Made by a program: the position numbers and the translations under genes. Of a stretch of 64,000 bases of DNA, positions 1-64,000 are shown piece after piece. This DNA comes from an uncultured Pelagibacteraceae bacterium (GTDB taxonomy: Bacteria; Pseudomonadota; Alphaproteobacteria; Pelagibacterales; Pelagibacteraceae): assembly GCA_902586485.1 (NCBI GenBank), contig CACIHO010000005.1, forward strand, positions 1-64,000, written 5' to 3'. A model generated the notes under the pieces. That model was not told the DNA's origin. It saw nothing but the letters and a program-made list of their open reading frames with translations, and did no database searches. The stretch's first letter is position 1. Every line of letters begins with the position of its first letter.

Positions 1-1
1 T

Positions 2-653
2 TGGAAAAATGTTTGTGAAGAGGCTTTTAGAATAGCATCAGTAAATTTGGAGAGTAAACCAGCACCTGCTGGAGAGATGAAAGTAGTTTTGGGACCTGGT
101 TGGCCTGCAATCTTAATTCATGAAGCAATTGGTCATGGTCTAGAAGGGGATTTTAATAGAAAAAAAACATCAGCATTTCATAATCTTATGGGAGAAAAAG
201 TTGCAAGACAGGCACAATGCGAGATTAATGAATACAAGATCTACTGGATCTGGAAGAAGAGAAAATTATAGACATATTGTTTTGCCCAGAATGAGAAATA
301 CAATGATGTTAAATGGCAATCAAACTCAAGATGAAATGATCAAATCTGTTGACAAAGGAATTTTTGCAGTAAGTTTTGGAGGTGGCCAGGTAGATATTAC
401 ATCTGGAAAATTTGTATTTAATTGTACTGAGGCTTACGAAATAAATAATGGTAAAATTGGATCTCCAATTAAAGGCGCAACACTTATTGGTGATGGTCCA
501 TCAATACTTAAGGAAGTATCTATGGTAGGAAATGATATGATGTTAGATCCAGGAATAGGAACTTGTGGAAAAGCAGGGCAAGGAGTTCCTGTGGGAGTCG
601 CCCAACCTTCAATTTTAATAAATAAAATGACAGTTGGTGGAACAAAACTTTGA
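2..653 (+). pseudogene. tldD: TldD metalloprotease, C-terminal part, broken by an internal deletion and frameshift
   Basis: TldD pairs with TldE/PmbA in a zinc protease that processes small peptides. The frame open from the left edge has the PAPAGEM and GPGWP motifs and the zinc motif HEAIGHG, then GDFNRK. It runs into GEKVAR near base 208 and soon loses similarity. The family sequence resumes in another frame from about base 201 ([20 protein letters not shown]) and includes GTCGKAGQ, which holds the expected zinc-ligand cysteine. About 43 residues that the family normally has between these blocks are missing. The two halves share the 7-base word TGCAAGA (202-208), so a deletion between short direct repeats would explain the join. 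The stop overlaps the tldE start region. It is either a real pseudogene or an assembly collapse; identity as tldD is secure. Confidence 0.85.
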
Positions 654-658
654 GTAAT

Positions 659-1976
659 ATGATTAAGGATCAAGAATTTCTAAAATCTAAAGCTTCATAT
701 TGTTTAGATTTAGCAAAAAAAATGGGAGCTACTGATGCAAGTGTTACAGTTGGTCACTCAATTTCAGAAACAGTTAATTTTAGAAATAAATCCTTAGAAG
801 CCTCAGATAGATCAGATGGATTGGCATTAAGTATAGAAACTTATTTAGGTAAAAAAAGATCATCAATTTCATCATCAAATTTACTAGATGAAAATATAAA
901 AAATTTAATTGAAAAGTGCTTTGAAACAACAAAAATTACACCAGAGGATGAGTTTAATTCTTTGCCTGATAAAAATTTGTTAGCCAATCAAATTAGTAGC
1001 CTTAATTTGTATGATGAAACAAGATTCGAAAACGATAAAAAAATAAATTATTTAAAAGATTTGGAGGAATCTGCTTCATCAAACAATCAAATCATAAATA
1101 CAGAGTCTAGTTTCACTGAAAATAAATCAAATTTTATTTTAGCTAATAGTGATGGTTTTTGCGACGGTTATAAAACTTCTTCTTTTACTACTTCTTGTGT
1201 AACGGTTGCAAAAGATGAAAATAGCATGGAAAGAGACTACGAATTTTCTAGCAAACGTCATTTGTCTGATATTAAGCAAGCAACAGATCTCGGAAATAAA
1301 GCTGCAAAGCAAACTATTAGAAAATTGAGCCCTAAAAAAGATTGGAAGTGATAAGATTAGCATAATTTTTGATAAAAGAATTTCAAAGGGAATGTTAAGT
1401 GCTTTTGCAAGTGCAATATCTGCCTCTGCAATTGCAAGAGGTACTTCATTTTTAAAGGATAAAATTGATCAACAGGTTTTTGCTAATTCGATAAATGTAA
1501 TTGATAAACCTGATATAATTAAAGGAATGGGTTCACAAAATTTTGATTCAGAGGGTGTAAACTCAAATACATTGCAACTTATAGAGAACGGAATACTTAA
1601 AAATTATCTTGTGGATACTTACAATGGAAAAAAATTAAATTTAAAATCAAATGGAAGAAGTGGCGGAACTACCAATTTGTATTTTGAGAAAGGAAATATA
1701 AGCTATGAGGATCTCATGAAAAAAAATTCAAGGAGTCTTTATATTACTGAAACTATTGGTCACGGATCTAACCTTGTAACAGGAGATTATTCTGTAGGTG
1801 CCACTGGTTTTTTAGTTGAAGATGGAGAATTCAAATATCCTGTTAATGAAATAACAATCGCTGGTAATTTTAAGGATATGTTCAAAAATATAATTTTAGC
1901 TAATGATTTAGAATTCGAATATTCAGTCAATTCACCAACTATGATGATAGAAGGTATGACTGTTGCAGGAAAATGA
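659..1976 (+). pseudogene. tldE: TldE/PmbA metalloprotease partner, single frameshift in an A6 run
   Basis: TldE (PmbA) is the non-catalytic partner of TldD. The first frame (ATG at 659, or TTG at 650 overlapping the tldD stop) runs to a stop at 1349-1351, ending in LSPKKDWK. The second frame carries the rest of the family: SAFASAISASAIARGTSFL, GSQNFDSEGV, the NLVTGDYSVGATGF block, EITIAGN and a C-terminal IEGMTVAGK. Both frames join cleanly at the six A's at 1334-1339. One A fewer (or two more) would read PKKIGSDKISIIFDKRISKGML. It may be a homopolymer sequencing error, a real mutation, or a site where polymerase slippage restores the protein. The last codon overlaps the next gene's ATG. Confidence 0.85.
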
Positions 1977-2944
1977 GCAGTTATTGTGTAATTGGCTCTG
2001 GAATTTCAGGAGCAACAATAGCCAATTTGTTAAGTAAAAAAAATTCTGTACATATTTATGACAAAGCTCGAGGTCCAGGTGGTAGATCTTCTTTTAAAAG
2101 ATTAAATAAGTCAAAAGGATTTGATCACGGTGCACAATATATTTCTCCAAAATCAACTCAATTTAAAAAATTTATTACAAATCTATGTAAAAAAAAAATT
2201 CTAAAAAAATGGAGTGGCAAACATATTTTTTTAAACAAATTAAAAAAAGAAAATAAAAATCATGTTAAAATAATTGGTTACAAAGGTAACAATGATATTA
2301 GCAAACACTTAATAAAGAATATAAAATGTAATTTTCAAAGCGAGTTAGAGAAGATTAAATTTGTAAACAATAAATGGAGACTAGTTTTTCAGAACAATAA
2401 AACAAAATATTATGATAAATTAGTTTTGACTTGCCCATTCCCACAATTAAAAAAATTATCAAAAAAATTTATTAAGGATCCATTTATCAAGCAAAAAATC
2501 AAAATGGATGCAAATATTACAGTCATGATCGAAATTAAAAAAACAAATAAAAACATATCAAGTTATTTATTTGATGACAAAATTTTAGGGTGGGCTGCTA
2601 GAGAAAATAGTAAAAAAAGATTTAAAAGTAAAAATGATTTGTGGACTTTACAAAGCACAAACGTATGGGCAAATAAAAAAATAAGTAAAAATAGAGAAAA
2701 TAAAGATAAAAACTCAAAGATTTTAATTGATCAATTTTTTAAACTTACTGGAATTAAAAAAACAAAAATTATAACTGCATTAAATCATGGTTGGAGGTAT
2801 TCTTCAAATTCTAGATCCTTAAAAGTTAAAAGTTATTGGAACGATAAATTAAATTTAGGAGTGTGTGCAGATTGGTTTGTAGGTCCTAGAGTAGAGGCTG
2901 GATGGATAAGTGCAAACGATCTTTTTAAAAAAATAAATAAATAA
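1973..2944 (+). CDS. NAD(P)/FAD-dependent oxidoreductase (amine oxidase/renalase-like)
   Basis: A 323-residue flavoprotein. The N-terminus is a Rossmann dinucleotide-binding fold with GSGISGA (residues 8-14), followed by KARGPGGRSS near 32-40, the second FAD contact typical of amine oxidase and renalase-like proteins. The C-terminal block GVCADWFVGPRVEAGWISANDL matches the closing FAD-binding segment of that family. The middle is Lys-rich and diverged. The ATG overlaps the tldE stop (ATGA), so it is probably translated with tldE. The substrate cannot be deduced. It converges on the next gene with two bases between the stops. Confidence 0.75.
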   Translation: MSSYCVIGSGISGATIANLLSKKNSVHIYDKARGPGGRSSFKRLNKSKGFDHGAQYISPKSTQFKKFITNLCKKKILKKWSGKHIFLNKLKKENKNHVKIIGYKGNNDISKHLIKNIKCNFQSELEKIKFVNNKWRLVFQNNKTKYYDKLVLTCPFPQLKKLSKKFIKDPFIKQKIKMDANITVMIEIKKTNKNISSYLFDDKILGWAARENSKKRFKSKNDLWTLQSTNVWANKKISKNRENKDKNSKILIDQFFKLTGIKKTKIITALNHGWRYSSNSRSLKVKSYWNDKLNLGVCADWFVGPRVEAGWISANDLFKKINK

Positions 2945-2946
2945 TT

Positions 2947-3627
2947 TTATTCAAGAATTTTTAGACGATATTCCCAATTTCCCATTCTTTCATATGTAAT
3001 TTTAACAATCACTGAAGTTTTTTTATCAAGCCAAATGTCAAAATTTAATTTTTTATCTTCAGGAAGAGATTTATCTTTTGATGTAAGTTTAAAATGATCT
3101 GTTTCGTATTGTTTGCCATTGATTGAAATATTTTCTTTGCCAATAAAAATAACTATTTGTTCTTTTATACTTCCAGAAATAGGACTTATTTGACTTTCTG
3201 CTTGTAAAATTTTATGACTCCACCAATTCCCAATAATATTTTTAACAGAAGCCTCACCTGAATATGAAGATCCTTTAATTTCAAACTTTTTATTATTTTT
3301 ATCTAGTTTTAAGTTTACAAATTTTTCTTTTTTATTTTGAAGTGTCTTTGATTGAAAAGATATTAAATTATCTTTTAAATAAATTTCTTCCCCATATCCC
3401 TCTACTTTAAATATTGTTGCAGATAGTAATTTTACCTCAAATTTATATTGACTCTTTACTATCGTTTTTTCACCATCTTTTTTAAAATAATAATTGTTAT
3501 ATCCAATTACTTCATCATTTCTCAAGATCTCCATTTCTATTTTATCAAATTTGTTATAATGACCTATGTGAGCTAAAGAAATTGATGAGAAAAATACAAC
3601 AAGTAAAATAATTGCAAACTTTTTCAT
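2947..3627 (-). CDS. Secreted protein of unknown function (possibly DUF6134-like)
   Basis: A 226-residue protein beginning with a signal peptide (MKKFAIILLVVFFSSISLAH, cleavage likely after the Ala near residue 19). The mature part alternates short beta-strand-like stretches with charged turns. It contains GNWWSHKILQAES in the middle and FDIWLDKKTSVIVKITYERMG near the end, an organisation reminiscent of periplasmic DUF6134/DUF3108-like proteins. I cannot assign a function. It is transcribed divergently from the membrane protein gene starting at 3681, with a 53-base gap that must hold both promoters. Confidence 0.6.
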   Translation of the reverse strand: MKKFAIILLVVFFSSISLAHIGHYNKFDKIEMEILRNDEVIGYNNYYFKKDGEKTIVKSQYKFEVKLLSATIFKVEGYGEEIYLKDNLISFQSKTLQNKKEKFVNLKLDKNNKKFEIKGSSYSGEASVKNIIGNWWSHKILQAESQISPISGSIKEQIVIFIGKENISINGKQYETDHFKLTSKDKSLPEDKKLNFDIWLDKKTSVIVKITYERMGNWEYRLKILE

Positions 3628-3680
3628 TTGTTTGTTACAATATTAGAATTTTACATTAATAGATATAGCTTATTACAATT

Positions 3681-4328
3681 ATGTTTTTAAAAATAAAAAA
3701 AATTCCAAAAGTAAAATGGAGCTCAGAAAAACCTTTTAATTTTAAACCAAAGTTTTCTACATTTTTTTTCTTATGTTTTGGATTATCAATATTTGGATTA
3801 GGTGAGGGGTTGTTAATTGTTTCATTTACAGGCGCTTCTCCTTGGAGCGTATTAGCTCAAGGTATTTCATTAAATGTTAATTTAAGTATTGGAACTATCA
3901 CGTTATTAATAAGTATAGCTGTTTTAATTTTATGGATTCCTCTTGGACAAAAACCAGGGATGGGAACAATATTTAATGCTTTGATAATTGCAATTATGAT
4001 TGATCTTTGTATCAAATATGTTCCAACACCATCAAATTATATTCATCAATTATTATTAGCTGTAATTTCTGTAGTCATGGTTGGAATAGGTGGTGGTATT
4101 TACCTAGTATCAAATTTAGGAGCTGGTCCTAGAGATGGACTAATGATAGGATTGCAAAAATTAACTAATTTTCCTATTGCTGTTGTAAGAGCAACATTAG
4201 AAATTTCAGTTGTTAGTATTGGATGGTATTTAGGGGGAACAGTAGGGATTGGAACATTACTATTTGCATTTGGAATAGGCCCATGTGTTGCGTTAGGACT
4301 TTACTTAGTTGATAAAACTTTTAATTAA
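3681..4328 (+). CDS. YczE/YyaS/YitT-like integral membrane protein
   Basis: A 215-residue, strongly hydrophobic protein with about five membrane segments after a basic N-terminal tail. Repeated motifs GEGLLIVSFTGASPWSVL (near 42-60) and GGIYLVSNLGAGPRDGLMIG (near 138-157) are the duplicated half-repeats of the YczE family, in which GASPWD/GAGPRDGLM-type signatures recur. The transported substrate, if any, is unknown. Its TAA stop and the stop of typA on the other strand share the four bases TTAA at 4325-4328. Confidence 0.7.
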   Translation: MFLKIKKIPKVKWSSEKPFNFKPKFSTFFFLCFGLSIFGLGEGLLIVSFTGASPWSVLAQGISLNVNLSIGTITLLISIAVLILWIPLGQKPGMGTIFNALIIAIMIDLCIKYVPTPSNYIHQLLLAVISVVMVGIGGGIYLVSNLGAGPRDGLMIGLQKLTNFPIAVVRATLEISVVSIGWYLGGTVGIGTLLFAFGIGPCVALGLYLVDKTFN

Positions 4329-6151
4329 GCTGCAGCTGTAGCTTTTTCGCTTTTCTTTCTTTCGTGTGGATCTAGAATTGCTTTTCTCAATCTACAAGAG
4401 TCTGGAGTTATCTCTAAAGCTTCATCAGTATTTAGCATACTTAATTGTTCAGCAATAGACATTGTTCTTACGGGTGTAAGGATAACATTTTCGTCAGTAC
4501 CTTGAGTTCTCATATTTGTTAATTTTTTACCTTTCATGACATTGATTATCATATCACCTGGTTTAGGTGAAAGACCAACTATCATTCCAGGATAAACAGC
4601 ATCATTGTGAGTTACAAACATTTCTCCTCTTGCTTGTAGGTTAAATATTGCAAATGCAACTGCTTTTCCTTGTTCCATAGAGATTAATGCTCCATTTCTT
4701 CTACCCTCCATTTCTCCTTCAAAAGGACCATAGCTATGAAATATTCTATTTATCACTCCGTTGCCTTTTGTAAGCGTAAGAAATCTACTTGTGTAGCCCA
4801 TTAACCCTCTAGTAGGTGCATGAAAAATTAATCTTTTTTTATTTGTTCCAGTATCTTTTAGTTCTATTAGTTTACCTTTTCTTCTGTTCATTGAATCAAT
4901 TACTTTTGAAGAATGTTCTTCATCAAGGTCCATAGTAATTTCTTCAATTGGCTCAAGCTTATTTCCACTTTCATCAGTTTTATATAATACTTTTGGAGGA
5001 CTAACTGTCATTTCAAAACCTTCTCTTCTCATTTGAGTTAAAAGAATTTCCAACATTAGCTCACCTCTACCACTAACAACAAAAGAGTCTTTTCCCCCGT
5101 TTTCTGAAAATGTAATACCAACATTATTTTGTGCCTCTTGAACTAATCTATCTCTTATTTGGGTGCTGGTTAGTTTTTTACCTTCGGTTCCAGCTAAAGG
5201 TGAAGTATTTACAGTAATGGTAATTGACATTGTAGGAGGATCTATCGGAGTAGCAGGGATAGGCTCTTTGATCTCTAGGTCACATATGGTATCAGCAACA
5301 TTCGCTTTTTCTAACCCAGCAACAACTACAATATCTCCAGCTTCACCAACATCTATTGGAACTTTTTTAGTTCCTTCATATCTAAAAATTTTCGTTAATT
5401 TTCCTTCATCTACTTTTTCACCATTTAAATTGATTGCTTTTATAGATTGGTTAGCTTTTGCAGTTCCTTGTGTAATTCTTCCAACTAAACTTCTTCCTAA
5501 AAAACTATCTGCATAAAGTAGCGTTGATAACATTGCAAAAGGTTTAGTTTTATCAAGTTCAGCAGGCTTAACATGATCTACAATTAAATCTAACAAAGGA
5601 TTTAAATTTTCTCTTGGACCATCAACTTCATGATCTGCCCAACCTGATCTTCCACTTGCATACAGAACTGGAAAATCTAATTGATCTTCATTTGCATCTA
5701 AGCTAACAAATAAATCAAATGTTTCATCTAAAACTTCATTAGCTCTTTGATCAGCTTTATCTAATTTATTTATAACAACAATTGGTTTTAATCCTTGTTT
5801 GAGTGCTTTTGATAATACAAATTTTGTTTGAGGCATAACACCTTCTGCAGAGTCAATTAATAGTAATGCTCCATCTGCCATACTTAAAACTCTTTCAACT
5901 TCAGCAGCAAAATCTCTATGGCCTGGAGTATCGATTATATTTATTCTTGAATTGTTCCAATTAATTGAAGCAGGTTTTGCTAAAATCGTAATTCCTCTCT
6001 CTTTTTCGAGCTCACCCGAGTCCATTAATCTTTCATCAACAACTTCATTCTCTCTAAATGAACCGCTTTGTTTCATTAAATTATCAATAAGAGTAGTTTT
6101 GCCATGATCAACATGGGCTATGATTGTGATGTTTCTGATATTATTGCTCAT
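4325..6151 (-). CDS. typA: Translational GTPase TypA/BipA
   Basis: A ribosome-associated GTPase of the EF-G type involved in 50S assembly and stress or cold adaptation. The 608 residues match full family length. GTPase motifs are visible: AHVDHGKT (12-19), RGITI (near 53), DTPGH (near 74) and NKLD (near 128). The EF-G-like domains and the BipA-specific C-terminus (RTQGTDENVILTP) follow, with a short Ala-rich tail KATAAA. A weak ribosome-binding region precedes the ATG. Expression could come from a promoter downstream of the groEL terminator or from read-through. Confidence 0.97.
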   Translation of the reverse strand: MSNNIRNITIIAHVDHGKTTLIDNLMKQSGSFRENEVVDERLMDSGELEKERGITILAKPASINWNNSRINIIDTPGHRDFAAEVERVLSMADGALLLIDSAEGVMPQTKFVLSKALKQGLKPIVVINKLDKADQRANEVLDETFDLFVSLDANEDQLDFPVLYASGRSGWADHEVDGPRENLNPLLDLIVDHVKPAELDKTKPFAMLSTLLYADSFLGRSLVGRITQGTAKANQSIKAINLNGEKVDEGKLTKIFRYEGTKKVPIDVGEAGDIVVVAGLEKANVADTICDLEIKEPIPATPIDPPTMSITITVNTSPLAGTEGKKLTSTQIRDRLVQEAQNNVGITFSENGGKDSFVVSGRGELMLEILLTQMRREGFEMTVSPPKVLYKTDESGNKLEPIEEITMDLDEEHSSKVIDSMNRRKGKLIELKDTGTNKKRLIFHAPTRGLMGYTSRFLTLTKGNGVINRIFHSYGPFEGEMEGRRNGALISMEQGKAVAFAIFNLQARGEMFVTHNDAVYPGMIVGLSPKPGDMIINVMKGKKLTNMRTQGTDENVILTPVRTMSIAEQLSMLNTDEALEITPDSCRLRKAILDPHERKKSEKATAAA

Positions 6152-6236
6152 AAATTCTGGCTCTTATACATATTTAAAAGGATATTAAAACTCAAAAAAA
6201 CTCATAACTGGCTTGAATTATTTTCAAAATTCAGGA

Positions 6237-6353
6237 TTAATTTGTCTTTTTTTGTTTATTTTTTTTAAGTTTTCTTTTTTCTTTAAAGCTCAATTTAGGT
6301 TTTTTTTTAACACTAGAGTCTTTAAATGATTTACCGCTATATCTTTTTGACAT
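6237..6353 (-). CDS. Possible 38-residue highly basic small protein
   Basis: I translated this short frame by hand. ATG at 6353 reads MSKRYSGKSFKDSSV, then a run dominated by Lys and Arg ending KNKQKKTN and TAA at 6237-6239. It fills most of the gap between groEL and typA and begins 20 bases downstream of the groEL terminator. There is no clear Shine-Dalgarno sequence, and a Lys-rich frame can arise by chance in AT-rich DNA, so coding status is uncertain. If real, its charge suggests nucleic-acid or ribosome binding. Confidence 0.35.
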   Translation of the reverse strand: MSKRYSGKSFKDSSVKKKPKLSFKEKRKLKKNKQKKTN

Positions 6354-6372
6354 TATTAAGCATCACATAAAA

Positions 6373-6398
6373 AAAAGGCCATCTTTAGATGGCCTTTT
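6373..6398 (-). terminator. Rho-independent terminator after groEL
   Basis: The bases AAAAGGCCATCT, TT, AGATGGCCTTTT form a perfect inverted repeat, with a GC core of GGCC pairs. On the minus strand, reading out of groEL, the stem runs into at least eight T's (complement of the A run at 6369-6376). It is the only convincing intrinsic terminator I found in the window, and it fits the need to insulate the highly expressed groESL transcript. Confidence 0.85.
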
Positions 6399-6423
6399 AA
6401 ATTTTATTTAAGAAAATGAGGGA

Positions 6424-8097
<1,674 letters not shown>

Positions 8098-8107
8098 TTA
8101 TAGTAAT

Positions 8108-8398
8108 TTACTTGCTTGAAATACCCATAATGTCAGACTCCTTCATTATGCTGTATTCTTTTCCATCAATTTTAACTTCTGTTCCTGACCATTTCCCAAA
8201 TAAAACTTTGTCACCAACTTTAACATCCATTGGAATTTTTTTTCCATCTTCAGTTTTCGCACCTCCACCTATGGCAACAACTTTACCTTCTTGAGGTTTT
8301 TCTTGAGCTGTATCTGGTATGATAATTCCTCCAGCAGTTTTTTCACTACTATCTAATACTTCTATTAAAACTCTGTCATGTAACGGTTTAAACTTCAT
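8108..8398 (-). CDS. groES: 10 kDa co-chaperonin GroES
   Basis: The lid subunit of the chaperonin, 96 residues from [10 protein letters not shown] to MGISSK. The mobile loop ([17 protein letters not shown], near 17-33) and the [14 protein letters not shown] block are typical. I chose the ATG at 8398 because AAAGGAG lies just upstream and the family begins there; the frame could extend 13 codons further but that stretch is not family-like. It forms an operon with groEL. Confidence 0.98.
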
Positions 8399-8434
8399 AA
8401 AATCTCCTTTATAAATCTTTATAAATATCTGCTT

Positions 8435-8463
8435 CATATAGATATTTCGCTGTCTATTTCAAG
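8435..8463 (-). promoter_or_regulatory. Candidate heat-shock-type promoter of groESL
   Basis: On the minus strand CTTGAAA (8463-8457) is followed after about 16 bases by CTATAT (8441-8436). CTTGAA is the usual -35 core of RpoH (sigma-32) promoters in alphaproteobacteria; the downstream box is only a partial match to CCATNT. It lies about 40 bases before the groES start. No CIRCE element (TTAGCACTC inverted repeat) is present. The assignment rests on motif resemblance only. Confidence 0.35.
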
Positions 8464-8474
8464 ATTAGAAACTC

Positions 8475-8495
8475 CTAGGTTATTAATATTCCTAG
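8475..8495. repeat. Inverted repeat CTAGG-N11-CCTAG between groES and the HAD gene
   Basis: CTAGG at 8475-8479 and CCTAG at 8491-8495 form an inverted repeat around an AT-rich centre (TTATTAATATT). It lies in the 131-base divergent gap between groES and the HAD-IIA gene, upstream of the possible heat-shock promoter. It could be an operator for either side, or chance. Confidence 0.3.
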
Positions 8496-8529
8496 TAAAT
8501 TAGAGATTTTATGGTTTATACCTTAAAAT

Positions 8530-9348
8530 ATGACCAAAAATTTAGATTTAAATGGCCTAAAATCAATAGCCGATAATTATGATCTTTTTTATATAGATTT
8601 ATGGGGTGTTATACATAATGGGATTAATCTTCATGAACAGGCAGTAGCTGTATTAAATGAACTTTCTAGAAGTAAGAAAATGTTTGTACTTTTAACTAAT
8701 GCTCCCAGACCAAACAAAACTGTTAGAAATTTTTTACAAAAAATGGGAATGAGCAAAGACTTGAGAGATCATGTATTTACTTCAGGTGAGGCAGCATTGA
8801 ATTATTTAAAAAAATTTTACATATCAAAAAAATTTTATCATATAGGACCTCCTAGAGATTTTGATTTGTTTAATTTATTTGGAAAGAATAAGTGCAAAGC
8901 TATAATAGACAGTGAATATTTATTATGTACTGGATTATTTGATGAACATTCGAAAGACTTGATTTACTATAAAAGTTTACTTGAAAAACAAATTAAAAAA
9001 AAAATGATTTGCACAAATCCTGATTTGATTGTTGATCGTGGTGAAGTAAGGGAGTTGTGCGCAGGTTCTGTTGCAATGGTTTTTGAAAAAATGGGTGGAG
9101 AAGTAGTATACTTTGGAAAGCCACATCCTGAAGTCTATAATCAATCAATAAATAATGAAAATAAAAAAATATTAGCAATTGGAGATAATTTAAATACAGA
9201 CATCAGAGGTGCAAATTTTTTAAATTACGATTCTTTATTAATTAGTAATGGAATACATAGACATGAAATTAAAAACAAAGGTATTCAAAATGTTTCAAAA
9301 GAGTATGAAGTAATAGTTAATTATATACAGTCAGATTTAAAATGGTAA
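8530..9348 (+). CDS. HAD-superfamily subfamily IIA hydrolase (TIGR01459-like)
   Basis: A 272-residue phosphatase-like protein. Motif I is YIDLWGVIHNG (near 21-31), with Asp23 as the expected nucleophile and a Trp where most HAD enzymes have the second Asp; this DxWGV form is characteristic of the TIGR01459 group. LLTNAPRP (near 54) is motif II, and GDNLNTDIRGA (near 217) carries the magnesium-binding acidic residues. The substrate is unknown. The final codons overlap the ribF start at 9342, suggesting coupling to flavin synthesis genes. Confidence 0.8.
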   Translation: MTKNLDLNGLKSIADNYDLFYIDLWGVIHNGINLHEQAVAVLNELSRSKKMFVLLTNAPRPNKTVRNFLQKMGMSKDLRDHVFTSGEAALNYLKKFYISKKFYHIGPPRDFDLFNLFGKNKCKAIIDSEYLLCTGLFDEHSKDLIYYKSLLEKQIKKKMICTNPDLIVDRGEVRELCAGSVAMVFEKMGGEVVYFGKPHPEVYNQSINNENKKILAIGDNLNTDIRGANFLNYDSLLISNGIHRHEIKNKGIQNVSKEYEVIVNYIQSDLKW

Positions 9349-10265
9349 TACATTACACAAATTTTAATATCAAAAAAATACATAAAGGATCAATTATTTT
9401 AATTGGTAATTTTGACGGTTTACACATAGGACATCAAAAATTATTTCAATTAGCACAATCATATAAGAAAAAGTTTAACTTAAAAATTGGTGTTGTTAAT
9501 TTTGATCCAATGCCAAAAATGTTTTTTAATAAAAAATTGAAAAATTTTAAATTATCAAATATTGATCAAAAGATTAAATTGTTAAGTAATTTAAAAGTAG
9601 ATTTTCTAATAACCAAAAAATTTAATAAAAAATTTTCAAAAATAAAAGCATTAAATTTTATAAATCAAATTTTGAATAAAAAACTAAATTCTAAATTTAT
9701 TTTTGTTAGTAATAATTTTAGATTTGGAAATAAAAGAGAAGGTGATGTTAATTTATTAATTAAAAACGAAAAATTATTTGATTATAAAGTTATTAAACCA
9801 GAACCATTAATCAAAGGTAAAAAAATTGTTTCTTCATCTTTAATAAGAAATCTTTTAGAAAACGGTTTTTTAGATAAGGCCAATAATCTTTTAAATAGAA
9901 ATTGGACGATACAAGGAATTGTTAAAGAGGGTAGAAAAGTAGGAAAGAAAATTGGTTTTCCAACCTGCAATATTGATATAAAAGATTATATAATTCCCAA
10001 ACCAGGAGTTTATGCAGTTAAAGTCCTAAGAAAAAATAGCACAAAATATCTTAAGGGTATTGCCAATCTTGGATATAGACCAACATTTAATCAAAAAAAA
10101 ATATTATTAGAAGTTCATTTATTTAATTTTTCTGGAAATCTTTATAATAAGCTTTTATCAGTAGAGTTTTTAAAGTTTATAAGAAAAGAAAAAAAATTTA
10201 AAAATGCAGATCAATTAAAAGTTCAAATAAAAAAAGATTTAAATATTGCAAAAAATACCAAATGA
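9342..10265 (+). CDS. ribF: Bifunctional riboflavin kinase/FAD synthetase RibF
   Basis: Converts riboflavin to FMN and FMN to FAD. The N-terminal nucleotidyltransferase domain shows GNFDGLHIGHQKL (near 22-34) and the SSSLIR motif (near 165). The C-terminal kinase domain shows GRKVGKKIGFPTCNI and PGVYAVKV, followed by IANLGYRPTF. The 307 residues are normal for the family. It overlaps the HAD gene by 7 bases upstream and ileS by 4 bases downstream, so it is part of a tight plus-strand operon. The protein is unusually Lys/Asn-rich. Confidence 0.96.
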   Translation: MVIHYTNFNIKKIHKGSIILIGNFDGLHIGHQKLFQLAQSYKKKFNLKIGVVNFDPMPKMFFNKKLKNFKLSNIDQKIKLLSNLKVDFLITKKFNKKFSKIKALNFINQILNKKLNSKFIFVSNNFRFGNKREGDVNLLIKNEKLFDYKVIKPEPLIKGKKIVSSSLIRNLLENGFLDKANNLLNRNWTIQGIVKEGRKVGKKIGFPTCNIDIKDYIIPKPGVYAVKVLRKNSTKYLKGIANLGYRPTFNQKKILLEVHLFNFSGNLYNKLLSVEFLKFIRKEKKFKNADQLKVQIKKDLNIAKNTK

Positions 10266-12994
10266 CTAAATCACAAATAAATCTGCCAAAAACAGCTTTT
10301 TCCATGAAAGCTAACTTACCTACTCGAGAGCCAGAAATTCTTGAATACTGGAAAAAAATAAATCTTTATGATGAATTAAGAAATGAAAGTAAAGGAAAGG
10401 AAAAATTTGTTCTACATGATGGACCTCCTTATGCGAATGGAAATATCCATATGGGAACAGCTCTTAATAAAATTCTTAAAGATATAATTGTAAAATTTCA
10501 TCAAATGGATGGAAAAGACTCCATTTATGTACCAGGCTGGGATTGTCATGGCTTGCCTATAGAGTGGAAAATTGAAGAACAATATAAAAAAAACAAAAAA
10601 AACAAAAACGATGTTCCGATAGTTGAATTTAGAAAAGAATGTAGAACATTTGCTGAGAAGTGGATTGAAATTCACAAAAGCCAATTTAAGAGATTGGGCG
10701 TTGTGGGGGATTGGGAAAATTATTACTCTACGATGAGCTTTGGAGCAGAAGCACAGATAGTAAGAGAGCTTGGTAAATTTTTAAAAGAGGGAAGTCTGTA
10801 TAGAGGCTTCAAACCAGTTTTATGGTCAACAGTTGAGAAGACTGCGCTTGCAGATGCTGAGGTTGAATATCAGGATCATAAATCAGATACAATTTATACA
10901 TCATTCAAAGTTAAATCATCTGATTTAAAAGATTTAGTTGGAAGTGAAATAGTTATTTGGACAACGACACCATGGACGATACCTGCAAATAAAGCTTTAG
11001 CCTTTAATGAGTCTCTTGATTATGTAATATTGGATATTAAAGATGAGGGTGATTTTAAAAATAGAAAAATTGTAATAGCAAATGCTTTGCTAGATTCAGT
11101 TGTTAAAGAGTGTGAATTAAAAAATTATAAAAAAATTCATATATTTAAAGGTAAAGAATTTAAAAACACCATTTGTAATCATCCATTTTTAAATCTTGGT
11201 TATGATCATGACATCCCAATGTTGGAAGCTAGATTTGTAACAACTGAGCAAGGAACTGGAGTTGTTCATTGTGCACCAAGTCATGGACCTGATGATTTTA
11301 ATTTGTGTTTGAACAACAATATTAAAGCCATTGAAACTGTAGATGGAGATGGAAAATATACAAACAATGTTAAATTGTTTGAAGGAATTCATATTTTTAA
11401 AGCAAATCCTATTGTGATTGAAAAACTCAGAGAACAAAAAAATTTATTATTTAATGGTGAGCTAGTTCACTCTTATCCCCATTCATGGAGATCTAAGGCA
11501 CCACTTGTTCATAGAGCAACCCCACAATGGTTTATATCCATGGAAAGTCACAAATTGAGAGATAAGGCACTAAAGGCAATTGATGAAACTACTTTTTATC
11601 CAAACAAAGGTAAAGAAAGATTAAAATCAATGATTGAAACCAGACCTGACTGGTGTGTTTCAAGACAAAGAGTTTGGGGTGTCCCACTTCCAATTTTTGT
11701 AAACAAACAAACTAAGGAAATTTTAGTAGATGATGAAGTTACTGAAAATATTGCATCAATTTATGAGAAAGAAGGTTCAGATTGTTGGTTTTCAGATGAT
11801 CCTCAAAGATTTTTAGGAAATAAATATAAAGCGGAGGATTATGAAAAATTAAGTGATATTGTTGAGGTATGGTTTGATAGTGGCTCAACGCATTCATTTG
11901 TGCTGGAAAAAAGAGAGGATTTAAAATGGCCAGCATCAATGTATTTAGAGGGTTCAGATCAACATAGGGGCTGGTTTCATTCATCATTATTAGAATCTTG
12001 TGGAACGAGAGGTAGAGCACCTTTCGAGTCAATTTTATCTCATGGTTTTGTTGTAGATGGCAAAGGCCTAAAGATGTCAAAATCGCTGGGAAATGTAATA
12101 GCGCCCGAAGATATTTTGAAAAAATATGGCGCTGATATTTTAAGAATTTGGGTGGCATCATCAAATTATGCTGAGGACTTAAGAATAGATTACTCCATTT
12201 TAGATCAACACGCTGAGTCTTATAGAAAAATTAGAAATACTTTTAGATATTTACTAGGAAATATTAATGATAAATATGAAACGATAAATTTTGATGAGCT
12301 GGATGTAGATAGCTTACCTGAGTTAGAACAGTTAATGCTTCATAAAATTTATGTTTTAAATCGTAATTTTAAAAAATATTTTAAAAATTATGATTTTCAT
12401 AATTTATATAAAGAATTGTTAAATTTTTGCACTGTTGATTTGTCAGCTTTTTACTTTGATATCAGAAAAGATAATCTATATTGTGATCCTATTGACACAG
12501 AAAAAAGAAAATCAACAATTTTACTTCTAAACATCATTTTAAATGCTCTACTAAAATGGTTTGCACCCATACTATCTTTTACAACGGAGGAAATATTTAA
12601 ATTATTATTTAAAGACCAAAAAAGTATTCACCTTGAAAAATTTTTAGAATTTCCTAATAAATTTAAAAATGAAAAGCTCAGTAATAAATGGATTGAATTG
12701 GTAAAAATCAGAAATATTTGCAACATAAGTATTGAAGAAAAAAGAGCTAGTAAGGATATAGGATCAAGCTTAGAAGCAGATTTAAAAATACAACTGAATC
12801 AAAAATTAAAAAGTCTTACAGAAAATACAGATTTTTCAGAACTTTGTATCACCTCAAGTGCTAAGGTTAGCTATAAAGATGATATCGAAACAACTGCAAT
12901 TACTAGCAAGGCAAATGGATCGAAGTGTTCAATTTGTTGGAAGATTAAAGAATCAGCTTGTGATAGAGCTAATTGTGCTGTGAATTTAGCATGA
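10262..12994 (+). CDS. ileS: Isoleucyl-tRNA synthetase
   Basis: A class I aminoacyl-tRNA synthetase, 910 residues. The HIGH-type motif is PPYANGNIHMG (near 55-65) and the KMSKS motif is LKMSKSLGN (near 602). An editing domain with TTTPWTIPANKALAFN lies between them. The C-terminus ends in a zinc-binding element with CSICW and CDRANC. Its stop overlaps the ATG of lspA (ATGA), the classical ileS-lspA arrangement of proteobacteria. Confidence 0.98.
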   Translation: MTKSQINLPKTAFSMKANLPTREPEILEYWKKINLYDELRNESKGKEKFVLHDGPPYANGNIHMGTALNKILKDIIVKFHQMDGKDSIYVPGWDCHGLPIEWKIEEQYKKNKKNKNDVPIVEFRKECRTFAEKWIEIHKSQFKRLGVVGDWENYYSTMSFGAEAQIVRELGKFLKEGSLYRGFKPVLWSTVEKTALADAEVEYQDHKSDTIYTSFKVKSSDLKDLVGSEIVIWTTTPWTIPANKALAFNESLDYVILDIKDEGDFKNRKIVIANALLDSVVKECELKNYKKIHIFKGKEFKNTICNHPFLNLGYDHDIPMLEARFVTTEQGTGVVHCAPSHGPDDFNLCLNNNIKAIETVDGDGKYTNNVKLFEGIHIFKANPIVIEKLREQKNLLFNGELVHSYPHSWRSKAPLVHRATPQWFISMESHKLRDKALKAIDETTFYPNKGKERLKSMIETRPDWCVSRQRVWGVPLPIFVNKQTKEILVDDEVTENIASIYEKEGSDCWFSDDPQRFLGNKYKAEDYEKLSDIVEVWFDSGSTHSFVLEKREDLKWPASMYLEGSDQHRGWFHSSLLESCGTRGRAPFESILSHGFVVDGKGLKMSKSLGNVIAPEDILKKYGADILRIWVASSNYAEDLRIDYSILDQHAESYRKIRNTFRYLLGNINDKYETINFDELDVDSLPELEQLMLHKIYVLNRNFKKYFKNYDFHNLYKELLNFCTVDLSAFYFDIRKDNLYCDPIDTEKRKSTILLLNIILNALLKWFAPILSFTTEEIFKLLFKDQKSIHLEKFLEFPNKFKNEKLSNKWIELVKIRNICNISIEEKRASKDIGSSLEADLKIQLNQKLKSLTENTDFSELCITSSAKVSYKDDIETTAITSKANGSKCSICWKIKESACDRANCAVNLA

Positions 12995-13485
12995 TAAAGA
13001 AAAATCTTTTTATTAGTTCATCTTTTATTTTATTTATTTTTTTACTTGATAGACTTTCTAAAACTTATGTAATTTATTTAAATAATAAATTATTAGGATC
13101 TGAAATATTTTCTTCAAACTTTTTAAATATTTATTTAATCTGGAATGAAGGGATAGCATTTGGTCTGTTTTCTTTTAACGAAAAAACTTTCTACAACATA
13201 TTAACAATTTTAATTCTAATTATTATTTTGGTAATTTTTATTATGATTATGAAAAGTGATGGCTTAAAGAAATACTCACTTTTAATGATTTTAGGAGGCG
13301 CGCTAGGAAATGTGTTCGATAGATTATATTATAAAGCAGTTCCTGATTTCATAGATTTTCATATAGGTAATTTTCACTGGTTCATTTTTAATGTAGCGGA
13401 TATCTTTATTTCATTAGGAGTGTTTTTTATGATATTTTTGGAATTTACTGATAAAACTAAAAATAAAAAAAATGAATTTTTTTAA
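12991..13485 (+). CDS. lspA: Lipoprotein signal peptidase II
   Basis: The inner-membrane aspartyl protease that cleaves prolipoprotein signal peptides. With the ATG at 12991 it is 164 residues with four membrane segments. Conserved motifs are IWNEGIAFGLF, GGALGNVFDRL (first catalytic Asp) and FNVADIFISLG (second catalytic Asp). The ATG overlapping the ileS stop was preferred over an extension inside ileS. It precedes a lipoprotein gene that would be its substrate. Confidence 0.96.
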   Translation: MIKKNLFISSSFILFIFLLDRLSKTYVIYLNNKLLGSEIFSSNFLNIYLIWNEGIAFGLFSFNEKTFYNILTILILIIILVIFIMIMKSDGLKKYSLLMILGGALGNVFDRLYYKAVPDFIDFHIGNFHWFIFNVADIFISLGVFFMIFLEFTDKTKNKKNEFF

Positions 13486-13792
13486 AATAATATTTTGTCT
13501 TTTCTTGTTTGTTTTATTTACTTCTTGTGGAGCTGTTAGGGAAGGATTTTCAAATCAGAAGAAAAATAATAGTGATGAATTTTTAGTAGAAAAAAAATCC
13601 CCATTAATAATGCCACCAGATTTTGATGAGTTGCCAATACCAAACAATCAAAATATTAAGGATAATAATCAAGAAAATACTATTAAAAAATTGATTTCAA
13701 AACAAGATTCCAATCTATCTAAATCAGAAAATGCAGTTTCATCAAGTACAACTCTTGAGAAATCGTTGATAGAAAAGATTATTAATAATTAA
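13472..13792 (+). CDS. DUF3035-type small lipoprotein
   Basis: A 106-residue predicted lipoprotein. Residues 1-19 are a signal sequence ending in the lipobox LFTSC, so the mature protein starts at the Cys near residue 19. The segment DEFLVEKKSPLIMPPDFDELPIP matches the DUF3035 core, a family found just after lspA in alphaproteobacteria and sometimes annotated as an outer-membrane assembly (BamF-like) component. The rest is Asn/Lys/Ser-rich linker. It overlaps lspA by 14 bases and shares its last base with the pgi ATG. Confidence 0.75.
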   Translation: MNFFKIIFCLFLFVLFTSCGAVREGFSNQKKNNSDEFLVEKKSPLIMPPDFDELPIPNNQNIKDNNQENTIKKLISKQDSNLSKSENAVSSSTTLEKSLIEKIINN

Positions 13793-14967
13793 TGTTAAGT
13801 TTCAGGATTAAATTTAATAATTTTAAATTAAAAAAAAAGTCTAAAATTAAATTGAATTTAATTCAAATAATTAAAAAAAAAAATTCTGTAATAGAGTCTT
13901 TAGGTAAAAATTATAAAAATAGTTTTAAGAAGAAAGATTTAAACAAATTTAAAAAATACTCTAATTTTAGATTAATTGGAATAGGTGGTTCCACATTAGG
14001 TGCTCAAGCAATTTATGAATTTTTAAAATTCAAGATAAAAAAAAAATTTGAATTCATTGATAATTTGAAAAACTACCAAAACAAAAGTAAAAATAAAAAA
14101 ATTGCCAACATAATTATTTCAAAATCAGGCAATACAATTGAAACATTAGTAAATGCAAATATCTTAATAAGAAAAAAAGATGAAAATATTTTTATAACAG
14201 AAAATAAAATAAATCATCTATATTCACTTGCGCAAAAATTAAAAGGTGAAATTATTCATCATAATAATTTTATAGGTGGCAGATATTCGGTGTTATCAGA
14301 AGTGGGAATGGTCCCAGCGGAGTTAATGGGTTTAAAAATTGACTATTTTAGACAATACAATTCATTAATTAAAAATAAAACATTTTTAAATTCACTTGTT
14401 TCAAATGTTGCTGCAACAATCGATTTAATAAAAGATAAAAAATTTAATTCTATAATTATTAATTATGATGAGAGTTCAGATAATTTATTTAAATGGTATC
14501 AGCAATTGGTTGCAGAGAGTCTCGGAAAAAAAAACAAAGGATTGTTGCCTGTTATTTCAACCATGCCAAAGGACAATCACAGTACGATGCAACTTTATTT
14601 AGATGGTTTTAAAAATAATTTTTTTACATTTTTTTACGTAAATGAAAATCAATCAGATAAAATAAATAATTCGAATTTAATTAGCTCACAAAAATTTTTA
14701 AAAAGCAAAAAGATATCAAGCATCATTTACGCCCAAAAAATTGCCACTGAAAATGTATTTAAAAAAAAAAATATTCCATTTAGAAGTTTTGAAATTAAAA
14801 AAAGAGATGAAAAAACTCTAGGTGAGCTATTTTGTTTTTTTGTTTTAGAGACCATTTTGTTAGGGCAAGTGCTTAATATAAACCCTTATGATCAGCCCGC
14901 AGTGGAATTAATAAAAAAAGAAACTCAAAAAATTTTAATCAGCACAAGAAATAAAAATTATTTTTGA
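13792..14967 (+). CDS. pgi: Glucose-6-phosphate isomerase, compact form
   Basis: Interconverts glucose-6-phosphate and fructose-6-phosphate. At 391 residues it is much shorter than the common 540-560 residue bacterial enzyme. The core survives: LIGIGGSTLGA (near 62), IIISKSGNTIET (near 108), FIGGRYSVLSEVGMVP (near 160), the second SIS domain with WYQQLVAESLGKKNKG (near 236), PKDNHSTMQLYLDG (near 260) and a C-terminal NPYDQPAVELIK. It converges on rsmD with a 33-base coding overlap. Identity is secure; activity of the reduced form is presumed. Confidence 0.9.
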   Translation: MLSFRIKFNNFKLKKKSKIKLNLIQIIKKKNSVIESLGKNYKNSFKKKDLNKFKKYSNFRLIGIGGSTLGAQAIYEFLKFKIKKKFEFIDNLKNYQNKSKNKKIANIIISKSGNTIETLVNANILIRKKDENIFITENKINHLYSLAQKLKGEIIHHNNFIGGRYSVLSEVGMVPAELMGLKIDYFRQYNSLIKNKTFLNSLVSNVAATIDLIKDKKFNSIIINYDESSDNLFKWYQQLVAESLGKKNKGLLPVISTMPKDNHSTMQLYLDGFKNNFFTFFYVNENQSDKINNSNLISSQKFLKSKKISSIIYAQKIATENVFKKKNIPFRSFEIKKRDEKTLGELFCFFVLETILLGQVLNINPYDQPAVELIKKETQKILISTRNKNYF

Positions 14968-15501
14968 AATACCGTATATTTTCTCTTCTAAAACCCTAAA
15001 TTCTTTTGGAAAAGTCTCTTGCTCAGTTTTATATCTATGTAAAATTATTATTCCTTTTTTTTTTAATATTTTTTTTTTTAGAATGACTTCTAACAACAGC
15101 GATAAGTTTTTATCTTTATATGGTGGATCGATAAATATTATATCAAAACTAATGTCAAAATAAGATAGTGTATTTAAATCATAAATATTATTTTCAATAA
15201 TTTGATAGTTATGAATTGACTTTAGACTAAATAAATTTTTTTTCAGAATTCGCAAAACATTTTTATAATTTTCTATAAAAATAACCTCATTAGCACCCCT
15301 TGATAGGCATTCAATTCCAAATGAGCCTACGCCAGAAAAGAGATCTAAAACTTTCGCATTTTTTAAATTTATTTTAAATTTATTTGAATGATTTATTAAA
15401 TTAAAAATTGATTCTTTAGTTAAATCTTTGAGTGGCCTTGTTTTTAAATCCTCTGGTTCGTAAATTTTTTTACCTTTAAAAATCCCAGATATAATTCGCA
15501 T
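14935..15501 (-). CDS. rsmD: 16S rRNA (guanine966-N2)-methyltransferase RsmD
   Basis: A 188-residue SAM-dependent rRNA methyltransferase. The N-terminus MRIISGIFKGKKI, the TRPLKDLTKESIFNL block, the SAM motif VLDLFSGVGSFGIECLSRGA and the catalytic FIDPPYKD are all typical of RsmD. It is downstream of purD with two bases between them and overlaps the 3' end of pgi on the opposite strand. Confidence 0.94.
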   Translation of the reverse strand: MRIISGIFKGKKIYEPEDLKTRPLKDLTKESIFNLINHSNKFKINLKNAKVLDLFSGVGSFGIECLSRGANEVIFIENYKNVLRILKKNLFSLKSIHNYQIIENNIYDLNTLSYFDISFDIIFIDPPYKDKNLSLLLEVILKKKILKKKGIIILHRYKTEQETFPKEFRVLEEKIYGISKIIFISCAD

Positions 15502-15503
15502 AA

Positions 15504-16766
15504 TTAGTTAATTACTTTATACCCTATGTCTTTTCGAAAAAAACCTTTAGACCAATTCAAAGTTTCTAAACTGTAAGATATATTTTTTTTTGCAGAGACA
15601 AAATCATTAGCAAGAGAGACAAAATTTAAAACTCTACCTCCATTAGCATATACTATATCATTTTTTTTAATTGTACCTGCGTGAAATAACAAATTATTTT
15701 CATTTTGGATAACCTTATCTAGTCCTTTGATTTCTATATTTGTTTCATATTTTTCAGGGTAACCATTTGAACATACAACAACACATATACTTTTTTTATC
15801 TATCCATTCAATATTGATTTTATCTAATGTTCCATCACAAGAAGCTTCAAAAATATCTAAAAGATCAGTTTTTAATTTAGGTAGAATTGTCTGACATTCA
15901 GGATCTCCCATTCTAACATTATATTCGATCAAAAATGGTTCGTTCTCAACAATCATTAAACCTGTGTATAAGAAACCACAAAACTTCGTTCCATTTTCAG
16001 ATAGTCCATTTAGAGTTGGTTTAATTATTTTATCAATAATTTTTTTTTCTAGTGTATCATCTATTAATCTTGAAGGAGAATATGCACCCATACCTCCTGT
16101 ATTTTTACCTTTATCACCCTCTAAAACTCTTTTGTGATCTTGAGCTGTGCCAAAATTTTTAAAATTTTTTCCATCATGAATTGTGAAAAAGCTCATTTCC
16201 TCACCATATAAAAATTCTTCAATTAATATATTTTTTGCTTTTCCGAATTTACCATTAAATATTTCATCTATAGCTATCTCTGCTTCAAGTTTGTTGTTAC
16301 AGATATAAACTCCTTTACCTGCGGCTAAATTATCAGCTTTAACTACTGTTGGATAATTCATTTCTTTAATAAAAATTTTAGCTTCACTTTTAGTTTCAAA
16401 AATTCCAAATTTTGCAGTTGGAATATTAAATTTTTTACACAGTTGTTTAGTGAAAATTTTAGATCCTTCTAATTTAGAAGCAATTTTATTAGGTCCAAAA
16501 ACTTTAATTTTAAATTTTTTAAGATAATCAACAATACCTTCTACCAAAGGTTTTTCAGGTCCTACAATAATTAAATCTATTTGTTTTTTAATTATGAAAT
16601 TTTTTAAATTTTCAAAATTTTCAAAATTAATATCTACATTTTCTGCAAGATCAGATGTTCCCGCATTTCCTGGAAAACAAAAAATTTTATCTATTTTATT
16701 TGATTTTTTTAAGCTATGACAAATAGCATGTTCTCTTCCACCACTTCCTATTATTCCAACTTTCAT
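15504..16766 (-). CDS. purD: Phosphoribosylamine--glycine ligase
   Basis: An ATP-grasp enzyme of purine synthesis (second step), 420 residues. GSGGREHAI (near 7-15), the ATP-grasp region with KADNLAAGKGVYIC, TGGMGAYSP (near 227) and IEYNVRMGDPECQ (near 285) are all present. It diverges from the DUF2093 gene with 21 bases between start codons, so the two promoters must overlap each other or lie in coding DNA. Confidence 0.97.
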   Translation of the reverse strand: MKVGIIGSGGREHAICHSLKKSNKIDKIFCFPGNAGTSDLAENVDINFENFENLKNFIIKKQIDLIIVGPEKPLVEGIVDYLKKFKIKVFGPNKIASKLEGSKIFTKQLCKKFNIPTAKFGIFETKSEAKIFIKEMNYPTVVKADNLAAGKGVYICNNKLEAEIAIDEIFNGKFGKAKNILIEEFLYGEEMSFFTIHDGKNFKNFGTAQDHKRVLEGDKGKNTGGMGAYSPSRLIDDTLEKKIIDKIIKPTLNGLSENGTKFCGFLYTGLMIVENEPFLIEYNVRMGDPECQTILPKLKTDLLDIFEASCDGTLDKINIEWIDKKSICVVVCSNGYPEKYETNIEIKGLDKVIQNENNLLFHAGTIKKNDIVYANGGRVLNFVSLANDFVSAKKNISYSLETLNWSKGFFRKDIGYKVIN

Positions 16767-16787
16767 ATAAAAGTGTATAAACTAAAA

Positions 16788-16979
16788 ATGACAAAAAAAT
16801 TAGCAAAAATAAAATATTTACCAAATAATTTTCAAGTTTTAGAACCTGGTGACTATGTAGAGTGCGCAATATCAGGAAAAAAAATTAATCTCGAAAATTT
16901 AACTTATTGGAATGTTGAGTTGCAAGAGCCATATTTTTCTTACAAAGAAGCTTTTCAAAAAAGAGAAACTAAAAGTTAA
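16788..16979 (+). CDS. DUF2093 family small protein
   Basis: A 63-residue protein from the ATG at 16788; an upstream extension would run back into purD and was rejected. The sequence KIKYLPNNFQVLEPGDYVECAISGKKI followed by LTYWNVELQEPYFS matches DUF2093, a short alphaproteobacterial family of unknown function. A single Cys is present near residue 29, so it is not an obvious zinc ribbon. It ends six bases before the stop of the convergent acyltransferase. Confidence 0.8.
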   Translation: MTKKLAKIKYLPNNFQVLEPGDYVECAISGKKINLENLTYWNVELQEPYFSYKEAFQKRETKS

Positions 16980-16985
16980 TATAAA

Positions 16986-17846
16986 CTATTTCCAACGATT
17001 ATGCGTCCATATCCATTGTTCAGGTTTTTTAAGTATCAGTTTTTCTAAAACTAAATTCAAATCGTCTGTTATTTTTTGGATTGTTGCATCCTCAGAAAAA
17101 ATAATTGGATTATTTATAACAATTTTAAACTCAATATCCTTAATTCTCTCAATGTATACAGGTACCACCGGAATATTAAATTTTTTTACAAGTTGAGCAG
17201 GTATAGTTGTTGTTAACGCAGGCTTCTCAAAAAGTTTCGACAAAATACCTTCAGAAACTCTTTGATCAATCATAAGAGCAGTAGAAAAATTTTTCTTTTT
17301 TAATTTTATTAAATTTTTAATTCCACCAATACCTTTTTTAATCTGATATTTACAAATATATTTTTTTCTAATTCTTTCCATAATTTGATTTAAAAAAAAA
17401 TTATTTAGTGGTCTATATATTGCCGATAAACTAATGCCACCTTTTTCCAAACACATTGCCATTAACTCAAAATTACTTAAATGTCCGGAAACAAAAACAA
17501 CTTGTTTGTTCATCTTATTTATTTCATCAAGGATTTCTTGACCCTCTATTTTGATTTTTGAGTTAAGTTTTCCTTTTCTAAACTCAGATATAAAAACATA
17601 TTCTGCAAATGTTCTTCCATAACTATTCCACATAGATTTTGTGACTATTTCTAAATTTTTATTATCAATGCTGGGTATTGCTTTTTTGATATTTGAGTGA
17701 ATTAATTTTTTTGGTCTAAACAAAGGACCTATTTTCTCAAATAAAGTACCTCCTAAATTAGAAGAAATTTTTGGTCCCAAAATTTTGAAGATTACAAAAC
17801 AAAGTATTACAAAAAGGAATTGTGAAAAATATTTAACGTATTTCAT
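16986..17846 (-). CDS. Lipid A biosynthesis acyltransferase (LpxL/HtrB/MsbB family)
   Basis: A 286-residue inner-membrane acyltransferase expected to add a secondary acyl chain to lipid A. An N-terminal membrane anchor (residues 7-25) precedes the catalytic HX4E motif in SGHLSNFEL (near 120), the IYRPLNN block and a basic, conserved C-terminal WIWTHNRWK. It follows lpxK by two bases and belongs to the lipid A/Kdo group, supporting the role. Which acyl position it uses cannot be read from sequence. Confidence 0.88.
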   Translation of the reverse strand: MKYVKYFSQFLFVILCFVIFKILGPKISSNLGGTLFEKIGPLFRPKKLIHSNIKKAIPSIDNKNLEIVTKSMWNSYGRTFAEYVFISEFRKGKLNSKIKIEGQEILDEINKMNKQVVFVSGHLSNFELMAMCLEKGGISLSAIYRPLNNFFLNQIMERIRKKYICKYQIKKGIGGIKNLIKLKKKNFSTALMIDQRVSEGILSKLFEKPALTTTIPAQLVKKFNIPVVPVYIERIKDIEFKIVINNPIIFSEDATIQKITDDLNLVLEKLILKKPEQWIWTHNRWK

Positions 17847-17848
17847 AT

Positions 17849-18775
17849 TTAGGTTATAGATTTAATAAATTTTTCCTCATCAATTATTTTTAGTTTTGAT
17901 TTAATAAATTTAATTTCATTCAATTTTAAATTCTCAAATCTAAAGTAATCTTTTTCTGTTGTAATTATTTCACATTTTAATTTTTTTGCTTGATTTATTA
18001 TAAGTTTCAAATCTTTTTTTGAATATGTATAGTGATCTGGAAATTCATAATCTTCTAATACAACTAAACCGTAATTTTTTAACATTGAAACAAAGGTATG
18101 ATGATTACCAATCCCAGAAAAAACTAAATAATTATTCTCTTTTTTAAACTCATTTATGTTTATCGCTTCATACTTTCCTAAATGAATGTTTACACTAGGG
18201 TTGATTCTAAAAATTTCTTTTTTTAAATTATCTAAGTTTTCTAAATTACCATTTAAAAATACATGTTTATAATTTTTAAGGTTTTCTATGTTTTCTCGCA
18301 AAGGTCCAGAAGGAATAGTTAAACCATTCCCTATCCAATTATTGTTGTTAAAACATACAATACTTACATCATAATTTATTGATTTATCTTGAAGGCCATC
18401 ATCAATTACTGCAAAGTCATAATTTTCAGCCTCAGCTTTTTCTATAGCCTTTGCTCTGTTTTTTGATAAAAAAATACTTCCATTTTTTTTTAAGATTTTT
18501 TGTTCATCGAATTGACTCTTGTAAAATTTTTTTACAAAACAAGTTTTAATATTTTTTCTTTCTAAAATTTCTTTTATTTCTATACAAAGTGATGTTTTTC
18601 CAGTTCCACCAACATAAAAATTACCCACACATATGGTTTTAATTTTAAAATTTTTTTTAATTTTATTTATTTTAAATTTATTAATTAATTTAATTAAAAG
18701 AGATATTGGAAATAATAGATAAGCATAAAAGTTTGGTTTTTTATAATCCCAAAATCTAGGTTTTTTGAATTTCAT
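17849..18775 (-). CDS. lpxK: Tetraacyldisaccharide 4'-kinase
   Basis: Phosphorylates the 4' position of the lipid A precursor. The 308 residues show an N-terminal membrane anchor, the P-loop VGNFYVGGTGKTSL (near 52-65), the DDGLQDKSI motif (near 120) and the FPDHYTYSKKDL block (near 244), all typical of LpxK. Its start overlaps the end of waaA by 20 bases, indicating co-transcription. Confidence 0.95.
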   Translation of the reverse strand: MKFKKPRFWDYKKPNFYAYLLFPISLLIKLINKFKINKIKKNFKIKTICVGNFYVGGTGKTSLCIEIKEILERKNIKTCFVKKFYKSQFDEQKILKKNGSIFLSKNRAKAIEKAEAENYDFAVIDDGLQDKSINYDVSIVCFNNNNWIGNGLTIPSGPLRENIENLKNYKHVFLNGNLENLDNLKKEIFRINPSVNIHLGKYEAININEFKKENNYLVFSGIGNHHTFVSMLKNYGLVVLEDYEFPDHYTYSKKDLKLIINQAKKLKCEIITTEKDYFRFENLKLNEIKFIKSKLKIIDEEKFIKSIT

Positions 18776-20006
18776 TTTTAATTAGGTTATCTAACTGATT
18801 TATAGTTTTTTTAAGAATTTTTACTCCAATATTCTTTACTTTTTGACCTTTTTTTTTATTTTTTTTAAAAACTATTGATGATGCTAATTCAGTGTAGGAA
18901 TTAACTTTTTTTGATATTTTTAATCTCTTTAATAATTTGTAAACATCTTTAAAATTATCTACATAAGGTCCATGCAAAATTTTTGATCCAGTTCTTGATG
19001 CCTCTAAAGGATTCTGGCCACCTCTTTTTATTATAGAACCACCAAAGAAAACTGTAGAACTGATATCATGAAATTTTTTTGTTTCTCCAAATGTATCTAC
19101 TAAATAAATATCAACATTTTTTAAACTTTTCTTTTTTGAGCTATGCGTATTAACTTTTAATTTAAGTTTTTGCATATCTTTGATTATATATTTTGCTCTA
19201 TGAATATGCCTTGGAATAATAATTGTAATTAAATTTTTTATCTTTTTTTTTAATTGTATATGTGCTTTAGCACAAAAAATTTCTTCATTATTATGAGTAC
19301 TTGAAGCTACCCAAATCTTTTTTTTATTAAACTGATTTTGTAGGTTTAGATTAATTCTATTCATATTTTGTTGATTGTTTTCAATAAATTTCAAATTTCC
19401 AATTTGATTAATTTTTAATACATTCAATTTTTTTAAAAATTTTTTTGTCTCATTATTTTGAGGGTATGCAAAATCAATTTTATTGAAAACTTGTTTTGAA
19501 AAAAAATTAATCTTATTCCATTTATTAAATGTTTTCCTTGTCAATCTAGCATTCAATAAAATTAGTGGAATATTATTTTGATTAATTTTTTCATACATGC
19601 ATGGCCAAATTTCTGACTCAATAAAAATAGCAATTTTTGGTTTCCAATACGTCAAAAAAGTATTTACGAAAAAAGTATGATCAATTGGATAAAATTGATG
19701 GATGGTTTTTTTTAAATTATATTGTTTTAATATTTTTGAGGAACTTAAAGTGCTAGATGTTATCAATATTTGCTTAATAGATTTATTTTTTTCATAATAT
19801 TTTATTAGAGGTATTATACTCATAATTTCTCCGACACTTGCACCATGGAACCAGATTAGATTGCCTTTAATCCTTTTTTTTGATGGGAAACTAAATTTTT
19901 CTAAGAATCTTTTTTTGTCTTCTTTTTTTTTAAAAACTCTAAAAATTATAATTAATGGTGATATAAAAATTAATAAAATTATAATTGTCTGATAAAATAA
20001 AAACAT
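18756..20006 (-). CDS. waaA: 3-deoxy-D-manno-octulosonic acid (Kdo) transferase
   Basis: A family 30 glycosyltransferase that attaches Kdo to lipid A, 416 residues. It has an N-terminal membrane anchor, WFHGASVGEIMS (near 53, the acceptor-side Glu), FIESEIWP (near 127), LLNARLT (near 149) and FGGSIIKRGGQNPLEAS near the C-terminus. It lies between the ABC transporter gene and lpxK in a minus-strand envelope operon. Confidence 0.95.
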   Translation of the reverse strand: MFLFYQTIIILLIFISPLIIIFRVFKKKEDKKRFLEKFSFPSKKRIKGNLIWFHGASVGEIMSIIPLIKYYEKNKSIKQILITSSTLSSSKILKQYNLKKTIHQFYPIDHTFFVNTFLTYWKPKIAIFIESEIWPCMYEKINQNNIPLILLNARLTRKTFNKWNKINFFSKQVFNKIDFAYPQNNETKKFLKKLNVLKINQIGNLKFIENNQQNMNRINLNLQNQFNKKKIWVASSTHNNEEIFCAKAHIQLKKKIKNLITIIIPRHIHRAKYIIKDMQKLKLKVNTHSSKKKSLKNVDIYLVDTFGETKKFHDISSTVFFGGSIIKRGGQNPLEASRTGSKILHGPYVDNFKDVYKLLKRLKISKKVNSYTELASSIVFKKNKKKGQKVKNIGVKILKKTINQLDNLIKNEIQKT

Positions 20007-20008
20007 TT

Positions 20009-21745
20009 CTATTTTTGAATTTGTTTTTCATAAAAACTTTTATATAGCTCTGATTTTTTAATCAATTCATCATGTTTTCCACTAGCTAATACTTTTCCAG
20101 AGTCAATAACATAAATATTATTTGAGCTTAAGATAGTAGATAATCTGTGAGCTATAACTATTGTAGTTTTATTTTTAGTTAATATCTTTAATGCATCTTG
20201 AATTTTATTTTCTGTCTCAGAGTCCAAAGATGAAGTGGCTTCGTCTAATAAAATAATAGAACTTTTTTTTAACATTGCGCGAGCAATAGATAATCTTTGT
20301 TTTTCACCTCCTGAAAGTCTTACTCCATTTTCACCTATTATAGTTTCAAATTTATTTGGTAAGTTACTTATGAATTCATCACAATAAGATAATTTAGAAA
20401 CTTCCATTATTTCTTCATTTGTTGCATTTTCATTTGCATATTTGATGTTATTTAGAATTGTATCATCAAACAAAGTTGTTTCTTGACTTACCATTGAAAT
20501 TTCTTTTCTTAATGATTTTAAAGTGCTTGAATAAATTGATTGACTATCAATTTGGATATCTCCTAATTGTGCATCATAAAATCTAGGAATTAAGTTAAGT
20601 ATTGTCGATTTTCCTGATCCACTATGACCAACTAAAGAGGTTATCTTACCACCTTCAAAATCAAGATTTATTGAGTCTAAAGTTTTTCCCTCTTTTACTT
20701 CATAAGCAAAACTTAAATTTTTAAATGAAATAGACCCGTTTCGAACAACTATAGATTTTGCACCAGATATATCATTAATATTATTCTCTTGGTCAATAAT
20801 AGGTAAAATTCTTGATGCTGCTGAGAGACCTTGGTTAACAACCATACTTAGCGTCGATAAAGATCTTACAGGCTGATAAGCCAACATCATAGCTGCTAAG
20901 AATGAAAAAAAATTGTTAATATCCACTTCACCTTTCATTATTAATTTTCCTGAATAAAAAATTAAAAAAGCAATCATCATACCTGTTAAAGTTTCCATGA
21001 TAGGTGACAATCTTACAAAAACTGTTTCAATTTTTTTACTTTTATTTTTTAATTGCTCTAAATGTTCACCTGCTTTTAAATTTTCAAAATCCTCTTTCTG
21101 AAAAATTTTAATTAACTTGTGATTTTTAAAAAGTTCTACAAGATAACTAGTTAAATATCCTGATTTTTGTTGAGCCTCAGTGGTTACTTTTCTAACTCTT
21201 TTCCCAAAAGTTTTTGCTGCTATACTTGCTAGAGGAATCATAATAATAGATATAATTGCGAGCTTCCAGTTTTGAAAAAACATAACACCCAGTAAACCGA
21301 TTAAAGTTAAACTATCCTTAAATAAAGTAAGTATTGCAGAGCTTAACAAATTTTTAATATGTGTTACATCATATGTTAGGTTCGAAATAAATTTACCAGA
21401 GTGTTTTTTATCAATTATTTGTGTATCAGCCTTAATTAAAGAGTTAACCATATCAACCTGCAAATTCTTTTTGATTTCCTCTCCAACACTTATCATAGTT
21501 GCTTTAGCTAGATATAAAGAAGAACCTTTAACAGTAAACGCAACTATGATTAACAACGGTATAATAATTATAAGAGTCTGGTCTTTGTCTATAAACAATT
21601 TTTTTATTGCGGGATCTAAAAGCCATGCAATTGCCGAAGTACTACCAGCAACTAATAATGAGAAAAAAACAGATAATATAATTTTATTTAAATATTTTTT
21701 TGTATAGTCTTTGTATAATCTTTTTAATATACTTGTTTTTTTCAT
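20009..21745 (-). CDS. MsbA-like lipid-exporting ABC transporter (fused permease and ATPase)
   Basis: A 578-residue half-transporter. About six membrane segments fill residues 20-310. The nucleotide-binding domain has Walker A GHSGSGKST (near 372), the signature LSGGEKQRLSIARA (near 477) and Walker B IILLDEATSSLD (near 498). Its position with waaA, lpxK and an LpxL-type acyltransferase suggests it flips lipid A-core (MsbA role); other exporters of this class look similar, so the substrate is inferred. The ubiA stop overlaps its start by four bases. Confidence 0.88.
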   Translation of the reverse strand: MKKTSILKRLYKDYTKKYLNKIILSVFFSLLVAGSTSAIAWLLDPAIKKLFIDKDQTLIIIIPLLIIVAFTVKGSSLYLAKATMISVGEEIKKNLQVDMVNSLIKADTQIIDKKHSGKFISNLTYDVTHIKNLLSSAILTLFKDSLTLIGLLGVMFFQNWKLAIISIIMIPLASIAAKTFGKRVRKVTTEAQQKSGYLTSYLVELFKNHKLIKIFQKEDFENLKAGEHLEQLKNKSKKIETVFVRLSPIMETLTGMMIAFLIFYSGKLIMKGEVDINNFFSFLAAMMLAYQPVRSLSTLSMVVNQGLSAASRILPIIDQENNINDISGAKSIVVRNGSISFKNLSFAYEVKEGKTLDSINLDFEGGKITSLVGHSGSGKSTILNLIPRFYDAQLGDIQIDSQSIYSSTLKSLRKEISMVSQETTLFDDTILNNIKYANENATNEEIMEVSKLSYCDEFISNLPNKFETIIGENGVRLSGGEKQRLSIARAMLKKSSIILLDEATSSLDSETENKIQDALKILTKNKTTIVIAHRLSTILSSNNIYVIDSGKVLASGKHDELIKKSELYKSFYEKQIQK

Positions 21746-22611
21746 ACTAAGTTTTTTGGAATTAAAATGGCAATTAATATAATTAGTCCTAGTAAATTGT
21801 TACTTTTAAAAGCCTTTAAACAGCTTGATGGATTTTCAGATTTAAATATTTTGATTTGATAAAAAAATAAATGCAAAAAAGGAAATATCATTAGCAAATA
21901 AAAAATATTATTTATTTTCATTAAATAACCTCCAATTAAAAAAAAACTCAATAAACCGGTGTAGCATACAAATAAAAAAATCTTCTCTTTCCCTTTGAAT
22001 TTTATTGATGTAGATTTAAGTCCTATTATTTCATCATCATTAATATCTTGGAATCCATATATTGTGTCGTATCCCAGTGTCCAAAATATGGCCCCAAAAT
22101 AAAATAAAAGTGGAATTAAATCTATTTCGCCTTTAATTGAAGTCCATCCAAGCAACAAACCATAATTAAAGGTAATACCTAAAAATAATTGTGGCCAATA
22201 AGTAAATCTTTTCATTAGTGGATATGTAAAAGCAAGCGGCATTGATCCAATGGCAAGAATTATCGTAATTGAATTAAAATTTAATAAAACTATGAATGCA
22301 AAAAAACATAATGCAACAGTATAAATTAAAGCAATTTTTACAGAAATTTTGCCTGATGCTATTGGTCGATCTTTAGTACGAAATACTTTAGCATCAAATT
22401 CTTTATCAAGTATATCGTTAACTATGCAACCGGCAGATCTCATCAAGACTGAACCTAAAAAAAATAATATTAAATAAAAAAAATAATCATTAATATTTTT
22501 TGAGAAGTCATATGCTAAAGTAAGTCCCCATGCGCAAGGCCAAAACAAAAGCATAAAACCTATAGGTTTTTGAAATCTTGTTAGATCAAAAAAAAGTTTT
22601 AAATGCTTCAT
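21742..22611 (-). CDS. ubiA: 4-hydroxybenzoate polyprenyltransferase
   Basis: An integral membrane prenyltransferase of ubiquinone synthesis, 289 residues with about eight membrane segments. The first Asp-rich motif is CIVNDILDKEFDAKVFRTKDRPIASG (residues near 62-87, diphosphate and magnesium binding) and the second is YGFQDINDDEIIGLKST (near 184). It supplies quinone for the bc1 and oxidase complexes encoded elsewhere in the window. Confidence 0.94.
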   Translation of the reverse strand: MKHLKLFFDLTRFQKPIGFMLLFWPCAWGLTLAYDFSKNINDYFFYLILFFLGSVLMRSAGCIVNDILDKEFDAKVFRTKDRPIASGKISVKIALIYTVALCFFAFIVLLNFNSITIILAIGSMPLAFTYPLMKRFTYWPQLFLGITFNYGLLLGWTSIKGEIDLIPLLFYFGAIFWTLGYDTIYGFQDINDDEIIGLKSTSIKFKGKEKIFLFVCYTGLLSFFLIGGYLMKINNIFYLLMIFPFLHLFFYQIKIFKSENPSSCLKAFKSNNLLGLIILIAILIPKNLV

Positions 22612-22660
22612 AATTTACTTGTAAATAACAAAGGCTATATTCATAATCAAATTGATTCGT

Positions 22661-23065
22661 ATGAATATAGATTACACAGTCACAGCTTTGATGTTTCCTG
22701 CAATTCCTTTGATGATGGCTGTTTATAGCAATAGATTTCATTCTCTAAGTATTTTAATCAGGCAACTACACGATGAGCATGTTTATGAAAAGCATATACC
22801 ACCAGAATGGAAAAAACAGTTTATCAATCTTAGTGGAAGAATAACTCTTTTAAGATGGACAATACTTTTCTCTTCGTTTGGATTTCTTTTTAATATGCTA
22901 ACTGTATTTGCTTTATATTTAGATGAGTTTTTTTTAGCTAGAGTAATTTTTGGATCTTGTTGTTTGTCAATGATAATTTCGATATTATTTTTTATTAGAG
23001 AAATTCAAATTTCAACTAATGCTCTTAAACTCCATATGTCGGATATGGATGTTAATGTTAATTAG
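22661..23065 (+). CDS. DUF2721 family membrane protein
   Basis: From ATG at 22661, 134 residues. It has three hydrophobic segments: residues 3-22, near 65-90 and near 95-115. The pattern MFPAIPLMMAVYSNRFHSLSILIRQLHDE followed by RITLLRWTILFSSFGFL resembles the DUF2721 family, whose function is unknown. An in-frame TTG three codons earlier is a weaker start. The gene overlaps the 3' end of the quinone oxidoreductase gene by eight bases. Confidence 0.7.
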   Translation: MNIDYTVTALMFPAIPLMMAVYSNRFHSLSILIRQLHDEHVYEKHIPPEWKKQFINLSGRITLLRWTILFSSFGFLFNMLTVFALYLDEFFLARVIFGSCCLSMIISILFFIREIQISTNALKLHMSDMDVNVN

Positions 23066-24032
23066 GAACTAATACAGCTGGACCTAAAATTTTTCTTCCT
23101 TCAAGATCTCGATGAGCTTGAATAACTTCTTCTAACATATATTTTTTAAATATTTTAATTTTTACTTTTCCGGAGCTTATTTTTTCAAACATTGTTTTTG
23201 AAGCTTCGTCCAACTCTTCTCTTGTTGATAGGTATTGTTGCATAGATGGTCTTACAAGATATAGCCCTTTCGGTTGAATGACTTTTGGCACATTAATATC
23301 TGACAACGGACCTGATGCGTTTCCAAATGAAACCATCATTCCTCTTATTGCCAAACATTCAATTGATCCATCTAATGTATCTTTACCAACACCATCATAG
23401 ACAACAGGAACACCCTTACCGTCAGTAATCTCTAAAACTTTTTTTGCAAAATCTTCTTTATTATAATTAATTACATGATCGTATCCATTTTCTTTTGCTA
23501 TATTTACTTTTTCATCTGATCCAACTGTACCAATAACAGTACAACCTAAACTTTTTGCCCATTGACCAAAAATCTGACCAACACCACCAGCAGCAGCGTG
23601 GAATAAAATTGTTTCTCCCGATTTAACTGGATAAGTTTTATGTAAAAGATAAAAAGTTGTTAATCCTTTTGTCATTAAAGTTGCTGCTATTTCAAGATCA
23701 ATTCCATCTGGTACTTTCACCAAATTTTTGGTTGGATAGTTTCTGTGTGAACAATATGAACCTAAAGGAATACCTGCATAAGAAATTTTATCACCAACTT
23801 TGAAGTCATTTACATTTTCTCCAACATCAGTAATAACTCCAGCACCTTCTAAACCTAAACCAATCGGTAGTTTTAATGGGTACAAACCTGATCGATGATA
23901 AGTATCAATGTAGTTGAGACCAATTGCTTTTTGTTCAATGGTTACTTGATCTGGATCAGGTTTATCTAAAGATATATCCTTGACTTCTAAAACTTCAGGT
24001 CCACCGGTTTTATTTATTTCTACAGCTTTCAT
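23058..24032 (-). CDS. NADPH:quinone oxidoreductase (medium-chain dehydrogenase family)
   Basis: A 324-residue zinc-independent MDR enzyme resembling QorA. It has GLNYIDTYHRSGLYPLKLP (near 37-55), GLEGAGVITDVG (near 60) and the cofactor-binding AAAGGVGQIFGQWAKSLG (near 146-163). The catalytic-zinc cysteine and histidine ligands of alcohol dehydrogenases are lacking. It likely reduces small quinones with NADPH. It sits three bases after the pirin gene on the same strand. Confidence 0.88.
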   Translation of the reverse strand: MKAVEINKTGGPEVLEVKDISLDKPDPDQVTIEQKAIGLNYIDTYHRSGLYPLKLPIGLGLEGAGVITDVGENVNDFKVGDKISYAGIPLGSYCSHRNYPTKNLVKVPDGIDLEIAATLMTKGLTTFYLLHKTYPVKSGETILFHAAAGGVGQIFGQWAKSLGCTVIGTVGSDEKVNIAKENGYDHVINYNKEDFAKKVLEITDGKGVPVVYDGVGKDTLDGSIECLAIRGMMVSFGNASGPLSDINVPKVIQPKGLYLVRPSMQQYLSTREELDEASKTMFEKISSGKVKIKIFKKYMLEEVIQAHRDLEGRKILGPAVLVPN

Positions 24033-24035
24033 AAT

Positions 24036-24872
24036 TTATTTTACAAACGAACCATTATGATAATCTTGAACTGCTTGCAAGATTTCTGCTTTAGTATTCA
24101 TGACAAATGGTCCACCTCTAGCTATTTCTTCATTAATAGGTTTACCTGAAATGACTAAGAATTTGGCATTTGATTTAGCTTTAACTATTAAATCTTCGCC
24201 CTTTGTTAAAAGTATTAAAGTACTATCTTTAACATTTTCATGTTTATTTTTACCAACTTCAATTTCACCACTAATTAAATAAATAAAAGTATTGTGAGTA
24301 GATGGTAATTTAAAATTGAACTCTTTATCTTTGTTTAATTCTACATCAAAATAAACTGGCTCAACGTTATGACCTTTTACTGGTCCTTCAGCTTTTTCAA
24401 ATTTTCCAGCTATTACTTTTAATTGTTTATCATCATCTTTATGAACACTCATTTTATCAGCATCAATATAAAGATATTCAGGCTTACTCATTTTTAATTT
24501 AGCAGGCATGTTAATCCACAATTGAAATCCATGAAGTTTACCTTCTTTCATTGCAGGCATTTCAGAATGAATAATTCCACTTCCTGTTTTCATCCACTGA
24601 ACGTCTCCTGCAGTCATTCTACCTTCACCACCAGTACTATCTTTATGTTCAAAATCTCCAGCGAGCATGTAAGTCACCGTTTCAATGCCTCGATGGGGGT
24701 GGGGTGGAAAACCAGCAATATAATCCTCACTATTTTCAGATCCAAATTCATCTAACATTAAAAAAGGATCAAAGTAATTTGGCTCAACACCAATACTTCT
24801 TTTTAATTTAACTCCAGCACCGTCAGAAGCAGGTATAGGGTCAATAATTTTACTAACTTCAATATTTTTCAT
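24036..24872 (-). CDS. Pirin family protein
   Basis: A 278-residue bicupin. The N-terminal cupin contains the metal-binding pattern GFPPHPHRGIETVTYM (near 54-69) and DSTGGEGRMTAGDVQWMKTGSGIIHSE, which are pirin signatures; the C-terminal cupin is less conserved (HNTFIYLISGEIEVG). Bacterial pirins of this type have quercetin dioxygenase or regulatory roles; which applies here is unknown. It lies between a haloacid dehalogenase and a quinone reductase gene with short spacing. Confidence 0.9.
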   Translation of the reverse strand: MKNIEVSKIIDPIPASDGAGVKLKRSIGVEPNYFDPFLMLDEFGSENSEDYIAGFPPHPHRGIETVTYMLAGDFEHKDSTGGEGRMTAGDVQWMKTGSGIIHSEMPAMKEGKLHGFQLWINMPAKLKMSKPEYLYIDADKMSVHKDDDKQLKVIAGKFEKAEGPVKGHNVEPVYFDVELNKDKEFNFKLPSTHNTFIYLISGEIEVGKNKHENVKDSTLILLTKGEDLIVKAKSNAKFLVISGKPINEEIARGGPFVMNTKAEILQAVQDYHNGSFVK

Positions 24873-24892
24873 ATTTTGAAAATAAGAACTTT

Positions 24893-25555
24893 TTATAACA
24901 TATCAAGTAACTTACTAAGATCTTTAATTTGATTTTTTGGGACATAATCTAGATTATCAAAAGTATTGTTGTATCTATTAACCCAAATAGAGTTATAACC
25001 ATAGTTTCCACCACCCGAAACATCCCAAGTATTTGCGCTTAAAAAAACAACTTCATTTTTTTGAATTTGATATTTGTTTGTTGGAAGATCGTAAACTTTA
25101 GAGTCTGGTTTATAAACCCCAACCTCTTCAATTGAAAAAATATTATCAAATATATTTTCTAAATTATTGCTCTTAACCAATTTATCAAGAAGGGAAGGAG
25201 TACCATTTGAAAGAATAGCAAGCTTAAAATCTTTTTCTTTTAATGATTTTAAAACTTCAGGAACTTCTTTAAATGGTGAAAGAATTTTATAAAGATCTAA
25301 TAACTCATTTCTCATTGAAGAGTCTATCTCATAAGTTTTCATTGATTTATCCAAACTATCCTCTGTTACCTGCCAAAAATCCTTGTGACGTTTCATTAAA
25401 CTTCTAAGCCAAGTATATTCTAATTGTGTTGTTCTCCAATAATTGGCGAAACCTTCCCACTTATCACCTATTTTATCTTTACATTTTTCAGCTGCTGAAT
25501 TGACATCAAATAAGGTGCCGTATGCATCAAAAATTATTGCTTTAATATTTTTCAT
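24893..25555 (-). CDS. Haloacid dehalogenase type II-like hydrolase
   Basis: A 220-residue HAD protein. IIFDAYGTLFDVNSAAE (near 7-23) gives the nucleophile Asp in the context typical of L-2-haloacid dehalogenases. ILSNGTPSLLDKLVK (near 114) is motif II, VYKPDSKVYDL the Lys motif, and FLSANTWDVSGGGNYGYNSIWVNR the C-terminal catalytic region (SANxWD, GxxxxGY). Family resemblance to 2-haloacid dehalogenase is clear; the physiological substrate is not. It diverges from rsmE with a 16-base gap. Confidence 0.82.
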   Translation of the reverse strand: MKNIKAIIFDAYGTLFDVNSAAEKCKDKIGDKWEGFANYWRTTQLEYTWLRSLMKRHKDFWQVTEDSLDKSMKTYEIDSSMRNELLDLYKILSPFKEVPEVLKSLKEKDFKLAILSNGTPSLLDKLVKSNNLENIFDNIFSIEEVGVYKPDSKVYDLPTNKYQIQKNEVVFLSANTWDVSGGGNYGYNSIWVNRYNNTFDNLDYVPKNQIKDLSKLLDML

Positions 25556-25571
25556 AAACTAACTTATCAAT

Positions 25572-26270
25572 ATGAGTAACATTAGATTATTTTATTCAAA
25601 AAGTTTATCTCTTAATTTAACTGACAAACTTGATAAATCTCAATCTCACTATGTTTCAAAAGTAATGAGACTTAAAGAAAAAGAAGTTTTTTCTCTTTTT
25701 AATGTTAGTGGAGAATGGGAAGCGAAAATCGTAAATATCACAAAAAGCATAGTTGAATTTAATGTTACGAAACAATTAAGACAGAAAGAAAATACCAAAG
25801 AACTCTGGTTAGCTTTCTCTCCAATAAAATCAAATTACTTTAATTTCATGATCCAAAAAGCAACGGAGCTTGGGGTAACTAAGTTTTTGCCAGTCATCTT
25901 TGAAAGGACGATTGTTAGAAAGATAAATAAAGAGAGATTGGAAAAAGTAATCATAGAAGCAGCTGAACAGTCAAATAGAATTACAGTTCCATCAATTGAG
26001 GATCCTCAAAAATTAAAAAGCTTTTTAAATAATGATATGGATTTAATTTTTACTGATCTCAACACTGCTAATACAAAAATTGAAATTAAAAAGTTAACTA
26101 TAAAACCCACTTGTGTAATCATAGGACCAGAGGGAGATTTTTCTGAGGAGGAGAGGGAAGAGATTCTTAAATTTAATGGTGTTCAGCCTATTAAAATCAA
26201 TGAAAACATATTGAGATCTGAAACGGCTGTAATTTCTGCTCTATCGATCATAAATTATGCCATTAATTGA
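25572..26270 (+). CDS. rsmE: 16S rRNA (uracil1498-N3)-methyltransferase RsmE
   Basis: A SPOUT-class rRNA methyltransferase of 232 residues. It has an N-terminal PUA-like domain (LTDKLDKSQSHYVSKVMRLK), KATELGVTKFLPVIFERT (near 97), the AAEQSNRITVP block (near 136), and the knotted SAM-binding segment IIGPEGDFSEEE with LRSETAVISALSIIN at the end. All are typical of RsmE. Confidence 0.95.
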   Translation: MSNIRLFYSKSLSLNLTDKLDKSQSHYVSKVMRLKEKEVFSLFNVSGEWEAKIVNITKSIVEFNVTKQLRQKENTKELWLAFSPIKSNYFNFMIQKATELGVTKFLPVIFERTIVRKINKERLEKVIIEAAEQSNRITVPSIEDPQKLKSFLNNDMDLIFTDLNTANTKIEIKKLTIKPTCVIIGPEGDFSEEEREEILKFNGVQPIKINENILRSETAVISALSIINYAIN

Positions 26271-26331
26271 TATTTTGTCGCTAAAAGTAAAAGTGTATTT
26301 TTTTAAAAGACACTCTATATAGGGTAAAAAA

Positions 26332-28783
<2,452 letters not shown>

Positions 28784-28816
28784 ATATAGCAAAGAAGATT
28801 TTTTAACTTTAAATTA

Positions 28817-29728
28817 ATGATTAAGTCTAAATTAAAAAATAGAAACTTATCTCAAGAAGACGCCTTTAATTTATCTGAATTATTTAAATTAATGAAACCA
28901 AGAGTAATGTCTTTGGTTATATTTACATGCGCAGTTGGATTGTTAATGGCTCCCAATATAATTCCAACAAGAGATGCAATCGTTGGAATAATTTTAGTTT
29001 CAATTGGAGCAGGAGCAGCTGGAGCTTTAAATATGTGGTACGAGTCAGATTTAGATGCTCTTATGACAAGAACTTGTTTGAGACCGATTCCGACAGGTAA
29101 GGTAAATAGAAATCAAGCACTAGTATTTGGAATTTCTCTTTCAATTTTTTCTGTAATTGCGCTTGATTATTATTCAAATAGAATATCAGCAATTTTATTA
29201 CTTTTTACTATTTTGTTTTATGTGTTTGTTTACACAATTTGGTTAAAAAGAAAAACTCCACAAAATATAGTGATAGGAGGAGCTGCAGGAGCATTACCCC
29301 CAGTGATTGGTTGGACTATAGCTACCAACTCTTTAACTTTTGAGCCAATTACATTCTTTTTGATTATATTCTTTTGGACCCCTTCACATTTTTGGGCTTT
29401 AAGTTTGTATAAATCAGATGATTACAAAAAAGCGAAAATTCCAATGCTTCCACTAACAAATGGTGTTGAGAGTACAAAATTAAACATATTTGTTTATTCT
29501 TTAATAATGTTACCAGTAATTGTTTTACCTTATTCCATTGGTTTTGTGGGCATAACTTTTTTACTTCCATCATTAATTTTGACAATTTATTATAATTATT
29601 TATGTTTCGAACTTTATAAATTTAAAAAAAATAAATTTGATTCAAAAAAAGCAAAATCTATTTTTGGATATTCAATTTTGTATCTATTTTTAATTTTTGT
29701 TCTTTTTTTAATTGATAAAATTTTATGA
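28817..29728 (+). CDS. ctaB: Protoheme IX farnesyltransferase
   Basis: Makes heme O from protoheme, needed for the aa3 oxidase. It has 303 residues and several membrane segments. Motifs are KPRVMSLVIFTCAVGLL (near 27), NMWYESDLDALMTRTCLRPIPTG (near 72-94, the Asp-rich prenyl-binding region) and FFWTPSHFWALSLYKSDDYKKAKIPMLP (near 190-217). It overlaps the small downstream gene by four bases (ATGA). Confidence 0.96.
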   Translation: MIKSKLKNRNLSQEDAFNLSELFKLMKPRVMSLVIFTCAVGLLMAPNIIPTRDAIVGIILVSIGAGAAGALNMWYESDLDALMTRTCLRPIPTGKVNRNQALVFGISLSIFSVIALDYYSNRISAILLLFTILFYVFVYTIWLKRKTPQNIVIGGAAGALPPVIGWTIATNSLTFEPITFFLIIFFWTPSHFWALSLYKSDDYKKAKIPMLPLTNGVESTKLNIFVYSLIMLPVIVLPYSIGFVGITFLLPSLILTIYYNYLCFELYKFKKNKFDSKKAKSIFGYSILYLFLIFVLFLIDKIL

Positions 29729-29850
29729 TAACACCTGATAAGAAAACAAAGAAAAAAAATATTATAACTGCAATAGCAATTTTAGCGTTTATGGTATTTT
29801 TATTTGTTTTTACTTTATACAACGTTGGAGTATTTGATAGACAGATATGA
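29725..29850 (+). CDS. 41-residue single-span membrane protein in the oxidase operon (CoxF-like)
   Basis: I translated this frame by hand: MITPDKKTKKKNIITAIAI, a hydrophobic span, then FTLYNVGVFDRQI and TGA. A Lys-rich cytosolic start precedes one membrane helix (about residues 13-34). It overlaps ctaB by ATGA at 29725-29728 and ctaG by ATGA at 29847-29850, so it is translationally coupled on both sides. Small membrane proteins between ctaB and ctaG are seen in other alphaproteobacteria and are called CoxF or oxidase assembly proteins. The coupling makes it very likely real. Confidence 0.8.
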   Translation: MITPDKKTKKKNIITAIAILAFMVFLFVFTLYNVGVFDRQI

Positions 29851-30380
29851 TTAAAGGCAAAACATTAACTCCTTTACTTTTAGCTGGGATTTTTATCCTT
29901 ATGTTAGGATTGTCTTTTGCAGCAGTGCCTTTGTATGATTTGTTCTGTAGAGTTACTGGTTTTGGAGGAACAACCCAGGTTTCAAAAGAAGCTCCAAAAA
30001 TAGTCTTAGACAAGGTTGTAAGTGTGAGGTTTGATACAAATGTGAACAACCTTGATTGGAATTTCAAAGCAAAATCAAACGTGATTGATGTGAAAGTTGG
30101 CCAGGTCAACAGAATTGAATTTGAAGTAGAGAATTTAGGAAACGAAACGACTCATGGTGTAGCTAGTTTTAATGTTTCACCAGCAAGTTTTGGCAAATAT
30201 TACAGTAAATTAGGATGTTTTTGTTTTGAAAAACAAGAGTTGAAGGCAGGAGAGAAGGCAACTTACGTAATGACTTTCTATTTAGACCCTGACCTTGTGA
30301 ACGATCCAACTACAAGAAATCTACAAGATGTAACTATGTCGTACACTTTTTTCTCGACAGATTACTATAAACAATCATAA
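29847..30380 (+). CDS. ctaG: Cytochrome c oxidase assembly protein CtaG/Cox11
   Basis: A copper chaperone that delivers CuB to subunit I, 177 residues. It has a single N-terminal membrane anchor, VPLYDLFCRVTGFGGT (near 27-42), and the conserved copper-binding motif in YYSKLGCFCFEKQEL (near 113-127), followed by MTFYLDPDL. Full length for the family. Confidence 0.97.
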   Translation: MIKGKTLTPLLLAGIFILMLGLSFAAVPLYDLFCRVTGFGGTTQVSKEAPKIVLDKVVSVRFDTNVNNLDWNFKAKSNVIDVKVGQVNRIEFEVENLGNETTHGVASFNVSPASFGKYYSKLGCFCFEKQELKAGEKATYVMTFYLDPDLVNDPTTRNLQDVTMSYTFFSTDYYKQS

Positions 30381-30389
30381 TCACGAAAA

Positions 30390-31178
30390 ATGTCAGCAGA
30401 AAAAAAACACGATTACCACTTAGTTGATCCAAGTCCCTGGCCAATCTATACATCTTTTGCATGCTTAGTATTAGCTATAGGTGCAATTTTTTATATGCAT
30501 AACGGTATTTCATGGGGAATGTATCTTGGTTTAGCTTTGTTAATTTATGGTGCATATATGTGGTTTAGAGATGTAGTAATCGAAGCTGAACATCAAGGTC
30601 ATCACACTCCCGTTGTTCAAATTCATCATAGATATGGAATGACTTTATTTATTGCTTCAGAGGTAATGTTCTTTGTTGCATGGTTCTGGGCTTACTTTGA
30701 CATAAGCTTGTTTCCAAATGAATTTGTTGGAAATGTATGGCCACCAAAAGATATTGAAACATTTGATCCTTGGGACATTCCTTTGATTAATACTTTAGTT
30801 TTATTATTATCAGGAACAACTGTCACTTGGGCCCATCACTCTTTATTGGAGGATGATAGAAAAGGATTTATACAAGGGTTAACTTTAACAGTAATACTAG
30901 GTTTCTTTTTCACGTTATTACAAGCATATGAATACCATCATGCTACTTTTACCTACTCAGGCCATATTTATGGAGCAGTATTTTATATGGCAACAGGTTT
31001 TCACGGTTTTCATGTGATTATCGGAACAATTTTTTTGGCGGTATGTTTGTGGAGAGGAAGGCTTGGTCATTTCACAAAAGATCATCATTTTGGATTTGAA
31101 GCAGCTGCTTGGTACTGGCATTTTGTTGATGTAGTGTGGCTCTTCTTATTTGCTGCAATATATATTTGGGGAAGTTAA
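30390..31178 (+). CDS. coxC: Cytochrome c oxidase subunit III
   Basis: A 262-residue, seven-span membrane subunit. HDYHLVDPSPWPIYTS at the N-terminus, EVMFFVAWFWAYF (near 90), LLLSGTTVTWAHHSL (near 137) and TGFHGFHVIIGTIFL (near 196) are family hallmarks, as is the C-terminal AAWYWHFVDVVWLFLF. It follows ctaG by nine bases. Confidence 0.98.
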   Translation: MSAEKKHDYHLVDPSPWPIYTSFACLVLAIGAIFYMHNGISWGMYLGLALLIYGAYMWFRDVVIEAEHQGHHTPVVQIHHRYGMTLFIASEVMFFVAWFWAYFDISLFPNEFVGNVWPPKDIETFDPWDIPLINTLVLLLSGTTVTWAHHSLLEDDRKGFIQGLTLTVILGFFFTLLQAYEYHHATFTYSGHIYGAVFYMATGFHGFHVIIGTIFLAVCLWRGRLGHFTKDHHFGFEAAAWYWHFVDVVWLFLFAAIYIWGS

Positions 31179-31187
31179 TTTTTATCC

Positions 31188-31841
31188 TTGAAGAATAAAT
31201 TTCTATTTTCAGTATTTGTTTATTTTATTATTTTAACTCTTCTCTCTCTAGGGTTTTGGCAAATTTATAGATTAAATTGGAAATTAGAATTAATTGAGCA
31301 AATAGAAAATTCTTTAAAAAAATACCCAGTGGAATTATCCAACATTGAAAAAAAAAACTATCTTAGAATAAAGACAAGTGGAGATATTGATTTTGACAAA
31401 CAAATTTACTTGTACAATTTAAATGATGCAGGGAAACCTGGATTTGAGGTAATTAATCCAATAAAAATTGGTGATGAAAATTACTTAATGAATAGGGGAT
31501 GGATACCTTTTGAAAAAAAAGATCTACCTGAAATAAATTTAGTTGATCAAAATCAAATAGTCGGCACTCTTATGCTACAAACTAAACCAAGTACATTCAA
31601 ACCAGAAAACGATATTGAGAAAAATTATTGGTTTACTTTGAATAGAGAAGATGTTTTAAAATTTACTGGTAGAAATTTTTCAGATTATGTCATTTATTTA
31701 AACGGTGAATATAAAATTCCAAAACCAAGAGTGATTACTGCCAAAATTTCAAATAATCATAAGAAGTATGCTATTACTTGGTTTTCTATGGCGATTTCGA
31801 TCCTTTTAATATATTTATATTTTAGGAAAAAAAATTATTAA
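31188..31841 (+). CDS. SURF1-family cytochrome oxidase assembly protein
   Basis: A 217-residue protein with two membrane helices flanking a soluble domain, as in SURF1/Shy1, which helps insert heme a. Motifs are LGFWQIYRLNWKLELI (near 21-36), PGFEVINPIKIGDENYLMNRGWIPF (near 84-108) and a C-terminal YAITWFSMAISILLIYLYF. The start appears to be TTG at 31188, ten bases after the coxC stop; no in-frame ATG lies close enough to keep the first helix. Confidence 0.85.
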   Translation: MKNKFLFSVFVYFIILTLLSLGFWQIYRLNWKLELIEQIENSLKKYPVELSNIEKKNYLRIKTSGDIDFDKQIYLYNLNDAGKPGFEVINPIKIGDENYLMNRGWIPFEKKDLPEINLVDQNQIVGTLMLQTKPSTFKPENDIEKNYWFTLNREDVLKFTGRNFSDYVIYLNGEYKIPKPRVITAKISNNHKKYAITWFSMAISILLIYLYFRKKNY

Positions 31842-33224
31842 ATGAGATACGTAAGTACAAGAGACACATCAAAAACCTTTGAATTTAAGGAAGTTTTCAT
31901 TAAAGGTCTTGCCGATGATGGGGGCTTATTTATTCCAGAAACAGTAGTGAAATATGATGAAAATGAAATCAGAGATTTAAAAAAACTTAGCTATTCAGAG
32001 TTAGCAAAAAAAATTGTTTATCCATTTGTTGGTAATTTTATTTCTGAGGCTGAATTAAGTAACATTATTGATAAATCTTACTCTACATTTAGAAAAGATA
32101 ACGTTGTGGATTTAATGAAGCTTGGAGACAAAACAGTATTAGAGCTATTTCATGGTCCTACTTTAGCTTTTAAAGATGTTGCCATGCAACTTTTAGGTAA
32201 CTTTTACGAATATTATCTAAAAAATGAAAATCAAAAAATAAATATTGTTGTTGCCACATCTGGAGACACTGGTGCTGCAGCAATTGATGCAATTAAAGGA
32301 AAAAAAAATGTTAATATTTTTGTTCTTCATCCAGATAATCGTATTTCACCAGTCCAAAGAAAATTAATGACAACATGTAAACATGAAAATGTATTTAATA
32401 TAGCAATAAAAGGAAATTTCGATGATTGCCAAAACTTAGTTAAATCTATGTTTGCAGATAAGCAGTTTTCAAATAATATTAAAATGTCAGGGGTAAATTC
32501 TATTAATTGGGCAAGGATTATTGCTCAAAGTGTTTATTATTTTTATAGTTATTTATTAGTTGAAAATACAGGTGAACCAACAAATTTTTCAGTACCAACA
32601 GGAAATTTTGGAGATATTTATGCTGGATATTTAGCCAAAAAAATGGGCTTGCCTATTAATAAATTAATTGTTGCAACTAACCAAAACGATATTTTACATA
32701 GAGCAATATCAAAAGGTAATTATGAAGCGGAAAAGGTTTCAGAAACTATTTCTCCTAGTATGGATATTCAAATAGCTAGCAATTTTGAGAGACTCATATT
32801 CGACCTAAATAATGAGGATGATAAACAGACTTCATTGGATATGAAAAATATTAAAGAGAACGGAAAATATTTAATTACAGAGGATAAATTAAATAAAATT
32901 AGAGAAAATTTTTTATCAGCTAGAATGAGTGAGGATGAGACTTTAGAGGTTATTAAAAAGGTGTATGAAAAATTTTCTGTAGTTTTAGATCCACACACAG
33001 CTATTGGATATGGTGCTTTCGATAAACATAACCTAGAGGGAAATAATATTGTACTAGCAACTGCACATCCATGTAAATTTCCTGATGCTGTTTCCAAAGC
33101 TATAAATTTAAAACCTGATTTACCAAAAGAACTTGGGTTTATTTTGAATGAAAAAGAAGATTATGATATAGTTGAAAATAATTTAGAAAAAATTAAAAAC
33201 TACATTATAGGTAAAACAAAATGA
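31842..33224 (+). CDS. thrC: Threonine synthase
   Basis: A PLP enzyme converting O-phosphohomoserine to threonine, 460 residues. It has MRYVSTRD at the start, the PLP lysine in LFHGPTLAFKDVAMQ (near 104-118), ATSGDTGAAAIDA (near 144) and FSVPTGNFGDIYAGYLAKKMG (near 249). Its partner thrB is on the opposite strand about 0.9 kb beyond its end. It begins directly after the SURF1 stop and overlaps the peroxiredoxin start by four bases. Confidence 0.97.
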   Translation: MRYVSTRDTSKTFEFKEVFIKGLADDGGLFIPETVVKYDENEIRDLKKLSYSELAKKIVYPFVGNFISEAELSNIIDKSYSTFRKDNVVDLMKLGDKTVLELFHGPTLAFKDVAMQLLGNFYEYYLKNENQKINIVVATSGDTGAAAIDAIKGKKNVNIFVLHPDNRISPVQRKLMTTCKHENVFNIAIKGNFDDCQNLVKSMFADKQFSNNIKMSGVNSINWARIIAQSVYYFYSYLLVENTGEPTNFSVPTGNFGDIYAGYLAKKMGLPINKLIVATNQNDILHRAISKGNYEAEKVSETISPSMDIQIASNFERLIFDLNNEDDKQTSLDMKNIKENGKYLITEDKLNKIRENFLSARMSEDETLEVIKKVYEKFSVVLDPHTAIGYGAFDKHNLEGNNIVLATAHPCKFPDAVSKAINLKPDLPKELGFILNEKEDYDIVENNLEKIKNYIIGKTK

Positions 33225-33709
33225 AGATTAAAGAAGGGGAACAACTTCCAAATTCAGAATTTTATTATTTAGACTCAAGCGGAGCAGCAAAAAAAATAAC
33301 TACAGCAGAAGTATTTAAAAATCACAAAACAATTTTGATTGGTGTTCCTGGAGCATTTACAAAAGTTTGTTCTGCAGAACATCTGCCAGGGTATGTCAAT
33401 AATTATGAGGCAGCAAAGAATAAAGGGGTTACAAAAATTATTTGTGTTTCAGTTAATGATCCAAATGTTATGAAAGCATGGGGTGAAAGTCAAAAAGTTG
33501 AAGATAAAATATTTATGGCTGCTGATCCATACTGTGAATTTACAAAATCAATTGGAGCAGAAATAGATAGACACGATCGGGGTCAAGGAATGAGGTCAGC
33601 GAGATATACGATGTTAATTGAAAATAATGTTGTAAGGAAAATACAAGCAGAAGAAGATACTGCTACTTGTGAAATTTCTGCAGCTCAAAATTTTTTGAAA
33701 TTAATCTAA
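33221..33709 (+). CDS. Peroxiredoxin, Prx5-like
   Basis: A thiol peroxidase of 162 residues. The peroxidatic site is VPGAFTKVCSAEHLPGYV (near 44-61), with PxxxTxxC intact, and the conserved Arg lies in GQGMRSARYTML. A further Cys near residue 108 (YCEF) and one near residue 149 (ATCEISA) are candidate resolving residues. The gene overlaps thrC by four bases at its start and the convergent rnhA by nine bases at its end. Confidence 0.92.
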   Translation: MKIKEGEQLPNSEFYYLDSSGAAKKITTAEVFKNHKTILIGVPGAFTKVCSAEHLPGYVNNYEAAKNKGVTKIICVSVNDPNVMKAWGESQKVEDKIFMAADPYCEFTKSIGAEIDRHDRGQGMRSARYTMLIENNVVRKIQAEEDTATCEISAAQNFLKLI

Positions 33710-34126
33710 AGTTGCTGCCATTTTAGCTAGTAAGTCCACCTCTTCATTTAAAGGGTTTCCGTCATGAGCTTTAACCCAATTCCATTGAATATTAAGTGAT
33801 TTATTCAAATTATATAGATCAATCCACAAATCTTTATTTTTAACATCTTCTTTTTTTGATGTTTTCCAGTTATTACCCAACCAAGTATTAATCCATTTAG
33901 TTATTCCATTTTTAACATATTGAGAGTCTGTATATATTTTTATTTCAACACCAGGTTTCATATTTTTTAGAGCATTAATAGGAGCTAGTAACTCCATTCT
34001 ATTATTTGTTGTATTTTTTTCATTTCCACTAATTTTTCTCGTTTCTTTACCATCGCTAATAATCGCAGCCCATCCACCATTACCTGGATTTGTTAAACAA
34101 GAACCGTCGGTATAAATTGTAATCAT
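33701..34126 (-). CDS. rnhA: Ribonuclease HI
   Basis: Cleaves RNA in RNA-DNA hybrids; 141 residues. The active-site acidic residues lie in IYTDGSCLTNPGNGGWA (Asp near 6), NRMELLAPI (Glu near 45), IYTDSQYV (Asp near 66) and the C-terminal WVKAHDGNPLNEEVDLLA. It is the last gene of the long minus-strand run, its start overlapping the thrB stop by one base. Confidence 0.96.
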   Translation of the reverse strand: MITIYTDGSCLTNPGNGGWAAIISDGKETRKISGNEKNTTNNRMELLAPINALKNMKPGVEIKIYTDSQYVKNGITKWINTWLGNNWKTSKKEDVKNKDLWIDLYNLNKSLNIQWNWVKAHDGNPLNEEVDLLAKMAATLD

Positions 34127-35091
34127 TAATTTAAATAATCTTTAAATGAATTTAAGTTGTTATGTGAGAGTAATTTTTGATAATACTCATTAGGATCTTT
34201 AATTTTAATCAATGCTTTTTTTGGCGTATTTGAGTAATCATATAGTCTAGTTAATAAATATCTTAATGCAGCCCCTCTACATAAAATGTTTATTGATTTT
34301 TTTTCTCTCATTGAAATTTTTTTAACACTCTCGTATCCTTTAATTAAATTTTTAATTTTATTATTATTCATTTTGAATTTCCCCTTTTTCTGGTCAAAAC
34401 AAAGAGCATTGATACATATAGCAATTTCATACATAAAATAATCATTAGCAGCAAAGTAGAAATCTATAATTCCAGAAAGTTTATTATTTTTGAAGAAAAT
34501 ATTATCTATAAATAAATCCCCATGAATAATACCTTTAGGCAATCGTTTAGGCCAATTTTTACTAATATCTTTAAAATTATTTTTTAAGAATATTTTTAAA
34601 TTTGAAAACTTTTTTGACTTAAACTTAATACTTTCCAACAAAGGTTTTAAATTCCTGATACCCATAGAATTTTTTCTATTAAGCTTCATTTTATTTGTGA
34701 CCATATGCATTCGAGCAATTGTTTTACCAATTGCATAACAATCATTTATATTTAATATTTTTTTATCCTTACCCTCCAAGAATGACACGATACATGCAGT
34801 TTTATTTTTTAATTTAATAATATAATTATTATTCTTAGTTTTAAGTGGTTTGGGACAATTTATTTTTGAACTATTCAAATTATCCATTAATTTCATAAAA
34901 AAAGGTATGTCTTTAGGTAAAACTCTTTTTTCAAAAATAGTTAATATATATTTTCTCTTTTTTAATTTTAGAAGATAATTAGTGTTTTCTATTCCTTGCT
35001 TAATACCTTTAAAACTTATTATTTTATCAATATTAAAATTTTTATTAATAATATTAATTTCTTTTTTATTTATTTTAGTATAAACAGCCAT
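34126..35091 (-). CDS. thrB: Homoserine kinase, aminoglycoside-phosphotransferase-like type
   Basis: Phosphorylates homoserine for threonine synthesis. The 321 residues belong to the ThrB II family rather than the GHMP type. It has GIKQGIENTNYLLKL (near 29), the catalytic loop GIIHGDLFIDNIFF (near 189, HGDxxxxN) and LSGIIDFYFAANDYFMYEIAI (near 208). It is Lys/Asn/Ile-rich. It follows ispH by three bases in the minus-strand run. Confidence 0.9.
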   Translation of the reverse strand: MAVYTKINKKEINIINKNFNIDKIISFKGIKQGIENTNYLLKLKKRKYILTIFEKRVLPKDIPFFMKLMDNLNSSKINCPKPLKTKNNNYIIKLKNKTACIVSFLEGKDKKILNINDCYAIGKTIARMHMVTNKMKLNRKNSMGIRNLKPLLESIKFKSKKFSNLKIFLKNNFKDISKNWPKRLPKGIIHGDLFIDNIFFKNNKLSGIIDFYFAANDYFMYEIAICINALCFDQKKGKFKMNNNKIKNLIKGYESVKKISMREKKSINILCRGAALRYLLTRLYDYSNTPKKALIKIKDPNEYYQKLLSHNNLNSFKDYLN

Positions 35092-35094
35092 TTT

Positions 35095-36039
35095 TTAATT
35101 TAATTTTTTAGGAACTTTAAATACTACATCTTCTTTAATTATTTCAACTTCATCAATACTTATAGAAAATTTTTTTTTCAAATCATTAATAAAATTTTCA
35201 ACCAATATTTCTGGCGCAGATGCTCCTGAAGATATACCTATAGTATTACAATTTTCTATTTGACCAAACGGTATTGAACTTTCTGAGTGAATAAGATGCG
35301 AATTTTCACAGCCAGATTTTTTTGCCACCTCAACAAGCCTAACAGAATTCGAGGAGTTTCTACTTCCAATAACAAAAAACATATCACAATTTTTTGCAAT
35401 ATTTTTTACTGCCATTTGACGATTAGTAGTTGCATAACAAATATCTTCTCTCATTGGCTCTTTTATATAAGGAAAATTATCTCTCAAAATTTTAATTATT
35501 TCTTTTGTGTCATCAACTGACAAAGTGGTCTGAGTAATATACGCTAATTTTTTGTTTAGTTTATTTTTATAGTTTGTAGCCTCTTCCTCATTTTGTATTA
35601 GATCTATAGAACCTTCTTTTAATTGACCCATAGTCCCAATAACTTCAGGATGATTTTTATGACCAATTAAAATTATATGGTAACCAGCTTTACTAAGATT
35701 TTCTGCCTCTCTATGAACTTTAGAAACAAGTGGACATGTAGCATCAACATAAGTCATTTTATAATTTTTTGCATCTTCAGGTATTTTTTTTGGAACACCA
35801 TGTGCTGAAAAAATTACTGGTCTTGATTTATCCTTTATCTCCTCCAGCTCTTCAACAAATATGGCTCCTTTATTTTTTAAATCATCTACGACATACTTAT
35901 TATGTACTATTTCATGACGCACATAAACTGGAGCGCCAAATTTCTGAATAGATTTCTCTACAATTTCAATTGCTCTTTCTACTCCAGCACAGAATCCGCG
36001 AGGTGCGGATAATAATATTTTTAATTCTTTATGTTTCAT
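35095..36039 (-). CDS. ispH: 4-hydroxy-3-methylbut-2-enyl diphosphate reductase
   Basis: The last enzyme of the MEP isoprenoid pathway, an iron-sulfur protein making IPP and DMAPP; 314 residues. Cluster cysteines are in PRGFCAGVERAI (near 18), DATCPLVSKVH (near 102) and near GCENSH/NTIGISSGASAPE. VRHEIVHNKYVV and FSAHGVPK are also family motifs. It lies after the carotenoid genes, overlapping the blh stop by 11 bases, and could raise precursor supply for them. Confidence 0.97.
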   Translation of the reverse strand: MKHKELKILLSAPRGFCAGVERAIEIVEKSIQKFGAPVYVRHEIVHNKYVVDDLKNKGAIFVEELEEIKDKSRPVIFSAHGVPKKIPEDAKNYKMTYVDATCPLVSKVHREAENLSKAGYHIILIGHKNHPEVIGTMGQLKEGSIDLIQNEEEATNYKNKLNKKLAYITQTTLSVDDTKEIIKILRDNFPYIKEPMREDICYATTNRQMAVKNIAKNCDMFFVIGSRNSSNSVRLVEVAKKSGCENSHLIHSESSIPFGQIENCNTIGISSGASAPEILVENFINDLKKKFSISIDEVEIIKEDVVFKVPKKLN

Positions 36040-36964
36040 TTTTTTCTAAAAAATATTCCAGCAATATATGTGGAAAGGTTAAAGACGCCAAACCTATAAA
36101 TATTATTTTTAAAATTGCACTATCTAAATTGTATGAATTATTTAGCAGATAAAGAGCAATAAAAGAAAAAACAGCTGTTAAAATTGTTAAAGGTAAAGCT
36201 TTTTTAACAAACAATCTAAATCCATTAATTATACTATTTGGATCAAGATCAACAGCTAACGAAATTGAATGTCTAATCGAGTGTAAAAAACAGAAATAAA
36301 CAGTAAACGCTATTAGTGGAGATAGATAGTAATTTAATATTAAAATTGAAAAATAATCTAAAAAAACTACAAATTTTTTGATTTCAAAATCTTTTAAGAA
36401 AAGAAAAATACTAGATAGAGTACTGCACAATATTCCTATTTGAATTACATTATTTGTCTCAATAAAATTTAAACTTGAATAAAATACCTCATCATCGATT
36501 AATAATAATTTGAAAATCTCTATTGTTTCCTGAAAATGAAAATACAAAGGAGCAAGTATAATTAAAAATCCTTTAAAAAAATAAAGTATTTGAGTGAAAT
36601 AAGATTTATCATTAATCAAAAATTGTGTATCTTCTTTTCCAAAGTGGTAGGAGGCGATTATTAAAAAAACTATTAAAGTTATTGATGGTAACAGTATCCA
36701 AGTTATTATAACTAATGCCGAAATTAAAATATATGTAATATAGAATATATAATTTGATTTTAGATGAAACAATTTAAGCAGTTTTTTACCTTTAATATGA
36801 TCTAATGAACCATGGGAAACCCCTACAAATAAAATTAAAAGTAAACACAAAATTGATGAAATATTAAAATTATTAAACTTGAAAAGTAAAATACAAAAAA
36901 TGTTTACAACAAAGAAAAAAATAAATGAATGATTTAGATTTATTTTTTTTATTTTATTGTTCAT
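36029..36964 (-). CDS. blh: Brp/Blh-family beta-carotene 15,15'-dioxygenase (retinal-forming)
   Basis: Cleaves beta-carotene to retinal, the chromophore of proteorhodopsin. A 311-residue integral membrane protein with multiple hydrophobic helices. The iron-binding histidines of the family are seen in GVSHGSLDHIKG (near 48-59), SYHFGKED (near 106) and LHSIRHSISL (near 233). It ends the crtI-crtB-crtY-blh cluster, which makes the assignment firm. No rhodopsin gene is in the window. Confidence 0.93.
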   Translation of the reverse strand: MNNKIKKINLNHSFIFFFVVNIFCILLFKFNNFNISSILCLLLILFVGVSHGSLDHIKGKKLLKLFHLKSNYIFYITYILISALVIITWILLPSITLIVFLIIASYHFGKEDTQFLINDKSYFTQILYFFKGFLIILAPLYFHFQETIEIFKLLLIDDEVFYSSLNFIETNNVIQIGILCSTLSSIFLFLKDFEIKKFVVFLDYFSILILNYYLSPLIAFTVYFCFLHSIRHSISLAVDLDPNSIINGFRLFVKKALPLTILTAVFSFIALYLLNNSYNLDSAILKIIFIGLASLTFPHILLEYFLEKNET

Positions 36965-36965
36965 T

Positions 36966-38030
36966 TTAAATTAATTCTTTTAAAAATTTCCACTTTGGCA
37001 TTTTTAGAATTACTTCTAAATCTTCAAAAAAACTGCTTTTATTTGATAAAAAATTGATAGCTGTTTTAGGTTTTGAATTAAAAACTTTAAAAAATATATT
37101 TCCCATTTCATTGGAATTATTTTTAAGAACCCTTAATAAGATTTTATCTAAAAAATCATATTTTGAATTAATTTTAAATAAATTTACATTTTTAATATTT
37201 TCTATGTTTTCTCTTATATATTTACTCTGTTCTTGAATATTTAAGAACGTATAACCCGTACTTAATCTAGTCATGCCTCCTGCTGAGCCTATGTAGATTT
37301 CATTTGATTTACTTACATTTTTTTGTCTAAAAAGTGGGATTGCTCCAGTTTCTTTAAAATTAATTTTACAGTTTCTGACATTTAGATGTTTACTCAAATA
37401 ATTGTCAATTTGTTCATCATAATCTTTCAGTTTTTCATTATTTAGCTCAGATATCCAAGTAGTTTCAACTAATGCATTTCTTTTAGTAAATGGTAGAGTA
37501 TAAAAAAAATGAACTTTGTTTCTCTGATCGCAAGCAAAGTCCATCAAATTGAATATTTCGTTATCAAAAAAGTCTTTATCTGTTTCTATTTCAACTCCAC
37601 AAAAGTGTTGCCATAACTCACTCTGTTTATTCTCAAAATTAGGTACACTATTAAATACAATTGAATTTGATTTATCTATTTCATCAATACTTTTAAAAAA
37701 CTGAATATTTTTATTTAATTTAAGTTTTGAAAGTATTTTTTCGTAGAAAATTCCACTATCAATTGTTTGATATGGTGTAGGTTCGCAATCTATATATTTC
37801 GTATTATTGGGTGTATTTATTGTAAAATTATTCCAACTCTTTTTGACACAGTCATCGAAGTTATGTGATAAAACTTTCCAAAATGACCAAGTTTTATCTC
37901 TTTTATAATCTTCTCTTGGCTCAATGATTGCCAAAGTTTTATCTTTTAATTTTTCATAAACTTCCAGCTCATATGCCAATGAAAGGCCTGCGCAACCTCC
38001 ACCAATAATTATGTAATCAAATTCTTTCAT
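36966..38030 (-). CDS. crtY: Lycopene beta-cyclase
   Basis: Cyclises lycopene to beta-carotene. The 354 residues begin with a Rossmann FAD motif IIGGGCAGLSLAYEL (near 7-21). KTWSFWKVL and TTWIS blocks, ETGAIPLFRQKNV and the GSAGGMTRLSTGYTFLNIQEQS segment (near 248-269) are characteristic of CrtY. It overlaps crtB by 14 bases and is followed by blh after one base. Confidence 0.95.
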   Translation of the reverse strand: MKEFDYIIIGGGCAGLSLAYELEVYEKLKDKTLAIIEPREDYKRDKTWSFWKVLSHNFDDCVKKSWNNFTINTPNNTKYIDCEPTPYQTIDSGIFYEKILSKLKLNKNIQFFKSIDEIDKSNSIVFNSVPNFENKQSELWQHFCGVEIETDKDFFDNEIFNLMDFACDQRNKVHFFYTLPFTKRNALVETTWISELNNEKLKDYDEQIDNYLSKHLNVRNCKINFKETGAIPLFRQKNVSKSNEIYIGSAGGMTRLSTGYTFLNIQEQSKYIRENIENIKNVNLFKINSKYDFLDKILLRVLKNNSNEMGNIFFKVFNSKPKTAINFLSNKSSFFEDLEVILKMPKWKFLKELI

Positions 38031-38868
38031 TTAAATTTATTTCTTCATTAATTAAATTATGATCATGATTAATATTATCATCGTTTTTACTTATAAGTGA
38101 TAACTTAATTAAGTCAAAAATAGATAAAAAAGTTTCAATAATTTTTTCAATATTTGAAACATAAATTTTTCCTGACTTTTTATAATTTTCTATGTTTTGT
38201 TTATTTAAAATTTTATATCCTATTTTTCTATAAACTCTTCTTGCAACTAAAATAGAAAATCTGAAACTTAAGGGTATCTCTTTTATAGAATAAAATGAGT
38301 TTTCATAAAACTTTTCTGAAAGATTGATTGTATTTTTTATGTCCTCAAAACTTTCATTGATATAAAATCTATTATTTTCTTTATCTTCCAGAACATCTCT
38401 AGAAATATTAGTTAATTGCATAGCAATACCAAGATCAATAGCTGATTTTAAAGATTGTTCTTTTTGAACGTTCAATATTTTAGCCATCATCAATCCAACG
38501 GTTCCAGCAACCCTATAGGAATATATTAATAATTCTTTTTTTGAATTAAGTTTAACATTTTCTTTTATATCAGAATTAATACCCTCAAATAAATCATCTA
38601 CAATTTTAGTAGAAATATTAAATTCATTAATTAGATTCCACATATTTTTTATAATTGGGTCATCATAATTTTTGTTTATAAAATTATTTCTAAATTTAAT
38701 AAAATTATCTTTTTTTACTTCAATCTTATTTTCATCATCAGCAATATTATCTGCTTCTCTGCAAAAATCATAAAGCGCAGAGCATTTTTCATAGGTTTTT
38801 TTTGGTAAAAAAAAACCTGCCCAATTAAAAGATTTTGCGTAAATGGCTAAATAATTTTTTGTTAACAT
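38017..38868 (-). CDS. crtB: Phytoene synthase
   Basis: Condenses two geranylgeranyl diphosphates to phytoene; 283 residues. The two Asp-rich motifs are DFCREADNIADDEN (near 29-42) and QLTNISRDVLEDKENNRFYI (near 151-170). YSYRVAGTVGLMMA (near 126) is also conserved. It shares its first base with the crtI stop. The crtE gene for its substrate is not in this window. Confidence 0.96.
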   Translation of the reverse strand: MLTKNYLAIYAKSFNWAGFFLPKKTYEKCSALYDFCREADNIADDENKIEVKKDNFIKFRNNFINKNYDDPIIKNMWNLINEFNISTKIVDDLFEGINSDIKENVKLNSKKELLIYSYRVAGTVGLMMAKILNVQKEQSLKSAIDLGIAMQLTNISRDVLEDKENNRFYINESFEDIKNTINLSEKFYENSFYSIKEIPLSFRFSILVARRVYRKIGYKILNKQNIENYKKSGKIYVSNIEKIIETFLSIFDLIKLSLISKNDDNINHDHNLINEEINLNERI

Positions 38869-40328
38869 TAAAATAATTTATCTAAAACTTTTGCTGAAGA
38901 GAGAACACCTGGTACCCCAGCACCTGGATGTGTGCCTGCACCAACAAAGTACAAACCATCATATATTTCTGATTTATTATGAAATCTAAAGTATGCAGAT
39001 TGTGTAAATTTAGGTTGAATTGAAAAACCTGATCCAAATTTTGTATTTAATTCTTTTTCAAAGTAATCAGGTGTTAGATAAAAGTCTTCAACTATATTGT
39101 TTTTAAGATCCGGCATTAAGTCTTTTTCCATTTTTTCAATTACAAGTTTTTTCATTTTCTCACCTTCAGTTTCCCAATTTATTTTTGACTGATTGTTAGG
39201 AACAGGCACTAACACATAAAAACAATCATTTCCCTCTGGAGCCATAGTTTTATCAGTCGCTGTAGGTCTGTGAAGATAATAGCTAATATCGTTATTTAAT
39301 TTTTTTTTATCAAATATGTCATCAAGATGTTCTTTATACTTGTTTCCAAACTTTATTGTATGATGTTCAACATTCTCATAAATTCTTTTTGTTCCAAAAT
39401 AGTAAACAAATAAGCCCATAGAATATTCCATTCGATTTTTTTTCCAATTAAACAACATGGAATTCTCGTTACTTTTGCTTAACATTTTTTCATAAAATGC
39501 AGGTGGATCTGCATTACAAACAACATTATCTGCACCAATTTCATTTCCATTATTTAATTTTACGCCACTTATTTTATTATTTTTTGTTATAATTTCCGTC
39601 ACTTCACTTTTTTTTATTATTTCAATACCAACTTCATTCATTAACTTTTCAAAACCTTTGATTATATTTCCTGTTCCTCCAACTGAATAATGTATTCCCC
39701 ATTTTTTTTCTAAATAAAGGATTAATCCATAAATAGAAGTGGTGGTAAAAGGATTTCCCCCAACTAGTAAAGGATGCATGCTAAGCATTCTTCTTAATTT
39801 TTCATTTTTTATATAAGATGAAACAAGTGAGTAAACTGATTTATAACTTTTAAGTTTTAATAGAGCAGGTAATTGTTGCATCATTACAAAAGGCTTATCA
39901 AATGGCACATCTGCAAGTTCTAAAAAACCTTTATCAAATATTTTTTTTGTAAAATTAACTAATTTCTCATATCCTTTCACATCTTCTTTGCTAAGCTTCT
40001 CAATTTGGTCTTTCATTTCAATTTCGTTACCTGAATAGTTAAATTTAGTTTTGTCTTCAAAAATAAATTGGTACCAAATTTTAAGTGGGGTTAATTCTAT
40101 ATAATTCTTGGGATCTTTATTGAATAACTCAAACAATTCATTAATTAAATATGGCGCAGTAATTACTGTTGGTCCTGCATCATATATAAATCCATTTCTT
40201 TTAAAAACTCTTGCTCTACCACCTAGGTCCGGATGTTTTTCTATTAATTTTACTTTATGTCCTTTTGCTTTAAGTCTTAGTGCTGCTGCAATTCCACCAA
40301 ATCCTGATCCAATGACTATAGAGTTCAT
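38868..40328 (-). CDS. crtI: Phytoene desaturase
   Basis: FAD-dependent conversion of phytoene to lycopene; 486 residues. The N-terminal FAD motif is GSGFGGIAAALRLKAKGHKV with IEKHPDLGGRARVF, followed by YDAGPTVITAPYLINELF. The C-terminal signature is GLYFVGAGTHPGAGVPGVLSSAKVL. It is the first carotenoid gene and begins 39 bases after the atpF stop on the same strand. Confidence 0.97.
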   Translation of the reverse strand: MNSIVIGSGFGGIAAALRLKAKGHKVKLIEKHPDLGGRARVFKRNGFIYDAGPTVITAPYLINELFELFNKDPKNYIELTPLKIWYQFIFEDKTKFNYSGNEIEMKDQIEKLSKEDVKGYEKLVNFTKKIFDKGFLELADVPFDKPFVMMQQLPALLKLKSYKSVYSLVSSYIKNEKLRRMLSMHPLLVGGNPFTTTSIYGLILYLEKKWGIHYSVGGTGNIIKGFEKLMNEVGIEIIKKSEVTEIITKNNKISGVKLNNGNEIGADNVVCNADPPAFYEKMLSKSNENSMLFNWKKNRMEYSMGLFVYYFGTKRIYENVEHHTIKFGNKYKEHLDDIFDKKKLNNDISYYLHRPTATDKTMAPEGNDCFYVLVPVPNNQSKINWETEGEKMKKLVIEKMEKDLMPDLKNNIVEDFYLTPDYFEKELNTKFGSGFSIQPKFTQSAYFRFHNKSEIYDGLYFVGAGTHPGAGVPGVLSSAKVLDKLF

Positions 40329-40333
40329 TTTAA

Positions 40334-40360
40334 TAATTTATAGCTTTTTTGAAAAATTGT
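40334..40360 (-). promoter_or_regulatory. Weak candidate promoter for crtI inside the atpF-crtI gap
   Basis: In the short gap between atpF and crtI the minus strand shows a TATAAA box about 8 bases before the crtI ATG, with AGACTT or TTACAA as poor -35 candidates. A start there would give a nearly leaderless crtI mRNA. In AT-rich DNA such boxes are frequent, so this is a suggestion only; read-through from the F0 operon is the alternative. Confidence 0.25.
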
Positions 40361-40367
40361 AAGTCTA

Positions 40368-40865
40368 TTATGAGTTAATTTTTTTTAACTCTGCTTTGGT
40401 TTCATCTAAATTTTTTTGAAACACAGCATCTAATTTTGACTTATTTACAGATGTAGTTATAATTTTTTTAACTGAGTCCACTGCAATTTTAATTGATGCA
40501 TCCTTAATTTCTTTTAAAGCCGCTTCTTTCATCTGACTTATTTTATTTTCAGCTAAATTTTTTTTAATTTCTGATGATTTATGAAACTTATCATTCATCT
40601 CAATTATTAATCTATCTGCATCTTTTTTGGCGTTTTCAAGAATTTCGTTACTAACAGACTGAGCTTTATCTAATTTTTTTTGTGAGTTATCTAATAGCTT
40701 TTTTGCCTCAGTTCTTAACTTTTCACTTTCATCAATTTCATTTTTAATGTCAGATATCATTTTATCTAACATTCCAGAAATTTTTTGAGGAATTTTAAGA
40801 TAAATTAACGCTCCAAAAAAAATAATAAATGATACGGCTACCCAAAATGTTGCATCAATTGCCAT
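40368..40865 (-). CDS. atpF: F0F1 ATP synthase subunit b
   Basis: The peripheral-stalk subunit of F0, 165 residues from the ATG at 40865. An N-terminal membrane helix (ATFWVAVSFIIFFGALIYL) is followed by a long charged coiled coil. I chose MAIDATFW because GGAGAT lies about eight bases upstream; the open frame extends 13 codons further. Its start overlaps the end of the b' gene, so the two are co-translated. Confidence 0.93.
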   Translation of the reverse strand: MAIDATFWVAVSFIIFFGALIYLKIPQKISGMLDKMISDIKNEIDESEKLRTEAKKLLDNSQKKLDKAQSVSNEILENAKKDADRLIIEMNDKFHKSSEIKKNLAENKISQMKEAALKEIKDASIKIAVDSVKKIITTSVNKSKLDAVFQKNLDETKAELKKINS

Positions 40866-41445
40866 AGTATTTATCTCCATTTCTTTTAGATAGATCGTCA
40901 ACAATTGCAGATATACTACTATTATTTACTTCAGCTCCAATTAGTTTTTGCAATAACTCAGATGAAGTCTCAATAGCAATTTTATTTATTTTATCTGGCG
41001 CTTTTTTTCTTAATACATCTATTTCTTTTTCAGCCTCAGAAATTTCATTATCAATTTGCTTATCAAGTACTTCTCTCTTTGCACCAATGTCTTTTAGTGC
41101 TTTTTCTCTTGCTTGATTAAAAATACTAGTAGCCTTAAGTTTGCTTTTAGATATAATTTCATCGTATTCTTTTAGTTTTGCGTCACTATCTTCTCTTTGT
41201 TTCTCAGCAGCCTCAATATTTTCTAATATTTGAGATTTTCTCGATTCTAAATTGTTACTAATTTTTGGAAGTATTAGTTTAGATAAAACTAAATACATAA
41301 TACCAAAAGAAAGTATTAGCCAAAAAATTTGAGAAACCCAAAACTCTGGATTTAATTGAGGCATACCCCCGCTTTCAGCTGCAAAAGCTTCTTTAATAAA
41401 AAAGAAGCTAAAAAATATTGACTGAAAATATATTTTTTTAACCAT
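40855..41445 (-). CDS. F0F1 ATP synthase subunit b' with signal-like N-terminus
   Basis: The second stalk subunit (b'), 196 residues if it begins at ATG 41445. The core reads MPQLNPEFWVSQIFWLILSFGIMYLVLSKLILPKI, then a coiled coil rich in Lys, Glu and Asp. Before it comes [23 protein letters not shown], a second hydrophobic stretch with an AFA/AE junction that looks like a cleavable signal peptide. Separate b and b' genes are typical of alphaproteobacteria and cyanobacteria. Confidence 0.9.
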   Translation of the reverse strand: MVKKIYFQSIFFSFFFIKEAFAAESGGMPQLNPEFWVSQIFWLILSFGIMYLVLSKLILPKISNNLESRKSQILENIEAAEKQREDSDAKLKEYDEIISKSKLKATSIFNQAREKALKDIGAKREVLDKQIDNEISEAEKEIDVLRKKAPDKINKIAIETSSELLQKLIGAEVNNSSISAIVDDLSKRNGDKYYGN

Positions 41446-41449
41446 CAAT

Positions 41450-41677
41450 TTAAAACGCAAAGAGAATGATTAACGCAACTACCAATCCGAATAATCCTGT
41501 AGCTTCTGCAAGTGCGAAACCTAAGAGTAAGTTAGGAAATTGTTTTTGTGCTGCAGATGGATTTCTCATTGCACCAGACAAATAATTTCCAAAAATTATT
41601 CCTATACCAACACCGGCTCCAGCTAAAGCAATTGCTGCTAAACCTGCTCCGATCATTTTTGCTGCTTCTAATTCCAT
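41450..41677 (-). CDS. atpE: F0F1 ATP synthase subunit c
   Basis: The proteolipid that forms the rotor ring, 75 residues with two membrane helices. The first has the Gly/Ala-rich GAGLAAIALAGAGVGIGIIFG, the loop RNPSAAQKQ follows, and the second helix carries the proton-binding Glu in FALAEATGLFGLVVALI. A strong Shine-Dalgarno sequence precedes it, as expected for the many copies per complex. Confidence 0.98.
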   Translation of the reverse strand: MELEAAKMIGAGLAAIALAGAGVGIGIIFGNYLSGAMRNPSAAQKQFPNLLLGFALAEATGLFGLVVALIILFAF

Positions 41678-41681
41678 TATA

Positions 41682-41690
41682 TCCTCCTCT
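41682..41690 (-). promoter_or_regulatory. Strong ribosome-binding site of atpE
   Basis: AGAGGAGGA on the minus strand lies four bases before the atpE ATG. It is the most complete Shine-Dalgarno sequence I noticed here; most genes in the window have none or a partial one. It fits the need to make about ten c subunits per ATP synthase. Confidence 0.8.
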
Positions 41691-41694
41691 GTTA

Positions 41695-42429
41695 TTAATG
41701 GTGTAAATTTAATGCATCATTTAAATAGATGCAGGTTAAGATTGCAAAAACATAAGCTTGAAGAAAAGCAACTAAGATCTCCAAACCAGTTAACGCAACC
41801 GAAAAACTTAGTGGAAGCCACCCACCAACTATTCCAAGGCTAATTACAAAGCCTCCGAAAACTTTCATCATAGTATGACCAGCCATCATATTGGCAAATA
41901 ATCTCACTGATAAACTTATAGGTCTACTTAAATAAGAAATAATTTCTATAATAACAATTAAAGGGAGTAATACTGCAGGCACTCCACTTGGAACAAATAA
42001 TTTTAAATACCCAAATCCATGTTTAGTAAAGCCAATTACAGTCACTCCAATAAATATAAATGCTGCTAGCACAAATGTTACAATGATATGACTAGTTACA
42101 GTGAAAGTATAAGGTATCATTCCAAACATGTTACAAAATAAAACAAACATGAATAGAGAGAATATAAATGCAAAGTATGGTTTAGCTTTCGATCCAGCTG
42201 TATCGCTTATCATTTTGGATACAAAGGTATAGCTAAGTTCTGCTAATAATTGAATTTTGTTTGGTAGTATTGAATTTTTTTTTGATCCTAAATTAAAGAT
42301 TAACAAAATAGATACAGTACTTATAATCATAAACAAACTTGCGTTTGTAAATGATATGTCGAATGCTCCAACTTTAATTTCTGGTCCAATTCTATAAACG
42401 TTGAATTGGGACATAGGATTTGCTGCCAT
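41695..42429 (-). CDS. atpB: F0F1 ATP synthase subunit a
   Basis: The proton-channel subunit, 244 residues and about six membrane helices. The essential Arg lies in SLSVRLFANMMAGHTMMKVF (near 173-192), and the C-terminal helix contains LEILVAFLQAYVFAILTCIYLNDAL. It follows atpI by nine bases and precedes atpE by 17. Confidence 0.97.
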   Translation of the reverse strand: MAANPMSQFNVYRIGPEIKVGAFDISFTNASLFMIISTVSILLIFNLGSKKNSILPNKIQLLAELSYTFVSKMISDTAGSKAKPYFAFIFSLFMFVLFCNMFGMIPYTFTVTSHIIVTFVLAAFIFIGVTVIGFTKHGFGYLKLFVPSGVPAVLLPLIVIIEIISYLSRPISLSVRLFANMMAGHTMMKVFGGFVISLGIVGGWLPLSFSVALTGLEILVAFLQAYVFAILTCIYLNDALNLHH

Positions 42430-42438
42430 AATACTTAT

Positions 42439-42714
42439 TTATTTTTGCATTTTTTTTGCAGATCTAATAACATTGGTTATTCCAGCAACTACACCAACAA
42501 AAAAAAAAATTAATATAAACCAGGGTTTAGTACCAAAGGTCTTGTCAAAAATAAACCCAATAATTGTCCCCACAGCCACTGCAGAAACGAGTTCTGTGCT
42601 CAATTTGAATGCAGTTCCTATAGGTGAGGGGTCATTCTTCTTATTGTAGAGATTTTTCTTTGAAATCTTGCTTTTTGCAATCTCTAAGCGAGTTTTGAAA
42701 GGGTCTTTTGGCAT
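42439..42714 (-). CDS. atpI: ATP synthase accessory protein AtpI
   Basis: A 91-residue protein of the AtpI/Atp1 family that helps assemble the c-ring. The basic N-terminal half is followed by two membrane helices, ELVSAVAVGTIIGFIFDKTFGTKPWFILIFFFVGVVAGITNVIRSAKK, with the FDKxxGTxPW loop typical of the family. It begins nine bases after the smc stop, on the same strand. Confidence 0.88.
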   Translation of the reverse strand: MPKDPFKTRLEIAKSKISKKNLYNKKNDPSPIGTAFKLSTELVSAVAVGTIIGFIFDKTFGTKPWFILIFFFVGVVAGITNVIRSAKKMQK

Positions 42715-42723
42715 TTATATAGT

Positions 42724-45297
42724 TTAAGCAACCATACTCTCTGCTTTTTGTAAATCAACAGCCACGAGTTGACTAATTCCTTTTTCAGGCATAGTCACCC
42801 CATATAGTCTGTTCATTTTTGACATAGTTAAAGCATGATGAGTTACAATTATGAATTTGGTGTTGGTGATTTTAATTAGTTCCTCTAGTAAACTACAAAA
42901 TCTTGTTACGTTAGCATCGTCAAGCGGTGCATCAACCTCATCTAATACACATATAGGTGAAGGGTTTGTTAAAAATACTGCAAAGATTAAAGACAGGGCA
43001 GTCAATGCTTGCTCACCTCCAGATAACAAAGTTATAGATTGAAGTCTTTTTCCTGGAGGACTAACTAACATTTCTAAACCTGCTTCAAGTGGATCATCAG
43101 AATCCACCAATTCTAGTTTAGCATTTCCACCATTAAAAAGTTTTGTATAAACTTCATTAAATTTTCTATTAACTTTTTCAAAAGCTTCAATCAATCTTTC
43201 TCTTCCTTTTTGATTAAGTTCATTAATGCTGTCTTTCAGTTTCACAATAGCAGTAACAAGGTCGGCACGATCCTGTTCCATTTTTTTTATCTCTTCTTCG
43301 TATTTACTTGTTTCTTCATCTGCTTTTAAATTTACAGATCCTAACTTTTCTCTTTCTTGTTTTTTCTTATCCAAAGCATCTTCTTGATCAACTGGATTTG
43401 GGAGCTCTTCTAAACCATTTAAATTTGAATTTTCTAAAATATTATCTTCATTCAAATTTAACTCAGAATTAATTCTATCAAGGAGATCATTTTTTCTTTT
43501 TTGCAGGCCTTCAATTGTAGCTCCTGAGCTTGCTTTTCTTTCTCTGATTTGAATTGATTGTTCTTGAATTTCATTTAATTGCGTTCTTAACATTTCAATT
43601 TTTTGATCTGTTTCATCAATAATCGCATCATTATCAATTTTTTCTTTATCTGAAATTCTTAAATTTTCTGAAATTTGACCTTTTCTTTCTGCTTGTACTC
43701 TAGGTTGGTTTTCTAAATCACTTAATTGTTTTGATAATTTTTCTTTTCTTTGTGTTAGTTCATTAACCATTTTTTCTGAGTTAGTTAATAAATTTTTCCA
43801 ACTTTCAATTTCTGTTTCAATGGTTTTAATTCTTTCATTTCTTTTAATAGACTCATTTTTAATTGATTGATTTTTGCTATATGCATCAGCATATTTTTCT
43901 TGGAGTAATTTTATATTTTTTGATTTTTCACTAACTCCTAATAATTCACTTCTAGATCTCTCATTTTTTAAATCATTTAAAAAACTATCTAGCTCCATAT
44001 TACATCTATCTAGAAGTGTTACTGCTTGATTTATTTCATTACTATCTATTAATTCTTTTACCCTTGATATAGTATTTTTTACATTTCTTATTGGACCAAC
44101 GCTTATATTTACAGTTTCTTCAGCTAAATTATTTACAACTTCATCAACAGCTTTTTGTTCTTCTTTTAGTTTATTTTGTGCACTTTCCAACTCTTCATTA
44201 GATAATTTTTCTGTTTCAAAATATTTTGAGTCTGTTTCAATTAATTCAGTTTTTTCTTCCTTCAATCTTTTTTCATTTGAGTTGGCATCTATAATAATTC
44301 CTTTTTCTCTCGTGATATCATCATCAAGTGTTTGAATTGATTTTTTAATGCTTTCTATCTCATCTTGAGTCCTTGTATTTTCCTCATCTAAACTTTGAAG
44401 TTCTAGATTAAGTCTTTGTATCCTTGATAAATTTTCTATATTTTTTTCTCTCAATGGATTTACTTTATCTGTAAAAGTTTTAATTGAATTTTCTAATTCA
44501 GATATTTTGTTATTAAATCCTTCTACTTCTCCTTCTGCCTCAGTATTAATTTCATTTTCTATTCTAATTTCTTTGTCTATTTCTAATAATTTTAAATAAT
44601 ACAAACCTGCTTCAATTTTTTTAATTTGATCTGAGATTACTTTGTATTTTGTTGCCTCTTCAGCTTGTTTTTGAAGATTTGCCAACTGTTTTTCTTGCTG
44701 TCTTCTTAATTCATCTGCTCTTTTTAAATTATTTTCAGCCGCACCTAATCTCAATTCAGCCTCATGTCTTCTAACGTGTAAACCAGATATTCCTGCAGCT
44801 TCTTCTAAAATAGCCCTTCTATCTGTTGGTTTAGCAGTTACCAATGCACCTATTCTTCCCTGGCTAATCATAGATGGAGAGTGTGCACCAGTTGAAAGAT
44901 CTGCAAAAAACATTTGTGCGTCTCTTGCTCTTACCTCTTTATCATTAATGTAAAATTTAGATCCTTTATCTTTTTCTATTTTTCTTCTAATTTGTATTTG
45001 TTCCAACTCACGGTATTGGATTGGACCTTCTTTATCTTTGTTTTCAACTTCAATAGATACTTCTGCAATATTTTTTGATGCTTTATTAGATGTTCCTGAA
45101 AATATAACATCCTCCATACCAGATCCACGCATACTTTTTGCTGAGGTCTCTCCCATTACCCATCTTAAAGACTCTACAATGTTAGATTTTCCACAGCCGT
45201 TAGGACCCACTATACCCGTAAGACCATCCTCAATTAAGAAGTTGGTTTTTTCGGCAAAAGATTTAAATCCGTTTAATTGGATTTTTTTAAACTCCAT
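42724..45297 (-). CDS. smc: Chromosome segregation protein SMC, short form without a recognisable hinge
   Basis: Chromosome-condensing ATPase. Walker A GPNGCGKSN (31-39) and FFADLSTGAHSPSMISQGRIG (near 130-150) form the N-terminal head. The signature LLSGGEQALTALSLIFA (757-773) and Walker B CVLDEVDAPLDDANV (783-797) form the C-terminal head. Between them lie two long coiled coils (about 175-390 and 455-680). The family is normally about 1150 residues; this one has 857. The Gly-rich globular hinge expected in the middle is not visible; a short helical-looking segment (about 393-450) sits there. It is third in the DUF721, DsbA-like, smc order. Confidence 0.93.
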   Translation of the reverse strand: MEFKKIQLNGFKSFAEKTNFLIEDGLTGIVGPNGCGKSNIVESLRWVMGETSAKSMRGSGMEDVIFSGTSNKASKNIAEVSIEVENKDKEGPIQYRELEQIQIRRKIEKDKGSKFYINDKEVRARDAQMFFADLSTGAHSPSMISQGRIGALVTAKPTDRRAILEEAAGISGLHVRRHEAELRLGAAENNLKRADELRRQQEKQLANLQKQAEEATKYKVISDQIKKIEAGLYYLKLLEIDKEIRIENEINTEAEGEVEGFNNKISELENSIKTFTDKVNPLREKNIENLSRIQRLNLELQSLDEENTRTQDEIESIKKSIQTLDDDITREKGIIIDANSNEKRLKEEKTELIETDSKYFETEKLSNEELESAQNKLKEEQKAVDEVVNNLAEETVNISVGPIRNVKNTISRVKELIDSNEINQAVTLLDRCNMELDSFLNDLKNERSRSELLGVSEKSKNIKLLQEKYADAYSKNQSIKNESIKRNERIKTIETEIESWKNLLTNSEKMVNELTQRKEKLSKQLSDLENQPRVQAERKGQISENLRISDKEKIDNDAIIDETDQKIEMLRTQLNEIQEQSIQIRERKASSGATIEGLQKRKNDLLDRINSELNLNEDNILENSNLNGLEELPNPVDQEDALDKKKQEREKLGSVNLKADEETSKYEEEIKKMEQDRADLVTAIVKLKDSINELNQKGRERLIEAFEKVNRKFNEVYTKLFNGGNAKLELVDSDDPLEAGLEMLVSPPGKRLQSITLLSGGEQALTALSLIFAVFLTNPSPICVLDEVDAPLDDANVTRFCSLLEELIKITNTKFIIVTHHALTMSKMNRLYGVTMPEKGISQLVAVDLQKAESMVA

Positions 45298-45305
45298 GCA
45301 TTAAC

Positions 45306-45884
45306 TTATATCAGTTTTTCTAGCGCTTTTTTTAAATTTTTATAATTTAGAGTTTTTTCGAATTTTTCATCGTTAATAATTATCGTAGGAGTTGCGTTTA
45401 CTTTGAAGTTCTTTGCTCCATCGATTCGATCGTTTAAAATAAAATCTTCAATTTCCTTATTATTTATACAAGTATTAAAATCAATACTAAATCCCTGACT
45501 TTTTAAAAATTTTTGTAGATTTTTATTTGCCTCCTGTATCGAACTTCCCTTTACCCACTTTTGTTGGTTAGCATATAAACTTTCTAGGATATCTGAATTT
45601 CCATCATTCTTACACTGAGAAACTTTAGATGCATTAAAGGCCGCTATATCCAAAGGAAAATGTCTAAATTCTATTTTAGCGAGTCCAGTATCAAGATACT
45701 CTTCTTTTAATTGAGGATAAACATTTTTATGAAAATTAGCACAATGACTACAAGTCAATGATTCAAAAGCTATAATAGTTATTTTTGCATCTTTGTTACC
45801 AACGGTTATTCTTTTAATTTCTTCAGCTTGTACTTTTGAAAATACATTCAAAAATATGACTAAAAAAAATATAATTTTTTTCAT
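45306..45884 (-). CDS. DsbA-family thiol-disulfide oxidoreductase
   Basis: A 192-residue periplasmic thioredoxin-fold protein. A signal peptide (MKKIIFFLVIFLNVFSKVQA) precedes FESLTCSHCANFHKNVYPQL, giving a CSHC active site near residues 49-52, and the cis-Pro region NATPTIIIND near 163. A further Cys pair (C97, C138 region) may be structural. It overlaps DUF721 by four bases and precedes smc by eight; this order is conserved in alphaproteobacteria. Confidence 0.88.
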   Translation of the reverse strand: MKKIIFFLVIFLNVFSKVQAEEIKRITVGNKDAKITIIAFESLTCSHCANFHKNVYPQLKEEYLDTGLAKIEFRHFPLDIAAFNASKVSQCKNDGNSDILESLYANQQKWVKGSSIQEANKNLQKFLKSQGFSIDFNTCINNKEIEDFILNDRIDGAKNFKVNATPTIIINDEKFEKTLNYKNLKKALEKLI

Positions 45885-46369
45885 TTTTCTTTAAAAACCT
45901 TTGTTAATTCTGTTAATGACCTCTTAATTTTCTCGTTCTTAACACCTTTAATCTTATCTTGATATTTACTAATTGCCACATTTTTAACTTTTGTTTCACT
46001 CGAGCCCGTCATTTCATGTTCATCATCAAAACTAATAAATTTAAGTTTTTCAACAACAGAATATCCAAAAAAATTATTCATTTTATCCAAAATATCTTTT
46101 TTTGAATATTCTACGTCAACTTCGTGTCCTCGCTTTACTATAACCACTAAGGTGCTAACACCAAATTTATTTGAATTTTTAAATGTTTTTGGATAGCAAA
46201 TTTTAAATAATTCTCTTCCAACTAAATATTTCCAATTGCTCAGCGTTTCTGAGTATACATGACCTTTTTTATTTATTATTTTTTTGACATTTTTTGGCAA
46301 AGTGTCTTTGAAAGATCTTAATCCTTGAATGCTAGCGTTTCTCTGCTTAGTATTATTTTTAGATTGCAT
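45881..46369 (-). CDS. DUF721/DciA-like protein
   Basis: A 162-residue basic protein. SFKDTLPKNVKKIINKKGHVYSETLSNWKYLVGRELFKICYP and TLVVIVKRGHEVDVEYSKKDILDKMNNFFGYSVVEKLKF match the DUF721 fold shared with DciA, the loader of replicative helicase in many bacteria; helicase loading here is an inference from family. Its ATG touches the mutY ATG on the other strand with no base between them (CATATG). Confidence 0.8.
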   Translation of the reverse strand: MQSKNNTKQRNASIQGLRSFKDTLPKNVKKIINKKGHVYSETLSNWKYLVGRELFKICYPKTFKNSNKFGVSTLVVIVKRGHEVDVEYSKKDILDKMNNFFGYSVVEKLKFISFDDEHEMTGSSETKVKNVAISKYQDKIKGVKNEKIKRSLTELTKVFKEK

Positions 46370-47356
46370 ATGAAAGATCTAATAATAACAAATAATATTC
46401 TTAATTGGTATGATTTAAATAAAAGATCATTACCTTGGAGAAAGAATGTTTCTCAAACAAAAAAGCAATACTACACTTTAGTAAGTGAATTTATGTTACA
46501 GCAAACCCAGGTTGCAACGGTAATACCATACTTTAACAGATTTATAAAAAATATCCCTACAATTGAAAAATTATCTAAATATGATGATAGAAAATTAATT
46601 AAACTTTGGGAGGGTCTTGGATATTATTCAAGAGTAAGAAATTTAAAAAAAACAGCTCAAATAATTGTTAAAAATTTTAATAAAAAAATACCTAGAAATT
46701 TTGTAGATTTAAAGTCTCTTCCAGGAATCGGAGATTATACAGCAAGTGCAATTTCTGCGATTGCATTCAATGAACCAATAATTCCTCTAGATGGTAATAT
46801 TGAAAGAGTACTAAAGAGATACTTATATTTAAAAAAACAAGATCAAATAAAAAAAGAAAATTTACACGAGAAGAAAAAAATTTTTGGAATATCTATCAAA
46901 AGGTCTAGTGATTATGCTCAAGCTTTAATGGAATTAGGAGCACTAATTTGTAAACCTGTTAGTCCTAATTGTGAGAATTGTCCATTAGTAAAAAAATGCA
47001 AATCCTTTAAAAATAAAAATTTTGATTTAGTAAAATTTAAAAAAAAAGATAAGGAAACTTTTTACAAGCTAAATGTTTATAAAAAAAATAATCATTATTT
47101 ATTAATCAAAAATAATAAATTTAATTTTTTGAAAAATTTAAATATTTTCCCTATGGAGGAAGTAAATAATCCTAAAAATTTTGATAAAGATTTAAATTTT
47201 AGAATGTCTAATATGAGTATGAATATTAAAATCAAATTTAAAAATAAATATAATTTAAATAAAAATAATTACTGGATTGATCCATCAAAGCTTCAAAATT
47301 ATACACTGCCAACATTTACAAAAAAGATTGTAAAATTTTTAGAAAGTCATAAATGA
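46370..47356 (+). CDS. mutY: A/G-specific adenine DNA glycosylase MutY
   Basis: Removes adenine mispaired with 8-oxoguanine. From ATG 46370 it is 328 residues. It has SEFMLQQTQVATVIPYFNRF (near 37-56), the helix-hairpin-helix LPGIGDYTASAISAIAFNEP with LDGNIERVLKRY (catalytic Asp), and the 4Fe-4S motif CKPVSPNCENCPLVKKC (near 199-215). The C-terminal NUDIX-like recognition domain is present but diverged. A longer frame back to 46325 would run through the start of DUF721 and was rejected. Confidence 0.95.
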   Translation: MKDLIITNNILNWYDLNKRSLPWRKNVSQTKKQYYTLVSEFMLQQTQVATVIPYFNRFIKNIPTIEKLSKYDDRKLIKLWEGLGYYSRVRNLKKTAQIIVKNFNKKIPRNFVDLKSLPGIGDYTASAISAIAFNEPIIPLDGNIERVLKRYLYLKKQDQIKKENLHEKKKIFGISIKRSSDYAQALMELGALICKPVSPNCENCPLVKKCKSFKNKNFDLVKFKKKDKETFYKLNVYKKNNHYLLIKNNKFNFLKNLNIFPMEEVNNPKNFDKDLNFRMSNMSMNIKIKFKNKYNLNKNNYWIDPSKLQNYTLPTFTKKIVKFLESHK

Positions 47357-48495
47357 AAAAAATAGCGATAATTGGTGCTGGAATTTCTGGTTTGTATATT
47401 GCCAATTTATTTAAAGATCATAAGGATTATCAGGTTACGATTTATGAAAAAAAGAATTCAATAGAAATGGAAGAAGGCTATGGAATTCAGTTGTCGGTAA
47501 ATAGCGTAAAGCTTTTAAATAAAATAGGCTTTGCTTCTCTCACTGATGAGGAAAAATTTAATCCAAAAAAAATTGATTTTTATCAAATTAAAAATTCAAA
47601 AAAAATTTGTGACTTAGATATTTCAAAATTTAATTCTGAAGATTGTAAATACACAACATTGAAAAGATCAAAATTACTTCAATTTTTAAAAAAACAAATA
47701 AACGAAAATATAATTAAATATAACCAGAGTATTGAACAGATTGATTACGATAAAGATTCAATAAAATTAATATTTGATAATAATAAAATAACTTGTGATT
47801 ACTTAATTATTTCAGACGGTGTGTTTTCTAAGGGGAAGTTATTACTTTCAAACAATAAATCAAAACCAATTTACAATGATACGATTGCTATTAGGGGCAG
47901 TATATCCAAAGAAAATCTTCTAAATATAAATGAAGAAAATATTTCTTTGTTTTTAGGACCGAATTTTCATTATGTTGTTTATCCAATCAATAATGATAAA
48001 AATTTAAATTTTATTGGCATATTTAAACATAAATTAAATTCAAATGAGCAAGAGGACTATAATCTTTTTACTGATAGTTCTTTTATAAAAAATATTAAAT
48101 TTAAATTATCTCAAAAAGTTTCTCATAGTTTTTTGGAAAGTCTTCAAGATATTAAATTATTTCCAACATTTGTAAGTAAAAATTTATATAATCCTCCAAA
48201 AAATATATTCCTTGTAGGCGATGCATTTTTTGCTTTTTCACCTTCATTCGCTCAGGGAGCTTCCCAATCAATTGAAGGAGCTAATGAATTATATGAATGT
48301 TTAATAAATAATAATAATTTTTATGATATCAGATTGAAGAGAGTAAAAATGATTAACAGCAGATCTAATTTTAATCAATTTGCCTTCCATTTATCAAACC
48401 CAATTATGATTATATTTAGAAATATTTTTTTAAAACTTTTAACTAATAATAAAAAATTTTTACAAAGTTATTTGGGTAAAATTTATAAAAGTTAA
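47353..48495 (+). CDS. FAD-dependent monooxygenase (UbiH/PHBH-like)
   Basis: A 380-residue flavoprotein hydroxylase. The N-terminal FAD motif is IAIIGAGISGLYIANLF (3-19), and the second FAD motif is FLVGDAFFAFSPSFAQGASQSIEGANEL (near 287-314), the GDAAHxxxPxxGQG block in a variant form (the usual Ala-His is FF here). YGIQLSVNSVKLL (near 42) lines the substrate side. Ubiquinone hydroxylases and aromatic monooxygenases share this plan; the substrate is unknown. It overlaps mutY by four bases, and its TAA shares TTAA with the ccrM stop. Confidence 0.75.
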   Translation: MKKIAIIGAGISGLYIANLFKDHKDYQVTIYEKKNSIEMEEGYGIQLSVNSVKLLNKIGFASLTDEEKFNPKKIDFYQIKNSKKICDLDISKFNSEDCKYTTLKRSKLLQFLKKQINENIIKYNQSIEQIDYDKDSIKLIFDNNKITCDYLIISDGVFSKGKLLLSNNKSKPIYNDTIAIRGSISKENLLNINEENISLFLGPNFHYVVYPINNDKNLNFIGIFKHKLNSNEQEDYNLFTDSSFIKNIKFKLSQKVSHSFLESLQDIKLFPTFVSKNLYNPPKNIFLVGDAFFAFSPSFAQGASQSIEGANELYECLINNNNFYDIRLKRVKMINSRSNFNQFAFHLSNPIMIIFRNIFLKLLTNNKKFLQSYLGKIYKS

Positions 48496-49562
48496 TTTTT
48501 AGAAATTAATCTTTGTCTTAGATAATCAATAGGATAAGTTCGTCCATTTATATCACAGTGCCAAAAAGTCCATCCATTGCAACTTTCAGCTCCTAAAATA
48601 GTAGCTGCAACTTTGTGTATAGAACCTTCTGCTTGATTATGTTTTATGCTACCATCGGCCATAATTCTGGCTGTTATTTTTTTCTTATTATCAAAAATAT
48701 TAGTTCCAGGTTTAATTATTCCAAGCTCAACTAATGAACCAAAAGGAATTCTTGGTTTTGATCTATTATTTTTTAGCGTATCTAATAAATCATCCTCAAT
48801 AGGCTTTGTAGCCTTTATGCGTTGCTCAGCAGCTTTAAAATAATTTTTTTCTTTTTCTATTCCAAAATAATTTCTTCTTAATTTTTTTGCTACTGTAGCT
48901 GTTGTTCCTGATCCTAAAAAAGGATCAAGAATGAGGTCATTTTTATTAGATGTAGCTAGTAAAATTCTATGTAATAGTGCTTCTGGTTTTTGTGTAGAGT
49001 GAATTTTTTTTCCATCCTTTTTAAGTCTTTCAGAACCGTTGCATATTGGAAGATCCCAATTAGATCTCATTTGCAAATCATCATTTAAGCATTTTAAAGA
49101 TTGATAATTGAATGTGTATTTTGACTTTTCACTTTTAGAAGCCCATATCAAAGTTTCATGAGCGTTAGTAAAACGCGTCCCTCTAAAGTTTGGCATTGGA
49201 TTGTTTTTATTCCAAATGACATCGTTTAAAATCCAGAAACCTAAATTTTGGATTGCTGTGCCAACTCTAAAAATATTATGGTAACTTCCTATAACCCAAA
49301 CAGCTCCATCTTTTTTTAAAATTCTTTTACATTCACTAAGCCATTCATAAGTGAAATCATCATATTTTTTAAAATTTTCAAATTGATCCCACTTATCATT
49401 TACTGCACTAACCTTTGATCTATCAGGTCTAGTTAACTCACTTTTTAATTGTAAGTTGTAAGGAGGATCAGCAAAAATTAAATCAAAAGTTTCACGTGGA
49501 ATTTTTTTTAATTCTTCGAGACTATCTCCATTAATTATTTTATTTTTGAAATTAGTTTTCAT
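48492..49562 (-). CDS. ccrM: CcrM-type adenine-specific DNA methyltransferase (GANTC)
   Basis: The orphan, cell-cycle-linked N6-adenine methyltransferase of alphaproteobacteria; 356 residues. The catalytic motif DPPYNLQL (near 32) comes first and the SAM motif DPFLGSGTTA (near 215) later, the beta-class order. Conserved NDKWDQF, HSTQKPEALLHRI, and a C-terminal domain (ILGAESCNGWTFWHCDINGRTYPIDYLRQRL) match the CcrM-specific DNA-recognition extension. No restriction partner is adjacent. It lies after rnhB on the same strand with a 104-base gap. Confidence 0.95.
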   Translation of the reverse strand: MKTNFKNKIINGDSLEELKKIPRETFDLIFADPPYNLQLKSELTRPDRSKVSAVNDKWDQFENFKKYDDFTYEWLSECKRILKKDGAVWVIGSYHNIFRVGTAIQNLGFWILNDVIWNKNNPMPNFRGTRFTNAHETLIWASKSEKSKYTFNYQSLKCLNDDLQMRSNWDLPICNGSERLKKDGKKIHSTQKPEALLHRILLATSNKNDLILDPFLGSGTTATVAKKLRRNYFGIEKEKNYFKAAEQRIKATKPIEDDLLDTLKNNRSKPRIPFGSLVELGIIKPGTNIFDNKKKITARIMADGSIKHNQAEGSIHKVAATILGAESCNGWTFWHCDINGRTYPIDYLRQRLISKN

Positions 49563-49574
49563 TTGTAATAATTA

Positions 49575-49603
49575 ATTAGACTCCAAATGGATTCTTCGGT
49601 CAA
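49575..49603 (-). promoter_or_regulatory. ccrM promoter with GANTC methylation sites inside
   Basis: On the minus strand TTGACC (49603-49598) is followed after exactly 17 bases by TCTAAT (49580-49575), each one mismatch from the sigma-70 consensus. The ccrM ATG lies 12 bases beyond, implying a leader of only a few bases. GANTC sites fall at 49579-49583 (touching the -10 box) and 49590-49594 (spacer), with a third upstream at 49623-49627. Methylation by CcrM could therefore act on its own promoter. Confidence 0.65.
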
Positions 49604-49666
49604 CCTGAGATTGAAAAATATGGATTCGATTAGTGTTTTTTAATTAGAAGGAAACTAGATGTAGTG

Positions 49667-50227
49667 TTAATTTATTTTAGATATTGGTGAAAAAGTTTTT
49701 CTGTGATGTTTAGTAATACCTAATTTTTTCAAAGCTTTTAGGTGTTGTTTTGTTCCGTACCCAAAGTTTTTATCCCAATCATAACCTTTATTTTTTTTTG
49801 ATAAGGTGGTTATAAACTTATCTCTTGATACTTTTGCAATTATAGAAGCTGCCGAAATAGAGGGGATTTTTTTATCTCCTTTAATAACGGATTTTAAATT
49901 ATAATTTTCTAATTCTGGAGTTTTGTTTCCATCTATCAGAACGTGTGTTGGTTTTTTCTTAAGTTTTTTGATGGCTCTTTTCATGGCCAATAAACTTGCT
50001 TTTAGTATATTCAGCTTTTCTATTTCTTTGACAGAAGCTTTGCCTATGGACCAAGTAGAATTTTTTTTTATATATGTACATAGATACTCTCTCTCTTTTT
50101 TACTTAAAGATTTTGAATCTTTTAATAACTTTGGATTAATTGATTTTTTTAAAATTACTGCTGAAGCATAAACAGGCCCAATTAAACTTCCTCTACCAAC
50201 TTCATCAACCCCAGCAATTATTTTCAT
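49667..50227 (-). CDS. rnhB: Ribonuclease HII
   Basis: Cleaves at ribonucleotides embedded in DNA; 186 residues. The N-terminal active-site block is AGVDEVGRGSLIGPVYASAVI (near 4-24, DEVGRG), the next acidic residue is in THVLIDGNKTP (near 95), and ISAASIIAKVSRDKFI (near 125) is typical. It is upstream of ccrM, an order common in alphaproteobacteria. Its ATG shares one base with the upstream glycosylase stop. Confidence 0.96.
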   Translation of the reverse strand: MKIIAGVDEVGRGSLIGPVYASAVILKKSINPKLLKDSKSLSKKEREYLCTYIKKNSTWSIGKASVKEIEKLNILKASLLAMKRAIKKLKKKPTHVLIDGNKTPELENYNLKSVIKGDKKIPSISAASIIAKVSRDKFITTLSKKNKGYDWDKNFGYGTKQHLKALKKLGITKHHRKTFSPISKIN

Positions 50228-50946
50228 TAAATTTTTAACTTCAGTTCTTTAATTTTGTCTCTAATTTTCTTTAAATCTTCCCAGGAATATTTTTTATTTT
50301 CTGGAAAGCGGATTAGATAAGATGGATTAAAAGTTATCATTAAAGGGAATATTTTATTTTTTAAAATCACCTCCTTCCAATGTCCTCTTTCAGTAGTTAT
50401 TTTTTCACTTATTCCTGTTATAGCCTCCATTGCCGAACTACCCATCAAAACAATAATCTTTGGGTTTATAATCGATATATGCTCTTTCAAAAATACTGAG
50501 TATCTTTTAATTTCAGTTGAGGTTGGTTTTCTGTCATCAGGTGGTCTAAAATTGATTGCATAACTAGTGTAAATATTTTGTCTCTTAATATTAATTGCTA
50601 CAAGCATTTTGTTAAGAAGTTCGCCAACATCACCTCTAAATGGGGTGCCCAATTTTTCTTCTTCAGCCCCAGGAGACTCTCCAATTAACATTAAAGGGCT
50701 ATTTATATTTCCCTCACCTAAAATAATTTTGTTTGAATTTTCTTTCAATTTACAATTTTCAATTGAATTTATTTGATCTTTTAAATTTTCTAGTAATTCT
50801 TCTTTATTAATTTGCAGGGTGCCATTGTTAGTTTCTAAAATATTAAATCTATTTATTGGTTTATCAGCGAATATAAATTTTGGCTCAATAGTATTAATTA
50901 GTTCTTGGTTTAATTTGGTATTTTGATTTATTACTTTTTTAGTCAT
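50227..50946 (-). CDS. Uracil-DNA glycosylase, family 4-like
   Basis: A repair glycosylase removing uracil from DNA, 239 residues from ATG 50946 (an extension to 51012 would cross into the divergent gene). Motifs are LMLIGESPGAEEEKLGTPFRGDVGELLNKML (motif A and surroundings, near 91-121), YAINFRPPDDRKPT, and MITFNPSYLIRFPENK near the end, where most family members have HPSYLLR and this one reads NPSYLIR. Iron-sulfur cysteines of the archaeal-type enzymes are mostly absent; Cys is seen in IENCKLKE. Confidence 0.8.
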   Translation of the reverse strand: MTKKVINQNTKLNQELINTIEPKFIFADKPINRFNILETNNGTLQINKEELLENLKDQINSIENCKLKENSNKIILGEGNINSPLMLIGESPGAEEEKLGTPFRGDVGELLNKMLVAINIKRQNIYTSYAINFRPPDDRKPTSTEIKRYSVFLKEHISIINPKIIVLMGSSAMEAITGISEKITTERGHWKEVILKNKIFPLMITFNPSYLIRFPENKKYSWEDLKKIRDKIKELKLKI

Positions 50947-50957
50947 AGTATGGTTAC

Positions 50958-52643
50958 ATGTTCCTAAAATTTCTAAAATTAGTACTATTAATATTCTTAT
51001 CTTATCAGACACCTTTGTATTCTAAAAGTGCTACTTTTAATGATTTCAACTCAAGAGATTTATCAAATTATTTTTCTGGAATTGTTGCATTTGAAAATCG
51101 AGATAATTCTGAAGCTTTAAAATTTTTTAACTTAACCAAAGTATTAATTAACAAACATGACAGTTATTTAAAAAGATATGTTAACTCTTTAGTTTTAGAT
51201 AACAAAGTACCTCAAGCAATTAATGTATTAAATAACAATGCAAACAAATCTAATTCAGATTTTTATGATGCGTATATAATTTTAATAATTGACAGTTTAA
51301 AAAAAAATAATTTTAAAAAGGCTGACGAATATTTAATACAAAGTTTAAAATTTCAAGATGAAGATAGGATAAACCTAGTTATATTTGAAACACTTAAACA
51401 ATACATTTATACATTTAAAAATAAAAAAATTTTAGATACCAAAAAAAATTTTGGAAACCTGTCTCTTATAGCTGAGACATTCCAAAGATGTTATATTGAA
51501 GATAAAAGAACTTCGTCATATTTTCTTAATTTAATTAATAATCAGCAAGGCGACTATTCAAGATACATTTTTTTTTATCTTAATCATTTAATAGATAACA
51601 ATAAATTAAATGAAGCAAGATTAGTTGTTGAACAAATTGATTATATAAACTCAACACTTTTACTTTCACAAAGTAAAAGTTGGGTAGACAAAGAAAAATT
51701 CGATGATTTTGGAAAAATTTTTTCATGCAAAGATCATAATGATCTTGTAAGTGAGTTTTTATTTTTAATCTCTAATCTTTACTCTTCTCAGGATAATTTT
51801 GAGAAATCAAATTTTTACTTAAATTTGTCAAACTATTTAAATCCCAAGTTTGAATTTAATTTGTCATTGGTTGCAGAAAATTTTTATCTTAATGATGAAT
51901 TTGATAAAGTACAAAGGATCTTAAAAAACTTTAAAAAAGATGATGAATTTTATTATTGGTTTAGATTAAAAAAAGAAGCTCAAATAATAATTCAAGAGCA
52001 GGATTATGAAAATGGAATTAAATACATAGATTCAAAATTTAATAAAATTGAAAATCCCAATATAAAAATGATTTTTGATTTAGCCAATTTTTATAAGAAT
52101 TCTAAAAATTATGAAAAGGCAATAGATCGTTATACAGAAATTATTTTAACACTGGATGACAATTCACTTATTAAATCAGATGTATTGTATCGTAGAGGCG
52201 GTAGCTATGAAAGAATGGGCAATTATGAAAAGTCAGATGAAGATTTATTGCATGCGCTTAAAATTGATCCTAGCGATGCATATATTTTGAATTACCTTGC
52301 TTACTCCTGGTTAGAGCGTGATTATAAAATTAATGAAGCAATGGATATGTTGAAAACAGCATACGATTTAAAAAGCAATGATCCTTATATTATTGATTCA
52401 ATTGGATGGGCGTATTTTTTAATAGAGAATTATCTAGAAGCAGAAAAGTATTTAAAAAGAGCTGTAGAATTAATGCCAGATGACCCAATCGTGAATGATC
52501 ATTATGGAGACATTTTATGGAAATTAAATCGAAAAATTCAAGCAAGATATTTTTGGAGCAACGTATTAACTTTTGATGACACCGAAGACGATATGAGAGA
52601 AGAAATCAATATTAAAGTAATTGAGGGTCTTAAAAGTTCCTAA
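50958..52643 (+). CDS. TPR-repeat protein, probably secreted or periplasmic
   Basis: A 561-residue protein with an N-terminal signal sequence (MFLKFLKLVLLIFLSYQTPLYS). Helical repeat units follow. The clearest TPRs lie at about 375-520: YEKAIDRYTEIILTL, YRRGGSYERMGNYEKSDEDLLHALKIDP, AYILNYLAYSWLERDYKINEAMDML, YIIDSIGWAYFLIENYLEAEKYLKRAVELMPDDP. Family members are often outer-membrane-linked, but the partner is unknown. It starts 11 bases from the divergent glycosylase gene and is followed directly by ispE. Confidence 0.78.
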   Translation: MFLKFLKLVLLIFLSYQTPLYSKSATFNDFNSRDLSNYFSGIVAFENRDNSEALKFFNLTKVLINKHDSYLKRYVNSLVLDNKVPQAINVLNNNANKSNSDFYDAYIILIIDSLKKNNFKKADEYLIQSLKFQDEDRINLVIFETLKQYIYTFKNKKILDTKKNFGNLSLIAETFQRCYIEDKRTSSYFLNLINNQQGDYSRYIFFYLNHLIDNNKLNEARLVVEQIDYINSTLLLSQSKSWVDKEKFDDFGKIFSCKDHNDLVSEFLFLISNLYSSQDNFEKSNFYLNLSNYLNPKFEFNLSLVAENFYLNDEFDKVQRILKNFKKDDEFYYWFRLKKEAQIIIQEQDYENGIKYIDSKFNKIENPNIKMIFDLANFYKNSKNYEKAIDRYTEIILTLDDNSLIKSDVLYRRGGSYERMGNYEKSDEDLLHALKIDPSDAYILNYLAYSWLERDYKINEAMDMLKTAYDLKSNDPYIIDSIGWAYFLIENYLEAEKYLKRAVELMPDDPIVNDHYGDILWKLNRKIQARYFWSNVLTFDDTEDDMREEINIKVIEGLKSS

Positions 52644-53489
52644 ATGAAAATTAATAAAATTAAATCTAATGCAAAGTTAAATTTATCACTAAATATTATT
52701 GGAAAAAAAAAGGTTTTACATAAAATTGAAAGTATAATTGGTTTCATAGACCTACATGATGTTATTTCGATAAATCAACATAATGGAAAAAAACACCACA
52801 TTTCTTTTTATGGAAAGTTTTCTAAAAATATTGGAAAAAAAAATACTGTTCAAAAATTATTTCAAATACTAGATAAAGAAAATTTATTAAAAAATAAAAA
52901 ATTTAAAGTTAAAATTAAAAAATTAATCCCTCAAGAAGCTGGGTTGGGTGGGGGATCGATGAATGCAGCTAGTGTGTTTAATTATCTGATAAAAAAAAAA
53001 ATTATTAATCCCAATCATCAAAAAATTCGAAGCATCTGTGACTTGGTTGGTTCTGATGTTATTCTGGGAACCATCTCATCCAGCTGTGTGTTGTCATCAG
53101 GTGGTAGAATTAAAAAGATTTATGATGCTCCAAAATATTATTCCACTTTAGTAAAGCCTGATTTTGGGTGCTCAACTAAAAAAATATACTCTGCTGTTCG
53201 AAAGTATACAAAACCAAAATATAACAAACCTAAGAAAAACATGTTTGGGGCAAAATATTTGATTGATGAACAAAATGCTCTTGAAATAATAGCACTCAAA
53301 AAATATCCGAAACTTAAAAAAATAAAGTTATTCTTAGAAAGTGTTGATAATCCATTATTTGTTAGAATGACTGGTTCAGGATCAACAATTGTTGCCTATT
53401 ATAATTCATTAAAGAGTTGTAAATTGGCAAAAGCTAAATTTAAAAGAAAATATAAAAATTATTGGTGTGTTACAGCAAAAACTATATGA
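52644..53489 (+). CDS. ispE: 4-diphosphocytidyl-2-C-methyl-D-erythritol kinase
   Basis: A GHMP kinase of the MEP isoprenoid pathway, 281 residues. It has SNAKLNLSLNIIGKK (near 8), the ATP-binding LIPQEAGLGGGSMNAASVFNYL (near 94-115; Gln-Glu-Ala-Gly where most have xxxAGLGGGS) and VRMTGSGSTIVAYY (near 236). It feeds ispH and the carotenoid genes found 13-18 kb away. It starts at the base after the TPR gene stop. Confidence 0.92.
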   Translation: MKINKIKSNAKLNLSLNIIGKKKVLHKIESIIGFIDLHDVISINQHNGKKHHISFYGKFSKNIGKKNTVQKLFQILDKENLLKNKKFKVKIKKLIPQEAGLGGGSMNAASVFNYLIKKKIINPNHQKIRSICDLVGSDVILGTISSSCVLSSGGRIKKIYDAPKYYSTLVKPDFGCSTKKIYSAVRKYTKPKYNKPKKNMFGAKYLIDEQNALEIIALKKYPKLKKIKLFLESVDNPLFVRMTGSGSTIVAYYNSLKSCKLAKAKFKRKYKNYWCVTAKTI

Positions 53490-53522
53490 ATTTTATATTT
53501 TTATGTTATAGGAAGCTAGTAT

Positions 53523-53596
53523 TGGGGCGTAGCCAAGCGGTAAGGCACGGGTTTTTGGTACCTGCATCCTAGGTTCGAATCCTAGCGCCCCAGCCA
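53523..53596 (+). tRNA. tRNA-Gln (anticodon TTG), CCA encoded
   Basis: A cloverleaf can be drawn. The acceptor stem TGGGGCG pairs with CGCCCCA, with discriminator G and an encoded CCA at 53594-53596. The D arm contains AGCCAAGCGGTAAGGC. The anticodon stem CGGGT/ACCTG holds the loop TTTTGGT, so the anticodon is TTG. The T arm contains GGTTCGAATCC. The sequence closely resembles known bacterial tRNA-Gln. The next gene's ATG begins three bases after the CCA. Confidence 0.97.
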
Positions 53597-53599
53597 TTT

Positions 53600-54874
53600 A
53601 TGAAAAATTTTTTAGATAAATTTTTTTCCCGATCAAAAAATCTTGATTATATCAGTCAAAATTTAAAACAAATTACTTTAACAACACCCACAAATAAAAT
53701 TTTTGAAGCAATTAATAATTTTTCAGAGAAAAGTGAAATCAGATATGTGGGCGGGTGTGTAAGAAAAGTGATAAAAAAAGAAAATGTTGATGATATTGAC
53801 CTAGCAACAAATTTAACGCCTCTGGAAGTTTGTGAGGCTCTTAAAAACAAACAAATAAGTTATTACGAAACAGGAATTGAACACGGAACTATAACTGCAA
53901 TAATTGAAGAATATAAATATGAAATTACTTCTTTAAGGAAAGATGTCTCAACTGATGGAAGGCATGCTAAAGTAGAATTTTCTTTAGATTGGAAGGAAGA
54001 TGCCTCTAGAAGGGATTTTACTTTCAATTCAATTTATGCAGATGGTGATGGTAATTTATTTGATCCATTTAACGGTAAAAAGGATTTAGAGGAGGGTTAT
54101 ATTAATTTTATTGGCAATGCGGAAAAAAGAATTCAAGAGGATTATTTACGTATTTTGAGGTATTTAAGATTTTATTTGAATTACTCAAATCATAAGCACC
54201 AGACAGAAATAATAAAAAATATAAAAAAAAATATTCATGGAATTTCAAATATATCATCTGAGAGGTTAATTGATGAACTTAAAAAAATAACGTGTTCAAA
54301 TGGATTTTTAAAACTTTTTAAAGATAAAGAGAGTTTAGAGCTAATAGAAATAATTTTCCCTCAATTAAAGAATATTAAAAATTTTAAAAAACAAAATTCT
54401 TATGCTGCAGAGAATTTTTTAAAAATTGATTTTATATTCTTAATTGCGCTTTTAGTGATTGATGGGACTGATAATGTTGATTATTTTCTTTATAAATTTA
54501 AAATATCTAACAAAGACAAGAAAAGACTTAAATTGATAGATCTTTTTTATAGAGAAAAAGTAACTCTTAACAGCTTTACAGAGAAAAATTTGAATAAATT
54601 TTTTTATTTTAATGGGCGACAGGCTGTAATAGATATAATTAATTTTAAAATTTTCACTTCAAACAAAGTAGAGAAAAAACTAATCAAACTATTATATACT
54701 TATAAAGAGAAAGTAATTCCAACTTTACCAATAGGGGCTGATCTACTAATGTCTAAATTTCAAATTCCTGAGGGTAAAACTTTAGGTAATAAATTAAAAA
54801 AAATCGAAGAAACTTGGGTTCAAAATGGATTTCAAATTTCAGATAAGCAAGTACAGCAAATAGTTAGAAGTTAA
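53600..54874 (+). CDS. CCA-adding/poly(A) polymerase-family tRNA nucleotidyltransferase
   Basis: A 424-residue class II nucleotidyltransferase. [28 protein letters not shown] (near 50-77) carries the GGxVRD-like motif (Asp is replaced by Lys in this copy) and the catalytic DxD in [40 protein letters not shown] and [15 protein letters not shown] match the head and neck of CCA-adding enzymes. It adds or repairs CCA on tRNA ends. It lies three bases after tRNA-Gln and likely shares its transcript. Confidence 0.9.
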
Positions 54875-55347
54875 ATATATTTAACGTCTTTAATCTCAAA
54901 ATTTTTTACACCAGAGGGTGTATTTATTTCAACTAAATCATTTTTATTTTTTCCTATTAAACCTTTGCCAATTGGTGATTTAAAGAAAATTAGTTTTTGT
55001 TTTAAATCTGCTTCATCTCTTCCAACAATTTTATAATTAATTTTTTCACCAGTATCTAAATCTTCTAAATAAACTGTTGATCCAAAAATTACCTTTCCTT
55101 CATTATTTAGTTTTGTAACATCAATAACATTAGCTCTTGCAATAATGTCGTTAATTTCGGTTATCCTTCCTTCGTTATGAGACTGTTCTTCTTTAGCTGC
55201 ATGATATTCAGCATTTTCTTTAAGATCTCCATGAGATCTTGCTTCAGCGATTGCAGCTACTATTTCAGGTCTTTTTTTTTCTTTTAAAAAAACTAATTCT
55301 TCCTTTAGTTTATTTAATCCGTTTAATGTTATTGGCTCTTTATCCAT
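54871..55347 (-). CDS. greA: Transcription elongation factor GreA
   Basis: Rescues backtracked RNA polymerase by stimulating transcript cleavage; 158 residues. The N-terminal coiled coil has the conserved acidic tip [19 protein letters not shown] (near 37-56), and the C-terminal FKBP-like domain has GSTVYLED and [18 protein letters not shown]. It precedes no other gene on its strand; its stop shares TTAA with the tRNA nucleotidyltransferase gene. Confidence 0.97.
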
Positions 55348-55351
55348 TTTT

Positions 55352-56179
55352 TTATTTCCATTTTGCGATCGGAGGTAATGACATCAAAATTCCTTCAACA
55401 TTACCACCAGTTTGTAGCCCAAATTTTGTTCCTCTATCATAGAGCAGATTAAATTCCGCATATCGACCTCTCTTAATATACTGAAGCTCTTTATCCTTTA
55501 AAGTCCATTTTCTTTTCATTTTTTTTTTAATTATTTCATTAAATAGCATTTGAAAAGTAACACCAACATCTCTGACAAATTTAAAGTCATTTTCAAAATT
55601 ATCATTTTTATAGTCAAAAAAGATACCACCTATGCCTCTTGTCTCTTTCCTATGAGGTAAATAAAAGTATTCATCACACCACTTTTTATATTTTTTATAG
55701 TAATGTTTATTATGTCTATCGCACATTGCTTTTAGTATTTTATGAAAATTTTTCCTTTCTTTTTCGTCTTTTATTGCTGGGGTTACATCCATTCCTCCAC
55801 CAAACCAATTCTTTGTTGTACAAATAAACCTGGTATTAAAATGCATTGCAGGAATATGAGGATTTTGCATATGCATAACTATTGATATTCCTGATGCCCA
55901 AAAACTAGGGTCCTTATTTGCGCCTGGTATATTCTTTTGAAATTGCTTAGGAAATTTTCCATAAACCTTTGAAAAATTTACTCCTACTTTTTCAAAAATT
56001 TTTCCATTTTTAAGAATTCTATATTCACCACCACCCTCATCTTTTTTGCTGCTTCTATTCCAAGAAGTTGATTGAAAATTTACTTTGTTTTTTTCAATTT
56101 TTAAAATGTCATCGCATATTGCATTCTGTAATAGCTTAAACCAGTTTCCTGTTAAGTCTTTTTTGATCGAAATATCCAT
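55352..56179 (-). CDS. hemF: Oxygen-dependent coproporphyrinogen III oxidase
   Basis: The aerobic heme-synthesis step from coproporphyrinogen to protoporphyrinogen; 275 residues. [18 protein letters not shown] (near 101-118), [11 protein letters not shown] (near 125) and the C-terminal [34 protein letters not shown] are highly conserved HemF blocks. It supports the heme demand of the cytochrome complexes in the window. It lies between trmL and greA on the minus strand. Confidence 0.97.
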
Positions 56180-56180
56180 T

Positions 56181-56654
56181 TTATATTAACTCTATTTGAC
56201 GCAAACTTTCTGCCAAAACAATGGCAACGGACGATGCAATATTAAGAGATCTTACTCTGTTATTCATTGGTATTTTTAAACGATTTTTAATTATTTTATG
56301 AACCTTTTCGGGTACCCCAGCACTTTCTCTTCCAAACAGAATAGTATCATCAGGCTTAAACTTAAATTTAGTATAATTTATTGAACCTTTAGTTGTCATC
56401 AATACGATTCTCTGTTTCTTTTTTACCTCAAAAAATTTTTCCGAACTTTGATAAAACTTTATTTGACTATAGTCCATATAGTCCATAACCACTCTTTTAA
56501 AGCGTTTGTCTGATAATAGAAAGCCACATGGTTCAATTATTTCTAATTTAGCACCCAAACAAGCACAGGTTCTAATGATTGCAGCAGTATTCTGAGGTAT
56601 ATCAGGCTCATACAAAGCTATTTTAGGTCCTAAAATTGTTGAATTCTGTGTCAT
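56181..56654 (-). CDS. trmL: tRNA (cytidine/uridine34-2'-O)-methyltransferase TrmL
   Basis: A minimal SPOUT methyltransferase of 157 residues that modifies the wobble base of tRNA-Leu. IALYEPDIPQNTAAIIRTCACLGAKLEIIEP (near 12-42), LFGRESAGVPEKVH (near 111) and RSLNIASSVAIVLAESLRQ are diagnostic. It diverges from petA across a 92-base gap. Confidence 0.95.
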   Translation of the reverse strand: MTQNSTILGPKIALYEPDIPQNTAAIIRTCACLGAKLEIIEPCGFLLSDKRFKRVVMDYMDYSQIKFYQSSEKFFEVKKKQRIVLMTTKGSINYTKFKFKPDDTILFGRESAGVPEKVHKIIKNRLKIPMNNRVRSLNIASSVAIVLAESLRQIELI

Positions 56655-56665
56655 TCTTTCAGTAG

Positions 56666-56705
56666 TAAAATAATTATTTTATATTATATGAATTCGTATA
56701 TTAAC
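56666..56705. promoter_or_regulatory. Palindromes in the trmL-petA divergent gap
   Basis: TAAAATAATTATTTTA at 56666-56681 is a perfect 16-base palindrome. Just downstream TATATGAATTCGTATA (about 56685-56700) is nearly palindromic around GAATTC. They lie in the only regulatory gap before the bc1 operon and could be operator sites. AT-rich palindromes are common by chance, so no regulator is proposed. Confidence 0.3.
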
Positions 56706-56746
56706 TATTTTAAATCAAAAAGAGATAATAATAAAAGCTACTAAAA

Positions 56747-57256
56747 GTGTCTGAAAAAAAAACAAAAAGAAGAGATTTTTTATTTACAGCTACCACAGCT
56801 GTAGGAGCTGTTGGTGCCGCAGCAGTAGTATGGCCAATGATAGATCAAATGAATCCAGATGCTTCTGTTAAAGCATTAGCTAGCACAGAAGTCGATATAA
56901 GTGCATTAACACCTGGAAATACATTAACTGTTTTGTGGAGAGGTAAACCAGTATTTATAAGAAGAAGAACTCAAGAAGAAATCGATGAAGCAAGAGCCGT
57001 AAAGATGGAGGAATTAATTCATCCTGAGAAAGATGAAGATAGAGCAAAAAATCCTGAATGGCTTGTTATGTTAGGTGTATGTACCCACTTAGGCTGTGTA
57101 CCTCTAAATGACAAAGGTGATTACAATGGATGGTTCTGTCCATGTCATGGATCACATTACGATACGTCTGGAAGAATAAGAAAAGGACCAGCACCTTGGA
57201 ACATGGAAGTTCCCAAATATGAATTTGTAAATGCAAACACAATTAAAATTGGATAG
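56747..57256 (+). CDS. petA: Ubiquinol-cytochrome c reductase, Rieske iron-sulfur subunit
   Basis: The 2Fe-2S subunit of the bc1 complex, 169 residues with a GTG start. [15 protein letters not shown] is a twin-arginine signal that remains as the membrane anchor. Cluster ligands are in CTHLGCVP (near 122) and CPCHGSHYD (near 142). The following genes encode cytochrome b and c1 in the same operon. Confidence 0.98.
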
Positions 57257-57264
57257 AGAAAAAA

Positions 57265-58527
57265 ATGAGTGATCATGATTACAGACCAAAATCGAAAGTA
57301 GGACAATGGTTTAATGATCGATTGCCACTATTAACGCTCGCAAATCATTTAACTGATTATCCAACTCCCAAAAACTTAAACTACTGGTGGACTTTTGGTG
57401 GAATATTAACTTTTTGTTTGATTACTCAAATTGTAACAGGACTAACACTTGCAATGCATTATATTGCTCATGCCGACATGGCTTTTGAGAGTGTTGAGCA
57501 TATTATGCGTGATGTCAACTATGGTTGGTTAATTAGATATATTCATGCAAATGGTGCATCTATGTTTTTCTTAGCTGTTTATATTCATATCTTTAGATCT
57601 TTGTTTTATGGTTCCTATAAATCTCCAAGAGAAATAATATGGATTTTAGGAATAATAATTTATTTATTAATGATGGCTGCAGCTTTTATGGGTTATGTGC
57701 TGCCATGGGGTCAAATGAGTTTTTGGGGCGCAACTGTTATTACAAATTTATTTAGCGCTATTCCTTTAGTAGGAGAGGGGATAGTTACTTGGTTGTGGGG
57801 TGGTTACTCAGTTGATAACCCAACTTTAACTAGATTTTTTACTTTGCACTATTTAATTCCATTTTTAATTTTAGGATTAGTTGTTTTACACATATGGGCT
57901 TTACATGTTCCTGGTAACAACAATCCAGTTGGAATAGATATTAAAAAACCCTCAAAAGATACAGTTCCATTCCATCCTTATATTGTCATTAAAGATGGTT
58001 TTGCTTTATTAATGTTTATGATTGTTTTTGCTTTCTTTGTATTTTACGCACCTAATATTCTAGGGCATGCAGACAATTATATAGAGGCTAACCCAATGGT
58101 AACACCTGCACATATTGTACCTGAATGGTATCTGTTACCGTTTTATGCGATATTAAGATCAGTTCCTGATAAATTGCTAGGAGTTGTAGCTATGTTATCT
58201 GCAATATTAATTTTAGCAGTTTTACCCTGGTTAGATACTTCAAAAATAAGATCAGCAGTATTTAGACCTTTATATAAACAATTTTACTGGATATTAGTTG
58301 CAGATGTTTTGATACTTGGTTATGTGGGTGCGATGCCAGCTGAAGGACTTTACTTGCTGATAGCACGAGTTGCGACAGCGTATTACTTTTTGCATTTTTT
58401 AGTCATTCTTCCCGTTTTAGGGTTTAAAGAAAAAACTTTACCAGTGCCTTTAAGTATTACCGAACCCGTTCTTGGTGGTTCACCAAATTTAGCTGCCGTA
58501 AGAAATAAAGAGAGTAAAATAGAATAA
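57265..58527 (+). CDS. petB: Cytochrome b of the bc1 complex
   Basis: A 420-residue, eight-span quinol-oxidising subunit. It has four heme-ligand histidines: two in helix B ([22 protein letters not shown], near 90-111) and two in helix D ([24 protein letters not shown]). The Qo-site PEWY motif is in [19 protein letters not shown] (near 280). It starts eight bases after petA. Confidence 0.98.
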
Positions 58528-58528
58528 G

Positions 58529-59308
58529 GTGAAAAGTTTATTTAAATTATTTTCTATAATAATCATAATTATTGCCTCAAATTCATACTCTTTTGCTGCT
58601 GAAAAAGTAGAATATTTAAAAACTGATTGGAGTTTTAAGGGTCTATTTGGAAAATTTGATAGAGCTTCTCTTCAAAGAGGTTATCAAGTTTATACTGAAG
58701 TATGTGCTTCATGTCATTCGATGAAGTATTTAAGTTATAGAAATTTAGCAGAGCCAGGTGGACCAGAATTCTCCGAAGTTCAAGCCAAAGCTATAGCAGC
58801 CTCATTTGAAGTTACTGATGGTCCAAATTCTGATGGGGAAATGTTTACAAGGCCTGGTAAATTGTCTGATAAATTTGTAATGCCGTACGATAACGTAAAA
58901 GCAGCCCAAGCTGCTAATGGTGGTGCGTATCCTCCTGATATGTCTGTTTTAGTAAAAGCAAGAGGAGGTGGTGTTGACTATATCTATTCCTTATTACAAG
59001 GATATGAAGAAGCACCTAGCAACGTATCTTTAGATGATGGAGTTTATTACAATAAATATATGTATGGTAACAAAATCAGAATGGCAGCTCCATTGTCGGA
59101 TGGTTTAGTAGAGTATGGCGATGGCACTAATGCTACTGTTGAACAAATGTCAAAAGATGTAACGACCTTTTTAATGTGGTCTGCTGAACCTCATTTAGAA
59201 GCTCGACATCAAATGGGCTTTAAAGCAATTGTGTATTTGATTATTCTGACAATATTAGTTTATTTGAGTATGAAGAAGTTATGGTCACGTATTGAATCTA
59301 AAGTTTAA
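58529..59308 (+). CDS. petC: Cytochrome c1 of the bc1 complex
   Basis: A 259-residue membrane-anchored c-type cytochrome with a GTG start. A signal peptide (cleaved after SFA near residue 23) precedes the heme motif CASCHSMKYLSYRN (near 59-72). KFVMPYDNVKAAQAANGGAYPPDMS and MAAPLSDGLVEYGDGT (with the heme Met ligand) follow, and a C-terminal membrane anchor ends the protein. Its last 24 bases are also the 3' end of ychF on the other strand. Confidence 0.97.
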   Translation: MKSLFKLFSIIIIIIASNSYSFAAEKVEYLKTDWSFKGLFGKFDRASLQRGYQVYTEVCASCHSMKYLSYRNLAEPGGPEFSEVQAKAIAASFEVTDGPNSDGEMFTRPGKLSDKFVMPYDNVKAAQAANGGAYPPDMSVLVKARGGGVDYIYSLLQGYEEAPSNVSLDDGVYYNKYMYGNKIRMAAPLSDGLVEYGDGTNATVEQMSKDVTTFLMWSAEPHLEARHQMGFKAIVYLIILTILVYLSMKKLWSRIESKV

Positions 59309-60358
59309 TACGTCTCCATCTTTCACAATATAATCTTTACCTTCTAATCTCATTTTTCCATTAGCTTTAGAATTTACCCATCCATCATTTGCAACGAAGT
59401 CCTCATAAGATATAGTTTCAGCTCTAATGAAACCCTTTTCAAAATCTGTATGAATTTCTCCTGCAGCTTCTGGAGCAGTACAGTTTTTTTTTATAGTCCA
59501 AGCCCTAGTTTCTTCAGGTCCAGAAGTAAAATATGTATCAAGCTCTAATATTTTATAGCCCTTTTGAATCAATATACTTAGACCTGTATCTTTTAAACCA
59601 ATCATATCCATATAATTTTTTTTTTCATCTTCTGCTAATTCATTAATTTGGTTTTCTATGTCTGCAGAAATAATCAGAGTGTTATCTTTTCCAAATTTTT
59701 CAATAAAGTTTTTAGTATATTTGTTTCCATCCTGCACGCTTTGCTCATCTACATTGCAAACAAAAATCTTTGGTTTTATTGATAAGAGGCCACTTTGATT
59801 AAGTTGTTTTGTATCAAATTGAGAATTTAATACTGATATATCTTTATCATTGTTAATGTAGTCTAATGCAATCTCTAGAATCTTAAGCTGATTTTCGTCT
59901 AAGTTTTTCTTATTATTTTTTTCAAGTCTTTTTTGGATAGATTCTAGGTCAGCTAACATCATTTCGGTTTCAATGATCTCAAGATCTCTTATAGGGTCAA
60001 CGTCTGGATTAACACTTTGAATATCATCTGAGTCAAAGCATCTAATCATATGAATTACTGCATCAACTTCCCTTATGTGAGAAAGAAATTTATTACCTAA
60101 TCCTTCACCTTTAGATGCACCTTTAACAAGACCAGCTATATCTACAAATGAAATAGTCGTATTTATTGTTTTTTTTGATTTTGAAACTTCTGATAATTTA
60201 CTCAATCTTTTATCTGGAACGGGGACAACTCCGATGTTAGGATCTATCGTACAAAACGGAAAATTTGCAGCTTGGGCTTTGCTTGAGTTTGTTAGAGCAT
60301 TGAAGAGTGTAGATTTACCCACATTAGGCAAACCAACTATTCCACATTTAAAACTCAT
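59285..60358 (-). CDS. ychF: Ribosome-binding ATPase/GTPase YchF
   Basis: An Obg-family P-loop NTPase that prefers ATP, 357 residues. Walker A is GLPNVGKSTLFNAL (near 8), FVDIAGLVKGASKGEGLGNKFL (near 71) is switch II, and ICNVDEQS replaces NKxD, the usual YchF change. The C-terminal TGS domain has CTAPEAAGEIHTDFEKGFIRAE. It overlaps the pth stop by one base, the standard pth-ychF pairing. Confidence 0.96.
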   Translation of the reverse strand: MSFKCGIVGLPNVGKSTLFNALTNSSKAQAANFPFCTIDPNIGVVPVPDKRLSKLSEVSKSKKTINTTISFVDIAGLVKGASKGEGLGNKFLSHIREVDAVIHMIRCFDSDDIQSVNPDVDPIRDLEIIETEMMLADLESIQKRLEKNNKKNLDENQLKILEIALDYINNDKDISVLNSQFDTKQLNQSGLLSIKPKIFVCNVDEQSVQDGNKYTKNFIEKFGKDNTLIISADIENQINELAEDEKKNYMDMIGLKDTGLSILIQKGYKILELDTYFTSGPEETRAWTIKKNCTAPEAAGEIHTDFEKGFIRAETISYEDFVANDGWVNSKANGKMRLEGKDYIVKDGDVLNFRFNT

Positions 60359-60918
60359 TATTTATTGTTTACAGTGCTAGAGAATAAATCTAATTTTTTG
60401 TCTATAAGCATTGAAATAGAATCTGTGATATTATTTGTAATTTTTTCCAATCCAATTATTTCATCCTCATCAAAATTTTGAAGGACAAAATCACTTACTT
60501 CCATTTTATCCTTTGGTTTACCAATACCTATTCGCACTCTTGAATAATCTTTACCAATGAATTTATCTATTGATGCAATTCCATTGTGTCCTGCATCAGA
60601 GCCACCAAATTTTGCTTTTATCTTTCCAAATTCTACATCTAGATCGTCATGAAAAACGATGACATCCTCAGCATCAATTTTAAAATATTCAATTAATTCC
60701 CTAATACAAATTCCAGAATTATTCATAAAAGTTAAAGGTTTAATAGCATACACTTTTTGGTCTCCTACATTGCCAGTTGTAAGAAGTCCTTTAAATTTTG
60801 GTTTTTGTTTTGAAAGTCCAAATTTTTTATTTATTGCATCTATAATTTTGAAACCAACATTGTGCCTATTGTTTTCACTGTCTGGGGTTGGATTGCCTAA
60901 TCCTACAAGTAGAAGCAT
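60358..60918 (-). CDS. pth: Peptidyl-tRNA hydrolase
   Basis: Recycles peptidyl-tRNA released from stalled ribosomes; 186 residues. LVGLGNPTPDSENNRHNVGF (near 4-23, catalytic His), PLTFMNNSG (near 62), FHDDLDVEFGKIKAKFGGSDAGHNG (near 90-114) and YSRVRIGIGKP are all family motifs. It lies 41 bases downstream of rplY on the same strand and is coupled to ychF. Confidence 0.97.
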   Translation of the reverse strand: MLLLVGLGNPTPDSENNRHNVGFKIIDAINKKFGLSKQKPKFKGLLTTGNVGDQKVYAIKPLTFMNNSGICIRELIEYFKIDAEDVIVFHDDLDVEFGKIKAKFGGSDAGHNGIASIDKFIGKDYSRVRIGIGKPKDKMEVSDFVLQNFDEDEIIGLEKITNNITDSISMLIDKKLDLFSSTVNNK

Positions 60919-60959
60919 AAAATATTAATATTGGAGGATAAAGTTCAAATTTATTTAAC

Positions 60960-61673
60960 TTATTTTTTTTCTTCAGCAGGTTTTTTATCTTCACCTTCTT
61001 TTTTGTCACCTTCAGCCGCTGGTTTATCTCCACCTTCAGCTGCCGAAGCTTCTGCTCCTTCAGCACCTTCTCCTTCAGCCACTTCAGCTTCTGCAGGTTT
61101 TTCAGGTTCTTTCATAACAGTTGGAGCTGCTAGAGTTGCAATTACGAAATCTCTACCTTGAATCGTAGGAGTAACTTCACTGTCAAGATTTATAGAAGAA
61201 ATCTTAAAACTCTCTCCAATATCAACTCCATCAAGATCTATTACAAGATTTTCTGGAATTTTTTCGCTTGGACATTTTAGTTCAACTTTTCTTCTTACAA
61301 TGTTTAAAACTCCACCTCTTTTCAAACCAGGAGATTTTTCATGATTTAAAAATTTTACTGGAACTTCAATTCTAACTTTTATTCCTGCAACTATTCTTAG
61401 AAAGTCTACATGAATTGGCTCATCTGAAATAACGTCATATTTTATTTCTCTTGGCAGAACTTTTTGAGGTTTACCATCAACATTTAAAGTTATGATGCTT
61501 GAAAAAAAGTTTTCGTTTTCTATTAATGTCTTGAGTATTTTTTTTGATATTGAAATTTTCTCGTTTTGAGCCTCTCCACCGTAAATTATAGCAGGTACAT
61601 TACCATTTTCCCTTAATGAATTTAATTCACCTTTAGTTTTGTTAGTTCTGATGTTGGCCTCTAATGAATTCAT
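60960..61673 (-). CDS. rplY: 50S ribosomal protein L25/Ctc with long acidic low-complexity tail
   Basis: A 5S rRNA-binding ribosomal protein of the long (Ctc) type, 237 residues. The N-terminal L25 domain is residues 1-90 (NGNVPAIIYGGE, near 27) and the second Ctc domain follows to about residue 182 (LKRGGVLNIVRRKVELKCP). After this comes about 55 residues made almost only of Glu, Ala, Gly, Lys, Pro and Asp. The tail-coding DNA is clearly richer in G and C than the surroundings. Confidence 0.95.
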   Translation of the reverse strand: MNSLEANIRTNKTKGELNSLRENGNVPAIIYGGEAQNEKISISKKILKTLIENENFFSSIITLNVDGKPQKVLPREIKYDVISDEPIHVDFLRIVAGIKVRIEVPVKFLNHEKSPGLKRGGVLNIVRRKVELKCPSEKIPENLVIDLDGVDIGESFKISSINLDSEVTPTIQGRDFVIATLAAPTVMKEPEKPAEAEVAEGEGAEGAEASAAEGGDKPAAEGDKKEGEDKKPAEEKK

Positions 61674-61718
61674 AAAAACAAGGGTTTTTAGCTTAAGTTC
61701 TTTAATAACTCAAGGTAT

Positions 61719-62651
61719 TTATTTGAATAAATCTGATACTGAGGTTGAATTAGATATTCTTTTAATCGCTTCACCCATAAGGCTAGAAATTGACAAAACC
61801 TCTATGTTTTTAACCCCTTTAACTCTATTCATGTTATCAATTGTGTCAGTTATTACTAAATTTTTAATTTCAGAATTTTTAATTTTTTTTACAGCTTCTC
61901 CACTAAGAACTCCATGGGTTATATACACATAAACTTGTTTAGCACCTCGATCTTTAAGAGCTTTAGCTGCTTGTACTATTGTGCCACCTGAGTCGATTAT
62001 GTCGTCGACAATAATACAAGTTTTTCCTTTTACATCTCCAACAATATTCATTAATTGAGATTGACCTGGCTTTGGTCTTCTTTTATCTACAATAGCCAAC
62101 CCTACGTTTAAAATTTTTCCTAGTGCTCTGGCTCTCTCAGTGCCACCCACATCTGGAGCTACACAGATTAGGTTTTTACTATTTATCTTTTTTTTTACAT
62201 GTCTTGCAAAAATAGGTGTTGCAAATAAGTTGTCTACTGGAATATCAAAAAATCCTTGAATTTGACCTGCATGCAAATCAACAGTAACAACTCTGTCTGC
62301 CCCTGCTTTAGTGATTAGATTTGAGACAAGCTTTGCTGATATTGATGTTCTTGGTGCAACTTTTCTATCTTGTCTAGCATAACCAAAGTAAGGGATAACG
62401 GCTGTAATATTTTTTGCTGACGATCTCTTAAGTGCATCAATACATAAAAGTAGTTCCATTAAGTTATCATTTGCAGGAGATGAAATAGATTGAATTAAAA
62501 AAATACTATTTCCTCTAATATTTTCGTTAATTTCTACATAGATTTCCCCATCAGAAAAATTTTTAATACTAGAGTTAACCAATTTAGATTTTAGAAATTT
62601 AGCAATATTTTTGCTTAATGGTTTATTGCTATTTCCGGATAATAATTTCAT
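61719..62651 (-). CDS. prs: Ribose-phosphate pyrophosphokinase
   Basis: Makes PRPP for nucleotide, His and Trp synthesis; 310 residues. FSDGEIYVEINENIRG (near 37), PYFGYARQDRKVAPRTSISAKLVSNLI (near 92-118), VTVDLHAGQIQGFFD (near 127) and the PRPP-binding CIIVDDIIDSGGTIVQAA (near 212) are all present. It has full family length. It lies 45 bases upstream of rplY on the same strand. Confidence 0.98.
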   Translation of the reverse strand: MKLLSGNSNKPLSKNIAKFLKSKLVNSSIKNFSDGEIYVEINENIRGNSIFLIQSISSPANDNLMELLLCIDALKRSSAKNITAVIPYFGYARQDRKVAPRTSISAKLVSNLITKAGADRVVTVDLHAGQIQGFFDIPVDNLFATPIFARHVKKKINSKNLICVAPDVGGTERARALGKILNVGLAIVDKRRPKPGQSQLMNIVGDVKGKTCIIVDDIIDSGGTIVQAAKALKDRGAKQVYVYITHGVLSGEAVKKIKNSEIKNLVITDTIDNMNRVKGVKNIEVLSISSLMGEAIKRISNSTSVSDLFK

Positions 62652-62660
62652 TAAAAAAAC

Positions 62661-63419
62661 CTAATTAAGCATAATTATTGAAATATTTCTACCATAATCA
62701 TCATGATTTAATCTTAACGCTCTTCTCGCACTAAAAAAATTATTATTAATATCAAATGTATCAATATTTAGAGACTCAATTTTTTTAATTTTATTCTTTA
62801 AAAGACATGATTTTACATATTTAGGTAAATCAAAATAAAGCTTTTTGTTCTTAATTTTAAAAAATTTATTATTTTTTTTATCCTTTTTAACAAATTTTCT
62901 TTTAAAATCTTCTTTTACCTCATAATTTTTAACTGAAATAGCGGGTCCGATAGCTGCAGTTATATTTGTAGGATTAGAGCCCTTTTTAATCATAAATTGG
63001 ATTACCCTATGGATTATATCCTTGTATGCACCTTTCCACCCAGCATGAATTGCTGCAACTAATTTTGTTTTTTCATCACAGATTAAAATTGGCACACAGT
63101 CAGCAGTTAAAACAGCAATTGGTATGTTTTTTTGATTTGTAATTACTGCATCAGCTTTTGGTTTTGAATTAAATACATTTTTTTTGTTAATATAAACAAA
63201 CTTATTACTATGTATTTGATGAAGTAAAAAAATACTTTTAGCGGTTCTTTTTATTTTTTTTTTTACAATTTGTAAATTCTTTTTAACATCTGATGGTCTG
63301 TCTTTAGAGCCAGGACCACAGTTTAAACTTTTATAAATTTTTTTTGATTTACCACCAGTTTTATTAAAAAAACCGTGTTTAATTGTTTTAATTTTTGAGA
63401 GTTTTTTTGATTTTATCAA
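62661..63419 (-). CDS. pgeF: PgeF/YfiH-type copper-oxidase-fold peptidoglycan editing factor
   Basis: A 252-residue protein of the multicopper polyphenol oxidase (DUF152) family. The metal-site motifs are LLHQIHSNKFVYI (near 67), ADAVITNQKNIPIAVLTADCVPILI (near 89-113, Cys ligand) and VAAIHAGWKGAYKDII (near 121, HAGW). In E. coli the homologue removes L-Ser misincorporated in peptidoglycan precursors; other family members act on purine nucleosides. It overlaps the midA-like gene by four bases. Confidence 0.92.
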   Translation of the reverse strand: MIKSKKLSKIKTIKHGFFNKTGGKSKKIYKSLNCGPGSKDRPSDVKKNLQIVKKKIKRTAKSIFLLHQIHSNKFVYINKKNVFNSKPKADAVITNQKNIPIAVLTADCVPILICDEKTKLVAAIHAGWKGAYKDIIHRVIQFMIKKGSNPTNITAAIGPAISVKNYEVKEDFKRKFVKKDKKNNKFFKIKNKKLYFDLPKYVKSCLLKNKIKKIESLNIDTFDINNNFFSARRALRLNHDDYGRNISIIMLN

Positions 63420-64000
63420 TTTTGAAAACCTGATTTAAAATTATTTTTCTTATTTTTTACAAGCATGACTTTGAACAATTCACCCATTTGCTTTTCATCT
63501 ATCAAACGTCTTACTCGATAAAATAAATCTGCTTTTTTAGAAAATGCTATATTTTTGCTGATTATTTCTGCTCTTTCAAGAATACCCATATTTGTTAAAA
63601 ATTTTTTTTGATTTGTAAAAATTGAATTTATTTCTTTAAACTGATTTATAAATTTCTCAAAAGAATGAAAGTTTATATTATAAGTAATATCAGAGTCTCC
63701 AATATTTTCTAAAATGTTAGAATATTTGTGATTATTTACTGCTTGAAGAGTTTCATGCATTTTGCTGTCTGCATAACCATAATCAATAACTAACATTCCT
63801 CCATCATTTTTTTGTATTAAATCGCAGATTACTCTTAAATATTCAAAAGTATCTGGTGAATATTCTATAACGTTCTGATTTTTTGATATTTCAAAATTTA
63901 GATGTTTCTCAATTTTTTCTATATCTATTTTTTCATCTTTAAACTTAGCTTTTTTTGGATCATTCAAATTCACAAATCTTTCAAACCAAGAATCGTTTTT
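63416..64000 (-). CDS. MidA/NDUFAF7-like SAM-dependent methyltransferase, C-terminal part
   Basis: The frame stays open to the right edge, so the N-terminus is outside the window. WFERFV at the edge, YSPDTFEYLRVICDLIQKNDGGMLVIDYGYADSK and the later GDSDITYNINFHSF and NMGILERAEI segments match the DUF185/MidA family, whose eukaryotic members methylate a complex I subunit. The substrate here is inferred only by family. Confidence 0.85.
   Translation of the reverse strand, partial: KNDSWFERFVNLNDPKKAKFKDEKIDIEKIEKHLNFEISKNQNVIEYSPDTFEYLRVICDLIQKNDGGMLVIDYGYADSKMHETLQAVNNHKYSNILENIGDSDITYNINFHSFEKFINQFKEINSIFTNQKKFLTNMGILERAEIISKNIAFSKKADLFYRVRRLIDEKQMGELFKVMLVKNKKNNFKSGFQN

Follow-up and report, generated by a model that had tools for sequence, protein, structure and literature searches.

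SAR11 bacteria rank among the most abundant marine bacteria and possess few regulators. The window, i.e., the whole 64-kb stretch of DNA analyzed here, lies in contig 5 of a 1.07 Mb genome that is 79% complete and whose closest named records are Pelagibacteraceae of the SAR11 clade. It contains the GANTC methyltransferase gene ccrM, located downstream of the ribonuclease HII gene rnhB, and the gap between both genes holds three GANTC sites and a putative promoter (Table 1). Both the methyltransferase domain (PF01555, 231 bits) and the C-terminal RAMA domain (PF18755, 71 bits) of the full-length CcrM scored above their cut-offs, and residues 8–351 align with Caulobacter CcrM (6pbd_A) at an E-value of 5e-139. 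The score against the NCBIfam equivalog model NF050803 was 577 bits and thus below the cut-off of 830, with model positions 3–349 of 350 aligned; the name of the model suggests that this cut-off is tuned to Caulobacter-like enzymes. Regarding the neighborhood, ccrM and rnhB share a locus in 24 of 28 other families of Alphaproteobacteria (loci L214–L241), and the arrangement therefore appears to be old. A side observation concerns a single-contig genome of SAR11 genus g4 (L211 in G340), in which ccrM is represented by two overlapping pieces, the latter of which contains a stop; this copy may be frame-shifted or mis-assembled.

Table 1. Genes and promoter features at the ccrM locus (positions in the window; offsets refer to the first T of TTGAC on the minus strand).
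Feature	Position	Strand	Offset of start	Remarks
ccrM, GANTC adenine methyltransferase, 356 aa	48492–49562	minus		PF01555 and RAMA PF18755; match to Caulobacter CcrM 6pbd_A
ccrM–rnhB gap	49563–49666			104 nt; both flanking genes on the minus strand
Predicted transcription start	49568	minus		7 bases past the −10 box; 6-nt leader; inferred from the −10 position
−10 element TCTAAT	49575–49580	minus		fused with GANTC site 1; C at −11
GANTC site 1 (GAGTC)	49579–49583	minus	+20	TCTAAT begins with its T and C
GANTC site 2 (GAATC)	49590–49594	minus	+9	inside the 17-nt spacer
−35 element TTGACC	49598–49603	minus
TTCAATC block	49609–49615	minus		just upstream of the −35 element; near-invariant in the genus
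GANTC site 3 (GAATC)	49623–49627	minus	−24	upstream of the −35 element, ends 19 nt before it
rnhB, ribonuclease HII, upstream of ccrM	49667–50227	minus		PF01351; NF000595 above cut-off

A motif search confirmed the three GANTC sites that the preliminary description had placed in the 104-nt gap, and their centers (49581, 49592, and 49625) are 11 and 33 bases apart, as it had claimed. The elements of the proposed minus-strand promoter were found as well: TTGACC and TCTAAT are spaced by 17 nt. One of the sites overlaps the −10 box, another lies within the spacer, and the third ends 19 nt before the −35 element. An automatic scan for consensus promoters did not list this promoter and returned only another site at chance level, which is explained by its demand for A at the second position of the −10 element, where TCTAAT has C. 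We retained the promoter on the basis of its conservation (see below) and not of the consensus scan, and the conserved elements make a sigma-70 core promoter upstream of ccrM a well-supported prediction. The gap lacks matches to YGAKTCG, the extended GcrA motif (PMC7987155), on either strand, and none of the three sites fits it. Likewise, the CtrA box consensus TTAA-N7-TTAA (PMC4287350) does not occur within 49563–49666. The TTCAATC block and GGTTGAC form an imperfect inverted repeat. TTCAATC-N3-6-TTGAC occurs once in the genome as read, and the block was not seen in other alphaproteobacterial families; it may be an operator or binding site for another regulator.

GANTC is strongly depleted in the window, with 90 sites compared to a mean of 169 over 100 dinucleotide shuffles, all of which reached at least 90. 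Genome-wide counts covered 1,035,986 bases (97% of the genome) with 1064 genes called as long open reading frames, and revealed GANTC densities of 1.35 per kb overall, 1.33 per kb in genes, and 1.91 per kb between genes. The ccrM gap holds three sites where 0.20 are expected (Poisson P of 0.001 for at least three), i.e., 2.88 per 100 bases. A comparison with all other gaps, suggested earlier as a check, ranked it first of 219 gaps of at least 50 nt and second of 332 gaps of at least 20 nt; the sole denser gap, as delimited by the ORF-based gene call, has 23 nt and a single GANTC. Taken alone, the single-gap P-value is modest and not decisive across 332 gaps, which is what a functionless chance cluster in an AT-rich gap would have in its favor. 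Conservation in the genus and the class far above shuffles (see below) has already refuted this explanation, and its probability is negligible. The genome contains a single GANTC-N6-GANTC, and a backward-read control occurs at four forward and four reverse places; given this more frequent control, the pair is unique but not enriched genome-wide. TTGAC-N3-6-GANTC was found five times in the genome as read, being intergenic only at ccrM, and the longer pattern TTGAC-N3-5-GANTC-N4-7-GANTC is restricted to ccrM in this genome. Since an intergenic TTGAC with a spacer GANTC is confined to ccrM, the layout looks private to this gene in SAR11. We also considered a regulon sharing the ccrM-type layout within the genome and discarded it, as none of the other four TTGAC-N3-6-GANTC occurrences is intergenic. 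As read from the alignments described in the following, conservation is stronger evidence than these single-genome statistics.

For the comparison within the genus, 170 ccrM loci were used, 60 of them hand-picked down the identity ranking. We anchored 169 of the 170 loci on TTGAC and collapsed duplicates, resulting in 142 distinct promoters; the remaining locus (L024) has TTGAC and all three sites, and was left out as its short upstream stretch (the contig starts 106 bases upstream) lay outside the anchor window. The conservation of the sites across SAR11, which had been named as a check, was evident: the −10 site is present in 141, the spacer site in 134, and the upstream site in 117 of the 142 promoters, and all three kinds occur together in 110. 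In the region of the −10 element, GAGTCTAAT is identical in 139 of 142 promoters. Five of the seven TTCAATC columns are invariant, and the other two are kept in 140 and 141 promoters. The upstream site starts at −24 in 109 promoters, and the spacer site at +9 in 105 and at +8 in 29. Between clades, the spacer site thus shifts by one base while the −35/−10 frame and the place of the −10 site are fixed. The sites had also been described as spaced by whole helical turns. Strict phasing did not hold, as the two sites are 11 bases apart in 104 and 12 bases apart in 29 of the 133 SAR11 promoters that have both. Helical phasing was rejected at the level of the class, too, where 22 pairs are spaced by 9, 10, 11, and 12 bases in 6, 3, 12, and 1 cases, respectively. 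As the spacer site moved and yet was not lost, the constraint appears to be a GANTC in the spacer plus one on the −10 element, from which the 11-base phase follows.

From ten other SAR11 genera we fetched 30 loci, of which 29 were readable after exclusion of L212, whose upstream region is cut. A GANTC between +7 and +25 of TTGAC is present in 25 of these 29 loci. The positions differ by genus: the second-family genera g8, g10, and g11 have sites at −14/−15, +8, and +19 (in g10 in two of three loci), genus g9 has sites at −15 and +19, and genus g5 has its second site at +25. In genera g2 (2/2) and g4 (2/4), no site was found inside the ccrM promoter, and gcrA is kept. The two g2 loci (L196 and L197) represent a natural loss, with ccrM and gcrA retained and no GANTC within 40 bases of TTGAC.

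We extended the comparison to the class by a survey of 115 genomes, approximately one per family, 86 of which have a CcrM-like match (E-value of 1e-60 or better). Among the 84 non-SAR11 families with a ccrM match, 68 were examined, and 16 were left out (including G527). The 260 bases upstream of ccrM contain 213 GANTC sites in these families, compared to a shuffle mean of 70.5 and to 19 in coding windows of equal length; GANTC is thus threefold enriched upstream of ccrM across the class. Relative to TTGAC, the sites peak at +19 (27 sites), +8 (15), and −15 (15). TTGAC itself precedes ccrM in 56 of the 68 families (shuffle mean 14.9, coding control 11). Its combination with a −10 site, TTGAC-N14/15-GANTC, was found in 30 families (shuffle mean 0.11), with a spacer GANTC in 38 (0.33), with either of them in 44 (0.43), and with both in 25 (22–25 depending on the pattern used; 0.01). 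All three site types precede ccrM in 21 families (shuffle mean 0), and the coding-window control gave 0 of 68 for the site patterns. Neither a −10 nor a spacer site was found after TTGA in 23 of 68 and after TTGAC in 24 of 68 families. The suggested position of GANTC inside the core promoter is thus kept across the genus, in 25 of 29 loci of other SAR11 genera, and, by criterion, in 30–44 of 68 other families. At the level of sequence, these comparisons show that the GANTC sites are kept by selection in SAR11 and are widespread in Alphaproteobacteria. An economy specific to SAR11 was not supported; the layout is class-wide, and the class search ruled out a feature of SAR11 only.

The class promoters also reveal how the −10 site is built. 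All 27 promoters in the N14 register have A-NNN-T directly after GANTC, and at a 17-nt spacer this A and T correspond to −11A and −7T of a fused −10 element. The class signature is TTGAC-N14-GANTCANNNT, in which C is at −12. In the SAR11 genus, the site is shifted by one base from this register and C is at −11, which would imply poor melting without help.

The variable base of GANTC bears on what is selected. Binding of a protein to a motif that merely contains GANTC, with methylation being irrelevant, would fit the SAR11-genus −10 site, which is always GAGTC (G in 141/141), the +9 spacer site, which is always GAATC (A in 105/105), and the nearly invariant TTCAATC nearby; these two invariant sites are uninformative on selection for the motif as such. 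The base varies at the SAR11 −24 site (A65, G25, C15, T4) and at the SAR11 +8 spacer site (C21, A5, G2, T1), which fits selection for the methyltransferase motif and less easily an ordinary operator. It also varies at the class spacer site (GACTC 12, GAGTC 11, GATTC 9, GAATC 7) and at the class upstream site. With this variation, and with three separate copies in front of the gene of the GANTC enzyme in 21 of 68 families, we regard a methylation-independent binding motif as very improbable. A methylation-sensing core promoter at ccrM is the reading that these patterns support, and we hold it with high confidence.

The preliminary description had proposed a compact self-sensing loop in a genome with few regulators. 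A bare loop that works without a regulator was not sustained, as the genome encodes GcrA (G000, contig C12, positions 8361–8795; PF07750, 135.5 bits at a cut-off of 26.9), whose DNA-binding and sigma-interacting domains both align to Caulobacter GcrA (7ye1_G). It is known that GcrA binding is methylation-dependent and directed to m6A-marked GANTC, with mipZ carrying two juxtaposed sites (PMC3667746), and that GcrA contacts sigma domain 2 and stimulates open-complex formation (PMC7403470). Among 201 genomes of the same genus, many of them incomplete, GcrA was detected in 176 and CcrM in 151. PF07750 also scored above its cut-off in the control genome of Sulfolobus acidocaldarius, a surprising match given that the family is alphaproteobacterial. 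A search for CtrA resulted in four Trans_reg_C matches, for two of which a CtrA model was among the 25 families listed, with 126 and 34 bits at a cut-off of 350. CtrA was thus not found in this 79% complete genome, in which the Trans_reg_C proteins were checked against family models, and an absence of a ctrA orthologue has been reported for Pelagibacter (PMC2877005).

It is conceivable that no reader takes part and that m6A at the upstream edge of the −10 element and in the spacer directly alters binding or melting by sigma-70, thereby lowering or raising promoter strength. The overlap of site 1 with the −10 box is in line with such a direct effect, and the occurrence of the double site does not follow that of detected gcrA: at the class level, both sites occur in 18 of 54 gcrA-positive and in 6 of 14 gcrA-negative genomes, in a search that missed or split gcrA genes. 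We had also considered that the double site might be limited to genomes with gcrA; no association was seen, with gcrA detection being patchy. Furthermore, four SAR11 genomes of other genera without detected gcrA (G418, G204, G210, and G269) each have at least one core-promoter site. Against a direct effect, a reader of m6A-marked GANTC that touches sigma domain 2 (PMC7403470) is encoded in this genome and in most relatives, and only one of the three site types touches the −10 box. We consider a purely direct effect unlikely, and GcrA a likely reader of the sites in the methylation-sensing promoter.

A methylation signal is available in the lineage. That GANTC is methylated, a prerequisite of the earlier interpretation, has been documented for other Pelagibacter (PMC9516812), where methylation follows an origin-to-terminus gradient in growing cells. 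In one cultured Pelagibacter, 3477 of 3482 GANTC sites were fully methylated (PMC9516812). As far as this source was accessible, lasting protection of the ccrM sites is therefore unsupported, and there is room only for a short hemimethylated period. The unmethylated sites named for field samples in the accessible part of the same study are at sufE, groEL, and a ribosomal protein gene, and ccrM is not among them (PMC9516812).

Taken together, our best explanation is that ccrM has a sigma-70 promoter that senses methylation, with GcrA as its reader, an account that, as a whole, we rate slightly above even. Replication would render the ccrM promoter hemimethylated, and GcrA, bound to m6A-marked GANTC and to sigma domain 2, would open it together with sigma70. 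Newly made CcrM would then remethylate its own promoter, transcription would fall or be shut off, and the outcome would be one pulse of CcrM per replication. CcrM would probably sense and time its own production in this way. As SAR11 appears to be without CtrA, the ccrM promoter may be the main timing input. Regarding the sign, we infer that the promoter is active in the hemimethylated state and silent once full methylation is restored, and we consider this direction an even call, as signs differ among Caulobacter promoters: ftsZ is most active when fully methylated and ctrA P1 when hemimethylated (PMC8116508). Alternatively, GcrA could require full methylation for activation, so that ccrM locks on when methylated and fails when unmethylated. 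Such a positive loop has its model in Caulobacter ftsZ and mipZ, which are activated by methylation, with the ftsZ site being located between −35 and −10 (PMC3708114). However, hemimethylated DNA is the template for ccrM expression in Caulobacter (PMC2217572), promoters of this organism that carry GANTC between −35 and −10 switch on at 40–60 min of the cell cycle (PMC4287350), and a positive loop would leave CcrM unlimited, which together make it rather unlikely.

At the level of the class, TTGAC-N3-5-GANTC-N4-7-GANTC was found at 95 places, which are spread over 62 of 115 genomes, and the reversed pattern at 16 places; by coordinates, 24 of these 95 places immediately precede ccrM. We inspected 20 non-ccrM loci, which had been selected for a right half ending in GATTC, and in 17 of them (L343–L352, L354–L358, L360, and L361; class genomes, with the pattern around base 1001 or 1500) an ftsB-like gene (DivIC, PF04977) is directly preceded by TTGAC-N3-5-GANTC-N4-7-GATTC, a second double-GANTC pattern that recurs and resembles a sigma-70 promoter. 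A search for a second pattern at ftsB in SAR11 by tblastn yielded no convincing ftsB (best E-value of 0.28), and our literature search found no paper that treats ftsB, CcrM, and GANTC together.

We tentatively propose, at somewhat less than even confidence, that TTGAC-N3-5-GANTC-N4-7-GANTCANNNT, complemented by a third GANTC further upstream, is a module that was ancestral to Alphaproteobacteria and lets CcrM sense its own methylation mark via GcrA and sigma70. This module would be the class-wide default, with CtrA control of ccrM in Caulobacter as a later layer. SAR11, seemingly without CtrA, would time the GANTC mark by the module alone, and in other Alphaproteobacteria division would be linked to this signal through a sister double-GANTC promoter at ftsB. 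The locus offers a concrete promoter for the question of how SAR11 times methylation with replication without CtrA; for the class, it suggests that the gene of the enzyme setting the GANTC mark is under a conserved self-sensing loop, and a simple sequence signature would predict which Alphaproteobacteria use such a loop.

The GANTC sites of Caulobacter ccrM are located in its leader. Their presence in the promoter region and the methylation sensitivity of this promoter are already in print, and the class of mechanism is known from Caulobacter. In both organisms, a GANTC methyltransferase gene carries GANTC in its own promoter region, and self-limitation by methylation has been proposed for either (PMC2217572, PMC10073500). 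Caulobacter ccrM is driven by CtrA and transcribed only from hemimethylated DNA (PMC2217572), whereas no CtrA was found in SAR11, and the SAR11 sites lie in the −10 element, in the spacer, and upstream of the −35 element. In the accessible open-licence literature, we found no description of a SAR11 ccrM promoter or of a fixed GANTC/−10 fusion at ccrM across the class; an earlier study determined how many GANTC sites precede cell-cycle genes in members of the class, and its accessible part draws no conclusion on control (PMC2877005).

Another member of the GcrA/CcrM pair has a GANTC-rich promoter in Agrobacterium tumefaciens, where gcrA is preceded by six GANTC sites in 250 bp, is repressed by CcrM methylation, and is thought to be active when transiently hemimethylated (PMC11514494). 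This likeness concerns a different gene, and the accessible description gives no fixed geometry relative to −35 and −10 (PMC11514494); unlike in A. tumefaciens, the approximately 200 bases upstream of gcrA in the SAR11 genome contain no GANTC. The closest parallels are the Caulobacter GcrA/CcrM promoters of ftsZ, mipZ, and ctrA P1, which have GANTC between or near −35 and −10 in an organism that likewise encodes GcrA (PMC3667746, PMC3708114, PMC4287350). At ftsZ, the GANTC between −35 and −10 is needed for the methylation effect (PMC3708114), and the two juxtaposed sites of mipZ (PMC3667746) resemble those of SAR11 ccrM. Compared to these promoters, the SAR11 ccrM promoter lacks the YGAKTCG extension and has a site fused to the −10 element in a layout that recurs across families. 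Furthermore, its target is ccrM itself, which would close the loop, with dependence on GcrA as the prediction.
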